From Chitinophaga pinensis (GTDB lineage: Bacteria > Bacteroidota > Bacteroidia > UKL13-3): a DNA stretch of 64,000 nucleotides. The notes under the pieces are model-generated. The model searched no databases. It saw only the letters and a program-made list of their open reading frames with translations, and had not been told where the DNA came from. How positions within the stretch are numbered: position 1 is the first letter of the stretch; every line of letters starts with the position of its first letter. Position numbers and translations under genes: made by a program. The stretch lies in NCBI GenBank assembly GCA_945870425.1, contig CAMBSD010000013.1:1-64000 (forward strand). The letters are read 5' to 3'. Positions 1 through 64,000 of this stretch are shown here, one piece after another.

Positions 1-1421
1 AATGTAGCAGTAAATGAAGCAGGTACGCTAATACTTCTAGAGATAGTAATACTATCGCCTATGGCAGTCATGGTTGGCGTGCCCGTTGTTCCACTTGGCA
101 GTAAAATACCCGTTAATGCACCTGAATGAGTAAGGGTTGCTGTGGGATTAAATATTTCATTAAGGACAACTACATTAAAATTAACAGTAGAGGAAGCGGC
201 AGCATAATTAGCTCTAATTCCAATATCAGCTGCTGTGTTGGCTACGATAGAGGTATGGTTAATTGTAACTCTGTTGTTATTACAAGTAATAGTACCCGTG
301 GCAATACCCGAACCAAAATCAATACCTGTATTAGCTACAGAAGCCGTTTGGGTAATGGTAATGGTATTATCACTATAATTGTTTGTGAAAGTAATACCTA
401 CTGGAGCAGTTGAAGCTGAACAATAAATACCTGCATTTATAAGTGTAAGCGCAGCTACATTGGTAATGGTGTTAAAACGAATGTTGTTTCCTGCACCATT
501 TCTAAAAGCCACACCAGAAGCTACTGAAACAGTAGTTGAGGCTAAGTTATAAGTCATATCAAATGCAGTATTTGATACACCATAGGTAATCGTATTTCCT
601 GTAGACAATGAAGTTCCACCCACATCGTTACCAGATTCTTGCACAGTAACGGTCTCAGGGGCAGATACAAAATATACACCTACAGCTACACCTGATATGG
701 TATTGCCATAAATTTTGTTGTTTGAGTTTGTACCTGCTGTAGAAGTAGCAAGTCTTGCAGTGGCAGGCGCTGTATGAGCAGAAGCACTGGTAGAAAAAAT
801 ACCAACTGAATTGCGGTAAGTTGTAGCACCGTTGCTCATGATGATGGTATTGTTTTGAATGGTATTGTTTTGAGCGCCATCTGTAGCCGAAGCAGCAAAT
901 AGACCAATACCAAACTCAGTCATTCTTTGAGCAGCTAAAGCACCTTCAACGGTATTAGAGGTATTCTCTCTAATGGTAAAGTTTTGGATGGTTAAATTAT
1001 CTGAACCAACAATTTTGATTACAGCATCCGCTTGACCCGTTGCAGCACCACCTGCGCTCGCGATAACGGCAGCTCTAATGGTGGTGTTACCCCCATCAAT
1101 TACCACATTGTTTGTAGGCGTTGTAGCAGTGGTGTAAGTAATTACAAAACCGCCCGTAGGGGCTGTTTCAGATGTACCCGAACAAGTTAAGGTTACAGGA
1201 CCTGAAAATGCAGTTACTGCATTCAATCCAGCAATGGCACTTGCCAGTGATGAATAGGATGATGCCAAATTAGGAGTGGTGTTACCACTGTTGGTCACCG
1301 TAACTGTCAACTGTGCCTGCGCACGCGACAATCCAAAGACAAGAGAGAGGCAAAGAAGGGCAATCCTTGCAGATTTCTTTAGCCAATCTTTGAGTGTTCT
1401 TTTTTGTGTAAAGTTGATCAT
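1..1421 (-). CDS. Secreted beta-helix-like surface protein (5' part; runs off left edge)
   Basis: An open frame starts at the ATG at 1419-1421 and reads leftward without a stop to the window edge (about 473 codons). The first 36 residues form a signal peptide: a basic N-terminus, a hydrophobic core 'IALLCLSLVFGL' and an 'RAQAQ' cleavage region. The mature part is rich in Thr, Asn, Ser, Ala and Gly with repeated short strands such as 'NNTIQNNTI', 'NLTIQNFTI' and 'GNTISGVAVGVYF', as expected of a right-handed parallel beta-helix adhesin or surface protein. Family knowledge suggests export by Sec and probably T9SS, but the C-terminal sorting domain lies outside the window. The function and binding partner are unknown. 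The plus-strand frames over this region are shadows. Confidence 0.8.
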   Translation of the reverse strand, partial: MINFTQKRTLKDWLKKSARIALLCLSLVFGLSRAQAQLTVTVTNSGNTTPNLASSYSSLASAIAGLNAVTAFSGPVTLTCSGTSETAPTGGFVITYTTATTPTNNVVIDGGNTTIRAAVIASAGGAATGQADAVIKIVGSDNLTIQNFTIRENTSNTVEGALAAQRMTEFGIGLFAASATDGAQNNTIQNNTIIMSNGATTYRNSVGIFSTSASAHTAPATARLATSTAGTNSNNKIYGNTISGVAVGVYFVSAPETVTVQESGNDVGGTSLSTGNTITYGVSNTAFDMTYNLASTTVSVASGVAFRNGAGNNIRFNTITNVAALTLINAGIYCSASTAPVGITFTNNYSDNTITITQTASVANTGIDFGSGIATGTITCNNNRVTINHTSIVANTAADIGIRANYAAASSTVNFNVVVLNEIFNPTATLTHSGALTGILLPSGTTGTPTMTAIGDSITISRSISVPASFTAT

Positions 1422-1642
1422 ATAATTGTTGGTTAGTTGATATTTATATCGTCAATAATAATAAAAAATAATTTAATAATTTTTTTTTCAAACTAAATTT
1501 ACAATTTATTTAACCTCATAACTAATAAAAGTGATTAAGTTGAATTTTGTTAAGTATTAATCTTTGAATAATAAAGGTTTTCATGAAATGTAATTTATAA
1601 TTTTTATCGACAGTATTTAATCTGAATTTTTTAGGAGGCAAA

Positions 1643-1670
1643 AAAAAAGCTGCCCTGAGGCAGCTTTTTT
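1643..1670 (-). terminator. Intrinsic terminator of the DUF6580 gene
   Basis: The hairpin AGCTGCC / GGCAGCT (1648-1654 and 1659-1665, loop CTGA) is flanked by an A-run and a T-run, so it can work in both directions. On the minus strand it lies about 20 bases after the stop of the DUF6580 gene at 1688. Confidence 0.85.
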
Positions 1671-1687
1671 AATGATTATAATTTCAA

Positions 1688-2215
1688 TTATTCACTAATT
1701 AATTTCGGAAGGTTTATTTTTATTAGGTAATAGGCACCAAACAATGTTGAAGTATAAAATAAATCACCCATCAAGGTATTTTGAAAGAAAGGAATAGCCA
1801 TGGTATAGCTTTCCATCATTCCTGCAAATGTATGAGGATACATCATATTGATTGATCCTTCTGGATATAAGAATACAAAATTTGTAATTAAATAAAACAA
1901 TACTGAGCTAGCTAATGATAAGCCTGCAATTCTCACGGCTGATTTGTTTTTTTGCAAATTGAATCCAATCAGCACTAACATGGCAAAACTACCATATACT
2001 GGAAGCATTTCAGTCATAGGATATCTATCCAAAAACAAATCACTTAATATAAGTGCCACGAAAGGAACAACAAATGCCATTATTCTATTTGAGAAAAATG
2101 CACCACCAAATAAAGCAATAGCTGCAATTGGTGAGAAGTTTGGCAAATGGGGTAATAATCTGCTAAGCGCAGCCACTGCAATAAGAGTACAAATGGTTAT
2201 AATTTTTTTGTTCAT
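1688..2215 (-). CDS. DUF6580 family putative membrane transport protein
   Basis: A 175-residue integral membrane protein with about five hydrophobic segments: the N-terminal 'IITICTLIAVAALSRLLPHLPNFSPIAAIALFGGAFF', then 'IMAFVVPFVALILSD', 'YGSFAMLVLIGFNL', a segment near 'SLASSVLFYLITNFVF' and a final one near 'LFYTSTLFGAYYLI'. The 'RLLPHxPNFSPIxAIALFGGA' region and the later 'TNFVFL' are, from memory, hallmarks of DUF6580, a family resembling the substrate-binding subunits of ECF transporters. No substrate can be read from the sequence and no ATPase partner is nearby. The gene stands alone, with its own promoter-like site upstream and a strong terminator behind it. Confidence 0.75.
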   Translation of the reverse strand: MNKKIITICTLIAVAALSRLLPHLPNFSPIAAIALFGGAFFSNRIMAFVVPFVALILSDLFLDRYPMTEMLPVYGSFAMLVLIGFNLQKNKSAVRIAGLSLASSVLFYLITNFVFLYPEGSINMMYPHTFAGMMESYTMAIPFFQNTLMGDLFYTSTLFGAYYLIKINLPKLISE

Positions 2216-2236
2216 GTTTTTGTAATAATTAGTACG

Positions 2237-2265
2237 CGAATGTAAAAGCTAAACCAATAATAAAA
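2237..2265 (-). promoter_or_regulatory. Probable promoter of the DUF6580 gene
   Basis: On the minus strand, TTTT (2262-2265), 17 bases and TAcaTTcG (2237-2244) approximate the Bacteroidota -33/-7 consensus. The site lies 22 bases before the ATG at 2215. Confidence 0.45.
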
Positions 2266-2297
2266 AAGTTAGACTTGTAAATCGCTAATTTTGAGTG

Positions 2298-3308
2298 TTA
2301 ATTACTTGTTTTGATATTCCAGCCATCAGGTAATTTTTCGGTAATTTCAATATTTCCGAATTCTTTACTTTGACGAGCGCCTACCTTTTTAGCCCAATCA
2401 GCCATGTATTTAATACCTTCTGCAAGTTGAATTCCTGTTGGAGCACCGAAAACCCTATGTGCCTTTGCATGGCTTGAATAGGCATGCATAACCTCATTAC
2501 GAGCAGATAAATAGTTGATATTAGGTTTTACCCCAAACTCATTACAAACCACTTCAGCCAATTCATTTACAGTAAATGGTTTGTCAGCACCAATATTAAA
2601 TACTTCGTTGAAAGATTCAGGTATATTTATACATTTGGCTATTGGAATAGCCACATCATCAATATAGCTGAATGCGCGGGTTTGGGTTCCATCACCAAAT
2701 ACAGTTAATTGTTTACCTTGCATGATTTGGTTCATGAAGATACCAATTACATTTCTATACTTGTCACCAATATTTTGGTTTTCGCCATACACATTATGAG
2801 GACGGAATACTACATAGTTTAATCCAAACATTTCATGAGCTGCTTTTAAATCTAACTCAACAGCATATTTCGAAATGCCATAAGGATCTTCAGGTGTCGG
2901 CACCATCTCTTCAGTCATAGGCAATTGACCTTTGCCATACACCGCAATCGAAGAAGTGAAAACGAAACATTTAACTTTGTGTTTAACAGCTTCGTTTATC
3001 AAAAGTACACTGCCTGTTAAATTATTCGTGTAGTTGAAACTTCGTATGAAATGCGAAAGTCCTTCAGCCGCATAAGCAGCCAAGTGATACACATAATCAA
3101 TTTTATTGTCTAAGAATATTTTTTTTACCAATTCAGCATCTGTAATGCTTCCTAAGATAAAACTTGCATTTTCATTTTCTGGAATATAGTCTTCAAATCC
3201 ACCGCTCAAATCGTCCAGAATGATTACTTTGTGTCCCATAGCTAAACAATGTTTAGCTACATGTGAGCCAATAAAACCAGCTCCTCCTGTTATTAATGAT
3301 GTTGTCAT
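2298..3308 (-). CDS. NAD-dependent epimerase/dehydratase (UDP-glucose 4-epimerase-like)
   Basis: A 336-residue extended short-chain dehydrogenase. The Rossmann motif GGAGFIGSH spans residues 8-16, 'LDDLSGG' follows the second strand, a Thr-Ser-Ser triad lies at 118-120, and the catalytic Y143xxxK147 occurs in 'PYGISK'. Such enzymes interconvert or oxidise nucleotide sugars (UDP-Glc/Gal/GlcNAc type) in the cytoplasm to supply glycosyltransferases. A family 2 glycosyltransferase lies immediately upstream on the same strand, 25 bases away, so the pair probably acts in envelope glycan synthesis. The exact sugar cannot be told from sequence. The length is normal for the family. Confidence 0.85.
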   Translation of the reverse strand: MTTSLITGGAGFIGSHVAKHCLAMGHKVIILDDLSGGFEDYIPENENASFILGSITDAELVKKIFLDNKIDYVYHLAAYAAEGLSHFIRSFNYTNNLTGSVLLINEAVKHKVKCFVFTSSIAVYGKGQLPMTEEMVPTPEDPYGISKYAVELDLKAAHEMFGLNYVVFRPHNVYGENQNIGDKYRNVIGIFMNQIMQGKQLTVFGDGTQTRAFSYIDDVAIPIAKCINIPESFNEVFNIGADKPFTVNELAEVVCNEFGVKPNINYLSARNEVMHAYSSHAKAHRVFGAPTGIQLAEGIKYMADWAKKVGARQSKEFGNIEITEKLPDGWNIKTSN

Positions 3309-3333
3309 AGTCGTTAGGTTTTTTAGTTAATGA

Positions 3334-4245
3334 TTAAACTGCCGAATGTTTAGAGTGATAAAGATTCCAGAATGTGCCTCTTAAAAACGCTCTCAAATGT
3401 ACATATTGTCCTTTAGAAATATATTTAAAAATTGCTTTTGGTGCCGTAAATAAAATATAAAATAACATGAAAGCAACGAATTGGATGAAATTTGAATTTC
3501 TGCGCATGTATAGAATTCTATTTCTTGTGTGGTAATAGGCCTTGTTCGCACTTTCTTTACCCATCGTAATAGATTCTTTGTGGTAAATTTTCCCTTTCGG
3601 TTGGAAGTAGATATGGTAACCTGCTTTTATGATGCGGGTGCTCCAATCCCATTCTTCATAGTAAATAAAGAAACTCTCGGGAAACATGCCCACTTTGTTA
3701 ATAATCTCACGAGAAACCAACATGGCACCTCCATGAGATCCTGAAGTGTATCCACCTTTGTCGTCAAACTGTCCCACATCTTCTTGAAGTGAGCCAACAG
3801 CCGTTGTTCTGCCGGTGTATGGGTTTATTGGGTTAAAGCCTGCATATTGAATAATATTTTTCTTTTCGAAAAACATCAATTTTGGACTCACCACACCAAT
3901 GGTTTTATCTTGGGTGAATGGTTCGTACAAAACATTCAATAAGTCAGGGGTTACTTCGGTATCATTGTTTACAATGAACATATAATCACCTTTAGCTTGT
4001 CTCATGCCCCAGTTGTTACCACCCGTAAATCCTAAGTTTTCTTCACTTCTTAGGACCCTAGTTTTTGGATAGTTTGCAGCGTTTATACTTTCTGTTGGGT
4101 CTACTTTTGAACCCATATCGCAAACCAAAATCTCATAATTAGGCCACAACAAACTACGGGTAGATTCTAAAAACTCACATGTTACATCCGTTTGATTCCA
4201 ATTTAGTGTTACAATTGAAATCAAAGGATAATTTTCAGTTTGCAT
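3334..4245 (-). CDS. Glycosyltransferase family 2 (rhamnosyltransferase-like)
   Basis: About 303 residues from the ATG at 4245; an in-frame GTG at 4254 is the alternative. The N-terminal GT-A fold starts with 'ISIVTLNWN', continues with 'NLGFTGGNNWG', and holds the metal-binding 'NNDTEV' (about residue 95) in place of DxD. 'FIYYEEWDWSTR' (about 195) is the acceptor-side motif common in rhamnosyltransferase-type GT2 enzymes. A C-terminal amphipathic to hydrophobic stretch, 'FVAFMLFYILFTAPKAIF', suggests membrane association. It probably transfers a sugar to a lipid-linked or surface glycan and forms an operon with the downstream epimerase gene. Confidence 0.85.
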   Translation of the reverse strand: MQTENYPLISIVTLNWNQTDVTCEFLESTRSLLWPNYEILVCDMGSKVDPTESINAANYPKTRVLRSEENLGFTGGNNWGMRQAKGDYMFIVNNDTEVTPDLLNVLYEPFTQDKTIGVVSPKLMFFEKKNIIQYAGFNPINPYTGRTTAVGSLQEDVGQFDDKGGYTSGSHGGAMLVSREIINKVGMFPESFFIYYEEWDWSTRIIKAGYHIYFQPKGKIYHKESITMGKESANKAYYHTRNRILYMRRNSNFIQFVAFMLFYILFTAPKAIFKYISKGQYVHLRAFLRGTFWNLYHSKHSAV

Positions 4246-4545
4246 AACTTTCACTTATTTAAGCAAAAGTATATATTATTCCTTACAAGGCTGAATGAAA
4301 TTGTTGATATTTTACACATTTGTGTGTTTAAAAGTAGGGGAAATGGGTGAATGAATGCCAAAACGAAAAAAATCTTTCACCTAAAAATCGACTTGGTAAA
4401 CTCAACAGAGAGAAAACTTAGGTAAATTAATAATTCTTAACTTTTAATTATGTGCCCTCTATCTCCTTCAACCATCAAACATTTTCATCTGCATTAAACC
4501 TTTGTCCTATTTTCGCATCTCATTATCACCTAAACAAAATAGAAC

Positions 4546-4971
4546 ATGAAAAGATTAATGAAAGTAATGAGTGTATTGGCATTGCTGCTAATAACCAACA
4601 TCGGTTTTGCCCAAAGGGCTAGAGAAAGCCGTGGCGCTGAAATGGTAACTAAAATGACTGCTCGCTTAACTGAAAAACTAACTTTAACTACTGATCAACA
4701 AAGCAAGGTTTCTGATATTTTAACTGCTCACAATGCCAATATGAAAGTCATGCGTGAGCAAATGCAAAATGAACCAAGCAAAGAAGAAAAAATGAAATTA
4801 CGCAAAGCATCTTGGGATAAGTTGGATACTGATATCTCTGCTTTGCTTACAGTTGAACAAAAGCCTAAATACGCAGTATACAAAAAACAAATGAAGGAAG
4901 ATTTTAAAGCCAATAGAGGAGGTAAAGGCAAAGAGGGAATGGGAAAAGATTTTAATGATGAGGTTTATTAG
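4546..4971 (+). CDS. Spy/CpxP-like periplasmic protein
   Basis: A 141-residue exported protein. Residues 1-22 are a signal peptide ending 'NIGFAQ'. The mature part is highly charged and helical: 'MTARLTEKLTLTTDQQSKVSDIL', then 'EEKMKLRKASWDKLDTDISALLTVEQKPKYAVYKKQMKE', which matches the two-helix LTxxQ...LTxEQ pattern of Spy/CpxP-like or DUF4890 proteins. The tail is Gly/Lys rich. In Proteobacteria such proteins chaperone periplasmic clients or sense envelope stress; the role here is inferred. The gene is monocistronic and has only a weak promoter match, TAttTTcG, at 4508-4515. Confidence 0.7.
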   Translation: MKRLMKVMSVLALLLITNIGFAQRARESRGAEMVTKMTARLTEKLTLTTDQQSKVSDILTAHNANMKVMREQMQNEPSKEEKMKLRKASWDKLDTDISALLTVEQKPKYAVYKKQMKEDFKANRGGKGKEGMGKDFNDEVY

Positions 4972-4988
4972 ATAAAGATTTCATTAAT

Positions 4989-5073
4989 CCCTTGCCGTGG
5001 GTTTAAACCTAAGGCAAGGGATAATATTTGTATCAACTCAATCTATCTATTGCAAGGGGTTTAAACCCACCCC
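4989..5073. repeat. Pair of GGTTTAAACC-centred palindromes
   Basis: Two related inverted repeats lie 3' of the Spy-like gene. The first, 4989-5020, has arms CCCTTGCC and GGCAAGGG around GGTTTAAACC. The second has GGGTTTAAACCC at 5057-5068. The second, read in reverse, shares GTGGGTTTAAACC with the first. They look like REP-type intergenic elements and could also end transcripts from both sides. Confidence 0.6.
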
Positions 5074-5108
5074 AATGGATTTTAACAAATAGTAACAACT
5101 CGAATTTA

Positions 5109-6131
5109 TTAAGCAATTGATTTTGAAATATCTTTTGATTTCATTTCCACCCAACCATTTTCTTCTGATAAAATAGCAAAGGGTTCATCTTTAATAATCA
5201 TATAGCCATCTAAGTCGGCATAGTCTGTTAGGCCACACATAGCCCATGCTCCGCTCATTCCCAAAGTGGTTTCAACCATACAGCCCACCATGGTTTTTAA
5301 ACCCAAATCTTTTGCTTCCTTGATTATCCTAAGTCCATTTAAATAACCTCCAGACTTCATTAATTTCATGTTTACACCACTAAATTCTTGTTGCAATTCA
5401 CTCATATTTGCTTCGGCTAAACAGCTCTCATCAGCCATAATCACATAAGGGCTTTTGGGTTTTAAGTATCTGTAAGCATCCTCCATTGCTGATGGCATTG
5501 GTTGCTCAACAAATGCAATACGATAAGGGCTCAACTGCTTCATAAAGGTAATTAAATCATCAGGGTTTTTCCAAGCCTCGTTGGCATCTATCATCAATGG
5601 TTTATGACACACCTTACTTAAAGCAGCCAACTCTTCTAATCCAGTTTCAGCATTTACTTTTATCTTAATATGTTGAAACCTGTCGAGATTATATGTGTTA
5701 TAAAATTCTGCTATAAGTTGATGCTCCATAATGGGCAAAGTATAGCAAGTAGCGACTTTGCTGGGTGCAGGTATTTGGAGATATTGGTTAAGGCTTTGCT
5801 TGCTCTTTGTGCATTGCAAATGTATGTAAGCAGATTCAATTCCGAAACGAAGTGCAAGCGGTATATCAAGCTCACTAAGTAAAATTGTGAAAGCATTTAT
5901 CCCTAAATCTTGATTGAAAATTTTGGAGGCTTGGCTTGTAAAATTCTCAAAGGCTGTTTCAATTACTTCAGGCGTTTCATTGTAACGTATATTGGGCGCC
6001 ACTTCTCCTTGAGCTGAATGAAGTCCATCTTTTACGCCTATCAAATAATTGATTTTATAGTCACTCGAATTGCGTGAAAGTTTCCAAGTGTATTTTAGTT
6101 CAAGTTTTATTGGTGTTATGCTCCACTCCAT
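5109..6131 (-). CDS. Dipeptide epimerase (L-Ala-D/L-Glu epimerase type), enolase superfamily
   Basis: A 340-residue enolase-superfamily enzyme of the muconate-lactonizing group. The acid-base lysines appear as K156xK158 in 'HIKIKVNAE'. The three metal ligands are D182 ('IDANEAW'), E209 ('VEQPMP') and D234 ('MADES'). The opposite-face lysine lies in 'NMKLMKSGG' (about 255-261). The C-terminal 'GCMVETTLGMSGA' and 'DLDG' are typical of Ala-Glu epimerases, which epimerise the second residue of dipeptides from peptidoglycan turnover. The gene is isolated, so no neighbour supports a substrate. All key residues are present. Confidence 0.85.
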   Translation of the reverse strand: MEWSITPIKLELKYTWKLSRNSSDYKINYLIGVKDGLHSAQGEVAPNIRYNETPEVIETAFENFTSQASKIFNQDLGINAFTILLSELDIPLALRFGIESAYIHLQCTKSKQSLNQYLQIPAPSKVATCYTLPIMEHQLIAEFYNTYNLDRFQHIKIKVNAETGLEELAALSKVCHKPLMIDANEAWKNPDDLITFMKQLSPYRIAFVEQPMPSAMEDAYRYLKPKSPYVIMADESCLAEANMSELQQEFSGVNMKLMKSGGYLNGLRIIKEAKDLGLKTMVGCMVETTLGMSGAWAMCGLTDYADLDGYMIIKDEPFAILSEENGWVEMKSKDISKSIA

Positions 6132-6225
6132 GTTTTTTTAATTAAGAATTTTAAATTAAGAATTTGTTTTTATGATTAACTCGGACTCTTTAATAATTCA
6201 AGAAAATAAATTATAGCGTCATGGC

Positions 6226-6316
6226 GTCCCGTTCGAACGGGACGAAGCCATCTGATTTATTAGGAGATTGCTTCATCCAGTTCCGACAAATCGGAATCGG
6301 GATTCACAAAGACAAT
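6226..6316. repeat. 18-bp perfect palindrome plus REP-like arm
   Basis: The perfect palindrome GTCCCGTTCGAACGGGAC occupies 6226-6243. From 6264 follows AGATTGCTTCATCC and an inner TTCCGACAAATCGGAA (6281-6296), then ATCGGGATTC. The same AGATTGCTTC...ATCGGGATTC arrangement occurs at 23272-23301. The 6132-6428 gap otherwise holds no recognisable gene. Confidence 0.6.
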
Positions 6317-6428
6317 CAATTTCGAAAAAGTCTATTACTATTTACCATACATTTTCTTATTCAATAATTTTTAATTTAGTTATTTGTTCGAATAATATAA
6401 TTCGTAATTATCAATTCCTAATTCCTGA

Positions 6429-7838
6429 TTAAATAATATACTCCTGCATCATATCAGGTATCTCCACCTTGTTAATACCTGCTTCATGCAAAGCATTTTT
6501 CATCGCTGTTAATTGTGTTAATTCACCATGAATAAGGAAAACTGTTTCATTTGAATTTGGCTCAATGGTTTTACTGATATAATTAAACACTTCATCATGG
6601 TCGGGATGAGAGCTAAATACATCTGTTTGTGCAATCTTCGCAAATACCCTTCTATCTCTGTTTTTAATACGTATAAGAGATTGACCCAATAACAACCTAT
6701 GACCTAGGGTTCCTTCAGCACAGAAGCCTGCAATCAAAATGGTTGAAAACGGATTTTCAATATTGTTGCTCACATGTTCTTGAATACGCCCACCTTCTAC
6801 CATGCCTGCCGCTGAAATGATAACACAGGGGTCGTAATAGTGAAGCAATTCATCGTGCTCATCCATCGAATCCAAATATTCAGCACCTTCAAACTCAAAC
6901 AAGCTCCCATGCTTTGCCATGAAGTTTTGTGCTTCTTCGTTAAGTATGTCAGAATATCTTTGGTAGATTCCTGTGGTCTTTACAGCTAATGGACTATCAA
7001 CAAAAACTTTCAAATGTGAAGGAATCAAACCTTGCTTTTTTAGTTGGTTGATGGTAAAAACCACTGATTGAGTTCTACCCACACTAAAGGCCGGAATTAC
7101 CAACCTTCCGCGATGGTTCACACAAGTTTGGGTGATATACGCCAACATTTCTTCTTCTGCACTTCTCTCTACTTTATGTTTTCTACCTCCATAAGTTGAT
7201 TCACAAATGAGGTAATCCACTTTTTTGAAAAGTTGACCATCTCTTACCAATTTGCTATTGCTGCGCCCTAAATCGCCACTAAAGCCAATGGTTTTGGTTT
7301 GACCTTTTTCTGTAATCTCGAGCAAAATGCTAGCAGCACCTAATAAATGACCGGCTTCTACAAAAGTGATTTTGATGTTTTCGTTTACTACAAAGCTTTT
7401 GTCAAATGGCACTGTAACGAAACGATCCATACATTCTTTTACTTGCTTTTCAATATACAAAGGCTTTGGCACCAAATGTCTTTTGGTCTTTTTTGATTGT
7501 GAAAGGCCTTTTCTGTATTCGTGAAATTGAATATTGGCCGAATCAAACAACAAATAGGATGTCAAATCTGCTGTGGCAGGTGTGCTCAAAATATTTCCCA
7601 TAAAGCCTAGATGAACCAAAGCAGGCAGATTGCCAGAATGGTCGATGTGCGCGTGTGTTAAAAGCACCAAATCAATATCTACAGGTTCAAAAGGAAAAAT
7701 ATACTCACGTTCAGTAGGATTTTTCTTCATTTCGTAATCCATACCGCAATCAACCAATATTTTGTAGCCTGAATCAAGGGTCAGTAAGTACATACTTCCC
7801 GTTACTTGTTTGGCTGCACCTAAAAATTTTAATCTCAT
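6429..7838 (-). CDS. MBL-fold beta-CASP ribonuclease-like protein with RMMBL domain
   Basis: A 469-residue metallo-beta-lactamase-fold protein of the CPSF73/Ysh1-like group. The zinc motif H62xH64xD66H67 is in 'THAHIDHSGN'. Further metal ligands lie in 'EAGHLLGAAS' and 'GFSGDLGR'. The beta-CASP insertion contains 'PAFSVGRTQ' and 'SAAGMVEGGR', and the C-terminal RNA-metabolism segment carries 'SSHPDHDE' and 'LIHGE'. Family members are zinc-dependent endo- or exonucleases acting on RNA; bacterial homologues are poorly characterised, so the substrate is open. It is divergently transcribed from upp with about 110 bases between the starts. Confidence 0.85.
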   Translation of the reverse strand: MRLKFLGAAKQVTGSMYLLTLDSGYKILVDCGMDYEMKKNPTEREYIFPFEPVDIDLVLLTHAHIDHSGNLPALVHLGFMGNILSTPATADLTSYLLFDSANIQFHEYRKGLSQSKKTKRHLVPKPLYIEKQVKECMDRFVTVPFDKSFVVNENIKITFVEAGHLLGAASILLEITEKGQTKTIGFSGDLGRSNSKLVRDGQLFKKVDYLICESTYGGRKHKVERSAEEEMLAYITQTCVNHRGRLVIPAFSVGRTQSVVFTINQLKKQGLIPSHLKVFVDSPLAVKTTGIYQRYSDILNEEAQNFMAKHGSLFEFEGAEYLDSMDEHDELLHYYDPCVIISAAGMVEGGRIQEHVSNNIENPFSTILIAGFCAEGTLGHRLLLGQSLIRIKNRDRRVFAKIAQTDVFSSHPDHDEVFNYISKTIEPNSNETVFLIHGELTQLTAMKNALHEAGINKVEIPDMMQEYII

Positions 7839-7952
7839 ATTTTTTTACTGTAAATATCAATTTAGAAGGAATTTTCAGAGAAATGATATTGACAGGTTTT
7901 GTGCAAATAAACCAAACTTTCGCATACCTTCGCTATGCTATTCATAATACTT

Positions 7953-8597
7953 ATGCCACATATACTTGCCAAACAGTATTCTTTACTAAACGATTACCTA
8001 GCAGAACTAAGAAATATAGAGGTGCAAAAAGACAGTGCACGTTTCAGAAAAAACGTAGAACGAATAGGCCAAATCATGGCTATTGAAATCAGTAAACACT
8101 TACCTTTCAAGACGGAGGAGGTTAACACGCCATTAGGAACACATGAGTCTAAAATGCTTGCCTCACAGCCTGTATTAGCTACAGTTTTAAGAGCAGGATT
8201 GGCCATGCACCATGGTTTTTTGAATTGCTTTGATAGAGCTGACAATGCCTATGTTTCTGCTTATAGAAAACATGTAAGCCCAAATGAATTTGAAATAGTG
8301 GTTGAATATATGGCAGCACCAGACATTACAGATAGAACATTGATTTTGATTGACCCAATGCTAGCAACAGGACAGAGTATGCATTTAAGCTACAAGGCGT
8401 TATTAAGACACGGGATGCCAAGCGAGGTGTTTGTAGCAAGCATCATTGCAAGTAAACAGGGAGTAGAGCATATAAAAACCTTTATGCCAAAAGCTAAGAT
8501 TTTTGTGGCCGACATTGATAATGATTTGGATGAACACAGTTATATAGTGCCGGGCTTAGGTGATGCAGGCGACTTATGCTTTGGAAATAAATTATAA
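7953..8597 (+). CDS. upp: Uracil phosphoribosyltransferase
   Basis: This enzyme converts uracil and PRPP to UMP in pyrimidine salvage. It carries the PRPP loop 'LILIDPMLATGQS' and the uracil-binding C-terminal 'YIVPGLGDAGDLCFG', both family signatures. I start at the ATG at 7953 ('MPHILAKQ'), about 214 residues, rather than the in-frame ATG at 7935. Known homologues begin at about this point, and a promoter-like TAccTTcG at 7925-7932 would put the transcript start near or past 7935. TTTG at 7898-7901 is a possible -33 element. The gene stands alone between the divergent beta-CASP gene and the DUF2027 gene. Confidence 0.93.
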   Translation: MPHILAKQYSLLNDYLAELRNIEVQKDSARFRKNVERIGQIMAIEISKHLPFKTEEVNTPLGTHESKMLASQPVLATVLRAGLAMHHGFLNCFDRADNAYVSAYRKHVSPNEFEIVVEYMAAPDITDRTLILIDPMLATGQSMHLSYKALLRHGMPSEVFVASIIASKQGVEHIKTFMPKAKIFVADIDNDLDEHSYIVPGLGDAGDLCFGNKL

Positions 8598-8622
8598 TCT
8601 ATAAGATTAAGTAATGTAGACT

Positions 8623-8727
8623 TTTCGACTCCGCTCAAAGTGACATTACTATTGTAATAACACATTAACCCAATAACGAAATAACCCAATAACGCTATTT
8701 TTCATAACGAATTAACAAATAACCAAA
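8623..8727. repeat. Intergenic repeat: GACTCCGCTCA element plus AATAACG heptamers
   Basis: TTTCGACTCCGCTCAAAG with GTGACAT following occupies 8623-8646. Behind it, up to the ATG of the DUF2027 gene, are several AATAACG/AATAACC units, e.g. 8673-8695. The same two components recur inside the SNF2 helicase gene at 19081-19205, and the GACTCCGCTCA core recurs in the 23.1-kb mosaic. Confidence 0.65.
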
Positions 8728-8728
8728 A

Positions 8729-9667
8729 ATGAATTTAAAATTAGGTGATAAGGTAAGATTTGTAAATGAAAACCTTGAAGGTTTTATTACATCTGTAAAG
8801 GATAAAACCACAGTAGGAGTAACTATTGAGGATGATTTTGAAATTCCTGTTTTGGCAAGCGAGTTGGTAAAAATTGAATTTGCTGATCAGAAAAAAGTAG
8901 AGGATACAGATAGCAAAGAGATAAAGCCAAAGCAAACTACAAACCCTTTGGGTATATACTTGGCCTATGATAGAAGGTCAGAAAATGTAATGGACATTAA
9001 GATTCATAATAACCTTTCAGATAAAGTTTTGATGGTTTGTTATGAAAAAGACAAAGATGTGTTTCGATTAAAGAAACAAGCCCAAATCGACCGAAATGAC
9101 ACACTTGATTTAAGTTCCTTGGATTTAGAAAAATTTGAAAAATGGCCTCATATGTTGTTTCAATTTATCTTTATTGATAACATATGCATAAAACCAAGTG
9201 AACCCAAAACACTCACATTTAGGACAAATGCTAAAGAATTTCACCAGAACCTAAAGTTCTGCTTTTTCTTGCAGAAACAAGCTTATATGTATCGTTTGGA
9301 TGAGAGCTTATCTAAAATTGATTTTGAACAATTGAAGCAAAAAGACTTTAATGAGCAACCTGAAAAACCCTTAGATTTGAATGCCAAACCAGATAGTGTA
9401 GTTGATTTACACTACGAAAAACTAGCAGCAAAAGGACTATATGCTGAAGACCGAACTGCCCTGCAAATGGAGGTGTTTACTAAAAGCTTGGAAGCTGCCT
9501 ATACCAACAGAATGGAAGGAATCGTTTTTATTCATGGTGTAGGGAATCAATATTTGAAAAATAAAATAAGAACCTATTTAGTAAAACATAAAGACATTGT
9601 CAATCATTTTGAGGATGCGGATATGCTTAAGTTTGGCGGTGGAGCTACTTATGTGAACTTGAAATAA
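8729..9667 (+). CDS. DUF2027 domain protein with C-terminal Smr domain
   Basis: A 312-residue cytoplasmic protein. Residues 1-50 form a small beta domain ('LKLGDKVRFVNENLEGFITSV'), followed by a charged linker and the DUF2027 core ('NPLGIYLAYDR' to about residue 180). The C-terminal Smr domain begins at 'VVDLHYEKL' (about 225) and includes 'GIVFIHGVGNQYLKNKIRTYL' and the ending 'FGGGATYVNLK'. The DLHY and HGxGxxxLK motifs are those of Smr nucleases and nucleic-acid-binding modules related to MutS2. The combination is, from memory, characteristic of Bacteroidota; its role is unknown, perhaps in nucleic-acid repair or mRNA handling. Confidence 0.8.
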   Translation: MNLKLGDKVRFVNENLEGFITSVKDKTTVGVTIEDDFEIPVLASELVKIEFADQKKVEDTDSKEIKPKQTTNPLGIYLAYDRRSENVMDIKIHNNLSDKVLMVCYEKDKDVFRLKKQAQIDRNDTLDLSSLDLEKFEKWPHMLFQFIFIDNICIKPSEPKTLTFRTNAKEFHQNLKFCFFLQKQAYMYRLDESLSKIDFEQLKQKDFNEQPEKPLDLNAKPDSVVDLHYEKLAAKGLYAEDRTALQMEVFTKSLEAAYTNRMEGIVFIHGVGNQYLKNKIRTYLVKHKDIVNHFEDADMLKFGGGATYVNLK

Positions 9668-9908
9668 GTTCAAAGAGTTTTTATTCTTATAATTCTTGCT
9701 ATGTTCAACTGATAAGTGCACTATTTTTTGCTAACACCAAACTACCAATTTATTGCCAGTCCAGTTTATAATTGCGACAGAGGTTCCTATAAATTTAATT
9801 AGATTTGGATTTCATGCTAAATTTTAATCACGTACTTTGATAATTACAGCTTTAAATTAATATACCTAAAAATAAATTTAGATAAGTCTAAAAATTAATT
9901 TTTATTTG

Positions 9909-9928
9909 CATCGAAAATATTTTCGATG
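9909..9928. promoter_or_regulatory. Perfect 20-bp palindrome just before the TonB receptor start
   Basis: CATCGAAAATATTTTCGATG is a perfect inverted repeat ending 4 bases before the chosen ATG (9933). It could be an operator for a dimeric regulator, or form an RNA hairpin over the ribosome-binding region. No regulator gene is adjacent. Confidence 0.55.
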
Positions 9929-9932
9929 TGTA

Positions 9933-12404
9933 ATGAGATTTGTATGCTCTTGTTTATGTAAATGTCTAATAATTGTATTTTTTTGTATGAGTGATGTATT
10001 CGCTCAATACAGAAATATTCAAGGCAAGGTATTGGATGTAAAGACGAAAGAGCCTATTCCATTTTGTAATATTCTTTTACAGAAATCTAAAATTGTTTCG
10101 AATACAGATGAAGAAGGGAACTTCAAAATGAGCATTCCAGAAAATGAGTTGGGCTACCTTATTTTTTCTTGCATTGGATATAACTCGGATTCAATACATA
10201 CTAGAACCCTTTCATTACATCAAACCATCATACTTAAACCAAGTTCAGGAATACTTAATGAGGTTGTGATAACAGGTGTTGGTCGCGCCACCCTAAATCG
10301 TGAAAATCCTGTGGCAATTATGACTATAAGTCCGCGAGCCATCGAGCAAAATCTAGAGAGCAATGTGATGGATGTATTGGCTAAGAATGCACCTGGTATA
10401 ACCATGGTAAAAACGGGCCCTAACATTTCAAAACCATTTATACGAGGGCTGGGATACAACAGGGTATTGACTTTGTATGATGGTATAAGGCAGGAGGGGC
10501 AACAATGGGGTGATGAACACAGTGTTGAAGTGGATGCTTACAATATTCAAAAAGCAGAAGTGATAAAAGGTCCTTCAAGCCTTATGTATGGTTCAGATGC
10601 TTTAGCAGGGGTAGTAAGCTTGTTCCCTTATGTGCCAGAGGAAAAGGATGCTAAAATACATGCCAAATACGTGGCTGAATATCAAACAAACAACCGTTTG
10701 ATAGGAAATGGGTTTAGAATTTCATATAGTGCCAAGCACTTTGCTGTCGCCTTGAGAGGCTCCTATCGATTAGCCACAAATTATAGAAATAATATTGACA
10801 ATTGGGTTTACAATACGGGTTATGAAGAAAGAAACATGTCACTTTTCATGGCATATCATAACTCTAGATGGTCTACAAATTTAAATTTTACTTTGTATGA
10901 TAATTTACAAGGTATACCTGATGGTAGCAGAGATTCACTTAGTCGTAAATTTACCAAACAAATCTTTGAAGGAGTTTTGGATGATGTAACTGCAAGACCC
11001 TTAGTGAATGAAGATGAACTGAGTTCTTATCGTTTGTCTCCGCTTCATCAGCATATCCAACATTATCGGGTATACTCAAATTCAAAATTGAAATTGGCTA
11101 TAGGTGACCTTGATTTATTGCTAGCCTTTCAGCAAAATGTAAGACGAGAATATAACCATCCTACACAAACTGAACAAGCGGGTTTATATTTGAAATTAAA
11201 TACTTTTAATTATGGATTAAAGTATAATCTTCCATCATTAAAGAGATTTGAAACTACCATAGGATTGAATGGTATGGCTCAAAATAATAGAAGTGTGAAT
11301 GCAACTGATTTTCCAATCCCCGATTATGACCTATTCGACATAGGAGCATTTGTTTATAACAAGTGGAAGTATAAAAGAATGACTGTTAGTGGTGGCTTAC
11401 GATTGGATATGAGAAATTTGAGTTGGGGTAATTTTTATGTGAGAACAAACTCATCTACTGGTTTTGATGAACAAGTTAAGACACCAGATATTGCAGGAGC
11501 TCAATTACAATTTACCGATTTTAGTAAAATATTTTCAGGCCTTTCTTCAAGCCTAGGGTTTACCTATTTTATCAGAGATCATATTAATTTGAAGTTGAAT
11601 GTAGCTAGAGGATACCGAGCACCAAGTATTACCGAATTGGCCTCTAATGGCTTAGATCCTGGAGCTCATATCATTTATTTAGGCAACAGAAACTTTTTAC
11701 CCGAATTTTCAATACAAGAGGATGTCGGAATAACTGCTGAATATTCTGATTTTTCTGCTTCTGTAAGTCTTTTTAACAACCATATTCAAAATTATATTTA
11801 TCTCAGTTTGCTTGTGGATGAATTTAATAAACCCATTGTGGATGCTCAGTTGAACAAAACATATCAATATAAACAGGCTTCAGCGCAACTTTATGGGACT
11901 GAATTTAATTTGATACTACATCCCAAATCTTGGAAGGGGTTTAATATGGAAAACACATTGGCGATAATATATGCATACAATAGAGATTCAAAGTATATTG
12001 ATAAGCAATTGCAAGGCGAGTATTTGCCTTTTATTCCCCCAATTAAATTTACAAGTGCTATTTCAAAAAAACTGACTTTAAAATCTAAAATACTTACTGG
12101 ATTTACACCTAAAATGGAGTTTGATTTTAATGCTGCCCAAGACAGATACCTCGCACTAAATGGTACCGAAACCTATACCCCTTCTTACGCGCTTATTCAC
12201 CTAGGTTTATCAACCGATGCAATCGCGATGGGTAAATCTAGTTTGCAACTAAATTTTCAGATAAATAATCTGCTGGATGAGAACTATCAATCAAATCTAA
12301 ACCGTTTGAAGTATTTTGAGTATTTTACTTATTCAATAAGCGGGAAAAGAGGAATTTATAATATGGGAAGAAATCTTTGCTTTAAGCTTATTTGGCAATT
12401 TTAG
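9933..12404 (+). CDS. TonB-dependent outer-membrane receptor
   Basis: About 823 residues from the ATG at 9933. An in-frame TTG at 9906 would run through a perfect palindrome and is less likely. The signal peptide ends at 'SDVFAQ'. Next comes a carboxypeptidase-regulatory-like domain ('IQGKVLDVKTKEPIPFCNILL...GYLIFSCIGY'), then the plug ('VMDVLAKNAPGITMVKTGP...GLGYNRVLTLYDG', 'VIKGPSSLMYGSDALAG') and a long beta-barrel ending in an aromatic residue ('LIWQF'). It imports a siderophore, metal complex or similar ligand using the proton motive force. The stub of a CzcA/CusA efflux pump directly behind it suggests that the receptor belonged to a metal-handling locus. Confidence 0.92.
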   Translation: MRFVCSCLCKCLIIVFFCMSDVFAQYRNIQGKVLDVKTKEPIPFCNILLQKSKIVSNTDEEGNFKMSIPENELGYLIFSCIGYNSDSIHTRTLSLHQTIILKPSSGILNEVVITGVGRATLNRENPVAIMTISPRAIEQNLESNVMDVLAKNAPGITMVKTGPNISKPFIRGLGYNRVLTLYDGIRQEGQQWGDEHSVEVDAYNIQKAEVIKGPSSLMYGSDALAGVVSLFPYVPEEKDAKIHAKYVAEYQTNNRLIGNGFRISYSAKHFAVALRGSYRLATNYRNNIDNWVYNTGYEERNMSLFMAYHNSRWSTNLNFTLYDNLQGIPDGSRDSLSRKFTKQIFEGVLDDVTARPLVNEDELSSYRLSPLHQHIQHYRVYSNSKLKLAIGDLDLLLAFQQNVRREYNHPTQTEQAGLYLKLNTFNYGLKYNLPSLKRFETTIGLNGMAQNNRSVNATDFPIPDYDLFDIGAFVYNKWKYKRMTVSGGLRLDMRNLSWGNFYVRTNSSTGFDEQVKTPDIAGAQLQFTDFSKIFSGLSSSLGFTYFIRDHINLKLNVARGYRAPSITELASNGLDPGAHIIYLGNRNFLPEFSIQEDVGITAEYSDFSASVSLFNNHIQNYIYLSLLVDEFNKPIVDAQLNKTYQYKQASAQLYGTEFNLILHPKSWKGFNMENTLAIIYAYNRDSKYIDKQLQGEYLPFIPPIKFTSAISKKLTLKSKILTGFTPKMEFDFNAAQDRYLALNGTETYTPSYALIHLGLSTDAIAMGKSSLQLNFQINNLLDENYQSNLNRLKYFEYFTYSISGKRGIYNMGRNLCFKLIWQF

Positions 12405-12502
12405 CCTTGTTTTCTTTCTTAGTTTTACTGCTTAAATTACTGTTATAAATAACTTTAAATGAATACAATCTTAATGTGACAAATTGAACCTAATGTATTA
12501 TT

Positions 12503-12842
12503 TTGGTAGGTGTTGGATTCATTGTTCCTTCGGGTAATTGTGTTCAGAATGGGGTAATTCTGATTTCCCTCTTTAAGAAGTATTTTTCGATAAAATGACT
12601 TTAGTAGACTCAATTAAAGTTGGGGTGAATCTCGCATCCGCCTCATAGTTATGACCGCTTTAAGGGCTTTGAATTGGTTATTGCCAGTCGGCATTTTTGC
12701 TGGTTTTGGTAGCGAAACACAAAAACTTTTAGCCATTGCAGTCATTGGTGGATTAATCACAGTAACTATTTCAACCCTACTTGTTTTTCCTTTGGTTTTT
12801 ATAAGGGACTATGAGAAAAAACATAGTAAGCTTGATGAATAA
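12503..12842 (+). pseudogene. Remnant of a CzcA/CusA-type heavy-metal efflux RND pump
   Basis: Three reading frames together spell the last part of a heavy-metal RND transporter. From 12503, 'VGVGFIVPSGNCVQNGVILISLF' runs to about 12594. A second frame then gives 'MTLVDSIKVGVNL' (12595-12633). A third frame gives 'RIRLIVMTALRALNWLLPV' and 'IAVIGGLITVTISTLLVFPL' to the stop at 12842. This matches the order known in CzcA/CusA ('GFIALFGVAVQNGIVLI', 'EAVKEGA..RLRPVLMTAL', 'VIGGLITSTLLTLLVLP'). At least two frameshifts and loss of roughly the first 900 residues make it a pseudogene. The 63-codon frame at 12651-12842 is only its tail. Confidence 0.85.
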
Positions 12843-12907
12843 TTATGCTTAATTTGAAACAATATGGATTGTTTGATTCATGTCGTTTAATTATATTTTT
12901 TAGATTT

Positions 12908-13315
12908 ATGTTCATAAGCGAAACCACCGTTAGAGTTAGGTACAATGAAACCGATAAAATGGGCTATGTCTATCATGGCAACTATGCGCAATATTTCGAA
13001 ATTGGTAGGACTGATGCCCTTAGGCAAGTGGGTTTAACTTACAAAGAGTTTGAAGAGAATGGCGTAATGATGCCAGTTATTCACTTGCAAAGCACTTATA
13101 TAAAGCCTGCTAGATATGATGATTTATTAACTGTCAAAACCATTATTAAAAAGTTACCGGGTGTTAAAACCGAGTTTCATTTCGAAATTCGCAACCAAGA
13201 TGATGTACTCATTACAACAGGAGAGGTTTTCCTGGTTAATATAGATATTCAAACCAATAGACCGACACGCTGTCCTATGGTTTTGATGGATAAATTGATT
13301 CCGTATTTTCAATAA
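12908..13315 (+). CDS. Acyl-CoA thioesterase, YbgC/4-hydroxybenzoyl-CoA type hotdog
   Basis: About 135 residues from the ATG at 12908 ('MFISETTVRVRYNETD'). The ATG at 12845 would add 21 residues with no family match. The signature 'VRYNETDKMGYVYHGNYAQYFEIGR' holds the conserved region of the YbgC/FadM thioesterases, with Asp in 'ETDKMG' as the likely catalytic residue, and 'YIKPARYDDLLTVKT' follows. It hydrolyses acyl-CoA thioesters in the cytoplasm; chain-length preference cannot be inferred. It stands behind the pump remnant and ahead of a REP-like repeat. Confidence 0.88.
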   Translation: MFISETTVRVRYNETDKMGYVYHGNYAQYFEIGRTDALRQVGLTYKEFEENGVMMPVIHLQSTYIKPARYDDLLTVKTIIKKLPGVKTEFHFEIRNQDDVLITTGEVFLVNIDIQTNRPTRCPMVLMDKLIPYFQ

Positions 13316-13318
13316 CTC

Positions 13319-13345
13319 GTCATTGCGAACGCAGTAAAGCAATCT
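13319..13345 (+). repeat. REP-like repeat, copy upstream of the GIY-YIG gene
   Basis: GTCATTGCGAACGCAGTAAA continues as GCAATCT (13319-13345). A nearly identical sequence in the same orientation lies at 13816-13842, and an inverted copy at 13777-13805, so the GIY-YIG gene is bracketed by the same element. Confidence 0.75.
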
Positions 13346-13410
13346 TTAAACAAAACATAAATCATAAATATTTTTTAGACATTTATATTTGAATAATAAT
13401 TTACAACAAT

Positions 13411-13707
13411 ATGCACAAGGGCGGTTGTGTTTATATACTAACAAATAAAAATAATACTACTCTATATAATGGAGTAACCTCAGATTTGAGGCAGAGAATT
13501 TGGCAACATCAGTCAAAATATAATCCAACATCTTTTACCGCAAAATATAACCTTATAAAGTTGGTATACTATCAGTTTTTTAGTACAATAAATGAGGCTA
13601 TACTAGTTGAAAAGCAAATTAAAGCTGGATCAAGATCTAAAAAAGAAAATTTGATTAAATCAATAAATCAAAATTGGGATGATTTGTATGATGAAATTGA
13701 ATGGTAG
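13411..13707 (+). CDS. Small GIY-YIG family endonuclease
   Basis: A 98-residue single-domain protein of the UvrC N-terminal-like (YhbQ) type. 'GCVYILTNKNNTTLYNGVTSDLRQRIWQHQ' contains the GVY...YxG pair (the second as Y-N-G), the catalytic Arg and the following His. The metal-binding Glu is in 'AILVEKQIKAGSR' (about residue 67), so all active-site positions look intact. Such proteins cleave DNA; the small bacterial ones are mostly uncharacterised. The gene is bracketed by REP-like repeats. A perfect TAtaTTTG -7 element at 13384-13391 lies upstream, but I see no -33 match. Confidence 0.88.
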   Translation: MHKGGCVYILTNKNNTTLYNGVTSDLRQRIWQHQSKYNPTSFTAKYNLIKLVYYQFFSTINEAILVEKQIKAGSRSKKENLIKSINQNWDDLYDEIEW

Positions 13708-13776
13708 TCAATTAGAATTGAGAACTAAGTTTTTCATTTTTTGGAGCAGTCATCTAATAAAAATAAATAGAAATGC

Positions 13777-13842
13777 AGATTGCTTCGCCTAGGGCTCGCA
13801 ATGACGGATCAACCTGTCATTGCGAGCGCAGTAAAGTAATTT
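13777..13842. repeat. Inverted pair of REP-like repeats downstream of the GIY-YIG gene
   Basis: AGATTGCTTCGCC...GGCTCGCAATGAC (13777-13805) and GTCATTGCGAGCGCAGTAAA plus GTAATTT (13816-13842) are inverted relative to each other with a 10-base spacer. Together they can fold into one long hairpin, as in paired REP elements. Confidence 0.75.
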
Positions 13843-13889
13843 CAATTATAAATACTTAGAGTTATAGTGGTCTTCAACTCCATTATAAA

Positions 13890-14639
13890 TCAAGATTTAA
13901 TTCTTGCCTGCTTCCTTAGCATTTTTAAATTTTCTTTTTCTAAAGCATCTATTTTTTCAGTGGCAGTGGCAAAGGCTGTTGAGCTCATTCTACTGGCATA
14001 TTTATATAAAAATTGCAATTGCTCTTCGGGGTAATGCCTACATATTTCTCTTAGCGCCCAACCAATACCTTTTTGCACAAAATATTCCTTATCCATCATC
14101 AACTTTTCTATACTATCTAAGCTTTCCTCAAAGCTTAAAAGGGCTTTCTTATTTCGCATGATACAAGCTATCACTACAACGCTTAGTCGTCTTTCCCAAA
14201 AATTATCTGAATCGCTCCAACTCAGCAATTGACTGTATACTTCATGCGGAAGGGCTAAAAACATTTTGGAATAAAAACTAGATAGGCTATCTGAATGAGC
14301 CCAATTGTCTATACGTTTTACCCAAGTTTGAATAACTGGCCAAAGCATATCAGGCTTTATCTTTTTAAAATGGTATTCTACAAATAATTCAGCCTGACTT
14401 AGGACTTCGTAACTATTTGATGTCTGCCAAATTTCGTCCCAAATTTGCAAACGGATGTCTAGAGGTAATTTACTGAACCCAAATCCTATTTTACTCAATT
14501 GTCGCATGGTAGCAGAGGAGATACCAAGCATATTATACTTTGTCCCAATATAATCTTGTAAGCTTATAAATTTTGAGGGGATTTCAGTTTTTGAGGCTTC
14601 CGCTAATGCATCGTATACTGCTTTTTCGTTTGGGTTCAT
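13890..14639 (-). CDS. DNA alkylation repair protein (AlkD-like HEAT-repeat glycosylase)
   Basis: About 249 residues from the ATG at 14639; the frame opens with a TTG 10 codons earlier. The protein is all-helical. The signature region 'RIDNWAHSDSLSS' (about 110-120) and 'FWERRLSVVVIACIMRN' and 'EYFVQKGIGWALREI' match the AlkD/PF08713 family, whose members excise alkylated bases using a groove lined with Trp, Asp and Arg. The 'NWAHSD', 'WERRLS' and 'KGIGWALRE' motifs carry those positions. It probably repairs N3/N7-alkyl purines. Gene context gives no further hint. Confidence 0.85.
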   Translation of the reverse strand: MNPNEKAVYDALAEASKTEIPSKFISLQDYIGTKYNMLGISSATMRQLSKIGFGFSKLPLDIRLQIWDEIWQTSNSYEVLSQAELFVEYHFKKIKPDMLWPVIQTWVKRIDNWAHSDSLSSFYSKMFLALPHEVYSQLLSWSDSDNFWERRLSVVVIACIMRNKKALLSFEESLDSIEKLMMDKEYFVQKGIGWALREICRHYPEEQLQFLYKYASRMSSTAFATATEKIDALEKENLKMLRKQARIKS

Positions 14640-14727
14640 AAGCCAAATTAAATAATTTGTTTTGGGCAAACAAATATTAATCCCCTTACTAAACTAATTT
14701 ACTGCAACACATACATTTTGTCAGGTA

Positions 14728-14757
14728 TTTGTATTTGGTAATCATTTTGTATCTTGC
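14728..14757 (+). promoter_or_regulatory. Promoter of the lemA-TPM operon
   Basis: TTTG (14728-14731), 18 bases and TAtcTTgc (14750-14757) fit the Bacteroidota -33/-7 layout, about 30 bases before the lemA ATG. Confidence 0.5.
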
Positions 14758-14786
14758 CTTATTCAAACTAATAAAAAACTATAATA

Positions 14787-15377
14787 ATGAAAAAAGGAAC
14801 AATTATTCTTTTAGGTGTATTGGCTGTTGTGCTATTGCTTGTATTTAATGGATGTGGAAGTTACAACAACATGGTAACAAAACAAGAAAATGTGAGTAAA
14901 GCTTGGGGCCAAGTTGAAAATGTGTATCAACGTAGAATGGATTTGATTCCAAATTTGGTGAATACAGTGAAAGGTGCTGCTAATTTTGAATCATCAACAC
15001 TTGAAAAAGTGATTGCTGCCCGTGCTAGTGCAACTCAAGTGAAAATAGACCCAGATAAATTAACCCCTGAAAATATTGAGAAGTACCAAGCTGCTCAAGG
15101 TCAGATTAGCCAAGCTTTAGGTAAGTTATTGATGATAACTGAGAATTATCCTCAATTAAGAGCTACTGAGAGTTTCCGCGATTTGCAAAGTCAATTAGAG
15201 GGCACTGAAAACAGAATTACAGTTGAGCGTCAAAAATTCAACGAGATTGTACAAGACTACAACTCATATGTACGTAAGTTCCCTCAAGTGATTTATGCTG
15301 GTTGGTTTGGCTTTGAAAAGAAAGGTTATTTTGAAGCTGACAAAGGCGCAGAAAAAGCACCTGAGGTGAAATTTTAA
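14787..15377 (+). CDS. lemA: LemA family protein
   Basis: A 196-residue membrane-anchored protein. The N-terminal hydrophobic segment 'IILLGVLAVVLLLVFNGCG' can act as a signal anchor or as a lipoprotein signal with Cys at 'GCG'. The exposed coiled-coil part begins with the family signature 'NNMVTKQENVSKAWGQVENVYQRRMDLIPNLVNTVKG', continues with 'ARASATQ', and ends 'YNSYVRKFPQVIYAGWFGF'. LemA function is not firmly known. It is usually found, as here, in front of TPM-domain genes, suggesting one envelope complex. A strong hairpin follows the gene, so part of the transcription may stop before the TPM genes. Confidence 0.92.
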   Translation: MKKGTIILLGVLAVVLLLVFNGCGSYNNMVTKQENVSKAWGQVENVYQRRMDLIPNLVNTVKGAANFESSTLEKVIAARASATQVKIDPDKLTPENIEKYQAAQGQISQALGKLLMITENYPQLRATESFRDLQSQLEGTENRITVERQKFNEIVQDYNSYVRKFPQVIYAGWFGFEKKGYFEADKGAEKAPEVKF

Positions 15378-15398
15378 TTTCTGAGTAATCAAAATTTG

Positions 15399-15433
15399 AA
15401 AGCGAAGCAATCTGATAAGGATTGCTTCGCTTT
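15399..15433 (+). terminator. Hairpin terminator after lemA, built from a REP-like core
   Basis: AAAGCGAAGCAATC (15399-15412) and GATTGCTTCGCTTT (15420-15433) form a perfect 14-bp stem with a 7-base loop, ending in T residues. The AAGCAATC/GATTGCTTCG core is the same as in the REP-like repeats near 13.3 and 13.8 kb. Confidence 0.7.
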
Positions 15434-15461
15434 GTTTAAATAACAATATAAATCCCAAACT

Positions 15462-15896
15462 GTGTTTAATAAAAAGCAACAAGAAAGCATCATAGAAGCC
15501 ATTAGGCTTGCAGAATTGAATACATCAGGCGAAATACGCTTACATGTGGAGCCTAAATGTCCCGGTGATGCCTATGAAAGGGGTTTGCAGGTTTTTGCTG
15601 AATTGAAAATGCATGAGACTGTGCAGAAAAATGGGGTACTTTTTTATTTGGCTTACAAAGATAAAAAGTTCTCCATTGTGGGTGATGAGGGTATTCATAA
15701 CATAGTAAAGGATGTGTTTTGGAACGAGGTGAGAGATATTTTGACACTTCATTTTAAGCAAGATAATTTTACAGAAGGATTGGTTGAAGGTATTACCAAA
15801 GCCGGAGAGAAGTTGAAATCGTTTTTTCCTTATCAAAGCAGTGATAGCAATGAATTGAGTAACGATATTTCGTTTGGAGGACAAGCCGATGTGTAA
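15462..15896 (+). CDS. TPM domain protein
   Basis: A 144-residue protein starting with GTG at 15462. It consists almost wholly of a TPM fold: 'IIEAIRLAELNTSGEIRLHVEP', 'NGVLFYLAYKDKKFSIVGDEGI' and 'FTEGLVEGITKAGEKLKSFFP'. There is no signal peptide, so it is presumably cytosolic or peripheral. TPM domains (TLP18.3/Psb32/MOLO-1) occur in photosystem repair phosphatases and in uncharacterised bacterial membrane proteins. It sits between lemA and a second, exported TPM protein, overlapping the latter by 8 bases, which implies translational coupling. Confidence 0.85.
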   Translation: MFNKKQQESIIEAIRLAELNTSGEIRLHVEPKCPGDAYERGLQVFAELKMHETVQKNGVLFYLAYKDKKFSIVGDEGIHNIVKDVFWNEVRDILTLHFKQDNFTEGLVEGITKAGEKLKSFFPYQSSDSNELSNDISFGGQADV

Positions 15897-16632
15897 TTTT
15901 TTTAAAGTTTTTGCTGCCCTTCTATTTTTCTATGGTGCTGCCGCCAAGGATATCCCGAGTAAATCAAATCCGCCTAAACTAGTAAATGATTATTCAGGTG
16001 TTTTGTCACCAGAACAAAATGCTGCCTTGGAGCGAAAATTATTAGCTTATAATGACTCAACTTATACACAAGTTGTATTAGTTACAGAATCTAGTCTTGA
16101 GGACGATGACATTGATGATTATTGCCAAAGGATATCCGAAAATTGGGGTATTGGACAAAAAGGAAAGAACAATGGTATCCTCATTTATTTAGCTATAAAT
16201 GATAGGAAAATGAGAATACATACAGGTTATGGCATGGAAGCAACCATAACGGATGCATTGACCAGAAAAATCAGAGAAGATTATTTTAAACCCAATTTCA
16301 AAGCAGGGAATTACTACGAAGGATTAGACCAAGGTACAGATGTCATTTTTATGGCTGCCCGAGGGGAATATGTAAACGATTCTCCAAGTAAGAGGAATAA
16401 AAGAAGTCCCAGTGCTGGAACTATTATTTTCATCATAATTATTCTTGTCATTTTATTTGCATTTAGAAACCGTGGTGGTCGCGGAGGAGGAGGATTTTAT
16501 GGAGGCTTTGGTTCACCATTCATGGGATCCTTTGGTAGTGGAGGCTTTTCAGGTGGTGGTGGAGATTCAGGCGGATTTGGTGGTTTCGGTGGTGGTAGTT
16601 TTGGAGGTGGAGGTTCAAGCGGCAGTTGGTAA
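15889..16632 (+). CDS. Exported TPM domain protein with Gly-rich tail (YgcG-like)
   Basis: About 247 residues from the ATG at 15889, which overlaps the stop of the preceding gene; GGAGGA at 15876-15881 is a fair ribosome-binding site. A TTG at 15874 is possible but less likely. Residues 1-20 form a signal peptide. The TPM domain spans about 30-150 ('LVNDYSGVLSPEQNAALERKL', 'NGILIYLAINDRKMRIHTGYG'). A membrane helix 'AGTIIFIIIILVILFAF' follows at about 170-190, then a Gly/Ser/Phe tail of about 50 residues ending 'GGGGSSGSW'. This matches YgcG-type proteins that accompany LemA. Confidence 0.88.
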   Translation: MCNFFKVFAALLFFYGAAAKDIPSKSNPPKLVNDYSGVLSPEQNAALERKLLAYNDSTYTQVVLVTESSLEDDDIDDYCQRISENWGIGQKGKNNGILIYLAINDRKMRIHTGYGMEATITDALTRKIREDYFKPNFKAGNYYEGLDQGTDVIFMAARGEYVNDSPSKRNKRSPSAGTIIFIIIILVILFAFRNRGGRGGGGFYGGFGSPFMGSFGSGGFSGGGGDSGGFGGFGGGSFGGGGSSGSW

Positions 16633-16697
16633 ATCAGTATTGAAAACTTGAAATGATTAAATCATTCACCAAATTTTTAGCCAAGGCTATTTAATTA

Positions 16698-17042
16698 TTA
16701 TCCTATTCTCAGTCCATTTTTAACTGGTTTATCACTTGTTAATAGGGTAACAGCATCTCCATTTACAATGCCAAGCACAAGGCATTCACTTTGTATGTTT
16801 GCAATTTGTTTGGGTGGAAAATTAATCACTGCCATTATTTGTTTCCCAATTAGGTCTTCCGTTTTATAGAGTTTTGTTATTTGTGCAGATGATTTTCTAT
16901 GTCCCATTTCCCCAAAATCAATGACAAGTTTATAGGAAGGTTTTTTAGCATCTCCGAATACCTTGGCTTCTTGAATGGTGCCAACTCGGATATCAATTTT
17001 TTCAAAGTCTGACCAATCGATTTTTTTTGCGTTTGTTTCCAT
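16698..17042 (-). CDS. csaA: tRNA-binding domain protein CsaA
   Basis: A 114-residue OB-fold protein of the EMAP/Arc1/CsaA type. 'IDWSDFEKIDIRVGTIQEAKVF', 'PSYKLVIDFGEMGHRKSSAQI', 'LIGKQIMAVINFPPKQIANIQSECLVLG' and the ending 'NGLRIG' follow the CsaA family from end to end. It binds tRNA-like RNA as a dimer and was described in Bacillus as an export-related chaperone; the role in Bacteroidota is not established. It is divergently transcribed from the SNF2 gene and stands alone. Confidence 0.9.
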   Translation of the reverse strand: METNAKKIDWSDFEKIDIRVGTIQEAKVFGDAKKPSYKLVIDFGEMGHRKSSAQITKLYKTEDLIGKQIMAVINFPPKQIANIQSECLVLGIVNGDAVTLLTSDKPVKNGLRIG

Positions 17043-17176
17043 TTGTAATTGTTAAAATATGATTTTCAAATTTAGGTTTGATTACTAGAAGTTTCGGTTA
17101 TCAAAGTGCAAAAAAGTAATTGCTTCAAAAAGGGTTTTTGTTTGATTGAATAGATATTAAAATACGAAAATCTTCC

Positions 17177-17206
17177 TTTGCATATCATAGAAATTGCCTA
17201 CTTTTA
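17177..17206 (+). promoter_or_regulatory. Promoter of the SNF2 gene
   Basis: TTTG (17177-17180), 18 bases and TActTTTa (17199-17206) give a good Bacteroidota promoter. The expected start of transcription falls within a few bases of the TTG at 17216, implying a very short leader. Confidence 0.6.
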
Positions 17207-17215
17207 CAAGCTTAA

Positions 17216-20200
17216 TTGGTTAATATTTTGCTGGTAGTAAACACGCAACCTTTTCTTTTGGTATACACCCTAGTGAATCATCCTTATTTAGGTTTGATCA
17301 TAGAACCTCATGTAGTTCAGGTGAATACTTTGGGCAAGTTTAGCCTTACCCACCAGCGTGTTTTTAGCCGCACGGCCTCCTATTTTAAAAAAGGATTAAG
17401 TGCCCTCGACTTTCAACTTTTAGAATTATTGGATGAAGTGGATGATGATTTTTTGTTTCGAAAGTTTCATCCTGACAATAAGAAGAAAATTCGTACAGCA
17501 GAGTTTTTCTCTAAACAATGTTCGGAGGAAATGTTTAACGAAAAAATTCGTCCTTATATTGAAGAGAAGATTGGAACCGTAATTGAAAAATTAAAGGGTA
17601 AAACCATCTATAAAACAGGTAATGATAATAATCCTACATCGGTTGAATTGCAAGTGAGTTCAGAGAAAGCTTCTGTGCTATTTCATTTCAGAAAAGATGG
17701 GGAAGGCACTCGATATTTTCCTACCATCAAGCACAAAGGACAGCGCATTGAGTTCATGTTTAAAGGGGCTCAAATCATCACACAAAATCCTGCTTGGATG
17801 GTTTTAGGCAATCAGTTGATAGATTTTGAAAAAAATGTAGATGGCAAAAAGTTGGTTCCTTTTCTTAATAAACGTTTTATACAAATTTCAAAAACTGCTG
17901 AAGAGAATTATTTTCAAAAATTTGTTACAAAGTTGGTTGAAAATTATGATGTATATGCAGAAGGCTTTGACATAAAAACACATGAGGCTGATATGAAGCC
18001 CTTGCTAAGTATGCAAAGCCTTTTTGATAACAAGGATATAGCCTTGAAACTGCAATTTGGTTATGCAGATGCAGTGTTTGATTATGCCAGTCAGCAAAGG
18101 GTGCAAGTTACCCTTAGCAAAAAAGAGGACAGCTATATTTTTTACAGAACAAAGCGCAGTCGCAAGCGCGAGGATGAGGTAAAGGAATTGCTTGATGGAA
18201 TGGGAATCATTCAGTTTAATCAATCATATTTTAAACTAAAAAACAGCAAACTTCCTCCTGCTGCAGGTACCTTGCTTAGTGAAGAAGCTACTAACAAATA
18301 CGATTTTTTAGAATGGTTGAATGAAAACCATGAAGTGTTGAAGCAACACAAAATCAAAATTATTCAAAATGAAGAAAGTTCAAGTAAATATTTTATTGGT
18401 AATCGTGAGATAAAGATTGAGGTAAAAGAACAGAAAGATTGGTTTGATGTGCAGGCCCTAGTTAAGTTTGGCGAATTTAGTTTTCCCTTTCTTTCCTTAC
18501 GCGAATATATACTGAAAGGCAAGAGAGAATTTATTTTGCCCAATGGTTTGATTGCTATTATACCCAACGAATGGTTTGGTAATTTGAGGGGTATTCTTGA
18601 ATTTTCTAAGAATGATGACGATATTCAACTAGATAAGCATCATATAGGTTTACTTGATGAAATTGCCAATCAAGGTGGGAAATATTTACAACTTAGCGAT
18701 AAGTTAGAGCAAATAAAAAACTATGGGCAGATAAAAGAAATGGCTTTGCCTGAAAAATTTGCAGGCGAGTTGAGACCTTATCAAAAGGCAGGTTTTGATT
18801 GGTTTTATTTTTTAAAAGAAAATCAATTTGGTGGTTGCTTAGCCGATGATATGGGTTTGGGTAAAACCATACAAACTTTGGCATTACTGCAAAAAGAAAG
18901 GGAACTATACATAAAGCAAGTAGGGGAGAGTCGCGTTGATTTGGAGCCTAAGATTGTTTTTGAAGATAGAACTAATAAGCCACAACATGCTGCACCCATT
19001 GTGCAACTTGATTTGTTTGCTTCTACTGCTCATACCGAGAAAAAAAAGACTACAGAATCTGCGAATGCTACTATTTCAATAACAAATAACGAAATAGCAA
19101 ATAACGCAATAACGAATATCGAACCAACACCTTTCGACTCCGCTCAAGGTGACATATCGGTATTGAATAACGCAATAACCAATAACGAAGTTCCAAATAA
19201 CACGACCTTCATTCGCACTTCATTGATTATTGTTCCCAATTCACTGGTGTATAACTGGTATACTGAGGCAATGAAATTTACACCTGATTTAAAAGTGTTG
19301 ATACATACAGGAATTGGTAGAAGTAAATCAGCGCAGGTTTTTGCACGCTATGATTTGATTATTTCTACTTATGGAACTGCCCGTGTAGATGTGGATGTAT
19401 TCAAGGCTCTTAAGTTCAATTATATTATCTTGGACGAAAGTCAGGCAATTAAGAATCCACAATCATTGTCTTCAAGAGCAGTAAGACAATTAAAGTCTGC
19501 AAATAAATTAGTTCTAACGGGAACCCCAATTGAAAATTCGGTTCAAGAACTTTGGAGTCAATTATCGTTTATCAATTCGGGTATGTTTGGTAGCTTGGCT
19601 TCGTTCACTGAAAGGTTTGTATTACCTATCGAAAAAGGCAAAGACCTTCAAAAGTTAAACCAACTAAAAGCCATCATCAAACCCTTTGTTTTGCGCAGAA
19701 CCAAAGACCAAGTGGCACAAGACTTACCTGAAAAAACAGAGCAGGTGATTTATTGCCCGATGAGTGAGGAGCAGCAAGAAGCTTACGAAACGGTTAAAAG
19801 TTACTATCGCAACGAGATTATCAAATCCATACGTGAGTTGGGTTTACCTCGCAGTCAATTTACGTTATTGCAAGGCTTAACCAAACTTAGGCAAATTGCT
19901 AATCACCCAAAGCTTAGCAACGAAACCTATGAACATGGAAGTGGTAAGTTTAACGAGATTATGTATCGTGCTGAAACCGCACAGGCAGAAGGACACAAGG
20001 TACTTATGTTTTCACAGTTTGTTAAGCAGTTGCATATTTTTAGTAAGTATTTTGATGAAAAAGGCATCAAGTATGCTTACTTAGATGGAAGCTTGTCAAG
20101 CGAAGAAAGACAAAGGATTGTAAATGACTTCCAACAAAACGAGGGCATTTCATTCTTCTTGATTTCACTGAAGGCAGGCGGTGTTGGCCTTAATTTAACT

Positions 20201-20452
20201 TCCGCTGATTATGTGTTTATGATTGACCCTTGGTGGAACCCAGCAGTTGAAAGGCAAGCAGTGGATAGAGCACACCGTATAGGGCAACATAAATCGGTTT
20301 TTATTTATAAATTCATTACCAAAGATACCGTTGAAGAAAAGATACTTGCCCTTCAAGAAAAGAAGAAAAATTTAGCTGATAGTTTGATTACTACCGAAGA
20401 GTCTTTTATCAAAAATATCGATGTGGATGAGATAATGGATATACTTACTTAG
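17216..20452 (+). CDS. SNF2-family DEAD/H-box helicase with an internal repeat-derived linker
   Basis: A 1078-residue Swi2/Snf2 ATPase starting with TTG; no ATG lies near the conserved N-terminus, and the promoter position supports this start. Residues 1-500 are the N-terminal module of bacterial SNF2 proteins. The ATPase core has 'DDMGLGKTIQ' (about 543), 'LDESQAIKN' (about 738), 'LTGTPIENS' (about 766), 'FSQF', and motif VI 'QAVDRAHRIGQ' (about 1014-1024). It remodels protein-DNA complexes; the target is unknown. Residues about 617-663, between motifs I and Ia, are encoded by DNA that looks like intergenic repeats (see findings). All catalytic motifs remain in frame. Confidence 0.93.
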   Translation: MVNILLVVNTQPFLLVYTLVNHPYLGLIIEPHVVQVNTLGKFSLTHQRVFSRTASYFKKGLSALDFQLLELLDEVDDDFLFRKFHPDNKKKIRTAEFFSKQCSEEMFNEKIRPYIEEKIGTVIEKLKGKTIYKTGNDNNPTSVELQVSSEKASVLFHFRKDGEGTRYFPTIKHKGQRIEFMFKGAQIITQNPAWMVLGNQLIDFEKNVDGKKLVPFLNKRFIQISKTAEENYFQKFVTKLVENYDVYAEGFDIKTHEADMKPLLSMQSLFDNKDIALKLQFGYADAVFDYASQQRVQVTLSKKEDSYIFYRTKRSRKREDEVKELLDGMGIIQFNQSYFKLKNSKLPPAAGTLLSEEATNKYDFLEWLNENHEVLKQHKIKIIQNEESSSKYFIGNREIKIEVKEQKDWFDVQALVKFGEFSFPFLSLREYILKGKREFILPNGLIAIIPNEWFGNLRGILEFSKNDDDIQLDKHHIGLLDEIANQGGKYLQLSDKLEQIKNYGQIKEMALPEKFAGELRPYQKAGFDWFYFLKENQFGGCLADDMGLGKTIQTLALLQKERELYIKQVGESRVDLEPKIVFEDRTNKPQHAAPIVQLDLFASTAHTEKKKTTESANATISITNNEIANNAITNIEPTPFDSAQGDISVLNNAITNNEVPNNTTFIRTSLIIVPNSLVYNWYTEAMKFTPDLKVLIHTGIGRSKSAQVFARYDLIISTYGTARVDVDVFKALKFNYIILDESQAIKNPQSLSSRAVRQLKSANKLVLTGTPIENSVQELWSQLSFINSGMFGSLASFTERFVLPIEKGKDLQKLNQLKAIIKPFVLRRTKDQVAQDLPEKTEQVIYCPMSEEQQEAYETVKSYYRNEIIKSIRELGLPRSQFTLLQGLTKLRQIANHPKLSNETYEHGSGKFNEIMYRAETAQAEGHKVLMFSQFVKQLHIFSKYFDEKGIKYAYLDGSLSSEERQRIVNDFQQNEGISFFLISLKAGGVGLNLTSADYVFMIDPWWNPAVERQAVDRAHRIGQHKSVFIYKFITKDTVEEKILALQEKKKNLADSLITTEESFIKNIDVDEIMDILT
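19081..19205 (+). repeat. Intergenic-type repeat embedded in frame in the SNF2 gene
   Basis: AATAACG-type heptamers flank TTTCGACTCCGCTCAAGG (19132-19149), which is followed by TGACAT. This differs by one base in 24 from the intergenic element at 8623-8646. Translation gives 'NNEIANNAITN', 'PFDSAQGD' and 'LNNAITNNEVPNN', low-complexity Asn-rich sequence unlike the rest of the protein. Confidence 0.75.
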
Positions 20453-20498
20453 CTGCTAGAGAAAGTTTCTTGAGCCTAGAAAATTATTATAAAATGGG

Positions 20499-21887
20499 CT
20501 ATTCCACCAAAATATTTTTCATCACTTCGCCTCCTTCATAAGTAAATCTAAGCATATATAATCCATTATTATTAGGGGTAAATTCGTTTGTTATGCCTTT
20601 CAATATATCAGTTGAAAAAACTTCTCTTCCACTCATATCAAACACAGTTAAATGAGAAGGCGTGCTACTTTGTATTTGAATGCTTTGTCCGTTTTTAGAG
20701 GGGTTAGGGAAAATTCGAATATTGTTTTTGTCGGCCAATACTTCTTCCGTTCCAGCTGGAAAGGCTTTTGCAAAAAAGGATTGACTTTCAGAATAGTTAC
20801 CACACATATTGGTTAATGAAAGTGCTTTCACCCTCCAATCAAATTGCCAATTGCCAAATAGTTTAGCATCATAAAATGTATCTTTCACCAATACATTTAA
20901 ATAGGCCGTTTCCCATAATTTTAAACGTGCTATTTGCACTTGATACATGGTGGCACCTTCGCTTTTGTTCCAAGAAAGTCGAACAGATGCTGAGTTAAGA
21001 TTGCTATCATTATTTAGAGGATATGCCAATGATGGCATTGCTGGATTTTCTACAATCATATTCTGACTGATAATGCCTCTTCCATCTAGATTGTTGCTCA
21101 TAGCCGTAAATTGCTCATTGCTAAAGCGACTATGGCAAACATCCAAAGAGTAATTCATAAACATGGAACTATCTGCCCTGAAAATTACGCCATTTGGGTC
21201 TTTCAAGAAATGCGGGTTACTGCAATCCCATCTACTTGAAATATAATCAGGCCTTGTATCACAGAATCCATCTCCTGCAATTCTGCAGTTGCTGCCATCC
21301 ACTTTTTCTTGGTATGCAACATCGGGTGTAGTTTTATTTTCCCAGCCATAAAAAGTATGTGGCAAACTAAAGAAATGACCAAGTTCATGGGTGAGTGTGG
21401 TGGCATTGATGCCTTGGCAGCTATTGATGATGTATACTACATCTAAGCCACCAAAATAAACGCCACAGTATGTATTGCTTGAGCCTGCAAAGAATATATT
21501 CACAGCATCATTGTCTTTGTATTGGATTGATAAATCATAAATGGTGTTATCATCCGTTTGGTACAATTTAGAATTATTAATATAATCAATCTCGCCTTTA
21601 ATATAAAACTGTACACCAATGGGTGAAAAATCTTGATTGATTTTGCAAAAGGATGCTATCAAAAGGTCTGATTTATAAAAACCGTTCCCTTTATCGTTAC
21701 CTACTATATGCACTTTGATAGGCACATATTTAATGGCTTTGTTCAAAAACAAACGTGGCGACTTGTCAAGTGTTTGCTGAAATGCATGCAACTTGTCCAT
21801 CTGTTCACGATTCATGATGGTAGCGCAAGGTTTCTGTGCCATAACCAGCACGGGCATTAGTAATATAAGATAAAATAATAGCTTCAT
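20499..21887 (-). CDS. T9SS-exported M43-like (pappalysin-type) metalloprotease
   Basis: A 462-residue secreted protein. The signal peptide ends 'PVLVMAQ' (residue 18). The zinc motif H167ELGH171FFSLPH177 is of the HExxHxxxxxH metzincin form, with Ser in the position usually held by Gly or Asn. A Met-turn candidate, 'MFMNYSLDVCHSRFS', follows at about 245. A fibronectin-III-like region ('SLAYPLNNDSNLNSASVRLSWN...YQVQIA') spans about 285-375. The C-terminal 75 residues ('IRIFPNPSKNGQSIQI...LTVFDMSGREVFS...GLYMLRF') form a T9SS type A sorting domain. It is probably cell-surface or secreted and degrades extracellular protein. Confidence 0.88.
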   Translation of the reverse strand: MKLLFYLILLMPVLVMAQKPCATIMNREQMDKLHAFQQTLDKSPRLFLNKAIKYVPIKVHIVGNDKGNGFYKSDLLIASFCKINQDFSPIGVQFYIKGEIDYINNSKLYQTDDNTIYDLSIQYKDNDAVNIFFAGSSNTYCGVYFGGLDVVYIINSCQGINATTLTHELGHFFSLPHTFYGWENKTTPDVAYQEKVDGSNCRIAGDGFCDTRPDYISSRWDCSNPHFLKDPNGVIFRADSSMFMNYSLDVCHSRFSNEQFTAMSNNLDGRGIISQNMIVENPAMPSLAYPLNNDSNLNSASVRLSWNKSEGATMYQVQIARLKLWETAYLNVLVKDTFYDAKLFGNWQFDWRVKALSLTNMCGNYSESQSFFAKAFPAGTEEVLADKNNIRIFPNPSKNGQSIQIQSSTPSHLTVFDMSGREVFSTDILKGITNEFTPNNNGLYMLRFTYEGGEVMKNILVE

Positions 21888-22053
21888 TTTGAACGATTAA
21901 GGCTACAAACTAAAACAATTTTATATGTTTGGGTAATTAAATTATTAAACCTTAACTGCTTTTTTACATTTGTGCATGTAAAAAAGATGACTATTAACAT
22001 CTAATAGTGCCGATTTACTTAGATTTACAGACAAAAATATACAATAAATAAAA

Positions 22054-22944
22054 ATGAAAAACATCACTGTAATTGGTTCAGGAACGATGGGTAATGGTAT
22101 AGCTCACGTATTTGCTCAAAATAATTATACCGTTAACCTTATTGATGTAAATGAAGCTGCCTTGAATAAGGCCATTGAAACCATAGGTAAAAATTTAGAC
22201 AGACAAGTTGCCAAAGGAACATTAACTGAGGCCGAAAAATCTTCAACTTTGGCTAATATTGCTACTTTTACTAGTTTGAAAGATGCAGCTTTAAATGCTG
22301 ATTTGGTTATTGAGGCGGCTAGCGAAAACATGGCCATCAAACTTGATATATTCAAACAATTAGATGAAATATGTCCAGCTCATACCATATTGGCTTCCAA
22401 TACCTCTTCAATCTCAATTACTAAAATTGCCAGTGTTACTAAGCGTCCAGAGCAAGTAATTGGTATGCACTTTATGAATCCAGTGCCTGTGATGAAATTG
22501 GTTGAAATTATTAACGGTTTTAAAACATCAAAACAAGTTTCTGAAACAATCGTTAACCTTAGCAAAGCAATTGGAAAAGTGCCAGCTGAAGCAAATGATT
22601 TCCCAGGTTTTATTGCGAATCGTGTTTTGTTGCCAATGATCAATGAAGCTATCACCTCCCTTCAAGAAGGTGTTGGTACTGTTGAATCGATTGACACTGT
22701 TATGAAATTGGGTATGGCTCATCCTATGGGACCATTGCAATTAGCAGATTTCATCGGTTTGGATGTTTGCTTAGCCATACTAAACGTTTTGTATGAAGGT
22801 TTAGGAAAAGATAAATATGCTCCATCTCCTTTATTAGTGAATATGGTTACTTCCGGTAATCTTGGCGCAAAATCTGGTGAAGGCTTCTATAAATATACTC
22901 CTGGTAGCAAAGAGCTAGTTGTAAGCGAAAGATTCAAAAGCTAA
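22054..22944 (+). CDS. 3-hydroxybutyryl-CoA dehydrogenase
   Basis: A 296-residue soluble enzyme that oxidises 3-hydroxyacyl-CoA with NAD(P). The Rossmann motif GSGTMGNGIA lies at residues 8-17. The catalytic His is in 'IGMHFMNPVPVMKLVEII' (about 138-155), with Ser and Asn in the 'ILASNTSSISITKIA' and 'FPGFIANRVLLPMINEA' motifs. The C-terminal domain has 'LGMAHPMGPLQLADFIGLDVC' and 'GEGFYKY'. Its length and motifs match Hbd/PaaH. There is no operon partner: a terminator follows directly, so it probably serves general fatty-acid or butyryl-CoA metabolism. Confidence 0.92.
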   Translation: MKNITVIGSGTMGNGIAHVFAQNNYTVNLIDVNEAALNKAIETIGKNLDRQVAKGTLTEAEKSSTLANIATFTSLKDAALNADLVIEAASENMAIKLDIFKQLDEICPAHTILASNTSSISITKIASVTKRPEQVIGMHFMNPVPVMKLVEIINGFKTSKQVSETIVNLSKAIGKVPAEANDFPGFIANRVLLPMINEAITSLQEGVGTVESIDTVMKLGMAHPMGPLQLADFIGLDVCLAILNVLYEGLGKDKYAPSPLLVNMVTSGNLGAKSGEGFYKYTPGSKELVVSERFKS

Positions 22945-22962
22945 TTTTATTGAATATAAATG

Positions 22963-22992
22963 AAAGGCTACCTCAAAAGGGTAGCCTTTTTA
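22963..22992 (+). terminator. Intrinsic terminator of the 3-hydroxybutyryl-CoA dehydrogenase gene
   Basis: AAAGGCTACC (22963-22972) and GGTAGCCTTT (22979-22988) form a perfect 10-bp stem with loop TCAAAA, followed by TTTAT, 18 bases after the stop. Confidence 0.9.
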
Positions 22993-23740
22993 TTTGGGTC
23001 AAGTTGATTTTATGGGGAATATTTGCAAACAAATAATTATTTTACTTTTTCCTTTTGAAGCATCAAATTCCCGATATGTCGGGACAAAATGCTTCTTCCG
23101 TTCCGATGCATCGGAATCAAGGTGCCTTATGTTCGTTGAGCGGAGTCGAAACGCCATTTCGACTCCGCTCAATGAACGTTTCGAACAAAAAGATTTCTCC
23201 TTGCCACTGTATAGTTTTTGCGACTCTAACGGACGTCCTTGCGAGCGTGAAGTGTGGCAATCTGTTTTAAGAGATTGCTTCATCGCGATAATCGGGATTC
23301 GCAATGACGATTTCACAACACTACGAAAATCGTGCTTCGTATTTGGAATGCCTTGCTTTAAAAGAGCTTTACAGCAAACGCCTTCGACATTCATTAAATC
23401 TGCCTGAAAATGTTTTTGTTTTTTTGTGGATGGTGGATAATAGTAAGCATATTTGAGTCATGCCTATCCAATTTGCTATGACTCTTTTGCTCTTACATGA
23501 CGGCTTAGTATGCGCTGCAAGAAAAAAGCAAATTACATTTTCCAAGGTTTTATGTCAGTCTTTTCACGCTCAGCGGGATGTTTCGTTTGGAATTTATACT
23601 GAGCGGAGCCGAAGTATCAAGACAAAATGAAAGCTACATCCTATATTCATAATGTTTGTGTTCTCCAAAATTAGTGTTGAAAAAAATACTTTCCCCAACT
23701 TTTGAATATGACTTTTTTATCTGAACAATTTTTGAAATAA
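22993..23740. repeat. Gene-free mosaic of palindromic intergenic repeats
   Basis: About 750 bases without a credible gene. In order: GAAGCAT...ATGCTTC (23057-23095) around TCCCGA/TCGGGA; perfect palindrome TTCCGATGCATCGGAA (23101-23116); GTTCGTTGAGCGGAGTCGAA and its inverted copy (23131-23151 and 23157-23177, 5-base loop, one mismatch); an inverted REP-like pair (23238-23263 and 23272-23310); and CTGAGCGGAGCCGAAG (23599-23614). The stretches 23311-23580 and 23616-23740 show nothing recognisable. Long frames on both strands at 22994-23407 arise from the palindromes. Confidence 0.75.
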
Positions 23741-23766
23741 AAAAAGCCCGCGATGGAGGGCTTTTT
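23741..23766 (-). terminator. Intrinsic terminator of the desaturase-merR-gldC operon
   Basis: AAAAAGCCC (23741-23749) and GGGCTTTTT (23758-23766) form a 9-bp stem. Read on the minus strand it follows the gldC stop by 20 bases and ends in a T-run. Confidence 0.85.
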
Positions 23767-23786
23767 GCTTTATAATTGTTTATGAA

Positions 23787-24146
23787 TTAGTGTTTGTGAT
23801 CTGGTCCAAAAACTTCCGTCATATGACCGAAGTTGTGAGCGAAATCGCGCATGGCATCAGCTACTTCTTTGTTTTGCGTAGCATTTTCAAAAGTATCAGC
23901 CATAGTGGCTAATGTTTGAAACATAAATAAATTCATTTCATCTACTTGCATGTCATTGGTCCATAAATCAATGCGCATGGCATTTTGTTGCAAGCCATCA
24001 AATATAGAAAGCATAATGCCTTTAGCTGGCTGTTTTCCTTCAAATTCTGCATCATCAGCATCCCACTCTATTTGCGCAGGAAGGCTTTCTTTGTCTAAAT
24101 GAACATCAATTCTAATTTGCGATGTTTTAGTTATTTCTGTACTCAT
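23787..24146 (-). CDS. gldC: Gliding motility protein GldC
   Basis: A 119-residue cytoplasmic protein. 'KTSQIRIDVHLDKESLPAQIEWDADDAEFEGKQPAKGIMLSIFDGLQQNAMRIDLWTNDMQVDEMNLFMFQTLATMADTF' is, from memory, the GldC pattern over nearly its whole length. In Flavobacterium johnsoniae GldC improves but is not essential for gliding, and its biochemical role is unknown. Here it is the last gene of a three-gene set with a MerR regulator (8 bases upstream) and a fatty-acid desaturase, an arrangement that does not itself imply motility. Confidence 0.88.
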   Translation of the reverse strand: MSTEITKTSQIRIDVHLDKESLPAQIEWDADDAEFEGKQPAKGIMLSIFDGLQQNAMRIDLWTNDMQVDEMNLFMFQTLATMADTFENATQNKEVADAMRDFAHNFGHMTEVFGPDHKH

Positions 24147-24154
24147 TATTATTA

Positions 24155-24478
24155 TTAAAGTTCGTTTTTAATATCTACTAAAAACTGTCTTACGGTTTTT
24201 AATCTGTTTATGATTTCTTGCTTTTGGGGTAATTCTTTGTCGTGTTTTAGTTTTTCCTTAGCTCCTTCAAGGGTATAACCCTGTTCTTTTAATAATTTAT
24301 GAATGAGTCTGAGGGTATCTATATCACTATGACTGTACTTGCGAGTTCCACCTGCGGTTTTACTAATCTTAAGTTGACTGAATTCCTTCTCCCAAAAACG
24401 AATTTGAGAGATATTTAGATTCAACTTCTCAGACACTTCACCAATAGTAAAATATAGCTTCTTTACTTCATCCTCCAT
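24155..24478 (-). CDS. MerR family transcriptional regulator
   Basis: A 107-residue regulator. The N-terminal winged helix is 'LYFTIGEVSEKLNLNISQIRFWEKEFSQLKISKTAGGTRKYSHSDIDTLRLIHKLLKEQGYTLEGAKEKL', the canonical MerR DNA-binding domain, followed by a short coiled-coil tail without metal-binding cysteines. It probably binds DNA as a dimer in response to a cellular signal that cannot be read from the sequence. Orthologues of this short form are common and conserved in Bacteroidota. It lies between the desaturase (15 bases) and gldC (8 bases) in one operon. Confidence 0.9.
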   Translation of the reverse strand: MEDEVKKLYFTIGEVSEKLNLNISQIRFWEKEFSQLKISKTAGGTRKYSHSDIDTLRLIHKLLKEQGYTLEGAKEKLKHDKELPQKQEIINRLKTVRQFLVDIKNEL

Positions 24479-24493
24479 TTGATAAAAAGATGT

Positions 24494-25558
24494 TTATTTC
24501 TTGCCCATTTCCTTCAGATGCTTCACGTGAGAAACGATGGCATTTAATAATGTTTTTTGCTCGAAATAACTAATGCCGTGTTTAGCACAAACATTTTTTA
24601 CAATCTTACTAATTTCAGGGTAATGAACATGGCTGATTTTTGGGAACAAATGATGTTCTATTTGAAAGTTTAATCCACCTGTAAAGAATGAAACTAGTTT
24701 ACTTTGTGTAGCAAAATTACTAGTTGTAGCCACTTGGTGAGTGGCCCAATCATTGGCTATTTTGCCGTCTTTCATGGGATGATCAAACGCCATATTTTCT
24801 ACACAATGTGCCAATTGGAAAACCAAGCTAATTGTAATTCCAGTCACAAACATGTAAACCGAATAACCAGTAATGAATTTCACAAAACCCAATTGCCAAA
24901 TAGGCAAAGCCACAAATAGTAAGCTGTAAATAACTTTTGTAGACCAAAAACCAACATGGGTAGATGCATTAATATGTATATTGTCTTTGTTTCCTACTTT
25001 TCTTGAAAAGTATTTAATGAAATCCAATAGGAAAATCCAACCAAGGTATAGCAATCCATATATGAATACAAAATAGTATTGCTGCAAGGCATGGAAAGCG
25101 TAACGTTTTTGGGTTTCGCATAACCTCAACATGGGTTCATTTCCAATATCATCATCCATGCCATCAATATTGGTATATGTATGATGAACAACCACATGTT
25201 TTACGTTCCAAAAAAATGAACTGCATCCTAAGAAATTTAAAGATAGTTCAGCCATTTTGTTTAGCGATTTATTTTGGCTAAATGAACCATGACTGCCATC
25301 GTGCATCATGTTAAAACCAATACCAGCCGTAATGATACCAGCATATACACAAAGCGGTATACTCAACCATACGGGCATATCAACAAAAACCAATAAAATA
25401 TAACTTGTTATAAATGATATACTGAAGAATAATGCCTTCACAATAATCCTGTAATCACCTGTTTTTTCTTTGTTTGTATCTTTAAAATATTCGTTAACTC
25501 GTTTTCTTAAATCAATATAAAAATCACTTTGGTTTCCATTAAATTTAATTTCTTGCAT
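24494..25558 (-). CDS. Membrane fatty-acid / acyl-CoA desaturase (linoleoyl-CoA desaturase type)
   Basis: A 354-residue integral membrane di-iron enzyme. The three histidine boxes are H86DGSH90, H121VVVHH126 ('KHVVVHHTYTN'), and the distal 'FQIEHHLFP' (about 297-305), whose Gln in place of the first His is typical of front-end desaturases. Hydrophobic segments surround residues 42-82 and two later regions. It introduces a cis double bond into an acyl chain at the membrane, adjusting fluidity. It heads an operon with merR and gldC. A second, unrelated Delta9-type desaturase is at 49406-50140. Confidence 0.92.
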   Translation of the reverse strand: MQEIKFNGNQSDFYIDLRKRVNEYFKDTNKEKTGDYRIIVKALFFSISFITSYILLVFVDMPVWLSIPLCVYAGIITAGIGFNMMHDGSHGSFSQNKSLNKMAELSLNFLGCSSFFWNVKHVVVHHTYTNIDGMDDDIGNEPMLRLCETQKRYAFHALQQYYFVFIYGLLYLGWIFLLDFIKYFSRKVGNKDNIHINASTHVGFWSTKVIYSLLFVALPIWQLGFVKFITGYSVYMFVTGITISLVFQLAHCVENMAFDHPMKDGKIANDWATHQVATTSNFATQSKLVSFFTGGLNFQIEHHLFPKISHVHYPEISKIVKNVCAKHGISYFEQKTLLNAIVSHVKHLKEMGKK

Positions 25559-25643
25559 GTATTTGTCTTTTATTATGGCGGTAAATGTAGTGAATTTAGT
25601 TTATAGTTTTGTTTAACAAGATGTCCACCAATACATTTATGAT

Positions 25644-26078
25644 TTAGTTTAGCTTTTTTATGAAATGAAATCCTTTCTTTCTGCAGCCCAGTCTCTCATA
25701 GAACCGATGAGCTTCTTCATTCTCCAAGTATGCATCAAGCATTGCTACTTTACAATGTTCCTTTTCTGCAATTTCTAGAACCTTTAAACACAGCTGTTCG
25801 CCTATTTTTTGGTTTCTATTTTTGGAATCCACCACCACATTGTCTAATTCTATATACTTACCACAATATATTTTTGTATTAATCCAATACCCGCAAACGC
25901 CCATAATTAAACCATTTTGCAAGGCAATTAACTGTTTATAATGGTTGGGTATCATTTCACTTATTAAATGAGCGTATTCTTGTTGGCCAAGTTCTGGATT
26001 CAATAGCTTGATTAATTCATAGCAATCCATCATTTCATGGCTATTTGTTAAGATTTTAAATTGAATAGTACTTTCCAT
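25644..26078 (-). CDS. GNAT family N-acetyltransferase
   Basis: A 144-residue single-domain acetyltransferase. 'YIELDNVVVDSKNRNQKIGEQLCLKVLEIAEKEHCKVAMLDAYLENEEAHRFYERLGCRKKGFHF' contains motif A, with the acetyl-CoA pyrophosphate loop in the degenerate form RNQKIG, and the C-terminal 'AHRFYERLGC' motif. The substrate is unknown. The gene is transcribed away from a strong terminator just upstream and is probably monocistronic. Confidence 0.85.
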   Translation of the reverse strand: MESTIQFKILTNSHEMMDCYELIKLLNPELGQQEYAHLISEMIPNHYKQLIALQNGLIMGVCGYWINTKIYCGKYIELDNVVVDSKNRNQKIGEQLCLKVLEIAEKEHCKVAMLDAYLENEEAHRFYERLGCRKKGFHFIKKLN

Positions 26079-26110
26079 AATTTCAGATAAGGGTATAAAC
26101 GACTTAAAAC

Positions 26111-26144
26111 AAAAAGCCCTTTAGTTTTCTCTAAAGGGCCTTTT
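26111..26144 (-). terminator. Intrinsic terminator upstream of the GNAT gene
   Basis: AAAAAGCCCTTTAG (26111-26124) and CTAAAGGGCCTTTT (26131-26144) form a long stem with a 6-base loop and one bulged position near the base. On the minus strand it ends in a T-run. It ends either a small RNA starting near 26277 or the flavin reductase transcript. Confidence 0.85.
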
Positions 26145-26277
26145 AAGTATATGAGTTTGAAAAAAGTATTATGTAAGAATTACAGAGAAGATTGTGCCAA
26201 AAACTTTGATTTTAGAATAATAGTTATTAAAATTTTGATTTTCAGCATTTAAAATATTATTTTTCTTGCTACCGAAA
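26111..26277 (-). ncRNA. Candidate small RNA (promoter plus terminator in an intergenic gap)
   Basis: In the 259-base gap between the flavin reductase stop (26338) and the GNAT start (26078), a good minus-strand promoter (26284-26312) points at the intrinsic terminator at 26111-26144. This predicts a noncoding transcript of about 165 bases. I see no open frame of note in it and no match to 6S, SRP, tmRNA or RNase P RNA. The alternative is a long 3' untranslated region of the flavin reductase mRNA. Confidence 0.4.
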
Positions 26278-26283
26278 AGGTGC

Positions 26284-26312
26284 AAAAGTTATGTTTGTAC
26301 AAAAAGAACAAA
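26284..26312 (-). promoter_or_regulatory. Intergenic promoter of the candidate small RNA
   Basis: On the minus strand, TTTG (26309-26312), 17 bases and TAacTTTt followed by G (26284-26291) fit the Bacteroidota -33/-7 consensus. Two TTTGTACA copies lie at 26295-26302 and 26316-26323 and could bind a regulator. Confidence 0.5.
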
Positions 26313-26337
26313 AATTTGTACAGTAGAAAACAGACAT

Positions 26338-27228
26338 TTAACTCAAAAGTACCTTCCAAGCATCTTGTATTTTGTTATTTTCGAGCAGTTGCTGTGCCAT
26401 CTTGTGCAACAATAATTCTAATTTGAACTTATCATTAGTATGGGATTGGTGAAGTTTATTCAAATCTTTGTTCATGTGCTTGTAAATAGCAACACTATCC
26501 AAATCTGGTAGTTGCTCCACATTGCCAAGCATACCCAAATCATTGCCAGTTAGGACTTTGCTAAAGCGTATTTTTTCAGGTAATGCGTCCACCCCAATGC
26601 CGAGGTTTCTTGCAGGTTTTGGTACTTCAAACAAAGCATGTCCACTAGCGCGCACATACCAATCGCTTCCAAGACGGCCCACCAAGTCTATTTTATTTTG
26701 GTCAATTTTACCATCAGCTGTTAATACATCAGGTGAAATATGCATGAGTAACATTTCTGCGATGATTAAATTTCCCGCTCCGCCTTCAGTTCCTGTTTCG
26801 ATAATATCGACCACTTTACATTCTATATGCACCGGGCTTTCTTTTACGCGAAAAGGTTTTACTTTTTCGGAAGCTATGGGAGTAAATCCTGCTTTTGTAA
26901 ATTCATCAACTCCCTTTGGGTACTCACAACTGGCAAGACTCATTTGCTGTACCATGCTGTAATTTACAACGTTTATTACCACCTCACCTGTTTCAATCAC
27001 ATTTTGTAAGGTGTGTTTGGTGGTATTATCACGCACCCTGCGTGCAGGCGAGAAAATAAAGCGGGTAGGGTTTGAACCAAAAATATTAAAAAAACTAAAT
27101 GGACTTAAATTAGGATTGCCATCTTTATCCATAGTGCTGGCAAAGCAAATGGGCCTTGGAGCAATAGCGGTTAATAAGGCATTGTGAAATTCTGCCAAGG
27201 GTAAATCTTTTGGTCCTATAGTTTTCAT
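26338..27228 (-). CDS. Flavin reductase-like FMN-binding protein
   Basis: A 296-residue protein with the split-barrel flavin-binding fold in its first 200 residues: 'LTAIAPRPICFASTMDKDGNPNLSPFSFFNIFGSNPTRFIFSP', 'KHTLQNVIETGEVVINVVNYSMVQQM' and 'HIECKVVDIIE'. The PRPI and NLSPFSFF stretches are the FMN-binding parts of the flavoredoxin group. The last 90 residues are a helical extension. It probably reduces flavin or a small substrate with NAD(P)H in the cytoplasm; the physiological partner is unknown. No operon neighbour is visible. Confidence 0.85.
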   Translation of the reverse strand: MKTIGPKDLPLAEFHNALLTAIAPRPICFASTMDKDGNPNLSPFSFFNIFGSNPTRFIFSPARRVRDNTTKHTLQNVIETGEVVINVVNYSMVQQMSLASCEYPKGVDEFTKAGFTPIASEKVKPFRVKESPVHIECKVVDIIETGTEGGAGNLIIAEMLLMHISPDVLTADGKIDQNKIDLVGRLGSDWYVRASGHALFEVPKPARNLGIGVDALPEKIRFSKVLTGNDLGMLGNVEQLPDLDSVAIYKHMNKDLNKLHQSHTNDKFKLELLLHKMAQQLLENNKIQDAWKVLLS

Positions 27229-27393
27229 TAAATATGTCGATAGAAAATTGAGCTGGCAAATTAGCTAGAAATTTCGAATGTTGAATCTTGAAATCTCACG
27301 ATATTGAAAAATTATTAATATGAAATTCAATACTTTCTTAGATGGGTAAGTAAACAATATATGCACACTCTCCTATATCAAATATCTATAGTA

Positions 27394-28707
27394 TCAACTA
27401 GACAATGCCTTCATCATGGCTTGTGCCTTTAACAAGCACTCTTCGTATTCCAACTCTGCATCGCTATCATAGGTGATAGCACTTCCTACTTCAAATGATA
27501 TATATTGGTTAGTTTCATTGTATTGAATACTTCTAATGACAACATTGAAATCAAAGTCGTTATTGGGTGTAAAATACCCTATGGCTCCGCTGTATAAGCC
27601 ACGTTTTGTATTTTCATATTTTTCAATTAATTCCATCGCCATTACTTTGGGAGCCCCTGTCATGCTTCCCATAGGAAATGCATTTTTAATGGCTTCAACC
27701 GCAGAAGTAGATTTATTTTTTTGAGATGAAACAGTTGAAATCATCTGGTGCACTTGACTAAAAGAATAAATACCATATAGTTCTTCAACATTTATTGAAC
27801 CCGTATTGGAACTGCGAGCTAGGTCGTTTCTAACCAAGTCCACTATCATTAAATTCTCTGCTCTTTCTTTTTCTGATTGCAACAATTGTTGAATCATCTG
27901 TTCGTCTTCTTGTAAATTTGCACCTCTTTTAACTGTGCCTTTTATAGGCTGTGAATAAAGTGTTTCACCGCGTTTTTTAATAAAGCGCTCCGGACTTGCA
28001 CACAATACAAACATATCCTTTACCCTTAAAAAAGCACCAAATGGAGTAGGCGAGAAGTGTTTTAGTTTTTGATACACATGGTATGGATCAGTGATTACAT
28101 GCTCATCAAAAAACTCAACACAATAGTTTAATTCATATACATCACCTTCAATAATATGTTGCTGAATAGCTTTTACATTTTCAATATATTTTTCTCGACT
28201 TACTTTAGGTTTGATTTGAACAGGATGGTAAGGGAAATGTAATGGTTCAGTTGATAGTACTTCTTCAATTAAATTGTGATTTGGACTATGAATTATATAA
28301 CTTCCATCACTATGAATCAATATGAGATGAAGAGGTTTAAAAAAATACAACTCATCAAAACCAATATGATCAGGGTGATTTGACAACAATTTTTCAATTT
28401 GATTTTTTAAGTCATAACATAAATAACCAAAAAGATAATCTTCCTTATTATTATTTACTTCTTTATCCAATTCCTCCCAATCTCTGTGACCTGTTCCTTT
28501 AAATTCCTCTTTTGTCCCTGCAGCAATAATACATTCCACGTCACTTAACCCTAGCGCATTTATGCTATGATTATTGTCGAGCATGCAACATACATTAAAG
28601 CTTCGAAGCCATTCTATTGCTTTCAGTTTAAAAGTTTCTATATCGTGAGGAAAATGCAACAATTTTAAATTAATATTAAATACCCTTTGAATCAGGTTTA
28701 ACGACAA
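27394..28707 (-). CDS. pabB: Aminodeoxychorismate synthase component I
   Basis: A 437-residue chorismate-utilising enzyme. It starts with TTG at 28707; the next in-frame ATG is about 40 codons in. The catalytic half carries 'CASPERFIKKRGETLYSQPIKGTVKRG' with PIKGT at 254-258; the Lys in this motif distinguishes PabB from anthranilate synthase (PIAGT). Further motifs are 'LMIVDLVRNDLARSS', 'VHQMISTVS', 'PMGSMTGAPKVMAMELIE' and 'GLYSGAIGYF'. It makes 4-amino-4-deoxychorismate for folate synthesis with a separate glutaminase not in this window. It lies 24 bases behind a broken acyltransferase gene. Confidence 0.9.
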   Translation of the reverse strand: MSLNLIQRVFNINLKLLHFPHDIETFKLKAIEWLRSFNVCCMLDNNHSINALGLSDVECIIAAGTKEEFKGTGHRDWEELDKEVNNNKEDYLFGYLCYDLKNQIEKLLSNHPDHIGFDELYFFKPLHLILIHSDGSYIIHSPNHNLIEEVLSTEPLHFPYHPVQIKPKVSREKYIENVKAIQQHIIEGDVYELNYCVEFFDEHVITDPYHVYQKLKHFSPTPFGAFLRVKDMFVLCASPERFIKKRGETLYSQPIKGTVKRGANLQEDEQMIQQLLQSEKERAENLMIVDLVRNDLARSSNTGSINVEELYGIYSFSQVHQMISTVSSQKNKSTSAVEAIKNAFPMGSMTGAPKVMAMELIEKYENTKRGLYSGAIGYFTPNNDFDFNVVIRSIQYNETNQYISFEVGSAITYDSDAELEYEECLLKAQAMMKALSS

Positions 28708-28731
28708 TAATAATGAATACTAATTTGTAAG

Positions 28732-29984
28732 CTATTTTAAATACTTATTAATGATAGGTTGAATTTTTATTTCCATTAAATATGAAAGGGTTATTAGCAC
28801 TGTTATGCGGATGCTATTGACAATTACCATATTTAATAAACTTTCTTTATAATCGAAATATTTGTATAAATCCCAGATTTTAAGAATCGGGAAATGTAAT
28901 ACATATAAAGCATAAGATATAGGGGCAACATACAAAAATACACCCATTAATTGATTAAAACCTATAAGTTGAAAACGCCACCAAAACAATCCAAAACCTA
29001 AAAAGAATACACAAGTTGAAAAATGGATGATTGGTTTTTTTACAATGATGGCTTCAATACCTAAAGCACTTTCAATTTGATGTTGACTAAATTGATAAAC
29101 CATAAATAAAGCCAATATGGCGAAGTTTGAAGCAATTAGCCATTTCATGTTCTGGAATGTAAAGGTCTTTTGTTTAAAGTAAACATCAGCAGCTTCATAA
29201 CCTGTCCACCAAATAATGAAATAGGCAAATACAAGTGATGCATGGTTTGGATAAATTATATAGGTAATCCCAGATACAAATGAAATCATAAATGCAGTAA
29301 GCAAACGATATGGACTTCTAATCAAAAATTTGTAAAAAACAAAAAATAACATATAAAACCACCACTCATATGACAAAGACCAAAGTGGCGAGTTACGCAT
29401 GAAATAAGTGAACCACAAACCTGGTTTGTCAGTTCCATAATCTTGTAACATTAATAGATTCCAATCAATACCTTTCCATTAAATAATTCAAAAAAATTGC
29501 CATCGATAAACGAAATGATAAATGAAACTAGAAAAGCTCCTAACATTACTGGATATATTCGCCTAAAACGTTTAATGAAATAATCTCGGAATGGCACACT
29601 CTCGGCACGAGAAGTTGCTATGTATATAACAAAGCCACTTAATAAAAAGAATAATATTACCGACTGTTGTCCAAATCTTAAAGCCTGTCTAATAATTAAT
29701 GGAGTAGCATCAAACATTTTTAACGTTGGTGAGTATTTACATATGTAATTCAATATTGAATCGATTGGCATTATCTGTTGTGCCAAGTCAAGATTTGGAT
29801 CAAAACTTATTGTGTCAATAAACGCTATTATTTGTTTTTTTGTGATTGTATCCACTGTAATATTATTTATTTTGCTTTTTACATTACTGTTAAATTGTTG
29901 ACCAAAACCTTTGAAGGCAAGGCAAGCCAATGCAATGAATAATAGGATAGCTTTAACTGTTTTCAATTTTGTATTTTTAACCAA
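28732..29984 (-). pseudogene. Acyltransferase family 3 membrane protein, split by one frameshift
   Basis: Two adjoining frames form one acyltransferase-3 protein. The N-terminal frame (29451-29984, 177 codons, TTG start) has 'SVILFFLLSGFVIYIA' and 'YFIKRFRRIYPVMLGAF', and ends with a stop at 29451-29453. The C-terminal frame (28732-29451) starts at an ATG overlapping that stop (TAATG) and has 'NSPLWSLSYEWWFYMLFF'. Reading one frame into the other gives 'VLIGNLLMLQD', the expected family sequence, if one base is restored near 29462. The catalytic His usual in the first membrane helix is not seen. It is a frameshifted pseudogene, a coupled two-protein version, or a sequencing error. Confidence 0.75.
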
Positions 29985-30145
29985 TTCAAACTTAAAACTG
30001 CGACATTGATTAACTCGTTTACAACAAATGAATTGTTCATAGATGGCTTATTGTCCACTCAAATATTCATCACTCCGACAATAAAAATAAATCATAAATC
30101 TAAAGCTAATATTTACTTTCGTAGCATCAACATCAGAAATAACCA

Positions 30146-31402
30146 ATGAAATTAGGAATCCTGTTTAATCAAGTTATTGAAAGTGCAACCGCTGCATTGC
30201 AAGCATTGAACGCTAATAGGATGCGAACTATTTTATCTACATTGGGTGTAACCATTGGCATCTTTTGCATTATCATGGTTCTTACCATTGTTGAAAGTTT
30301 AGAAATAAATCTTCAAACCAGTGTTGAAAGTTTGGGTAAGGATGTGGTTTTTGTTGAAAAATGGCCATGGGAGTTTGGCCCTGATTACAAATGGTGGAAA
30401 TACATGAAGCGGCCTAATCCAACTTTAAATGAATTAAAATCTATACAAGAAAAATCAGAAAATAAATACCCAAGTATCTTGACTGTTGATCTAGGAGGAA
30501 AGTTTGTGAAGTTTGCTAACAATTCTGCCAATGGTGTCAATATTCAAGGAGTGTCTCACTTATATAGCGTGGTGCGAAATTTTGATTTAATCAGTGGTAG
30601 ATATTTTACGGAGGCAGAAAGTAACAATGGAAATGATGTTTGCTTAATTGGCAGCGATGTCTTTTCTACTTTATTTCCAAGTATTCAAGCTATTGGTCAG
30701 CATCTTCAAATTGATGGTAAAAAATATGAGGTAATTGGGGTTTTTAAAAAGGAGGGGGAAAGTATTATTGGGAACAGCCTCGACAATGTCATAGTAATAC
30801 CCGTAGGCAGTGCTGCAAAAATAGTAAGAATCAATAGTGATAGAGCTAATAGCCGCATACATGTGAAAGCTACCCAAGCCAAAAGTATGGATGAAGTAGA
30901 AAATGAACTAAGAGGTATGATGCGATCTCTGCGTAAAATTCACCCTGGTCAGGAAGAAAATTTTGCACTTAATAAAACCACATTAATAAGTGAACCACTT
31001 AAACAAACCTTTGCGGTGGTAAGCATGGGTGGTTGGATTATCGGAGGCTTTGCTATGTTAGTAGGAGGTTTTGGTATTGCCAATATAATGTTTGTTTCTG
31101 TAAAAGAAAGAACCAATCAGATTGGCATAAAGAAATCATTAGGTGCTAAGAATTATTTTATTCTTATTGAGTTTTTAACGGAAGCTATTTTATTATGCGT
31201 TTTTGGAGGTATTGTTGGTATCTCCATTGTTTATATACTTACTCTTATTATTCAACATACAATAGAGTTTAATGTATTTCTTACTTCCAAAAATGTACTC
31301 ACTGGTTTGATGGTGAGTATTGTCATCGGCACCATCTCTGGATTTTTGCCTGCTTGGTCTGCATCTAAACTCAATCCAGTTGACGCCATAAGAAGTAAAT
31401 AA
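30146..31402 (+). CDS. ABC transporter permease, MacB/FtsX type
   Basis: A 418-residue inner-membrane protein. The N-terminal MacB_PCD part starts 'ALNANRMRTILSTLGVTIGIFCIIMVLTIVESL' (first membrane helix about 28-52), followed by a large periplasmic domain (about 60-285). Three C-terminal helices lie in the FtsX domain: 'WIIGGFAMLVGGFGIANIMFVSVKERTNQIGIKKSLGAK', 'EAILLCVFGGIVGISIVYIL' and 'GLMVSIVIGTISGFLPAWSASKLNPVDAIRSK'. It couples to a MacB-like ATPase to move lipoproteins, peptides or drugs, or to transmit force. No ATPase or membrane-fusion gene is adjacent, which is common for these permeases in Bacteroidota. Confidence 0.9.
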   Translation: MKLGILFNQVIESATAALQALNANRMRTILSTLGVTIGIFCIIMVLTIVESLEINLQTSVESLGKDVVFVEKWPWEFGPDYKWWKYMKRPNPTLNELKSIQEKSENKYPSILTVDLGGKFVKFANNSANGVNIQGVSHLYSVVRNFDLISGRYFTEAESNNGNDVCLIGSDVFSTLFPSIQAIGQHLQIDGKKYEVIGVFKKEGESIIGNSLDNVIVIPVGSAAKIVRINSDRANSRIHVKATQAKSMDEVENELRGMMRSLRKIHPGQEENFALNKTTLISEPLKQTFAVVSMGGWIIGGFAMLVGGFGIANIMFVSVKERTNQIGIKKSLGAKNYFILIEFLTEAILLCVFGGIVGISIVYILTLIIQHTIEFNVFLTSKNVLTGLMVSIVIGTISGFLPAWSASKLNPVDAIRSK

Positions 31403-31436
31403 AACAGGCTGAATATAAACCCCAGCCAATTTTTAG

Positions 31437-32147
31437 CTATCTCATATTGTGATATATTTTTGTTACATCATCATCTTCGTCTATCAAGTCAAGCAGCACA
31501 TTTACTTCGTTTTCATGCTCTTCACTCACTTCAACAAAAGTAGTTGGAATCCTCATCAATTCAGCATTTATGATTTCTATTTTTCTTTCTTCAAGGGCCT
31601 GTTGCATAGCGCCAAACTCGGTAAAAGGAACTGATAACATCAAATGACCTTCGCCATCATCTTCCACTTCTTCCAAACCGTAATCAATCATCTCTAATTC
31701 GAATTCTTCAATTGACGCTCCATTAGGTTTAATTTTGAAAATACCTTTACGCTCAAATAGGAAATCCAATGAACCAGATACCATCAATTGTCCACCCTTT
31801 TTATTAAAGTAACTTCTGAGGTTGGCTACTGTTCTAGTTGGGTTATCGGTAGCTGTTTCTATTACGATGGCAACGCTGTGCAAACCCTTTCCTTCATATA
31901 CCACTTCTTGAAAATCCTTATCCTGCTTGCTGCTAGCTCTTTGTATAGCTCCATCAATATTAGCTTTTGGCATGTTAACTGCTTTGGCATTTGCGATTAT
32001 CACGCGAAGTCTAGAGTTGTTTTCAGGTTCTGGACCCCCAGCTTTCACTGCTATAGCAATCTCTTTTCCAATTTTTGTAAAGGCTCTACTGTTTCTTGAG
32101 TTGTTAGCAAACATTTTGTGCTTGCGTTTTTCAAATGCTCTTCCCAT
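31437..32147 (-). CDS. YebC/PmpR family DNA-binding regulator
   Basis: A 236-residue protein matching the YebC family from start to end: 'MGRAFEKRKHKMFANNSRNSRAFTKIGKEIAIAVKAGGPEPENNSRLRVIIANAKAVNMPKANIDGAIQRA', then 'YEGKGLHSVAIVIETATDNPTRTVANLRSYFNKKGGQ' and the acidic C-terminus 'VNVLLDLIDEDDDVTKIYHNM'. Family members were described as transcriptional regulators and more recently linked to translation of difficult sequences such as proline runs. The protein is complete and monocistronic; the convergent permease gene ends 34 bases away. Confidence 0.93.
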   Translation of the reverse strand: MGRAFEKRKHKMFANNSRNSRAFTKIGKEIAIAVKAGGPEPENNSRLRVIIANAKAVNMPKANIDGAIQRASSKQDKDFQEVVYEGKGLHSVAIVIETATDNPTRTVANLRSYFNKKGGQLMVSGSLDFLFERKGIFKIKPNGASIEEFELEMIDYGLEEVEDDGEGHLMLSVPFTEFGAMQQALEERKIEIINAELMRIPTTFVEVSEEHENEVNVLLDLIDEDDDVTKIYHNMR

Positions 32148-32261
32148 TTTATATGTCTGTTATTCTTTTTATATTCTTTGATATTGAATTGTTAAAACGT
32201 TGCAGTGAAAATTCGTCAAAAATTCTAAATTCTTTATTTTACATTGCTAATTCTAAATTCA

Positions 32262-33053
32262 TTAAAACCCATCACCATCCAATAGGTTGCCTAAGCCACC
32301 TAAAATACTGCCTTGTTCTTTGCCCCCTCTGATGCCATATTGCATGATTCTTCCTGCTAATCTGCTTATTGGTAAAGATTGAATCCAAACTTTTCCGGGA
32401 CCTCTTAAGGTGGCAAAGAAAACGCCTTCACCGCCAAACAAGGTATTTTTAATTCCACCCACAAATTGAATATCATAATCTACATCTTTGGTAAAGGCTA
32501 CAATACAACCCGTATCTATTTTCAACAATTCGCCAGCCTGCAATTCACGCTCTTCAACATGACCACCTGCATGAACAAATGCCATCCCATCACCTTCAAG
32601 TTTTTCCATAATAAATCCTTCACCACCAAACAAGCCAGTGCCAAGCTTTTTTTGAAATTCAATGCCAATACTAACACCTTTAGCAGCGCATAAGAAAGCA
32701 TCTTTCTGACAAATAATCCTATTGCCCAATCTATGTAAATCCAAAGGTATGATTTTGCCCGGGTAAGGAGCAGCAAATGTAACTTGTCTTTTGCCCTGAC
32801 TAATATTGGTGTAAGCAGTCATGAATAAACTTTCACCTGTTAGCATGCGTTTGCCTGCTGACATCAATTTACCTAAGATGCCTCCTTGCTGTTGGCTCCC
32901 ATCTCCAAAAATGGTATTCATTTGCACACCATCATTCATCATCATGAAGCTCCCTGGCTCTGCCATTATGGTTTCTTCAGGATCTAATTCAATTTCTACA
33001 CATTGCATTTCGCTACCGAAAATACGGTAATCTATTTCATGGTTATTAATCAT
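32262..33053 (-). CDS. AIM24 / TIGR00266 family protein
   Basis: A 263-residue beta-rich protein. 'EMQCVEIELDPEETIMAEPGSFMMMNDGVQMNTIFGD', 'GESLFMTAYTNISQGKRQVTFAAPYPGKIIPLDL', 'GGEGFIMEKLEGDGMAFVHAGGHVEERELQAGE' and 'LFGGEGVFFATLRGPGKVWIQSLPISRLA' follow the TIGR00266/AIM24 pattern over the full length. The family forms a double beta-helix fold; its biochemical role is not known in bacteria. The short Gly-rich C-terminus ('GGKEQGSILGGLGNLL') is common in the group. It is divergently transcribed from the SDR gene at 33163. Confidence 0.88.
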   Translation of the reverse strand: MINNHEIDYRIFGSEMQCVEIELDPEETIMAEPGSFMMMNDGVQMNTIFGDGSQQQGGILGKLMSAGKRMLTGESLFMTAYTNISQGKRQVTFAAPYPGKIIPLDLHRLGNRIICQKDAFLCAAKGVSIGIEFQKKLGTGLFGGEGFIMEKLEGDGMAFVHAGGHVEERELQAGELLKIDTGCIVAFTKDVDYDIQFVGGIKNTLFGGEGVFFATLRGPGKVWIQSLPISRLAGRIMQYGIRGGKEQGSILGGLGNLLDGDGF

Positions 33054-33121
33054 AGAGGTGATAAATTTTGAGGCGAAAGTATAAAAAATGTTACAATCAA
33101 CATCGCGGTTGTAATGCCAAA

Positions 33122-33152
33122 TTGAAAATATGTCCCTAATTATTTATATTGC
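33122..33152 (+). promoter_or_regulatory. Probable promoter of the SDR oxidoreductase gene
   Basis: TTG (33122-33124), 20 bases and TAtaTTgC (33145-33152) resemble the Bacteroidota consensus. The element ends 10 bases before the ATG at 33163, so the leader would be only a few bases long. Confidence 0.4.
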
Positions 33153-33162
33153 GTACTCATAA

Positions 33163-33822
33163 ATGAAAAAAGCAATAGTCATAGGAGCAACAGGATTGGT
33201 TGGCAAAAACTTAGTTTACCAATTACTTAAAAGTAATGATTATTCTAAAGTAGTATTAGTTTTACGAAAGGAAATGGTCATTAGTGACCCCAAACTAGAG
33301 CAACATATTATCAATTTTGATAATATGTCTGAATATGCTGATTTGTTTAAGGTTGACGAGGTGTTTTGTTGTTTAGGAAGCACCATAAAAAAAGCTGAAA
33401 CAAAAGAAGCTTTTGAAAAAGTAGATCGCTATTATTGCTTTATGGCCGCGACATTAGCCCGCGCTAATGGTGTTACACATTTTTTAATGGTATCGGCTTT
33501 AGGCGCCAACAAGTATTCAAACATTTTTTATAATAGGGTTAAGGGTGAGGCTGAAGATGATGTGGATAAATTAGGATTTTTGTGTACCAGTATTTTTAGA
33601 CCATCTTTGCTTACCGGCTCTCGATCAGAATTTAGGTTTAGTGAATGGTTAGGTATTTTGATAATGAAGCCCTTCACTGTTTTCTTAAAAGGCAAACTTC
33701 AAAAATACGCGCTCATTAGTGGCGAAAACGTGGCAAAGGCCATGGTGAAAAGTGCCTCCTTGTATAGGGGTGGAAAACATATTTATGAGGGAGATAAGAT
33801 AATTAACCTCTTAAATATTTAA
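33163..33822 (+). CDS. NAD(P)-binding oxidoreductase (atypical SDR, HTATIP2/TIP30-like)
   Basis: A 219-residue Rossmann protein. 'KKAIVIGATGLVGKNLVYQLL' contains the GATGxxG dinucleotide motif (residues 7-13). 'VDEVFCCLGSTIKKA' and 'YYCFMAATLARANGVTHFLMVSALGANKYSNIFYNRVKGEAE' carry the Ser-Ala-Leu-Gly-Ala and YxxxK-type region (Y...RVKGEAE) of the TIP30-like atypical SDRs. 'SIFRPSLLTGSRSE' is the family substrate-side loop. The natural substrate is unknown, and the neighbours (an AIM24-like gene and tRNA-His) give no clue. Confidence 0.85.
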   Translation: MKKAIVIGATGLVGKNLVYQLLKSNDYSKVVLVLRKEMVISDPKLEQHIINFDNMSEYADLFKVDEVFCCLGSTIKKAETKEAFEKVDRYYCFMAATLARANGVTHFLMVSALGANKYSNIFYNRVKGEAEDDVDKLGFLCTSIFRPSLLTGSRSEFRFSEWLGILIMKPFTVFLKGKLQKYALISGENVAKAMVKSASLYRGGKHIYEGDKIINLLNI

Positions 33823-33890
33823 TTTTTTTAGCACAAAGTTTTGTCTATACACTCTGCATCCTTACATTTGCACTCTCAAAAAAAATAAAT

Positions 33891-33968
33891 GGTGGTTTTA
33901 GCTCAGTTGGTTAGAGCGCCTGATTGTGGTTCAGGAGGTCGTGGGTTCGAGCCCCATATTCCACCCCA
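33891..33968 (+). tRNA. tRNA-His (GTG anticodon)
   Basis: The cloverleaf reads D arm GCTC...GAGC, anticodon arm CCTGA-TTGTGGT-TCAGG with GTG as anticodon, and T arm GTGGG-TTCGAGC-CCCAT. G at 33891 is the extra 5' G typical of tRNA-His; it faces C73 at 33965, and CCA is encoded at 33966-33968. The acceptor stem GTGGTTT/ATTCCAC has two adjacent T-T mismatches (positions 5-68 and 6-67). The variable loop AGGTC is normal. A terminator follows immediately. Confidence 0.93.
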
Positions 33969-33972
33969 AAAT

Positions 33973-34003
33973 AAAAAAAGCCTTGAACTTCAAGGCTTTT
34001 TTT
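33973..34003 (+). terminator. Intrinsic terminator after tRNA-His
   Basis: AGCCTTGA (33979-33986) and TCAAGGCT (33990-33997) pair around ACT, with an A-run before and a T-run to 34003 after. Confidence 0.9.
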
Positions 34004-34177
34004 ATGTCTTTTCTGGAGATTTTTCGTTTGTTAGTTTAATTAGTCATTTATTTTATTTAATCTATTATGCTGATTATTTACCACAAAAAATGAATTGATA
34101 TCTTCTATGGCATACCTTAAAACCACCAATTGTAGCTTCCATAATTTTTTTATGCCCTAAATGACAAGAAAATAACA

Positions 34178-34206
34178 TTTGCTTATTTCTTATCTTCTTA
34201 CTTTTG
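34178..34206 (+). promoter_or_regulatory. Promoter of the Rieske lipoprotein gene (perfect consensus)
   Basis: TTTG (34178-34181), 17 bases and TActTTTG (34199-34206) match the Bacteroidota -33/-7 consensus exactly. This excludes the in-frame TTG at 34204 as a start codon, because it lies inside the -7 element. Confidence 0.75.
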
Positions 34207-34224
34207 AATCAAAAGAAAATGATT

Positions 34225-34641
34225 ATGGACAGAAAAGAATTTTTATCGCAAATGGGCCTTGGAGTGGCTTCCTTGCTTGTGCCAGTTTGCATTGGTGGTT
34301 TGTCTAGTTGCTCAAAAGTAGGTTCTGGAACGCCTGCACCCAGCAATGTTGATTTTACCATTGATACTAGCAAAGGGGCCTTGTCTGTAAATGGCGGTTA
34401 CTTATTACAAAGTGGTGTAATTGTAGCAAGAACTAAAACAGGAACATTTATAGCTGTTTCGGCTGCCTGCACACACGAAGGAACGAACGTAAACTATAGT
34501 TCGTCAAGTGCTAGTTTTATTTGCCCTAATCATGGTGCTAGATTCAATGAGTCAGGTGCAGTAACACAAGGACCCGCTTCAAAAAGTTTAACCAAATATA
34601 ACACTATCCTAACTGGCATGAGCTTGAGGGTTTATTCATAA
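34225..34641 (+). CDS. Small Rieske-type [2Fe-2S] lipoprotein
   Basis: About 138 residues from the ATG at 34225; an ATG two codons earlier (34219) is equally possible. The N-terminus 'MDRKEFLSQMGLGVASLLVPVCIGGLSSCSK' combines a Tat-like start with a lipobox (LSSC), so the protein is probably a lipid-anchored periplasmic protein. The cluster ligands are Cys/His in 'ACTHEGT' (CxH) and 'FICPNHGARFNESG' (CxxH), giving one complete Rieske centre. It ends 'LRVYS'. It probably transfers electrons or is the ferredoxin part of an oxidoreductase, but no partner gene is adjacent. The two cysteines that form the disulfide in bc1-type Rieske proteins are not obvious. Confidence 0.88.
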   Translation: MDRKEFLSQMGLGVASLLVPVCIGGLSSCSKVGSGTPAPSNVDFTIDTSKGALSVNGGYLLQSGVIVARTKTGTFIAVSAACTHEGTNVNYSSSSASFICPNHGARFNESGAVTQGPASKSLTKYNTILTGMSLRVYS

Positions 34642-34670
34642 AAAAAGCTGCTCACTGAGCAGCTTTTTTT
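34640..34670. terminator. Bidirectional terminator between the Rieske gene and gyrB
   Basis: AAAAAAAGCTGCTC (34640-34653) and GAGCAGCTTTTTTT (34657-34670) pair perfectly around a 3-base loop, between two convergent genes. Confidence 0.9.
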
Positions 34671-34682
34671 ATGATTTTAATA

Positions 34683-36671
<1,989 letters not shown>

Positions 36672-36899
36672 TTAGTCTTATAGCCTTGTTTTACCTAATT
36701 CTCGAACATATATTTCTTATATGTTTTTCCACATTTTTTACGCACTAATTTAAGTAGCTAATTATGAATAGCTGAATGAATGTAGGTTTCGAAAAGACCT
36801 ATGATAATGAAAGGATTGCTTGTAGGAAAATAATGACAAAATATTTAAGGATTCATGAAATAATAATACTGAACCTATTTAAATGTTTTTAACTTATAG

Positions 36900-37364
36900 T
36901 TAGGCTAGAGATCTTCTTAAATCCCTATCCACATCACGCGATTTGATGCTTTCTCTTTTGTCAAATTCTTTCTTTCCTTGTCCTACTGCTATTTCAAGTT
37001 TTACAAAACCTCTATCGGATAAATAAAGTTTTAATGGAATAATGGCAAAACCCTTTTCAGAGGCTTTGTTTTTTAGTTTGCGCAGTTCAATTTTTTTGAG
37101 CAATAGTTTCCTAACACCAAAGGGCTCGTGGTTGTAATGACCTCCCTGTTTCCAAATCCCCACGTTCATACCCTTGATATACAATTCGGTTTTATCTCCT
37201 TCTTGTTTCACAAAACAAAAAGCATCACTAATATTGGCATTTCCTTCTCTAATGGATTTTACCTCGGTACCGCTAAGAACAATACCAGCATTGTATTTGG
37301 TATGTAATTGGTATTCAAAGCTCGCTTTTTTGTTAATAATGTGAATTTTCTTTTGTTCTGCCAT
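36900..37364 (-). CDS. smpB: SsrA-binding protein SmpB
   Basis: About 154 residues from the ATG at 37364 ('MAEQKKIHIINKKASFEY'); an in-frame TTG at 37373 is the alternative. 'YNAGIVLSGTEVKSIREGNANISDAFCFV', 'HYNHEPFGVRKLLLKKIELRKL', 'EKGFAIIPLKLYLSDRGFVKLEIAVGQGKKEFDKRESIKSRD' are the SmpB signatures. It delivers tmRNA to stalled ribosomes. The thioesterase gene upstream ends 1 base before this start, so the two are coupled. The tmRNA gene itself is not in this window. Confidence 0.96.
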   Translation of the reverse strand: MAEQKKIHIINKKASFEYQLHTKYNAGIVLSGTEVKSIREGNANISDAFCFVKQEGDKTELYIKGMNVGIWKQGGHYNHEPFGVRKLLLKKIELRKLKNKASEKGFAIIPLKLYLSDRGFVKLEIAVGQGKKEFDKRESIKSRDVDRDLRRSLA

Positions 37365-37365
37365 T

Positions 37366-37761
37366 TTATACAATTAGTGAATTGAAAATCTGATTTATCT
37401 TTTCTTTTTTTAATATTTTCTGACCTTGTTTGCCGAATGCAATCAATCGTTCTCCTACTTTGGCTTCATATGAACAAATTATTTCGTTCTTTGTAAGGCG
37501 CTCAACAGTTGCAGTAAAAATCACTTGGTTATTTACGAGTGAAGGACTTTGGTGTTCAATGGTCAAAAATGTGCCAATTCCCTCTTCATCCTCCTCTTTC
37601 ATTTCCAACACAAACAACCTGCAACACCATTCAGCATCTCTACCAAGTGCAAATGTAGCATAAACGGGGTGAACTTGTCCACTATCAAAATTGGCAGTAT
37701 CAGCATCGTTAACAATTTTAGAAAATGTTTTTCTGTCGCCAACTTTAAATAGGTTTTTCAT
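37366..37761 (-). CDS. Hotdog-fold thioesterase (FlK-like)
   Basis: A 131-residue single hotdog domain: 'KTFSKIVNDADTANFDSGQVHPVYATFALGRDAEWCCRLFV', then the acidic loop 'MKEEDEEGIGTFLTIEHQSPSLVNNQVIFTATVERLTKNEIICSYEAKVGERLIAFGKQGQKIL'. The HPVYATFxLGRxAEW and 'TxxxIEHQSP' patterns match the fluoroacetyl-CoA thioesterase-like subfamily, which in most bacteria hydrolyses ordinary acyl-CoAs of unknown identity. It lies directly upstream of smpB. Confidence 0.8.
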   Translation of the reverse strand: MKNLFKVGDRKTFSKIVNDADTANFDSGQVHPVYATFALGRDAEWCCRLFVLEMKEEDEEGIGTFLTIEHQSPSLVNNQVIFTATVERLTKNEIICSYEAKVGERLIAFGKQGQKILKKEKINQIFNSLIV

Positions 37762-37837
37762 ACCGCGAATAAAATATTTTCAAAAGAGATTATTCTATTT
37801 TTAATATTTTTACTAATCTTGACAAATCCTAGAAACA

Positions 37838-38713
37838 ATGTTTGTAAGCGGTTTTACCATAGCTCGTAATGTAATAAAGTACGATTACCCAATTAAAGAA
37901 GCCATACTTTCGATACTTCCCATGGTAGACGAGATGGTAGTGCTTGTGGGTCATAGCGAGGATGATACCGAGAATTATATTCGTTCTATCCAAGACCCGA
38001 AGATTAAAATTTTCAATTCTGTTTGGGATGATAAATTGAGAGAGGGCGGGAGGGTGCTGGCGGATGAGACTAATAAGGCATTTGCCAAAATAAACCCTAA
38101 GGCAGATTGGGCTTTTTATATTCAGGCAGATGAATGTGTGCACGAAAAATATCATGATGTCATAAAACAAACATTACTCAAATATAGACAAAATAAGAGT
38201 ATTGATGGACTCTTATTCAACTACACCCATTTTTATGGAAGTTATGATTATGTGGCCACTTCGAGAAGTTTTTATAAGAGTGAGATAAGGATAATTAGAA
38301 ATGATAAGAATATTCTCTCTCATGGAGATGCTCAAGGTTTCAGGTTTAGCAATGGAAGTAAATTGCATGTTAAACAAGTTGAAGCCAATATTTTTCACTA
38401 CGGCTGGGTGAAACACCCAATGAAGATGACTGAAAAAGTGAAGGGTTTTCATAAAATGTGGCACACAGATGATTGGATTGAAAGTCAGCAAAACTTGAAT
38501 AATGAATGGGATTATAATTTGGTGGAAAAGGCTGAAAAGTACTATGAAACCCATCCAATTGTTATGCTTGAAAGAATCAAATTGAAAAATTGGAATTTTG
38601 AGTTTGACCAAAGTAAAGTGAAAGTGAGTTTGAAAAATACTATAATCTATTTGATTGAGAAATATTTGGGTTATAGCATAGCAGAGTATAAAAATTATAT
38701 ATTGCTCAAATGA
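37838..38713 (+). CDS. Family 2-like glycosyltransferase
   Basis: A 291-residue cytoplasmic protein. 'MFVSGFTIARNVIKYDYPIKEAILSILPMVDEMVVLVGHSEDDT' is the N-terminal GT-A nucleotide-sugar-binding half of the WaaE/KdtX-like GT2 group, and 'WAFYIQADECVHEKYHDVI' (about residues 90-108) carries a DxD-like 'ADE' metal site. The C-terminal half is rich in His, Trp and aromatic residues ('GYSIAEYKNYIL'). It probably adds a sugar to a surface glycan or lipid A core. It overlaps the O-antigen ligase gene by 4 bases (ATGA), so the two are translated together. Confidence 0.8.
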   Translation: MFVSGFTIARNVIKYDYPIKEAILSILPMVDEMVVLVGHSEDDTENYIRSIQDPKIKIFNSVWDDKLREGGRVLADETNKAFAKINPKADWAFYIQADECVHEKYHDVIKQTLLKYRQNKSIDGLLFNYTHFYGSYDYVATSRSFYKSEIRIIRNDKNILSHGDAQGFRFSNGSKLHVKQVEANIFHYGWVKHPMKMTEKVKGFHKMWHTDDWIESQQNLNNEWDYNLVEKAEKYYETHPIVMLERIKLKNWNFEFDQSKVKVSLKNTIIYLIEKYLGYSIAEYKNYILLK

Positions 38714-39948
38714 AATGGCTCAATCCATATCAAGATAGATTGCTAATCTTCTTCTCGTGTTTGCTCTTAGCAGGTATTTTTTTTATTGATTCTGCTCGTT
38801 CTCTTGCTAGTATTAGCATGATTGGAATGGCCTTAACAGCGATAATGACTTTAAAGACGAAAGGGCTGAAAACAAAATTTATTGGTCGTAAAGATTTGTT
38901 AGTACTATCAGGTTTGTTTTTATTTTTATTGCCTTCAGTATTTTATTCCGATAACCTGGATTATTTTTTTGAAAGACTTCAAATTCAATTGCCTTTTCTT
39001 ATTCTCCCATTGGCATTTATTTTTTTTAAACCATTAAGTAATCGGCAATTTATGCTTGTCTATTATTTCTTTTTAATAGGTGTTTTTATTATTTCATTGG
39101 ATGCCTTTGTTAATTATGTTAATAATAGTGAGGTTATTAATCAGATGTATTTACAAAGTCAAGTGATGCCTACCATTGTTAGTCATCATCCCACCTTTAG
39201 CATCATGATTACTTTTGCTATTTATGTGGCCTATTATCTTTACAAGCATCAGTTTTATGCGTTTAATAAAAATGAGAGATTTGTAATTGCTACTCTAGGC
39301 ATATTGCTGTTTACTTTCCTGCATATTTTCTCAGTAAGAAGTGGCTTATTGGCAATCTATGTGCTTATTCTAATTGAGTTTTATAAATTTATATTTATCA
39401 AAAAGCAATATAAAACAGGACTTTTGAGTTTGTTTTTTTCTCTATTGATTGGATTCACTACTTTTTTACTTTCACCAACTATTCGCAATAAAGTTGAAAA
39501 CACCAGAAGTGATATTTCGAGCACTGAAAATGGTAAAATTAATAATCAATCTTTAGGTAGTAGGGTGGCTTCGTGCCGCATTGCTATTGCCATTGCAGAT
39601 AGTACCTCTTGGCTCATGGGAAGCGGTTTAGGAGATTTGCAAGATTTGAGTGATTATATGTGGACTACAAAATATCCTGATGTAACGAAGAGGATTATTC
39701 CGCATAATCAATTTTTGTTTTACTTAGCCGCAACAGGCATTATTGGTTCCCTTGTATTTATTTTTTGCTTGCTTTTTCCTTTGCTCTATCACAGCAATTT
39801 TAAGCATCCTTTGTTAAGCGTGCATTATATCATAATGTTAATAGCATTAATGTTTGAAGCTTTTTTTCAGACCCAATTGGGGGTAGCTTATTGCCTAATC
39901 TTTATTCTTTTGCCGCTGAATCAAACAGCAACATGGCAAAATGATTAA
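38710..39948 (+). CDS. O-antigen ligase / polymerase family membrane protein
   Basis: A 412-residue protein with about ten hydrophobic helices, including 'LLIFFSCLLLAGIFFI', 'LLSLFFSLLIGFTTFLLS' and 'FLFYLAATGIIGSLVFIFCLLFPLLY'. The periplasmic loop between about 255 and 345 holds 'WLMGSGLGDLQ' and 'IPHNQFLFYLAATGIIG', where the conserved Arg/Gly and HNxxL of the Wzy_C/WaaL family lie. It attaches or polymerises glycan on a lipid carrier at the periplasmic face of the inner membrane. It shares an operon with the glycosyltransferase before it and converges on the RemB-like gene with a 10-base gap. Confidence 0.85.
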   Translation: MKWLNPYQDRLLIFFSCLLLAGIFFIDSARSLASISMIGMALTAIMTLKTKGLKTKFIGRKDLLVLSGLFLFLLPSVFYSDNLDYFFERLQIQLPFLILPLAFIFFKPLSNRQFMLVYYFFLIGVFIISLDAFVNYVNNSEVINQMYLQSQVMPTIVSHHPTFSIMITFAIYVAYYLYKHQFYAFNKNERFVIATLGILLFTFLHIFSVRSGLLAIYVLILIEFYKFIFIKKQYKTGLLSLFFSLLIGFTTFLLSPTIRNKVENTRSDISSTENGKINNQSLGSRVASCRIAIAIADSTSWLMGSGLGDLQDLSDYMWTTKYPDVTKRIIPHNQFLFYLAATGIIGSLVFIFCLLFPLLYHSNFKHPLLSVHYIIMLIALMFEAFFQTQLGVAYCLIFILLPLNQTATWQND

Positions 39949-39958
39949 TTGTTATTTC

Positions 39959-41650
39959 CTAAAAATCCCAATTTTTTGGAGCTATGTTTAATCGAATTCC
40001 CAAAGAAATATAAGCAGATTCGTTTTCAAATTCTTTTAACACACTGGTAGTTTTTCTAAAAGTAAATTTAAAATCCAAAAACAAATTATGTTTGGGCATA
40101 TAACTGCAAGTCAAGTCGATTAAATATAAATTTGTCAATACCCCTTGACCAATTACCACGCCATATTCTCTAGGCTTATTTGTATAACTTAGGCCGATAT
40201 TTTTACCCCAGTTACTGCGATTCGTATCATTGCCATAGGTGGCATAAATGGCTTTTGCTGTAATATTAAGCCTATTGATTGGCTGGTACCTTACAATCCC
40301 AATAAACTCTTTAAAGTTAGCGCCAAGTGGATGCGCCATAGGTTGACGGTAATTGGTAAATGTCATTCTTTCACTTTGAGAAGTATACATATATGGTCGA
40401 CAAATATTAACTTCAGCTTGTGCATCAAGATTTTTAACTCCAAACATATCAATGTATTTTAAACCCAATTGATAAGCGTATTTGTTGCCAAACCAATTCC
40501 TATCGCTCAACATTTCTGATAGGATAAATTCGCTGATCAAAAATTGTCCATAGGCCTGAAAATGCTTTTTAAAATTCCACTTAAAATTTGCTCCAATAAT
40601 AGCTTTGTCTATACTATTTAAGCTGTTTTCAACTGCTTTATAGAAAATAATAGGATTTAAGTATTGTACATCAAATGTATTACCTCCTTGTATGCTGCTA
40701 TCTCTATTAAAAATGATTGTTTCGAAAAGTCCTAAGTTGAAGTTCTTTTTTATATTGATTGACAAGTGATGTGTAGCTGTATATTGCCTTTTACTTATAG
40801 CTTCGCCAGTTCCTCCATTAGGCAGTGGGTATTGAAGTTGTTGAGCAAAAATATTTGTATAGTTAAATTTCCAAATCCTGGTATTTAGCCGAAGGAAAAC
40901 ATAGTCTCTGCTGAAATCAGAGAGTATAAAGGTTCTAAATCCATCTCCAATAAAATTTCTTCCAGTGCCAAACTGAAAATCCATGTATTTATTTGGTGAA
41001 ACTGTAAAATAGCCACTTGCAAGAAAATAATTATAAGAATTCGGGTTGGGTATATTTTTATAAAAGCCTACTCCAGGTATGACTTGTTTTTCTTTAATAA
41101 GTTCCGAAACATTATAGTTTGGCTTAATAATCTCATTACTTACTTGGGTATAAAAGCCAATTTTATTAGTAATATTTCCTCTGATTTCAACACCTCTGTT
41201 ATTGATTAATGCATTTGCTCCATTCACTTTTTCACTTGAAAATTGATAGTATAAAACTGGATTTACTACCAAATTAAAATCAGGGATTTGAATAGAGTAT
41301 AGAGCTGCTTTTTTTGTATAAAAATCTTTTAAAATAGGTCTTTTAGAAGAAGTGTTTTCTGAAGAACTCCATTCGAAATTGTCGTTTTGAAGGTAGTGTA
41401 AATTGAATTCATCTTGTGAAGACAAAATGCTATCATTCATACTAAGGCTATCGGCAAATTGGGCAATAGCTTCTCTTTTATATGATTTAGTAGCTGAATG
41501 AAAAAAACGATTTGGAATCTCTCCCGATTTAATTTCCATTCTATCCAAAATATGATTTGATAAAGTACCATAACCCAAATAGGTATGTTGGGCTTTTACC
41601 TGGCTTACCAAAATAAAAAAAAGTAGAACGCTTATAACTCTATTAAACAT
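39959..41650 (-). CDS. RemB / Wzi-like outer-membrane beta-barrel protein
   Basis: A 563-residue exported protein. The signal peptide ends 'LVSQVKAQ'. A periplasmic N-terminal part with 'HTYLGYGTLSNHILDRMEIKSG' is followed by a barrel of alternating strands containing 'DFQFGTGRNFIGDGFRTFILSDFSRDYVFLRLNT' (about 230-265), a pattern I associate with RemB of Flavobacterium gliding and with Wzi capsule-assembly proteins. It ends 'GIRLNIAPKNWDF', suitable for barrel insertion. It may act in surface polysaccharide attachment or gliding; the adjacent glycosyltransferase/ligase genes fit the former. It lies 14 bases behind coaD. Confidence 0.7.
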   Translation of the reverse strand: MFNRVISVLLFFILVSQVKAQHTYLGYGTLSNHILDRMEIKSGEIPNRFFHSATKSYKREAIAQFADSLSMNDSILSSQDEFNLHYLQNDNFEWSSSENTSSKRPILKDFYTKKAALYSIQIPDFNLVVNPVLYYQFSSEKVNGANALINNRGVEIRGNITNKIGFYTQVSNEIIKPNYNVSELIKEKQVIPGVGFYKNIPNPNSYNYFLASGYFTVSPNKYMDFQFGTGRNFIGDGFRTFILSDFSRDYVFLRLNTRIWKFNYTNIFAQQLQYPLPNGGTGEAISKRQYTATHHLSINIKKNFNLGLFETIIFNRDSSIQGGNTFDVQYLNPIIFYKAVENSLNSIDKAIIGANFKWNFKKHFQAYGQFLISEFILSEMLSDRNWFGNKYAYQLGLKYIDMFGVKNLDAQAEVNICRPYMYTSQSERMTFTNYRQPMAHPLGANFKEFIGIVRYQPINRLNITAKAIYATYGNDTNRSNWGKNIGLSYTNKPREYGVVIGQGVLTNLYLIDLTCSYMPKHNLFLDFKFTFRKTTSVLKEFENESAYISLGIRLNIAPKNWDF

Positions 41651-41664
41651 AAAATTGAAGGAAA

Positions 41665-42123
41665 TTAAAAAGTAACTTCTTTTGGCAAAAACTTAGCGGT
41701 ATCACCGCCATTTCGGATTAAATCCCTGACAACGGATGAACTTATAGGCGTATAAGCGGGGTCGCACATTAAAAAAATAGTCTCAGTTTGAGGATGTATG
41801 ATTTTATTCATTTGAGCGATGTTTTTTTCATAATCAAAATCGGCCATGGTTCTTATTCCCCTTAGGATATATTTGGCTCCAATAGTATCACAAAAATTAA
41901 CTGTTAAGCCTTCATATGACGCACCTCTAACTTTGTCTGTGTATGAAAAAATATTGTTTACCCAATTTACCCTTTGCTCTAAATTGAACAAAGTAACTTT
42001 GCTACTATTGTTTCCAATACCAATAACTATTTCATCAAAAAGTGGCATGGCACGCTCTATAATGTTCACATGCCCAATGGTTATTGGGTCGAAAGTACCT
42101 GGAAATAACGCAATACGTTTCAT
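41665..42123 (-). CDS. coaD: Phosphopantetheine adenylyltransferase
   Basis: A 152-residue nucleotidyltransferase for the fourth step of coenzyme A synthesis (4'-phosphopantetheine plus ATP to dephospho-CoA). The N-terminal 'ALFPGTFDPITIGHVNIIERA' holds the T/HxGH-type motif. 'YILRGIRTMADFDYEKNIAQMNK' binds substrate, and 'TPISSSVVRDLIRNGG' holds the ISSTxVR motif. Length and motifs are normal. It is followed after 14 bases by the RemB-like gene. Confidence 0.96.
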   Translation of the reverse strand: MKRIALFPGTFDPITIGHVNIIERAMPLFDEIVIGIGNNSSKVTLFNLEQRVNWVNNIFSYTDKVRGASYEGLTVNFCDTIGAKYILRGIRTMADFDYEKNIAQMNKIIHPQTETIFLMCDPAYTPISSSVVRDLIRNGGDTAKFLPKEVTF

Positions 42124-42224
42124 AAAAACGGCTAATTAGTTTATGCGAGAATACGAAGATTCTATTTTTAATCAAAGACTTTTGTTTGTGCTGAAACTAT
42201 CGTAAAATTGCATCTTATATATTT

Positions 42225-42407
42225 ATGGAGAAGGAAATAGAATCAATACAAGATAAACCTCTTGAATGCCCTGTAAGTGTAAAGGGTAGAAGCAAGTTTA
42301 AGATGTGGATGAAACGCATTGGCGTAGCGGGTTTTTTATTTTTCTTAATCAAAGGTTTGATTTGGATTGGCATTTTCCTATTTGCAAAGGATGTTATTAG
42401 TAAATAA
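42225..42407 (+). CDS. Small single-pass membrane protein of unknown function
   Basis: A 60-residue frame with a polar, charged N-terminus containing 'RSKFKMWMKRIG' and one membrane helix 'VAGFLFFLIKGLIWIGIFLFA' (about 35-55). The positive residues before the helix suggest the N-terminus is in the cytoplasm. The frame has no shadowing gene on the other strand, and the basic 'WMKRIG.xGFLFFLIKG' pattern occurs, from memory, in other short Bacteroidota proteins. I do not recognise a function. Confidence 0.6.
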   Translation: MEKEIESIQDKPLECPVSVKGRSKFKMWMKRIGVAGFLFFLIKGLIWIGIFLFAKDVISK

Positions 42408-42465
42408 AGTGGTTTAATTTAGACTGACCTAACTTATTATTAGAATTAATAAAGTTCAGTATAAT

Positions 42466-42512
42466 GCTGCCTCTTAGGGACGTAATATTAAAAACATAGG
42501 GTAAAGCCCTAT
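42466..42512 (+). repeat. Intergenic stem-loop element upstream of kdsA
   Basis: CTGCCTCTTAGGGACGTAAT then ATTAAAAAC is followed by the hairpin ATAGGG-TAAAG-CCCTAT (42496-42512) and an A-rich stretch directly before the kdsA start. A hairpin followed by A residues is not a terminator for the plus strand. It resembles dispersed intergenic repeats I recall from Bacteroidota, but could be a cis-regulatory leader. Confidence 0.4.
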
Positions 42513-42529
42513 AAAAAAAAGAAAAGAAT

Positions 42530-43360
42530 ATGAAAAAAATAGTAAAAGTTGCAGATATTGAATGTGGTAATAATGAATTGTTTTTAATCTCAGGTCCTTG
42601 TGTTATCGAGGATGAATCAATTATGATGAAAACGGCTGAGAAGTTGAAAGAGGTATCGGAAAAATTAAAGATCAAGATGATTTACAAATCATCTTTTCAA
42701 AAAGATAACCGCAGTAGTTTAAAATATTATGATGGCCCAGGATTGGCAAAAGGTGTAGCTATTTTGGCTAAAGTCAAAGAACAATTTGGATTTCCTTTGC
42801 TTACGGATATTCATTACCCAGACCAAGCAGCTGCTGCAGGTGAAGTATGTGATGTATTGCAAATTCCGGCTTATTTGTGTATGCAATCAACCTTAATGGT
42901 AGCTGCCGCTAAAACAGGTCGTGTTATTAATATCAAACATGGTCAGTTTTTGGCCCCTGAAAATATGAAGCACCCTGTTCAAAAGTGTATTGATGCTGGT
43001 AATGATCAAGTGATATTAACAGAGCGTGGATTTACCTTCGGTTACAACGATATGGTTGTTGACCCACGTAGTTTCTTTTTAATGGGACAAATAGGTTACC
43101 CAGTGGTTTTTGATATTACGCATAGTATCAGAAAATATGGTATTCCTAGTGCAGATGCAAAAGGTGGTGCTCGCGAGTTCTTGCCTGTATTAAGCAGAGC
43201 AGGTGTGGCCGCAGGTGTAGATGGTGTATTTATCGAAACACATCCTAATCCGGCAGAAGCCTTGTGCGATGCCGCTTCACAATTATCGGTTTACGAATTA
43301 GAAGAGTTTTTAAAACCATTGATTGATATCCATAACTTGGAAGTGAGTTACAGGAAATAG
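42530..43360 (+). CDS. kdsA: 3-deoxy-8-phosphooctulonate synthase
   Basis: A 276-residue TIM-barrel enzyme condensing phosphoenolpyruvate with arabinose 5-phosphate to KDO-8-phosphate for lipopolysaccharide. 'FLISGPCVIEDE', 'IYKSSFQKDNRSSLKYYDGPGL', 'LLTDIHYPDQAA', 'LQIPAYLCMQSTLMVAAAKTGRVINIKHGQFLAPENM' and 'FDITHSIRKYG' are the family signatures. The Cys in 'LCMQST' and the NIKHGQF motif should be compared with metal-dependent and metal-independent classes. An MBL hydrolase gene follows after 6 bases. Confidence 0.95.
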   Translation: MKKIVKVADIECGNNELFLISGPCVIEDESIMMKTAEKLKEVSEKLKIKMIYKSSFQKDNRSSLKYYDGPGLAKGVAILAKVKEQFGFPLLTDIHYPDQAAAAGEVCDVLQIPAYLCMQSTLMVAAAKTGRVINIKHGQFLAPENMKHPVQKCIDAGNDQVILTERGFTFGYNDMVVDPRSFFLMGQIGYPVVFDITHSIRKYGIPSADAKGGAREFLPVLSRAGVAAGVDGVFIETHPNPAEALCDAASQLSVYELEEFLKPLIDIHNLEVSYRK

Positions 43361-43366
43361 TTCTCA

Positions 43367-44128
43367 ATGAAAATAACATTTTTAGGAAGCGGAACCTCTC
43401 AGGGCGTGCCCATCATAGCATGTTCATGCCCTATTTGCTTATCGACTAATCCTAAAGATAAACGCCTTCGCTCTTCGGTTTTAATTCAGGTTGAAGATAA
43501 AAATATAGTGGTGGATACGGGTCCTGATTTTAGGCAACAGATGTTGAATTGTAAGATCAAACATTTAGATGCCATTTTATTTACCCACGCCCATCGTGAC
43601 CATATAGCAGGATTGGATGATATACGTGGTTTTAACTACAGTATGCAAAAATCCGTTGATGTGTATTGTGAAGAAATAGTTGAAGCAGCGATAAAAAAAG
43701 AGTTTTTCTACGCGTTCACCGAACCTAAATATCCAGGGGTACCAGAGATGAACCTACATCCAATTACTTCTCAACCCTTTTCTCTTTTTAATACCCAAGT
43801 AGAACCCATTAGGGTTTTTCACTTTAAATTACCTGTACTCGGATTCAAGGTCAATAATTTTGTTTACATTACAGATGCCAATAGAATTGAAGACCAAGAA
43901 ATCGAAAAGATAAAAGGCTGCGATGTCCTAGTTCTGAATGCACTTAGACGGGAACATCATATTTCTCATTTTACCCTACAAGAAGCCATTGAAATGTCGA
44001 AAAGGATAGGAGCGAAACAGACTTATTTTACGCATATCAGCCACCAATTGGGATTTCATGATGATGTTGAAAATGAGTTGCCTGACAATATCCACTTGGC
44101 TTACGATGGTCTAGAAATAGAATTGTAG
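43367..44128 (+). CDS. MBL-fold metallohydrolase, PhnP/RNase Z-like
   Basis: A 253-residue metallo-beta-lactamase protein. 'KITFLGSGTSQGVPIIACSCPICLS' at the N-terminus includes the Cys pair typical of PhnP-like phosphodiesterases. The zinc motif HxHxDH is 'FTHAHRDHIAGLDD' (about residues 66-79). 'VYITDANRIED' and 'YFTHISHQLGFHDDVENELPDNIHLAYDGLEI' supply the remaining ligands. It probably cleaves a cyclic phosphate or related ester; the natural substrate in Bacteroidota is unknown. It forms an operon with kdsA (6 bases) and precedes the NFACT gene. Confidence 0.88.
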   Translation: MKITFLGSGTSQGVPIIACSCPICLSTNPKDKRLRSSVLIQVEDKNIVVDTGPDFRQQMLNCKIKHLDAILFTHAHRDHIAGLDDIRGFNYSMQKSVDVYCEEIVEAAIKKEFFYAFTEPKYPGVPEMNLHPITSQPFSLFNTQVEPIRVFHFKLPVLGFKVNNFVYITDANRIEDQEIEKIKGCDVLVLNALRREHHISHFTLQEAIEMSKRIGAKQTYFTHISHQLGFHDDVENELPDNIHLAYDGLEIEL

Positions 44129-44162
44129 GGCAAGCAAATTCTTTCTTACCTTGCAAACTTCG

Positions 44163-45578
44163 ATGGCGGTTTCAATTAAACTACATTTACATTATTACAC
44201 GGTCGTATCTATCACAGGAGCATTCAGTAAGATGCTACAAGGCTTTTCTTTGTGTGATGCCTTTAGTTTGAATAAGAATGAATTTGTAGCCATCTTTCAA
44301 AAAGGTGCTGATTTTGTAAGTGTCCGTTTGCTGATAGAGGCCCGTTCAGGTTTTATTTTTGTGAGTAAGGGTAAGTTTGAACGAACTGGTTCGGTTTATT
44401 TGTTGTTTCAATCGCTAATTGGTAAAGAGATTAAGAAGGTTCAACAACATTCAAACAATCGCTCCTTTTCATTTAGTTTTGAAGGAAATTTTGATTTGGT
44501 TTTCAAATTGTATAGCGGCTTATCAAATGTAGTATTGTTTGATAAAGAAGAGCCTATCGAAGCCTTTAGGACTAGCATTGAAAACGATTTAAAACAGCCA
44601 TTGTCAACACTTTTGCATAATCAAAATCAATATGATGAGTTGGTTCCAAATAAATTCTTTGTTTTAATGCTGGCTGAGAAATTAGAGTTTGCCTATGAGC
44701 ATTTGCCTAATTCTGAATTGCTTTTTGAGTCTGATAATGTATTTGATGCACTTAATTATTTTGGCCGAAACTATTTAAGTCAATGGCATTTCAAACAAAA
44801 GAAAGAAAGCCTCTTAAACCATTTAAATGCTGATAAAAAGCGACTTCTTTCTCAGCAATTGAACACCGAGAAATCATTAAGTAAGCATGAAAAGCAATCC
44901 AAGTATGATGAAATTGCCAATATCATTATGGCCAATTTGCATGCCATACAAACAGGCTTGGGTAAGGCAGAATTATTTGATTTTTATCGAAATCAAAACA
45001 TTGTTATCAAGCTAAAAAAAGATTTAAATCCACAACAAAATGCTGCTGAATATTACAGAAAATCAAAGAATCAGAACATAGAAATAGACCTGCTGTATAA
45101 GCGACTGGAGGATATACAACAAAAGTTAAATGATACAGATAAACAAATTGAAAAAGTGCTAGCTGCCACCTCAAGTAAAGATTTAAAAGAGGGGATAAAT
45201 AATCTTCCAATTGATAAAGCTACCGAGTCACCGTTTAAAAATTTCAGCTTTGAGGGTTTTACCATACTAGTTGGCAAGAATGCTGAAAACAACGATAAGT
45301 TGACCTTAAAGTTTGCCAATAAAAACGATATGTGGCTTCATGCAAAAGATGTTACAGGTAGTCATGTGGTCATTAGATACAGGCAAGGAAAATCTTTCAC
45401 CAAACCTTTGATTACTTATGCAGCGCAACTTGCGGCCTATTACTCAAAAGCCAAAAGCAGCACCTTAGTTCCGGTGGTGTATACCTTGAAAAAATTTGTC
45501 AGAAAACCCAAGGGAGCCATAGCAGGCACAGTGACCTTTGAAAATGGTGAAACGATTTTGGTTGAGCCTGTTTTGTAG
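44163..45578 (+). CDS. NFACT family protein (RqcH-like, DUF814)
   Basis: About 471 residues from the ATG at 44163; the frame opens with a TTG at 44151. The N-terminal NFACT-N region includes 'HLHYYTVVSITGAF' and 'LLIEARSGFIFV'. A coiled-coil middle (about 230-340) has 'LLSQQLNTEKSLSKHEKQSKYDEIANIIMANLHAIQ' and 'KRLEDIQQKLNDTDKQIEKVL'. The C-terminal NFACT-R/DUF814 domain is 'GFTILVGKNAENNDKLTLKFANKNDMWLHAKDVTGSHVVIR' with the DxWLHAK and GSHVVIR motifs. RqcH homologues recruit alanyl-tRNA to stalled large ribosomal subunits and add Ala tails. Some tRNA-binding residues could not be matched by eye. Confidence 0.88.
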   Translation: MAVSIKLHLHYYTVVSITGAFSKMLQGFSLCDAFSLNKNEFVAIFQKGADFVSVRLLIEARSGFIFVSKGKFERTGSVYLLFQSLIGKEIKKVQQHSNNRSFSFSFEGNFDLVFKLYSGLSNVVLFDKEEPIEAFRTSIENDLKQPLSTLLHNQNQYDELVPNKFFVLMLAEKLEFAYEHLPNSELLFESDNVFDALNYFGRNYLSQWHFKQKKESLLNHLNADKKRLLSQQLNTEKSLSKHEKQSKYDEIANIIMANLHAIQTGLGKAELFDFYRNQNIVIKLKKDLNPQQNAAEYYRKSKNQNIEIDLLYKRLEDIQQKLNDTDKQIEKVLAATSSKDLKEGINNLPIDKATESPFKNFSFEGFTILVGKNAENNDKLTLKFANKNDMWLHAKDVTGSHVVIRYRQGKSFTKPLITYAAQLAAYYSKAKSSTLVPVVYTLKKFVRKPKGAIAGTVTFENGETILVEPVL

Positions 45579-45675
45579 TTTGAAACATTGCTAAGCAACA
45601 CTTTCTGTGTAATCTGTGAAATCTGTGGCTTGATTTTGAAACTTGCCCACACTAGCTTTACTTTGCCTTCTGATT

Positions 45676-47052
45676 ATGGCAAAAGAAAAACCAAGCATTC
45701 CCAAAGGCACACGCGATTTTGGCCCCCAAGAAGTAGCTAAGCGAAAATATATTTTAAACACCATCGAAAAGGTTTTTATCAAATATGGCTTTATGCCCAT
45801 TGAAACACCTTCCATGGAAAACCTCTCAACCCTAACGGGTAAGTATGGGGATGAGGGAGATAAATTGTTGTTTAAGGTATTGAATAGTGGTGATTATTTA
45901 AAAGAAATTACCCCGGAAATTCTAACAGCTAGCAACCAACAACTAACAACTAAACTTATATCTGAGAAAGGACTTCGCTATGACCTAACCGTCCCCTTCG
46001 CTCGTTATGTGGTGATGAACAGAAATGAGATTGCTTTTCCATTTAAACGTTACCAAATGCAGCCTGTGTGGCGTGCAGATAGACCGCAAAAAGGCCGCTA
46101 CCGTGAGTTTTGGCAATGCGATGCAGATGTGGTAGGAAGTGATAGTTTGTTGAATGAATTGGATTTGATTCAGATATATGCTGAGGTGTTTAAAGGTCTG
46201 GGCGTTCAGGTTGAAATCAAAATCAATAATCGAAAAATATTAGCTGGTATTGCTGAAGTTGTAAAAGGAGCTGAGCATTTACAAACCATTGCTGTTGCTA
46301 TTGATAAATTAGATAAAATTGGAGAAGAAGGTGTTTCCAAAGAACTATCAGCATTGGACTTTTCGGATATTGAGATATCAAGCTTATTCGAAATCATTAC
46401 TACCAAAGGTGAGGATAAAGAAATGCTTCAAAGCCTGAAATCAAAATTGCAATCATCAACTGAAGGATTGAAAGGCATTGAAGAATTAGAATTTGTGTTA
46501 AACAGCTTACAACAAATCAATAAATCAGTAAGTCTCAAAATTGACTTTTCATTGGCACGTGGTTTATCATATTACACAGGCTGTATCTTTGAAGTTGCTG
46601 CATTAGAAGGTACCCTCAAAAGCAGCATTGGTGGAGGCGGACGTTATGATAACCTAACTGGTATTTTTGGTTTAGATGGTGTGTCGGGAGTGGGTATATC
46701 ATTTGGTTTGGACAGAATTTATGATGTATTGGAGGAGTTGAAATTGTTTCCAGATGATACTCAAGGCAGTCACACCAAAGTGTTATTTTGCTATTTTGAT
46801 GAAGCCAGTCAAGCCTATGCCCTGCAAGGGGTTACAGCATTGCGTAATGTTGGTATTGCTTCTCAAATTTATCCTGATGTAGTTAAGAAAATCGGTAAAC
46901 AATTGGATTTTGCCAATAAACTCAATATTCCTTTTGCTGCAGTAGCAGGTACAGATGAAATAGCGCAGCAGAAATTTATGTTAAAAGACCTTAACGAAAG
47001 CAAACAAGAATTATTGAGCATTGAAGAAATGATTGAAAGATTGAAGAACTAA
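45676..47052 (+). CDS. hisS: Histidine-tRNA ligase
   Basis: About 458 residues from the ATG at 45676 ('MAKEKPSIPKGTRDFGP'); the TTG at 45643 would add a non-conserved stretch lying within a promoter-like site (TTTG 45635-45638, 20 bases, TActTTG 45659-45665). Class II motifs are present: motif 1 'KYGFMPIETPSMENLS', motif 2 'QPVWRADRPQKGRYREFWQCDADVVG', the histidine-specific 'ARGLSYYTGCIFE', and motif 3 'SGVGISFGLDRIYDVL'. The C-terminal anticodon-binding domain starts at about 365. It charges tRNA-His; the tRNA-His gene of this window lies 12 kb away. hutH follows after 66 bases. Confidence 0.96.
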   Translation: MAKEKPSIPKGTRDFGPQEVAKRKYILNTIEKVFIKYGFMPIETPSMENLSTLTGKYGDEGDKLLFKVLNSGDYLKEITPEILTASNQQLTTKLISEKGLRYDLTVPFARYVVMNRNEIAFPFKRYQMQPVWRADRPQKGRYREFWQCDADVVGSDSLLNELDLIQIYAEVFKGLGVQVEIKINNRKILAGIAEVVKGAEHLQTIAVAIDKLDKIGEEGVSKELSALDFSDIEISSLFEIITTKGEDKEMLQSLKSKLQSSTEGLKGIEELEFVLNSLQQINKSVSLKIDFSLARGLSYYTGCIFEVAALEGTLKSSIGGGGRYDNLTGIFGLDGVSGVGISFGLDRIYDVLEELKLFPDDTQGSHTKVLFCYFDEASQAYALQGVTALRNVGIASQIYPDVVKKIGKQLDFANKLNIPFAAVAGTDEIAQQKFMLKDLNESKQELLSIEEMIERLKN

Positions 47053-47118
47053 AAATAATAATTAATAATAATAGGATGGTTTCCTAAATACTGCCAACTA
47101 TCAACTAACAACCAACAT

Positions 47119-48600
47119 ATGTACAGAATTACTAATCACATAAGCATAGCCGAGATTAAAGACATCATCAAAAACAATAAAGAAATTAGTTTGAGCGATG
47201 ATGCTAAGGCACGTATTGAGAAATGTAGAAATTACCTAGATGCCAAACTAGCTGACAACGACAAGCCAATTTATGGCATCAACACAGGTTTTGGAAGTTT
47301 ACATAGTACCAAAATAAGTAATGATAATTTGGAGCAATTGCAAGAAAACCTATTGCTAAGTCATGCATGCGGTACAGGGGATTTGGTGCCACACGAAATT
47401 GTGAAATTGATGCTTTTGTTAAAAGTGCAATCCTTGTCTTATGGGCATTCGGCTGCGCAATTAGCTACTGTTGAGCGATTGATTTATTTCTTCAATAACA
47501 ACATCCTTCCAGTAGTGTATGAATTGGGCTCATTGGGTGCTAGTGGCGATTTGGCGCCTTTGGCTCATTTGAGTTTGCCATTGATTGGCGAGGGAAAAGT
47601 GTGGGTGAAAGAAAATTCGAAATTTGAGATACGAAAAGCGAAATTGGTTTTAGATGAGCATAATTTACAACCAATTAAACTGAAATCTAAAGAAGGCCTT
47701 GCCTTGATAAATGGTACGCAGTTTATGAGTGCTTATGGTGTTCAGTGTTTATTGAAAACCGAAAAGCTTTCTGCTATGGCTGATACCATTGCCTGTGTTT
47801 CGATGGATGCTTTTGATTGTAGGATGGAGCCATTCAACCATTTGCTGCATGATGTCCGTCCACATAAAGGGCAAATTGAAACAGCCAAGAATGTGTTAGC
47901 CATAATAGAGGGCAGCGAGATAGCCAAACAACCAAAGGTGCAGGTGCAAGACCAATATGCTTTTAGGTGCATTCCTCAAGTTCATGGTGCAAGCAAAGAT
48001 GCCTTTGAACATATACATAAAATATTTACAACAGAGATTAATTCTGTAACAGATAATCCAAATGTTTTTGCTGATGAAGATTTGATTTTGTCGGGTGGGA
48101 ATTTTCATGGACAAACATTGGCCATTCATTTAGATTTCTTGGCAATAGCCTTGGCTGAATTAGGCAGTATTTCTGAGCGAAGGACTTATCAGTTGATATC
48201 AGGACAAAGAAACTTACCTGCCTTTTTGGTAAGCAATCCGGGATTGAATTCAGGTATGATGATCCCGCAATACACAGCAGCCAGTATTGTGAGTCAAAAC
48301 AAACAACTATGTACCCCTGCCTCTGTTGATTCTATTGTGAGTAGCAATGGACAAGAAGACCATGTGAGCATGGGTGCCAATGCAGCTACCAAATGCTTTA
48401 GGGTGGTTAAAAACCTTGAGCGTATATTGGCTATTGAATTGCTAAATGCAGCGCAAGCACTGGAGTTTAGAAGACCATTAAAAAGCTCTGCTACCATTGA
48501 AGCTTTTGTAGCCGAGTACCGCAAACAAGTAAGCTTTGTAAGCCAAGACAGATTACTTCATGATGATATTGAAAAGAGTGTTGAGTTTTTGACGATGTAA
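47119..48600 (+). CDS. hutH: Histidine ammonia-lyase
   Basis: A 493-residue enzyme converting L-histidine to urocanate and ammonia. The MIO prosthetic group forms from A141-S142-G143 in 'GSLGASGDLAPLAH'. The family motifs 'YGINTGFGSL', 'LINGTQFMSAYG', 'QDQYAFRCIPQVHGASKDAF' and 'DNPNVFADEDLILSGGNFHGQ' are all present. The C-terminal 'GQEDHVSMGANAA' completes the active site. It starts histidine degradation; no other hut gene is adjacent, and its place behind hisS suggests a histidine-related pairing. Near-normal length. Confidence 0.95.
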   Translation: MYRITNHISIAEIKDIIKNNKEISLSDDAKARIEKCRNYLDAKLADNDKPIYGINTGFGSLHSTKISNDNLEQLQENLLLSHACGTGDLVPHEIVKLMLLLKVQSLSYGHSAAQLATVERLIYFFNNNILPVVYELGSLGASGDLAPLAHLSLPLIGEGKVWVKENSKFEIRKAKLVLDEHNLQPIKLKSKEGLALINGTQFMSAYGVQCLLKTEKLSAMADTIACVSMDAFDCRMEPFNHLLHDVRPHKGQIETAKNVLAIIEGSEIAKQPKVQVQDQYAFRCIPQVHGASKDAFEHIHKIFTTEINSVTDNPNVFADEDLILSGGNFHGQTLAIHLDFLAIALAELGSISERRTYQLISGQRNLPAFLVSNPGLNSGMMIPQYTAASIVSQNKQLCTPASVDSIVSSNGQEDHVSMGANAATKCFRVVKNLERILAIELLNAAQALEFRRPLKSSATIEAFVAEYRKQVSFVSQDRLLHDDIEKSVEFLTM

Positions 48601-48801
48601 TAAATTTAGATATTTTAATAACATAGAAATACTTAATGCTGAAGTTATATGTTTTCAACTGACAATAAATTGTCGGAGAGGTATTTTTAATAGCAATTAA
48701 ATAAACCAATAGTATTTATTCGCTTTCCAGCAATTTGAAAATAAAAGTATCAGAATAAAAAAGTACTGATAGTATTGAAGTCAGATGTTTCCGCCAAACT
48801 A

Positions 48802-48809
48802 TATATTTG
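48802..48809 (+). promoter_or_regulatory. -7 promoter element before the 159-residue hypothetical gene
   Basis: TAtaTTTG is a perfect -7 match 67 bases before the ATG at 48877. The -33 match is weak (TTG at 48775-48777, spacing about 24). Confidence 0.35.
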
Positions 48810-48876
48810 TATTAAGTAAGTCATGACAATAAGAAAAGAGCCATAACTATATTTTTAAATTTAAAATTTCAATACC

Positions 48877-49356
48877 ATGGATTTTAATGATGATGATTTC
48901 GATGATTTATCTGAGGAAGAAAAACGAGAGATAGAAAACGAAATGCAAGAGCAGGAAAATAAAACCAAGAACCATCCTTTGTTTAAAAAAGCCAAGGAAA
49001 TATGTTCACTTGTGACGGCCATAGTTGAAAGCCTTCCTGAAGAAGGAAAAGACATGTATGAAAGCACTTTGTTAGAATCAGCATACATCCTAGTTCCCAA
49101 ATTGGCAGGTGCCATAGGTAGCGAATCGTGGCTTATCTGCATGAGCAATGCTGCAATCATTCGTTATCATGCCGACTACCTACTTACATCCACTTCGGGG
49201 TTGAGATATTTTACCAATGCAGAAAAGGATTATGTGGCACTTATGCGAAAGGAAATGCTGGAGTTTCAAAAACTTTTTAAGGAATGGATACTTGAGTGTA
49301 ATAAGTTGGATAGAGAAGATTATGAAGATGAATGGGGTTTGTTTTTAAGGCAATAG
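48877..49356 (+). CDS. Hypothetical cytoplasmic protein with acidic N-terminus
   Basis: A 159-residue protein that I do not recognise. Residues 1-35 are very acidic and probably coiled or disordered ('MDFNDDDFDDLSEEEKREIENEMQ'). The rest is predicted helical: 'LFKKAKEICSLVTAIVESLPEEGKDMYESTLLESAYILVPKLAGAIGSESWLICMSNAAIIRYHADYLL'. There is no signal peptide or membrane helix. The middle hydrophobic-helix pattern and the YxxxMRKEMLEFQKLFKEWI segment suggest a small helical bundle. It is transcribed alone between hutH and the convergent desaturase gene. Confidence 0.75.
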   Translation: MDFNDDDFDDLSEEEKREIENEMQEQENKTKNHPLFKKAKEICSLVTAIVESLPEEGKDMYESTLLESAYILVPKLAGAIGSESWLICMSNAAIIRYHADYLLTSTSGLRYFTNAEKDYVALMRKEMLEFQKLFKEWILECNKLDREDYEDEWGLFLRQ

Positions 49357-49405
49357 TAAATAGCTTTTTTGCCTTTTGCATAAATCGCCTTTGAGGACAA
49401 TTTAA

Positions 49406-50140
49406 TTAAGCATTCACCCTTGCAAGCTTAATAATGCCCACAAAGTCTAAAACTTTAATCACAGGGTAAACAGGGTCTATTTCCCACCATTTAGCTGCAA
49501 AGTTTGGTTTAGAACCTGCATGGTGGTGGTTGTTTTGGAACAATTCGCCCAACATCAAAAAATCAAATATCAAGGTGTTTTTTGAATGGTCTTTTTCTTC
49601 GAAATTTCTATAACCATATTTATGTCCAGCCCAATTAACAATAGCACCATGCAAGGGTCCCATTAAGAAATGAATAGGAAGCAATAAGTATTCCCACCAA
49701 TAATCAGCAAAGAAATAATAAAACACCACATAGCTTATTCCGAAAAGTATACGGGTGATATAAGAATCCGCAATTTTATCAATAGCAGGATATACTGGGA
49801 AATTACGATCAAACTTGTCCTCTACTTGAATGGTGCCTTTATGAACGCCATTATAAACCTCACGCGTATGCATCATCATGGTAAATACCTCTTTGAAGAA
49901 ATGGGGTGTATGGGGGTCCTTTTCTGTGTCACTATAAGCATGGTGCATACGATGAAGAATGGCATAGGCCCTAGCATTTAAGTAGCTACTACCTTGGGTT
50001 ACCCATGCGAAAATATAAAAGAATTTTTCCCAGCCTTTGCTCATGGTAAACATTTTATGAGCTGCATAACGATGTAGATAAAACGTTTGACCGAAAAGTG
50101 ATAAATACCAATGACAAACAAAGAAAATGAATATGGCCAT
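49406..50140 (-). CDS. Acyl-CoA desaturase, Delta9 (stearoyl-CoA desaturase) type
   Basis: A 244-residue di-iron membrane enzyme. The histidine boxes are 'LHRYAAHKMF' (about 22-31), 'LHRMHHAYSD' (about 62-71) and 'FQNNHHHAGSKPNF' (about 205-218), the HRxxxH/HRxHH/NNHHH set of the Delta9 family. Two hydrophobic pairs flank them. It is shorter at the N-terminus than many family members, but all eight or more ligand histidines are present. It forms monounsaturated acyl chains and so modulates membrane fluidity. It is transcribed divergently from gcvP. Confidence 0.92.
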   Translation of the reverse strand: MAIFIFFVCHWYLSLFGQTFYLHRYAAHKMFTMSKGWEKFFYIFAWVTQGSSYLNARAYAILHRMHHAYSDTEKDPHTPHFFKEVFTMMMHTREVYNGVHKGTIQVEDKFDRNFPVYPAIDKIADSYITRILFGISYVVFYYFFADYWWEYLLLPIHFLMGPLHGAIVNWAGHKYGYRNFEEKDHSKNTLIFDFLMLGELFQNNHHHAGSKPNFAAKWWEIDPVYPVIKVLDFVGIIKLARVNA

Positions 50141-50436
50141 GAATAATAATTAGTTGTCAAATGTAAAGCCAAGCTGCAAACAATAAAATGAAAATTATCA
50201 TTTTTCAATTTTTAGACTTTTTTAATTAAAGTGGTATTTAATGCTTCCCCTCTCTAACTGTCTGTTTTCCATATTTTATAATTAGAGGACAAAACATAAT
50301 TTGAGTCTGGCTGTTTAACTATACAATTATTTTTCTTTTCTTTTTTTAGCCTGCAATTTCTGATTTCTCTCTACTTTTTTTAGCTCTAAGAAATCCTAAA
50401 TTGCACAAATTTTGTAAACCAATAGTACTAAGATAT

Positions 50437-53304
50437 ATGCAAATCAACCCTAATCACAAAGACGAGTTTGTTTACCGCCACAATTCATCTATGAAACATG
50501 ATACAAAAGCCATGTTAGATGTCGTTGGTGTTGCCTCAGTTGATCAATTGATTGATGAAACCATTCCTGCTCACATTCGTTTGAAGCAACGCATGAGTTT
50601 GCCAGAACCTATGACGGAGGTGGAATTGTTGGCCATGTTAAGCGAAGTAGCCTCTAAAAATAAAATCTATAAAAATTTTATTGGACAAGGCTATTATGGA
50701 ACAAATACCCCGTTGGTTGTTTTACGTAATATATTCGAAAATCCAGGTTGGTACACTGCTTATACCCCATACCAAGCAGAGATTGCACAAGGCCGCTTAG
50801 AGGCTTTGTTGAATTACCAAACCATGATTATTGACTTAACAGGCATGGAAATAGCCAATGCCAGTTTACTTGACGAAGGAACGGCTGCCGCTGAAGCCAT
50901 GCATATGTTATACGCTGAAGCTAAGAATGATAAAGCTACAAAATTCTTTGTTTCAGAATTATGTTTCCCTCAAACAATTGACGTGTTAAAAACCCGTACA
51001 GAGCCAATTGGTGTAGAATTGATAGTAGGTGATCATTATACTGTAAATTTAGATGATACCTATTTTGGTGCATTGATTCAATACCCAGCTAAAAATGGTG
51101 AGGTAATAGATTATAGCGAATTTATGGCAAAAGCTATCGAGAACAATGTTCTAGTGGCTGTAGCTGCTGATTTGTTGTCATTAACCCTTTTAACACCTCC
51201 GGGTGAATGGGGTGCTGATGCCGTTGTAGGTTCAGCACAACGCTTTGGTGTGCCAATGGGATATGGTGGACCGCATGCGGGTTATTTTGCTACTAAAGAT
51301 GTTTTCAAACGCCAAATGCCCGGTCGTTTGATTGGTATTTCTGTGGATAGCCAAGGAAACACTGCATTGCGTATGGCATTGCAAACCCGTGAGCAACATA
51401 TTAAACGCGAAAAAGCAACTTCAAATATTTGTACTGCCCAAGTTTTACTTTCTATCATGGCAAGCATGTTTGGTGTTTACCATGGCCCTGCAGGTTTAAA
51501 AGGCATAGCTTCGCGTATCCATGGTTCAACAAAAAATCTTGCTGATTCATTAACAGCAGCGGGTTTAAAAGTAACTAGCAAAAATTTCTTTGATACCATT
51601 ACGGTTGAAGTGACAGATGCCAATTCATTGATTGCAGCATGTGAGAAAGCTGAAATCAATATCAATAAATTAAATGCTACGCATATTAGTATTTCGATAG
51701 ACGAAACGCACACCCTTGCTGATTTAAATAAATTGGCTTCTATCATCAGTGGCAAAGCGGCCAATGTTCATTTGTCTTCATTCACATCTAATTGGCCTAA
51801 TAGCCTTCAACGTAAGAGTTCATACATGACACATCCTGTGTTTAATTCACACCACAGTGAGCATGAAATGTTGCGTTATATCAAATCGTTAGAAGCAAAA
51901 GATTTATCTCTTTGTCAATCAATGATTGCATTGGGTTCATGTACCATGAAACTAAATGCCACTGCTGAAATGATTCCTGTGACCATGCCTGGATTTGGCC
52001 AATTACACCCATTTATTCCTCGTAACCAAGCAGTAGGATATACCCAAATATTTAATGAATTGTCAGATTACCTTCAACAAATTACTGGTTTTGCTGGTAT
52101 GAGTTTACAGCCCAATTCAGGTGCATCTGGCGAATATGCTGGCTTAATGGTGATTAGAGAATATCTTAAATCAAAAGGTGAAGGATATCGTAACATTGCC
52201 TTGATTCCATCATCCGCGCATGGCACCAACCCTGCAAGCGCTGCTATGGCTGGTATGAAAGTAGTAGTAACCAAAACACTTGAGAATGGTTATGTGGATA
52301 TAGATGATTTGAGAGCAAAAGCTGAAGAACATAAAGATAATTTAGCTTGCTTGATGATTACCTATCCTTCAACCTACGGAATCTTCGAAGAGCGCATAAC
52401 TGAAGTGTGTGAATTGATTCATCAAAACGGTGGTCAGGTGTATATGGATGGCGCAAATATGAATGCCCAGGTAGGTCTAACAAGCCCAGCCAATATTGGT
52501 GCAGATGTGTGTCATTTAAACTTACACAAAACATTCTGTATTCCTCACGGTGGTGGTGGACCTGGCATGGGACCTATTGGTGTAGCTAAACACTTAGTTC
52601 CTTTCTTACCCGGTCACTCTGTAGTGGATATGCAAGGTGGCGATAAATCAATGAGCGCTGTTAGTGCTGCTCCTTGGGGTAGCGCATCTATTCTCTTGAT
52701 ATCATATGCCTACATCCGCATGATGGGTACTGAAGGCTTGGAAGATGCTACTAAATATGCAATTCTAAATGCTAACTATATCAAAGCTCGATTAGAGAAA
52801 CACTACCAGATACTTTACGTAGGAAGTAAAGGTCGTTGTGCTCACGAAATGATTTTGGATACACGTGTGTTCAAAGGAGCAACAGGGGTAGAGGCTGAAG
52901 ATATTGCAAAACGTTTGATGGACTATGGCTTCCATGCACCGACTATGAGTTTTCCTGTTGCAGGTACTATTATGATAGAGCCAACTGAAAGTGAGCCAAA
53001 ATCGGAATTAGATCGTTTCTGCGATGCCATGATAGCTATTAGAAATGAAGTAATGTCTATTGAAAATGGCACTTCAGATAAGGCAGACAATGTGTTGAAA
53101 AATGCACCTCATACAGCAAGTGTAGTCACAGCTGATAATTGGTCGCATGCCTACAGCCGTCAAGAGGCTGCTTTTCCATTACCTTATGTAAGAGCTAATA
53201 AATTTTGGCCTACTGTAGGTCGAGTGAACAATACATATGGAGATAGAAACTTGATTTGCTCGTGTCTTCCTATTGAAGCCTATGCAGAACAAGCAAGCAA
53301 CTAA
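50437..53304 (+). CDS. gcvP: Glycine dehydrogenase (decarboxylating), P-protein of the glycine cleavage system
   Basis: About 955 residues from the ATG at 50437; the frame opens with a TTG at 50401 that overlaps a promoter-like TAaaTTgc (50397-50404). The N-terminal half begins '[21 protein letters not shown]' and has '[51 protein letters not shown]'. The C-terminal half has '[14 protein letters not shown]', '[13 protein letters not shown]', '[13 protein letters not shown]' and the pyridoxal-phosphate lysine K698 in '[21 protein letters not shown]'. It decarboxylates glycine and loads the aminomethyl group onto GcvH. gcvT and gcvH are not adjacent. I see no glycine riboswitch in the 260 bases upstream. 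Confidence 0.96.
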
Positions 53305-53324
53305 TTTTACTTTTTATAGTATCG

Positions 53325-53352
53325 AAAAGCCAAGCTTATGCTTGGCTTTTTT
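53325..53352 (+). terminator. Intrinsic terminator of gcvP
   Basis: AAAAGCCAAGC (53325-53335) and GCTTGGCTTTT (53340-53350) form a perfect stem around TTAT, ending in a T-run, 20 bases after the gcvP stop. Confidence 0.93.
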
Positions 53353-53365
53353 ATTTGAAAATTAG

Positions 53366-56300
53366 CTATCTAATCACAACTTGCTTAATCAACTCTTCCG
53401 AGTCTGAATGTATTTTCAACACATACATGCCTGCACTCAAATTGGTGTTAAGCGAAATCTCATTTTCACCCATCGAAAGTTCATGGGCATTGCTCCAAAC
53501 CTCTTGTCCTAGCATATTGTATAAGCTGATAATTGATGACGACTTTCTGTTGCTTTCTAATTTTATGATGAAATCGCCATTGTTGGGATTTGGGTATATG
53601 AAAAAGTTGTTTGCCATTTCAAGTTTATCAATTCCTGAATTACTTGTGATGGTAACATCAAGTGATGTGGTATCGATACAGAAATAGGTATTTGTTCCAA
53701 TTACACTAACACTACCATTGCCTAATTTGTTCCATTTTACCTCGACTTCGCTCGTTCCTTGGCCACTAATAATAACCCCATTAATTACACTCCATACATA
53801 ACTGATATTTGCTAATTGGGTCAATGAATAAGAATAAATACTATTTGTTTTTAGATTAACTCTTTGACCGGCAATGTTTGCAACAACAGGCAGTGGATTA
53901 ATGGTAACAGGTTTAGTAGTAAAATTATCACCTATAACTACACCAGATGAAAAGGATATGTTTGTTAAGTCGATAGGTGATACGGTGATTACTTTATTAT
54001 TGGCTTTACAGGGTAAGTCAATTGTAATGAAAAGATAGTATTTACCCGTATCTAAATTTTTGTTCAGTCCTTGAAAGCTAATCAAACCAGGATCAATATC
54101 TAAAGTTTTTGTTCCTAATAATATGGGTGTAGCATTAGTAAAAACAGGATTGGTATGATACCATAGTTTGATGTTGTTTAAATCTTCAGTTTGGTATGTA
54201 CCAATTGTAGAAAAGTTGACAGCTTTTAAATTGGTAGAAACTCTCTGTACATATAATTTGATTTTATAAATAATTATGTTGCTTGCCCCTTTAGAAGGAA
54301 TATTTTGTTGAGGATCAGAATTAGATAAAAGTATGAGTGGGATATTGCTTTGAACTTGAACTGAAATTTCGCTTGAATCACTGCATGACTGAGTATTATA
54401 GGCAATTACTTTTAATTTCCCCAGACCTGATTTTGTCCACATCACAACCACACTGTTGGTTCCTTGTCCTGAATTGATTAATCCATTTTCAACACTCCAA
54501 ACATAACTCACATTATTTTTTTTACTAACTTGATATATATAACTTACACTGTCAATAACAGAGGTAAACTCTCCTTTGATGCTATCAACCAATGTGTCAG
54601 ATCCAATATTTAATATACTTCTATTATTGTTTATAAACATACTTTTACCTATATTTGTTAAAAAGAAAAGGTCATTCTGTAAAATTGAATCAATAATAAG
54701 TATGCTGTTTTTTGCTAAACAATTAATATCAGCAGTAATAAAGAAATAATGTTTGCCTACATCCAGATTTTTACTTGCAAAACTAATATTTTGAAGTGCA
54801 TCAATTAGGTTGTTGGTTTTTGTTGCCAAAAGTATCGGAATACCAGTCGAAAAAGAGGAGTTGTTATGATACCAAATTTTGAAGTTTCGAATATCATTAA
54901 TGGAATGATTACCCAGGGTTCGGAATTGTATGCCGTTAATATCAATTGGTTTGCATAAAATATTGAAATCTAATCGGTATAAAAGGACATTGTTCGTTCC
55001 TCTATTTGGCATGGTATCGGTTGCGCTTAAACCTGAAATAATATTACATGCAAGATTATCTGTAATATTTACATTAAGTATTATTGTATCAATGCAAGAA
55101 TGAGTACTATTAGATATTAATTGAATGGAACCTTGGATAAATTTACTCCATTCTACTACTATGTTATTTGTTCCTTGTCCTCTTAAAATGGTTCCATTCG
55201 TAACATTCCAATTATAGCTTGTGTTTGATTTGAAATCCACACGATAGGTATATGGTACATTATTTAAAATGTCTATAGATGGTCCAGAAATATCACCAAT
55301 ACTATGTTGAATTATTATGCTGCATGGTTTGAATGATTTAACCATTTGCTGTGTGGTGTTAAAAAAAATATCCTCACACAATGTAATGATTGTTTTTTTT
55401 GCACTAGTACATAACACATCACTTGTTAGAAAAATATAATTGTACCCAAAATTAAAATTTTGATTTAATCCTGTAAATAAATGAATTCCGGTATCTAATC
55501 CCATTGTTTTATTTGCCAAAAGAATAGGGCTCCCAGTTGTTAAAAGAGAATCTGTGTTGAACCAAAGTTTTAGATTAGCTATATCAGCAGAACCAAAACT
55601 ACCCAATAACTTAAAGCGTATGTTTTGAAGACTCAATCCGGATTCTTGACAAGAGATAGGGACTTTGATACGATATAAAATCACATTGCTTGTGTTTGCC
55701 TGTGGTTTATTACTGGTTAAATCTAAATTACTAGCTTGTAATAAAGTTGTTGTATCGATATTTCCATTATATATGGTTCCATTGGAACCAATAGCAAACT
55801 CATGATAGTTATATAAATCAATAAAGTTAAAAATACCTTGTGAAAAGGGATTTTGACCTAAAGCTTTTGAACTACTTTTAACGAGCCATTTTCCTAATAT
55901 GTTTTTACCTGCAATGTAGGAATTACTTCTTGTAAAGGAAGGCAGTTCATTTTCCATTTTCCATTCAAATTTCAAATTTAGTTTACTGCCTTTATTTTGT
56001 AATTCTATTATTTCCCAAGTTTTATTTACAACATTATTATTAATGATATTTCCAGATGAATCTGTGACACCTTTTTTTATGGACATAGCAAAGTCATTGT
56101 TGGTACAAATATTCTGCAGGTAAACTGGGTTAAAGTCATTAAATGTGCCAATGGGGAAGCTGATAATGCCGGATTTACCGTTGTTTCCTATATTTTTAAT
56201 AATCAACTTTCCTACACTATCAATTACGACATAAGCCGAGTCATTTTCACCTTTGCTGATCCCATTAGTTTCAAGTACCAAATTATTCGCACCTAAAATG

Positions 56301-57286
56301 AATTTACCTTTTGTAAAACTTAATATTTCTGAAACATTTGCATTGGCTCCGAGATAAACATGAAAGGGGTTTTTATGAATTAAGTTTTTTGATACAATAG
56401 GACTTAGTGAGTATTGACTTCTTGCAGTACCAGGGATATCGTTTCCCTTGAATTGAATGCTTCCTTTGCTGGCATTAAGCAAACCTAAATTACTGAAATC
56501 AGCTCTGACGGCTAGTGTGTCGTTTCCATTCAAGATATGGGTGCTAGTTGGGAAAAGGTTATAACCCCGTATATCAAGTTTGCCGATAAAGGTTCCGTTA
56601 TAAATACTAACTTCATGGTATTTATCCAATACTGCGCTAATGTCTTCCCCTTTTTTTTGTGATTTGGTTACCCATTGTATTCCATTCCAATATGAAGGAG
56701 TATAGCAGTATTTTTGATTTGCACCAGCAGCTGCATATATTCCAGTTGTGTAATAATTCACAACTTGTGTTTGACCCCCATTTAAAGGGTCTGAATAGTT
56801 AAATCCTGCCCCTAAGGGTGGTGCAAATTTCCAAGCAAAGTTAGGAGTTTGGGTAGTTGAAAAAGCAACAGAGTTGGTGAACCGATAGGTATATAATTTC
56901 ACCCTAGATCCAGATTTTACTTGTGTGCTTAATCCTAAAGACCCAGAAGCAATAGTATTTCGCCACCATTCATTGTTGGTACTTGTTTGAACATAATATT
57001 GAATGATTGTATTTTGTTGTAATGAAACCATTTCTGAAGATAATTGACTTATGGTAATAGTACCTCCATTTCTCCATAATGGATTTACAAAAAAAGCAAT
57101 AGTTCCAGCCCTTAATTCGAAATTAAATGTATCAATATTGTATAAATAGACATCAAATTGGTATGTGTTAGGGGTGGTTAACTTTTCATTTTCCAATCTC
57201 CATTCAATCTTGGGAAGTTGAGCTTTAGCATATAAACAAAGTAGGTTGAATAATAATACAATCAATATGTATTTGAGTGTTTTCAT
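53366..57286 (-). CDS. Giant T9SS surface protein with three PKD-like/BNR-associated modules
   Basis: A 1306-residue exported protein. The signal peptide ends 'LYAKAQ'. Residues about 23-200 ('PKIEWRLENEKL...FDVYLYNID') are shared with its neighbour. A middle region to about 520 contains 'IQFKGNDIPGTARSQYSLSPI' and 'NKTWEIIELQNKG'. Then three repeats of a two-part module follow. The first part ('VLYRIKV...LKLWFNTD..LTTGSPILLANKT') resembles the BNR-associated N-terminal domain; the second ('YNWNVTNGTILRGQGTNNIVVEW') is PKD-like. The last 80 residues are a T9SS type A sorting domain ('FFIYPNPNNGDFIIKLE...GQEVWS...AGMYVLKIHS'). It follows its paralogue after 7 bases, so both form one operon. 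Function unknown, probably adhesion. Confidence 0.85.
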   Translation of the reverse strand: MKTLKYILIVLLFNLLCLYAKAQLPKIEWRLENEKLTTPNTYQFDVYLYNIDTFNFELRAGTIAFFVNPLWRNGGTITISQLSSEMVSLQQNTIIQYYVQTSTNNEWWRNTIASGSLGLSTQVKSGSRVKLYTYRFTNSVAFSTTQTPNFAWKFAPPLGAGFNYSDPLNGGQTQVVNYYTTGIYAAAGANQKYCYTPSYWNGIQWVTKSQKKGEDISAVLDKYHEVSIYNGTFIGKLDIRGYNLFPTSTHILNGNDTLAVRADFSNLGLLNASKGSIQFKGNDIPGTARSQYSLSPIVSKNLIHKNPFHVYLGANANVSEILSFTKGKFILGANNLVLETNGISKGENDSAYVVIDSVGKLIIKNIGNNGKSGIISFPIGTFNDFNPVYLQNICTNNDFAMSIKKGVTDSSGNIINNNVVNKTWEIIELQNKGSKLNLKFEWKMENELPSFTRSNSYIAGKNILGKWLVKSSSKALGQNPFSQGIFNFIDLYNYHEFAIGSNGTIYNGNIDTTTLLQASNLDLTSNKPQANTSNVILYRIKVPISCQESGLSLQNIRFKLLGSFGSADIANLKLWFNTDSLLTTGSPILLANKTMGLDTGIHLFTGLNQNFNFGYNYIFLTSDVLCTSAKKTIITLCEDIFFNTTQQMVKSFKPCSIIIQHSIGDISGPSIDILNNVPYTYRVDFKSNTSYNWNVTNGTILRGQGTNNIVVEWSKFIQGSIQLISNSTHSCIDTIILNVNITDNLACNIISGLSATDTMPNRGTNNVLLYRLDFNILCKPIDINGIQFRTLGNHSINDIRNFKIWYHNNSSFSTGIPILLATKTNNLIDALQNISFASKNLDVGKHYFFITADINCLAKNSILIIDSILQNDLFFLTNIGKSMFINNNRSILNIGSDTLVDSIKGEFTSVIDSVSYIYQVSKKNNVSYVWSVENGLINSGQGTNSVVVMWTKSGLGKLKVIAYNTQSCSDSSEISVQVQSNIPLILLSNSDPQQNIPSKGASNIIIYKIKLYVQRVSTNLKAVNFSTIGTYQTEDLNNIKLWYHTNPVFTNATPILLGTKTLDIDPGLISFQGLNKNLDTGKYYLFITIDLPCKANNKVITVSPIDLTNISFSSGVVIGDNFTTKPVTINPLPVVANIAGQRVNLKTNSIYSYSLTQLANISYVWSVINGVIISGQGTSEVEVKWNKLGNGSVSVIGTNTYFCIDTTSLDVTITSNSGIDKLEMANNFFIYPNPNNGDFIIKLESNRKSSSIISLYNMLGQEVWSNAHELSMGENEISLNTNLSAGMYVLKIHSDSEELIKQVVIR

Positions 57287-57293
57287 GAATTTA

Positions 57294-60200
57294 TCATTTT
57301 ATCACCAATGTTTTAATTATTTGCTCTGCATCGCTTTTTATTTTTAGCATATAAATGCCGGCATTCAATTTGGATTCAAATTCGAATTTCTGTTTACCTG
57401 ATTCAAGTAATTGTTTTTCAGTCCAAACCTCCTGACCAATGAGATTGTATAAACTAAAGATAGCTTCAGATTTTCGTATTGAATTTAATTGGATGTTAAA
57501 TTGTCCATTGTTTGGATTAGGAAATAATTCAAACTCTAATAAATTTTTAATATTTTCAATTCCTGTTCTATTAGTAAATATAGTTAAATTCAAATAAGCT
57601 GTATCGGAACATTGAAATTGATTTGTTGCCTTAATTTTAACTGAACCTAATCCTTCAGATAGCCAATTTACAGTTATAGCATTTGTTCCTTGCCCATTGA
57701 TTATATTACCATTTGTTACAAGCCATTCATAATTTGCTATTTCTTGTTGAACAACACTATATAAATAATTCAGTTTTGTTCTTACATTGTTTGTTTGACC
57801 ATCAATGTTGTTTACTATTGGTAATGGATTAATCGTAATAGGTTTACTAGTAAATTCAGCACTTTTTATGATCCCATAATTAAATGATATATCATCTTGT
57901 GTAAGTGAATTAAAGTATATAACTCTATTATTTGCTCCACATGGTATATCTGAAGTAATGAAAATAAAATGCGAATCAACAGGGAGACCTCGGTTTAAAT
58001 AATTAAATTCTTGTATACCAGCTCCAGTATTTGTTGTTTTTGTGTCAAGTAGAATAGGTGTACCTATTTTAAACGATGGATTACTATGATACCAAATCTT
58101 GAAATTACTGATATCAGAATTTTCATAAGTACCTCCAGTTGTAAATTTAATTCCTTCCAATATAGCATCATAGCTTTCAACTTTTATATCTATGCGATAA
58201 AGCACAATATTATTCTGTCCCTTTGATGGTATGGGTTGGGGCGCAATTCCGTTCTTTAGTGAAATGATAGGGGAATTGTTTGTTACAATTACCGATTTGT
58301 TGCTCGAAGCGTTGCATAGGTTGATATTGGTAGCATCTACCACTATAGAGCCCGGTCCTGAATCAAACCACTGCACTGTGATGCTATTTGTACCTTGTCC
58401 GCTAACCACTGCACCATTGGTAACTGTCCAATTATAAAATGTGCCTGGCACTAAGGTTACATTGTAGGTATATACTGAACTTGTGAATACATTTTGTGTC
58501 CCAACAATATTCTCAACAATAGCGGTGTTGTTAATACTAACAGTGCTTGAAGTAAAGGTGCTTCCAACAGGTGTTCCTGAAGATAATCCCACATCAGTAT
58601 TCGTAATTGCCTTTACAATGATATCTTTTTTATTTGCAACACAGCTTATATCAGTGGTAAGGAAAATATAATTTGCCCCATTTGGAAGTGGGGTTGCAAA
58701 AAATGTGAACTTCTGCAATCCTGGGTTTAAATTAGTGGATTTAGTTGCTAATAATATGGGTGCTCCACTACTAAAATTTGAACTATTGTGGTACCAAACT
58801 TTGAAATTTGAAATGTCGTTTGAATTATAATTTCCCTGTGTTGTAAATTGTAAAGAGTTAATTAGAGGCGAATTGCAACTTACATTTAAATCAACCCTAT
58901 ATAAGACTAAATTTTTTGCCCCTCGAGTAGGATTGTTAATTGGTGCAATTCCGTTTGCAACAATAACACATCCTGGATTATTTGAAATTGTTACTTGAAG
59001 TTGACTCGTATCAAGACACATTTGAGCATTCTGCCCAACTAGTAAAATATTTCCAATTCCATTGTTTAGCCATTCTACTGTAATTTCATTTGTACCTTGC
59101 CCACTTGTAATATTCCCGTTTGTTACAATCCACTGATAGGTGATATTTGGTAATGGGCTTACATTATAAGTGTAGGAAATATTTGCAGCAGCATTGATAA
59201 TTGGACCTTTTATGCTGTCAACCAAATCTGCTGGAGTTATGGTAATCGAACTAGCGCTAAATCCACTAGCAATTGAATTTCCTGTGCTAAATAGCATGTC
59301 ATTGTTGCTTATTGGATTAACTATAACAGTTGTGCTTTTAGGAGAACATAACAAGTTGGCGGTAATAAAAATATAACTTTTTCCAATGGGAAGGTTTACA
59401 TTCAAAGTAGAGAAATTGTGATTGCCTGGACCTATTCCATTGTTTTTACTATCTATTAATATAGGTTTCCCATTATTAAACAAACTGTCTGTGTGAAGCC
59501 AAACTTTGAGACTATCGATTTCATTGCCAGAATAGCTACCTGATGTGACAAATTTTAATGATTTAAGTATAGTTGGCACACATATAATATTTGCATTTAT
59601 GCTATATAAAATTACATTTTTAGTACCCATAATTGGGTTGTTATCAGGTGTTGTCCCGTTTGATGTTTGTATGCAATTTGGATTATAAACTATATTAACA
59701 AACAAGGAAGCTGTATCAGTACAAAGCAATTGGTTGGTGCCTTCAACAAATAATTTTCCAATTCCTAAACTATCCCACTGAACAGAAACATTATTAGTTC
59801 CTTGCCCAGTTAAGATTATACCATTTGTAATGGTCCAATTGTAGCTAGTTTGCAATTGGTTATTAACAGAATAGTTATGTGTAGCATTTGTGTAAACATT
59901 TACTTTTGGTCCAGTAATACTATCAATAATATTTAATTCATTGAAATTAATTGTACTTGATGTATAACCAGTTCCAGAAGAATTTCCTGTTGAAAATGAA
60001 ATGTTGTTTAAATCAATTGGTTTGATAATTATTGAACCTGATTTGGCTTTACAAAGTATGTCGGTAGTGATGAAAATGTAGCCTAAGCCTTTCTGATAAA
60101 TTTGACTTAAAGAGGTGAAATTTTGAAAACCGGTATCTAAATTAATTGTTTTACTTGAAAGTAAGACAGGAGTTCCAATATCGAATGCGGAGTTTGTATG

Positions 60201-62627
60201 ATACCATATTTTAAAGTTATCAATATCATTTGATTTATATGTGCCAGCGCTATTAAAACCAAACGATTGAAGAATAGTTGGAACGCAAGATACATTCAAA
60301 TTTATTCTATATAAAACTATATTTTTACTACCTGATTGTACGCTTGTGATCGGAGCTATTGCATTTGATAAAACAATGCAAGATGGATTGTTGATAATAC
60401 TCACGTTTAAACTACTGGTATCGCTGCACTGTAGTTGGTTTATACCCCTTACTTTAATGGTTCCTGTTCCACTTGAATCCCATTGAACCACTACTGAGTT
60501 TGTGCCTTGCCCAGATACAATCCTTCCATTTACAATTGACCAAGTGTAAGAAATATTTGAAATGAATGGCACGCTATAACTATAGTTTATGTTATTGAAA
60601 ACATTGTTGAAAGGACCTTGAATGCTGTCAATGATATGGGTAGGAGTAATATCTGCGTTGCTTGTTGTTAATCCGTTAGCAATAATTTGAGCATTAGCAA
60701 AGGTTAAATCGTTGTACTTAACAGAAATATTGTGATTTAATGCTCCACATTGAATATCAGCAGTTAATAACAAATAATTTGAATCACTATTCATCGAATA
60801 ATTCAATCCTGAGAATATTTGAAGCCCAGTATCAAGTCCAACAGTTTTAGTGCCTAATAAAACAGGAGTTCCAGTAGTTAAGTCTGATTTTGTATGATAC
60901 CAAAGTTTAAAGTTTAAAACATCATTTGAATTGTAAGAACCAGAACTTATGAATTTTATTGAATTCAAATTAATGGCAGAGCAAATGCTTGGAAAATCGA
61001 TTCTATACAAAACTACATTTTTAGAGCCTTTAAGTGGTTTGTTTTGCGCAATTGCAGCATTTTTGATGCTAATATAACTTATAGTATCAATCATCCCATT
61101 GTCAGGAAATCCAGCAGATGTTATTGAAAATTTCCCCGCGTATTTATATGAATTAATATATTCATTTAGAACTTGAGAATATGGACCAGTTCCAACAGCA
61201 AATTTAGATGGAGATTTATACCAATTTCCAAGTAAATCATTGCATATAATATTTGAAGTTGACCTCATAAATCCTGGTAGTTCATCTATGTTTTTCCACT
61301 GCAATTTGATGCTTAAGTTACTATTTCCTGGGATTGCCTCACTAATATTCCAAGTTTTATCTATTGCATTATTTGTAATAATTCCAAAACTATTTGAAAG
61401 TCCTTTTGAAACCTTTACTTTGATGTCATCCAACGCACAAGAATTTTGAACAGTAGCGGGGTTATAATCAGTTAAGGTGCCGACAGGGAAAATTACAGGC
61501 GTAATTTTCCCTGTTTTGCCTAATCCATTCATTATAAGACTGCCTGTTAAATTAGTTACTACATAGCCGGAATCACTTTCACCATTGATGGTCCCACTTG
61601 AACCTATGGTTAGATTGTTGTTATTTAAAATAATTTTTCCTTTTGAAAAGCTAAGTTGACTCAAGACATTAATATCGCCACCAACGGACACATGGTAAGG
61701 GTTGAGTTGGGTCATTTTACTAATAGTAAAGGGCGAAACTGTGTTTTGTATTCTATCTGTACCAGGGATGTCATTCCCTTTAAATATAATACTACCATTG
61801 GCATTAGTAATGGTTCCATAATTCCAAAAATCTGTTCTTACTGAAACTATATTTCCTGAATTTATGTAGTGCGTTGCGCTTGGCATAAGTGTATATCCCC
61901 TAATATCCATTCCACCCGAAAACCCGCCTGTGTATATATTTACTTCCTTATTGTTAGTTAAACTAACTGCAGTATCATTACCTGTTCTTTGAGATTTTTG
62001 AATCCATTGACTTCCATTCCAATAAGCAGGTGTGAAGCACCTTTGTTGATTTGCAATAACGGCTGCAGGATTGGCATCTGCTTTAGTTGCTACTACCGTA
62101 ATCCTGTTTCCTGATGCATCTGGTGTTAAAAATCCTGCAGCTGGAGAACCATAAAATTTCCATGCAAACTTTGGAGGAATGCTGGTCGAAAAAGGAACGG
62201 TATTGTTCATAGTAATTCTAAAACAATTTATTCGCCTTCCTTTTTGCACATTGGTGCCAAGTCCTGCATTAACAATTGTGATAATTTTTCGCCAATAATC
62301 TGTTGACCCTAAAGCACTGTATGTTGCTACTGAAACTTGCTGATTTGCATTTAATTCACTGTATTGTTCAGTTATGCTTATAGTGCCACCGTTTCGCCAT
62401 CCTTGGTCGGTAACAAAGGCAATAGTACCACCACTTATTTCAAAATCGGCTGTATCTGTATTGTATAAATAAACATCAAGTTGATAAGAGGTGGGGCTTA
62501 ATAATTTTTCGTTTTCTAATCTCCATTCAAATTTTGGCATTTGAGCAAACCCAATAAACTGAAACAGACAAAGACAAAGCCATGTCGAAATTTTAAGTTT
62601 ATGTTTGATAATCAGGTTATTGCTCAT
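57294..62627 (-). CDS. Giant T9SS surface protein with five PKD-like/BNR-associated modules
   Basis: A 1777-residue paralogue of the downstream protein. The signal peptide ends 'QFIGFAQ' (about residue 29). The N-terminal region 'PKFEWRLENEKLLSPTSYQLDVYLYNTD' and the middle 'IIFKGNDIPGTDRIQNTVSPF' and 'DKTWNISEAIPGN' match it segment by segment. Five modules follow, each with a BNR-associated-like half ('NDIxNFKIWYHTxSxF..GTPxLLxTKT', 'YIFITTDI.C') and a PKD-like half ('YxWxVTNGxIxSGQGTNxxxVQW'). A T9SS type A sorting domain ends it ('FELFPNPNNGQFNIQLN...GQEVWT...AGIYMLKIKS'). No enzyme motif is visible; it probably projects from the cell surface. Confidence 0.85.
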   Translation of the reverse strand: MSNNLIIKHKLKISTWLCLCLFQFIGFAQMPKFEWRLENEKLLSPTSYQLDVYLYNTDTADFEISGGTIAFVTDQGWRNGGTISITEQYSELNANQQVSVATYSALGSTDYWRKIITIVNAGLGTNVQKGRRINCFRITMNNTVPFSTSIPPKFAWKFYGSPAAGFLTPDASGNRITVVATKADANPAAVIANQQRCFTPAYWNGSQWIQKSQRTGNDTAVSLTNNKEVNIYTGGFSGGMDIRGYTLMPSATHYINSGNIVSVRTDFWNYGTITNANGSIIFKGNDIPGTDRIQNTVSPFTISKMTQLNPYHVSVGGDINVLSQLSFSKGKIILNNNNLTIGSSGTINGESDSGYVVTNLTGSLIMNGLGKTGKITPVIFPVGTLTDYNPATVQNSCALDDIKVKVSKGLSNSFGIITNNAIDKTWNISEAIPGNSNLSIKLQWKNIDELPGFMRSTSNIICNDLLGNWYKSPSKFAVGTGPYSQVLNEYINSYKYAGKFSITSAGFPDNGMIDTISYISIKNAAIAQNKPLKGSKNVVLYRIDFPSICSAINLNSIKFISSGSYNSNDVLNFKLWYHTKSDLTTGTPVLLGTKTVGLDTGLQIFSGLNYSMNSDSNYLLLTADIQCGALNHNISVKYNDLTFANAQIIANGLTTSNADITPTHIIDSIQGPFNNVFNNINYSYSVPFISNISYTWSIVNGRIVSGQGTNSVVVQWDSSGTGTIKVRGINQLQCSDTSSLNVSIINNPSCIVLSNAIAPITSVQSGSKNIVLYRINLNVSCVPTILQSFGFNSAGTYKSNDIDNFKIWYHTNSAFDIGTPVLLSSKTINLDTGFQNFTSLSQIYQKGLGYIFITTDILCKAKSGSIIIKPIDLNNISFSTGNSSGTGYTSSTINFNELNIIDSITGPKVNVYTNATHNYSVNNQLQTSYNWTITNGIILTGQGTNNVSVQWDSLGIGKLFVEGTNQLLCTDTASLFVNIVYNPNCIQTSNGTTPDNNPIMGTKNVILYSINANIICVPTILKSLKFVTSGSYSGNEIDSLKVWLHTDSLFNNGKPILIDSKNNGIGPGNHNFSTLNVNLPIGKSYIFITANLLCSPKSTTVIVNPISNNDMLFSTGNSIASGFSASSITITPADLVDSIKGPIINAAANISYTYNVSPLPNITYQWIVTNGNITSGQGTNEITVEWLNNGIGNILLVGQNAQMCLDTSQLQVTISNNPGCVIVANGIAPINNPTRGAKNLVLYRVDLNVSCNSPLINSLQFTTQGNYNSNDISNFKVWYHNSSNFSSGAPILLATKSTNLNPGLQKFTFFATPLPNGANYIFLTTDISCVANKKDIIVKAITNTDVGLSSGTPVGSTFTSSTVSINNTAIVENIVGTQNVFTSSVYTYNVTLVPGTFYNWTVTNGAVVSGQGTNSITVQWFDSGPGSIVVDATNINLCNASSNKSVIVTNNSPIISLKNGIAPQPIPSKGQNNIVLYRIDIKVESYDAILEGIKFTTGGTYENSDISNFKIWYHSNPSFKIGTPILLDTKTTNTGAGIQEFNYLNRGLPVDSHFIFITSDIPCGANNRVIYFNSLTQDDISFNYGIIKSAEFTSKPITINPLPIVNNIDGQTNNVRTKLNYLYSVVQQEIANYEWLVTNGNIINGQGTNAITVNWLSEGLGSVKIKATNQFQCSDTAYLNLTIFTNRTGIENIKNLLEFELFPNPNNGQFNIQLNSIRKSEAIFSLYNLIGQEVWTEKQLLESGKQKFEFESKLNAGIYMLKIKSDAEQIIKTLVIK

Positions 62628-62824
62628 TATTATCCAAATACAAACGCAATTTAATAAAATTCAATTCATAATAGATTAATATTTGAAATTTTAAGTTATT
62701 TTTCACTTTTCATTAAACGTGACTTTTTATAAATACAATTTTATTTGGGTGTTCATAATGCATTATTTATCAAAATAAAACCTTCAAATCGATTAATATA
62801 TTTGAATATGAAATAATACCTTAC

Positions 62825-64000
62825 ATGTCAATACTAAAAACTTCATTTATTGTTGCCCTAACCTTATTAGCCTTAATTGTCAATGCTCAGGTTAAACCCT
62901 CCGTAACTTTAGATGCAAAAACTTCGGGCGGTTTTTATCAAAATTATTTCGATTTAGGTGAAAATGGTTTTATTGTGGTTTTAAATAAAATAAAGAATGA
63001 CATTAAGGCTTCTGTTAATTTAAAAGAATCAAATAATACAGCATATTATTTCAGTAAGGATTTAACCAAAAGAACCATCATCCGTTTTACTAGTTTGGAC
63101 AATACAAGTTTCTTAGCAAATGAAAATTTTATTGTGTTACTTGAGAAAAATTTGGACATATATAATATTAAGTTATTTGATTATAATGGTAAATTAGTTT
63201 CAACTAAACGCCTAGATTTAGCTCAAGCAGGATTATCCAACGATAAAATTAATAGAACCTTTTTGAGTAACGGAACTCGGATAAATTATGAGGTTTATGA
63301 TTTAATGCAAGGTGTTCATATTTTTTATAATGACCTAACTTTACCTGGACAAAATGATATAATTGAGGCTGATTTAGCTTTTCCTTATAGTAATTTGTTT
63401 GAATCCATTTCTTACCCAAGTGAGTGGAAATTTTTATCTGAACATAAAGGTTATTATATCTTTTATAGGATTGGAAATAGCAAGCAATTCAATCCCGATA
63501 ATACCATTTTCCATATAGCCATGTTCGACAATAGTTTTGGGCTTTTTCGTGAGTTAAGTTCTTATAATATATTGTCATCAGGTGAGATATTACAAGGTAA
63601 GGAATTCTCTATTGATTTGAATACTGCACAACAAAGTTTCTATGTTTCTTACATCAATAAAATTTCGGATAAGTATGGATTTTGTGTACAAAAGTATAAG
63701 TTCGATAATTTGAGTAATTCAATTATAAGAACCACAAGAAAAGACGTTGATTTAATAAACAATTCTGCCTATAAATTTGTTGAAATCGATGGTATTTCTA
63801 CACCTAAAGTCCCACTATTAAAGCAAAATGGAAAAGATGAAGAGGTCGTTATCGCTAAGGATAGGTTGTCTTTGGTAGAAGAGGCTGTCAATCAAATTTA
63901 TATTCTTGATGAATCAGATAACGTAAAATATAACGAGGTTCAAACAGGCGATTATGATATGCTTAACCTTGATGGATTTTGCGGTGACAATGGTAAAATG
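62825..64000 (+). CDS. Unrecognised secreted protein (5' part; runs off right edge)
   Basis: The ATG at 62825 opens a frame with no stop to the window end (392 codons). Residues 1-22 form a signal peptide with hydrophobic core 'FIVALTLLALIVNAQ'. The mature part is rich in Asn, Lys, Asp, Phe and Tyr, with alternating strand-like segments ('GFYQNYFDLGENGFIVVLN', 'YFSKDLTKRTIIRFTSLDN', 'NLDIYNIKLFDYNGKLVSTK'), suggesting a beta-rich, perhaps propeller-like, exported protein. I do not recognise the family. It is divergently transcribed from the two giant T9SS proteins, with about 200 AT-rich bases between. The C-terminus, and any sorting signal, lies outside the window. Confidence 0.8.
   Translation, partial: MSILKTSFIVALTLLALIVNAQVKPSVTLDAKTSGGFYQNYFDLGENGFIVVLNKIKNDIKASVNLKESNNTAYYFSKDLTKRTIIRFTSLDNTSFLANENFIVLLEKNLDIYNIKLFDYNGKLVSTKRLDLAQAGLSNDKINRTFLSNGTRINYEVYDLMQGVHIFYNDLTLPGQNDIIEADLAFPYSNLFESISYPSEWKFLSEHKGYYIFYRIGNSKQFNPDNTIFHIAMFDNSFGLFRELSSYNILSSGEILQGKEFSIDLNTAQQSFYVSYINKISDKYGFCVQKYKFDNLSNSIIRTTRKDVDLINNSAYKFVEIDGISTPKVPLLKQNGKDEEVVIAKDRLSLVEEAVNQIYILDESDNVKYNEVQTGDYDMLNLDGFCGDNGKM

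Follow-up and report, generated by a model that had tools for sequence, protein, structure and literature searches.

A composite repeat, made up of a REP-like hairpin and arrays of TAAC-type units spaced 7 or 8 nt apart, is carried in frame inside an SNF2-family helicase gene in the 64,000-nt stretch of DNA analysed here (the window). The most probable reading, at a probability of about 0.8, is that, in the ancestor of the genus, the composite inserted into, or grew in, a disordered helicase loop that could already be dispensed with, and was kept as harmless. The genome (2.96 Mb, 43 contigs) belongs to the Bacteroidota, and the named relatives compared with it were freshwater Bacteroidota metagenome-assembled genomes.

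The helicase gene (17216..20452, + strand) was taken as the longest ORF, giving a protein of 1078 aa whose start codon is uncertain, and both of its Pfam domains scored highly (SNF2-rel_dom, E 6e-72; Helicase_C, E 9e-27). The hairpin copy occupies 19127..19154 on the + strand (ACACCTTTCGACTCCGCTCAAGGTGACA; 46.3 bits with model R1) and is translated as TPFDSAQGD, the whole element reading TPFDSAQGDI at residues 638-647. An AATAAC-type array precedes it at 19078..19120 (+), with units starting at 19078, 19085, 19093, 19100, 19108 and 19115 (spacing 7-8-7-8-7), and a second follows at 19166..19201 (+), with units starting at 19166, 19174, 19181 and 19196 (spacing 8-7-15). The reading frame is open across the element, and the motifs DDMGLGKT and PNSLVYNW on either side of the repeat segment are both intact, in agreement with the original prediction that the frame and the catalytic motifs had survived. 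The loop between motifs I and Ia is predicted to be disordered: in an AlphaFold2 model based on the family alignment, the part encoded by 18929..19207 (+; residues 437-529 of the 943-aa query) had a pLDDT below 50, mostly 22-34, and the loop core (22-34) showed no structure and an all-coil prediction. In the solved structure of an archaeal relative (PDB 1z63), about eight residues lie between the aligned blocks at the loop position.

Among family orthologues the motif I-Ia loop is hypervariable. The segment measures 138 aa in this genome and 158 aa in its sister, both with PFDSAQGD and Asn repeats; the other genera of the family have 80-110 aa and other families 38-96 aa, all of them repeat-free. 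Only this genus carries the repeat at the helicase site among the orthologues compared, so that the ortholog alignment bore out the expected absence of the segment outside it; these empty sites come from other genera at 47-76% protein identity and need not represent the exact pre-insertion sequence. A similar string in one relative (L041), PFDDGQDD, was considered as the same element and, judged on protein alone, looks coincidental. The two sister species differ by two in-frame indels of 30 nt (10 codons), each a multiple of the 15-nt coding unit, and their hairpin regions are identical. The sister assembly is without the genes that flank the intergenic copies.

The identity of the hairpin region, the retention of the linker in both members of the genus and the open frame of every in-frame array would all fit a domesticated linker, in which selection maintains the Asn-rich PFDSAQGD segment for a role in the helicase, such as that of a tuned spacer or of a segment for binding. 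This is improbable. No excess conservation of the hairpin between the sisters was found, as zero changes is an ordinary outcome seen in 20% of same-length windows of the SNF2 gene and in 7% of those in the PIG-L gene, and the MetH copy of the hairpin differs by two changes. The linker also differs by 20 residues in length between the sisters, is predicted to be disordered, and other members of the family do without it. Where the original prediction had the repeat 'domesticated, or at least tolerated', the variable disordered loop, the length difference between the sisters and the intact motifs thus speak for tolerance; domestication did not hold up, with the hairpin conserved no better than the rest of the gene and no sign of a linker function.

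To characterize the hairpin family, 111 copies were gathered from the genome and its taxonomic family. Common to the copies are TCGACTCCGCTC and a downstream TGACA. The repeat is a hairpin of REP type, because the bases flanking this core vary yet stay complementary across 50 distinct sequences: a variable 5-6 bp stem surrounds TCGACTCCGCTC and encloses a 12-nt loop, and tandem G-A mismatches, which were left unscored, could extend the stem. Pairing was found in 91% of stem cells compared with 69% in shuffles, and 85 stem cells were changed on both sides compared with 25.6 in shuffles, a value reached in 0 of 500 shuffles. One pair shows all four Watson-Crick types, and the covariation score was 0.677 versus 0.256 in shuffles, the signal being lost when partners were slid by one to three columns. 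The TGACA end (TGTCA on the reverse strand) was invariant in 50/50 aligned copies, partly by construction since the selection pattern required TGAC, and variants without the TGAC end were found once that requirement was dropped. With a covariance model (E <=0.1), about 46 copies were identified in the genome, 40 of 46 lying outside ORFs of at least 150 aa, and many copies form inverted pairs 44-49 bp apart. The existence of further intergenic copies beyond the single one first noticed is therefore established, with about 40 more outside genes. At 23134..23174 (strand unassigned), an inverted pair of a related core, TTGAGCGGAGTCGAA and TTCGACTCCGCTCAA, forms a large hairpin without the TGACA end; the genome has several pairs of this kind.

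The remaining 6/46 copies lie inside ORFs of at least 150 aa, all of them recognisable enzymes: SNF2, MetH, NadE, PIG-L, SufS and AroA. The helicase is thus one of at least six in-frame cases in the genome, of which the original prediction saw one. In MetH the copy (NVSSSGVENT) forms a 7-aa insert that is missing in other genera, and in SufS the copy (DVMSSGVETH) lies within an insertion relative to PDB 8kg1. The cases of NadE (IVISSGVERL, in a variable linker) and AroA (VDPSTPHRVT, in a variable stretch) are less clear. In PIG-L (TVTSSGVEKS) the same loop is empty, holds one hairpin or holds two in tandem among relatives. Empty orthologous sites were shown for MetH and PIG-L. Across the PIG-L family gene (L304-L329), this one loop appears as a repeated landing site, with empty, one-hairpin and two-hairpin states found even within one genus.

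The copies run forward in SNF2 and AroA and in reverse in MetH, NadE, PIG-L and SufS. This bears on a second, very unlikely explanation, that the element has a nucleic-acid role within the gene, for instance as an RNA hairpin acting on mRNA stability or translation. The stem covariation across the family would be expected of such a role, and the coding-strand RNA here has a predicted fold of -7.0 kcal/mol (z -2.5). For other members of the family, however, the fold was no better than that of shuffles, there is no excess conservation, and the presence of in-gene copies in both orientations argues against a common role at the transcript level.

The original prediction rested on the resemblance of the coding element to an intergenic one, and this was confirmed: TTTCGACTCCGCTCAAGGTGACAT (19132-19155) and TTTCGACTCCGCTCAAAGTGACAT (8623-8646) differ by one mismatch in 24 bases, and both copies are flanked by AATAAC units. 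A search with an 18-mer (<=3 mismatches) gave four matches in the window versus none in 100 dinucleotide shuffles, and a 24-mer (<=3 mismatches) gave six matches genome-wide versus none for the reversed control. The proposed 24-base unit requires revision, the match being sound and the true unit being a 28-nt hairpin plus array. The intergenic hairpin copy lies at 8618..8645 on the + strand (AGACTTTTCGACTCCGCTCAAAGTGACA; 45.1 bits), between the end of an upp-like gene (8597) and the start of an ORF (8729), and beside it is a TAAC-type array at 8656..8723 (+; spacing 8-8-8-8-15-8-7) with TAA in all three frames.

At three sites in the genome, namely the helicase, 8618-8723 and position 19275 of contig C3, AATAAC-type units begin no more than about a dozen bases after a hairpin. 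Runs of three AATAAC units are confined to three places in the genome, two of which adjoin hairpins. The intergenic composite at C3:19275 matches the in-gene copy of the sister species over about 96 bp at 80% identity (E 5.5e-18). The rarity of the composite elsewhere (the genome has three hairpins flanked by TAAC units) and its presence in the gene in both species could be taken to mean that the helicase gene is the source from which the intergenic copies were derived. Such an origin is highly improbable, as copies of the hairpin occur across the taxonomic family, most of them outside genes and most lacking the TAAC-type repeat of the helicase gene. Chance similarity or an assembly artefact is refuted by the empty shuffles and by the recurrence of the same structure, with different array lengths, in two separately assembled genomes, and nothing was found in its favour.

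The spacing of the arrays determines whether they can be read through. An AATAAC unit gives TAA in one of three frames, and the intergenic array, with its steps of 8, places stops in every frame. The in-gene steps alternate between 7 and 8 nt in both sister species, which is the only pattern of 7- and 8-nt steps that avoids the TAA frame. The alternation follows from the frame being open and hence does not in itself argue for selection acting on the linker; for this reason a strict claim of selection on the TAAC arrays was abandoned, the open frame alone accounting for the pattern. The alternation also explains why length changes come in multiples of 15 nt.

The preferred reading, an insertion into or growth within a tolerant loop, would run as follows. 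The composite would have entered or expanded within the already dispensable SNF2 loop in the ancestor of the genus, and only insertions without an in-frame stop would have survived. The hairpin can be read without a stop in four of the six frames, and the TAAC array stays open only with alternating 7- and 8-nt steps, giving a 15-nt, 5-codon unit, so that later gains and losses by slippage would keep the frame. The direction from intergenic to coding sequence, slippage as the cause of the length changes, and neutrality are the parts of this course that we infer.

Across the family, short-unit arrays lie beside hairpins in 11/226 flanks compared with 11/1738 intergenic control windows, an approximately eight-fold excess (Fisher P 8e-6). 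The arrays differ in sequence from site to site and mostly have a period of 7. At seven loci (L133, L146, L160, L168, L172, L178 and L180), hairpins are found next to unrelated heptamer arrays (TACATCG, TTTCCTA, TTGCCTA and others), which implies that the association between hairpin and array is not tied to one unit. In the QueA gene (L206:706-1962, - strand), a variable stretch contains a 36-nt array of 7-nt, AATTANG-type units and then a degenerate hairpin remnant (GFDSAQPE); this is a possible second coding composite. From the eight-fold array excess and the possible QueA case, it may tentatively be proposed that hairpins and short-unit arrays form one system, although we consider this rather doubtful: the hairpin would seed or target 7/8-nt arrays, perhaps through slippage where a fork has stalled, and new coding linkers would result wherever the loop was tolerant and the phasing free of stops.

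Intragenic REPs, in-frame palindromic elements and TAAC-based arrays are each already known. The closest resemblance is to the CGTC-tagged REPs, which are short palindromes that carry an unpaired tag on one side, CGTC often being TGTC; they are mostly intergenic, often dimeric, present in Bacteroidetes and unassociated with tyrosine transposase genes, and some lie wholly within ORFs, many of these being DNA repair and helicase genes (PMC3733652). The present repeat likewise has a TGTC tag on the reverse strand (TGTC or CCTC variants of CGTC being allowed), many mostly intergenic copies (40 of 46 outside ORFs) and inverted pairs. It also lacks a neighbouring tyrosine transposase gene; a search for a cognate Y1 transposase gave nine Y1_Tnp matches in the genome, none with a recognised hairpin copy within 1.5 kb. 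It differs in having a 5-6 bp stem and a 12-nt loop, rather than a stem of 8-9 bp and a loop of 4-5 nt, and in the companion short-unit arrays, which the paper on the CGTC-tagged REPs does not describe (PMC3733652).

The Rickettsia palindromic elements (RPEs) are in-frame repeats of about 150 bp found in unrelated genes as translational fusions (PMC10969869, PMC3733652). As in that system, the copies here lie in frame within unrelated genes whose orthologues can be without the repeat, the fusion here being predicted from the sequence. The sequence is unrelated to the RPEs, and one hairpin here amounts to about 10 residues plus the array. TAACTGA heptamer arrays are TAAC-based direct repeats of some Bacteroidetes, often located just upstream of start codons, and forward arrays place stops in all frames and so must end an ORF (PMC4679880). 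The arrays described here are also TAAC-based short direct repeats, but their units are AATAAC plus 1-2 nt and accompany a hairpin, with a lone TAACTGA in the C3 copy, and the helicase array is internal to an ORF because its spacing alternates between 7 and 8 nt. The GTAG REP/RAYT system likewise comprises hairpins in many copies, known also in coding regions, and atypical structures flank its Bacteroidetes subclass 2.6 (PMC6006769); unlike these, the present hairpins have no GTAG/GTGG guide at the foot and lie within 1.5 kb of none of the nine Y1_Tnp matches.

A limited literature search found no description of a hairpin combined with a stop-avoiding coding array. The newer points are this array and the eight-fold excess of short-unit arrays beside hairpins. 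A free-living Bacteroidota lineage joins the short list of bacteria with palindromic repeats in frame in enzymes, and alternating spacing is enough to turn an array rich in stops into coding sequence. With several genes affected per genome and with empty, single and double states of the PIG-L loop, the old question of how selfish repeats turn into coding sequence can be tested directly.

A different kind of in-frame insert was observed in MetH (L212:3-3083, - strand; contig C1, approximately 45-48 kb), where a DUF559 nuclease domain occupies residues 446-546; the MetH of the sister species also carries the domain. A literature search found no paper on DUF559 insertions. Among relatives (L298, L299, L300, L302, L303 and L297), in-frame DUF559 domains were found in LeuRS (at two sites), an Eco57I methylase, HsdR, a CoA-transferase III and a PAS/SpoIIE protein. 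Most junctions carry palindromes of the CTCCCC..GGGGAG type, and the DUF559 insert may represent a mobile element that is bounded by palindromes and inserts in frame.
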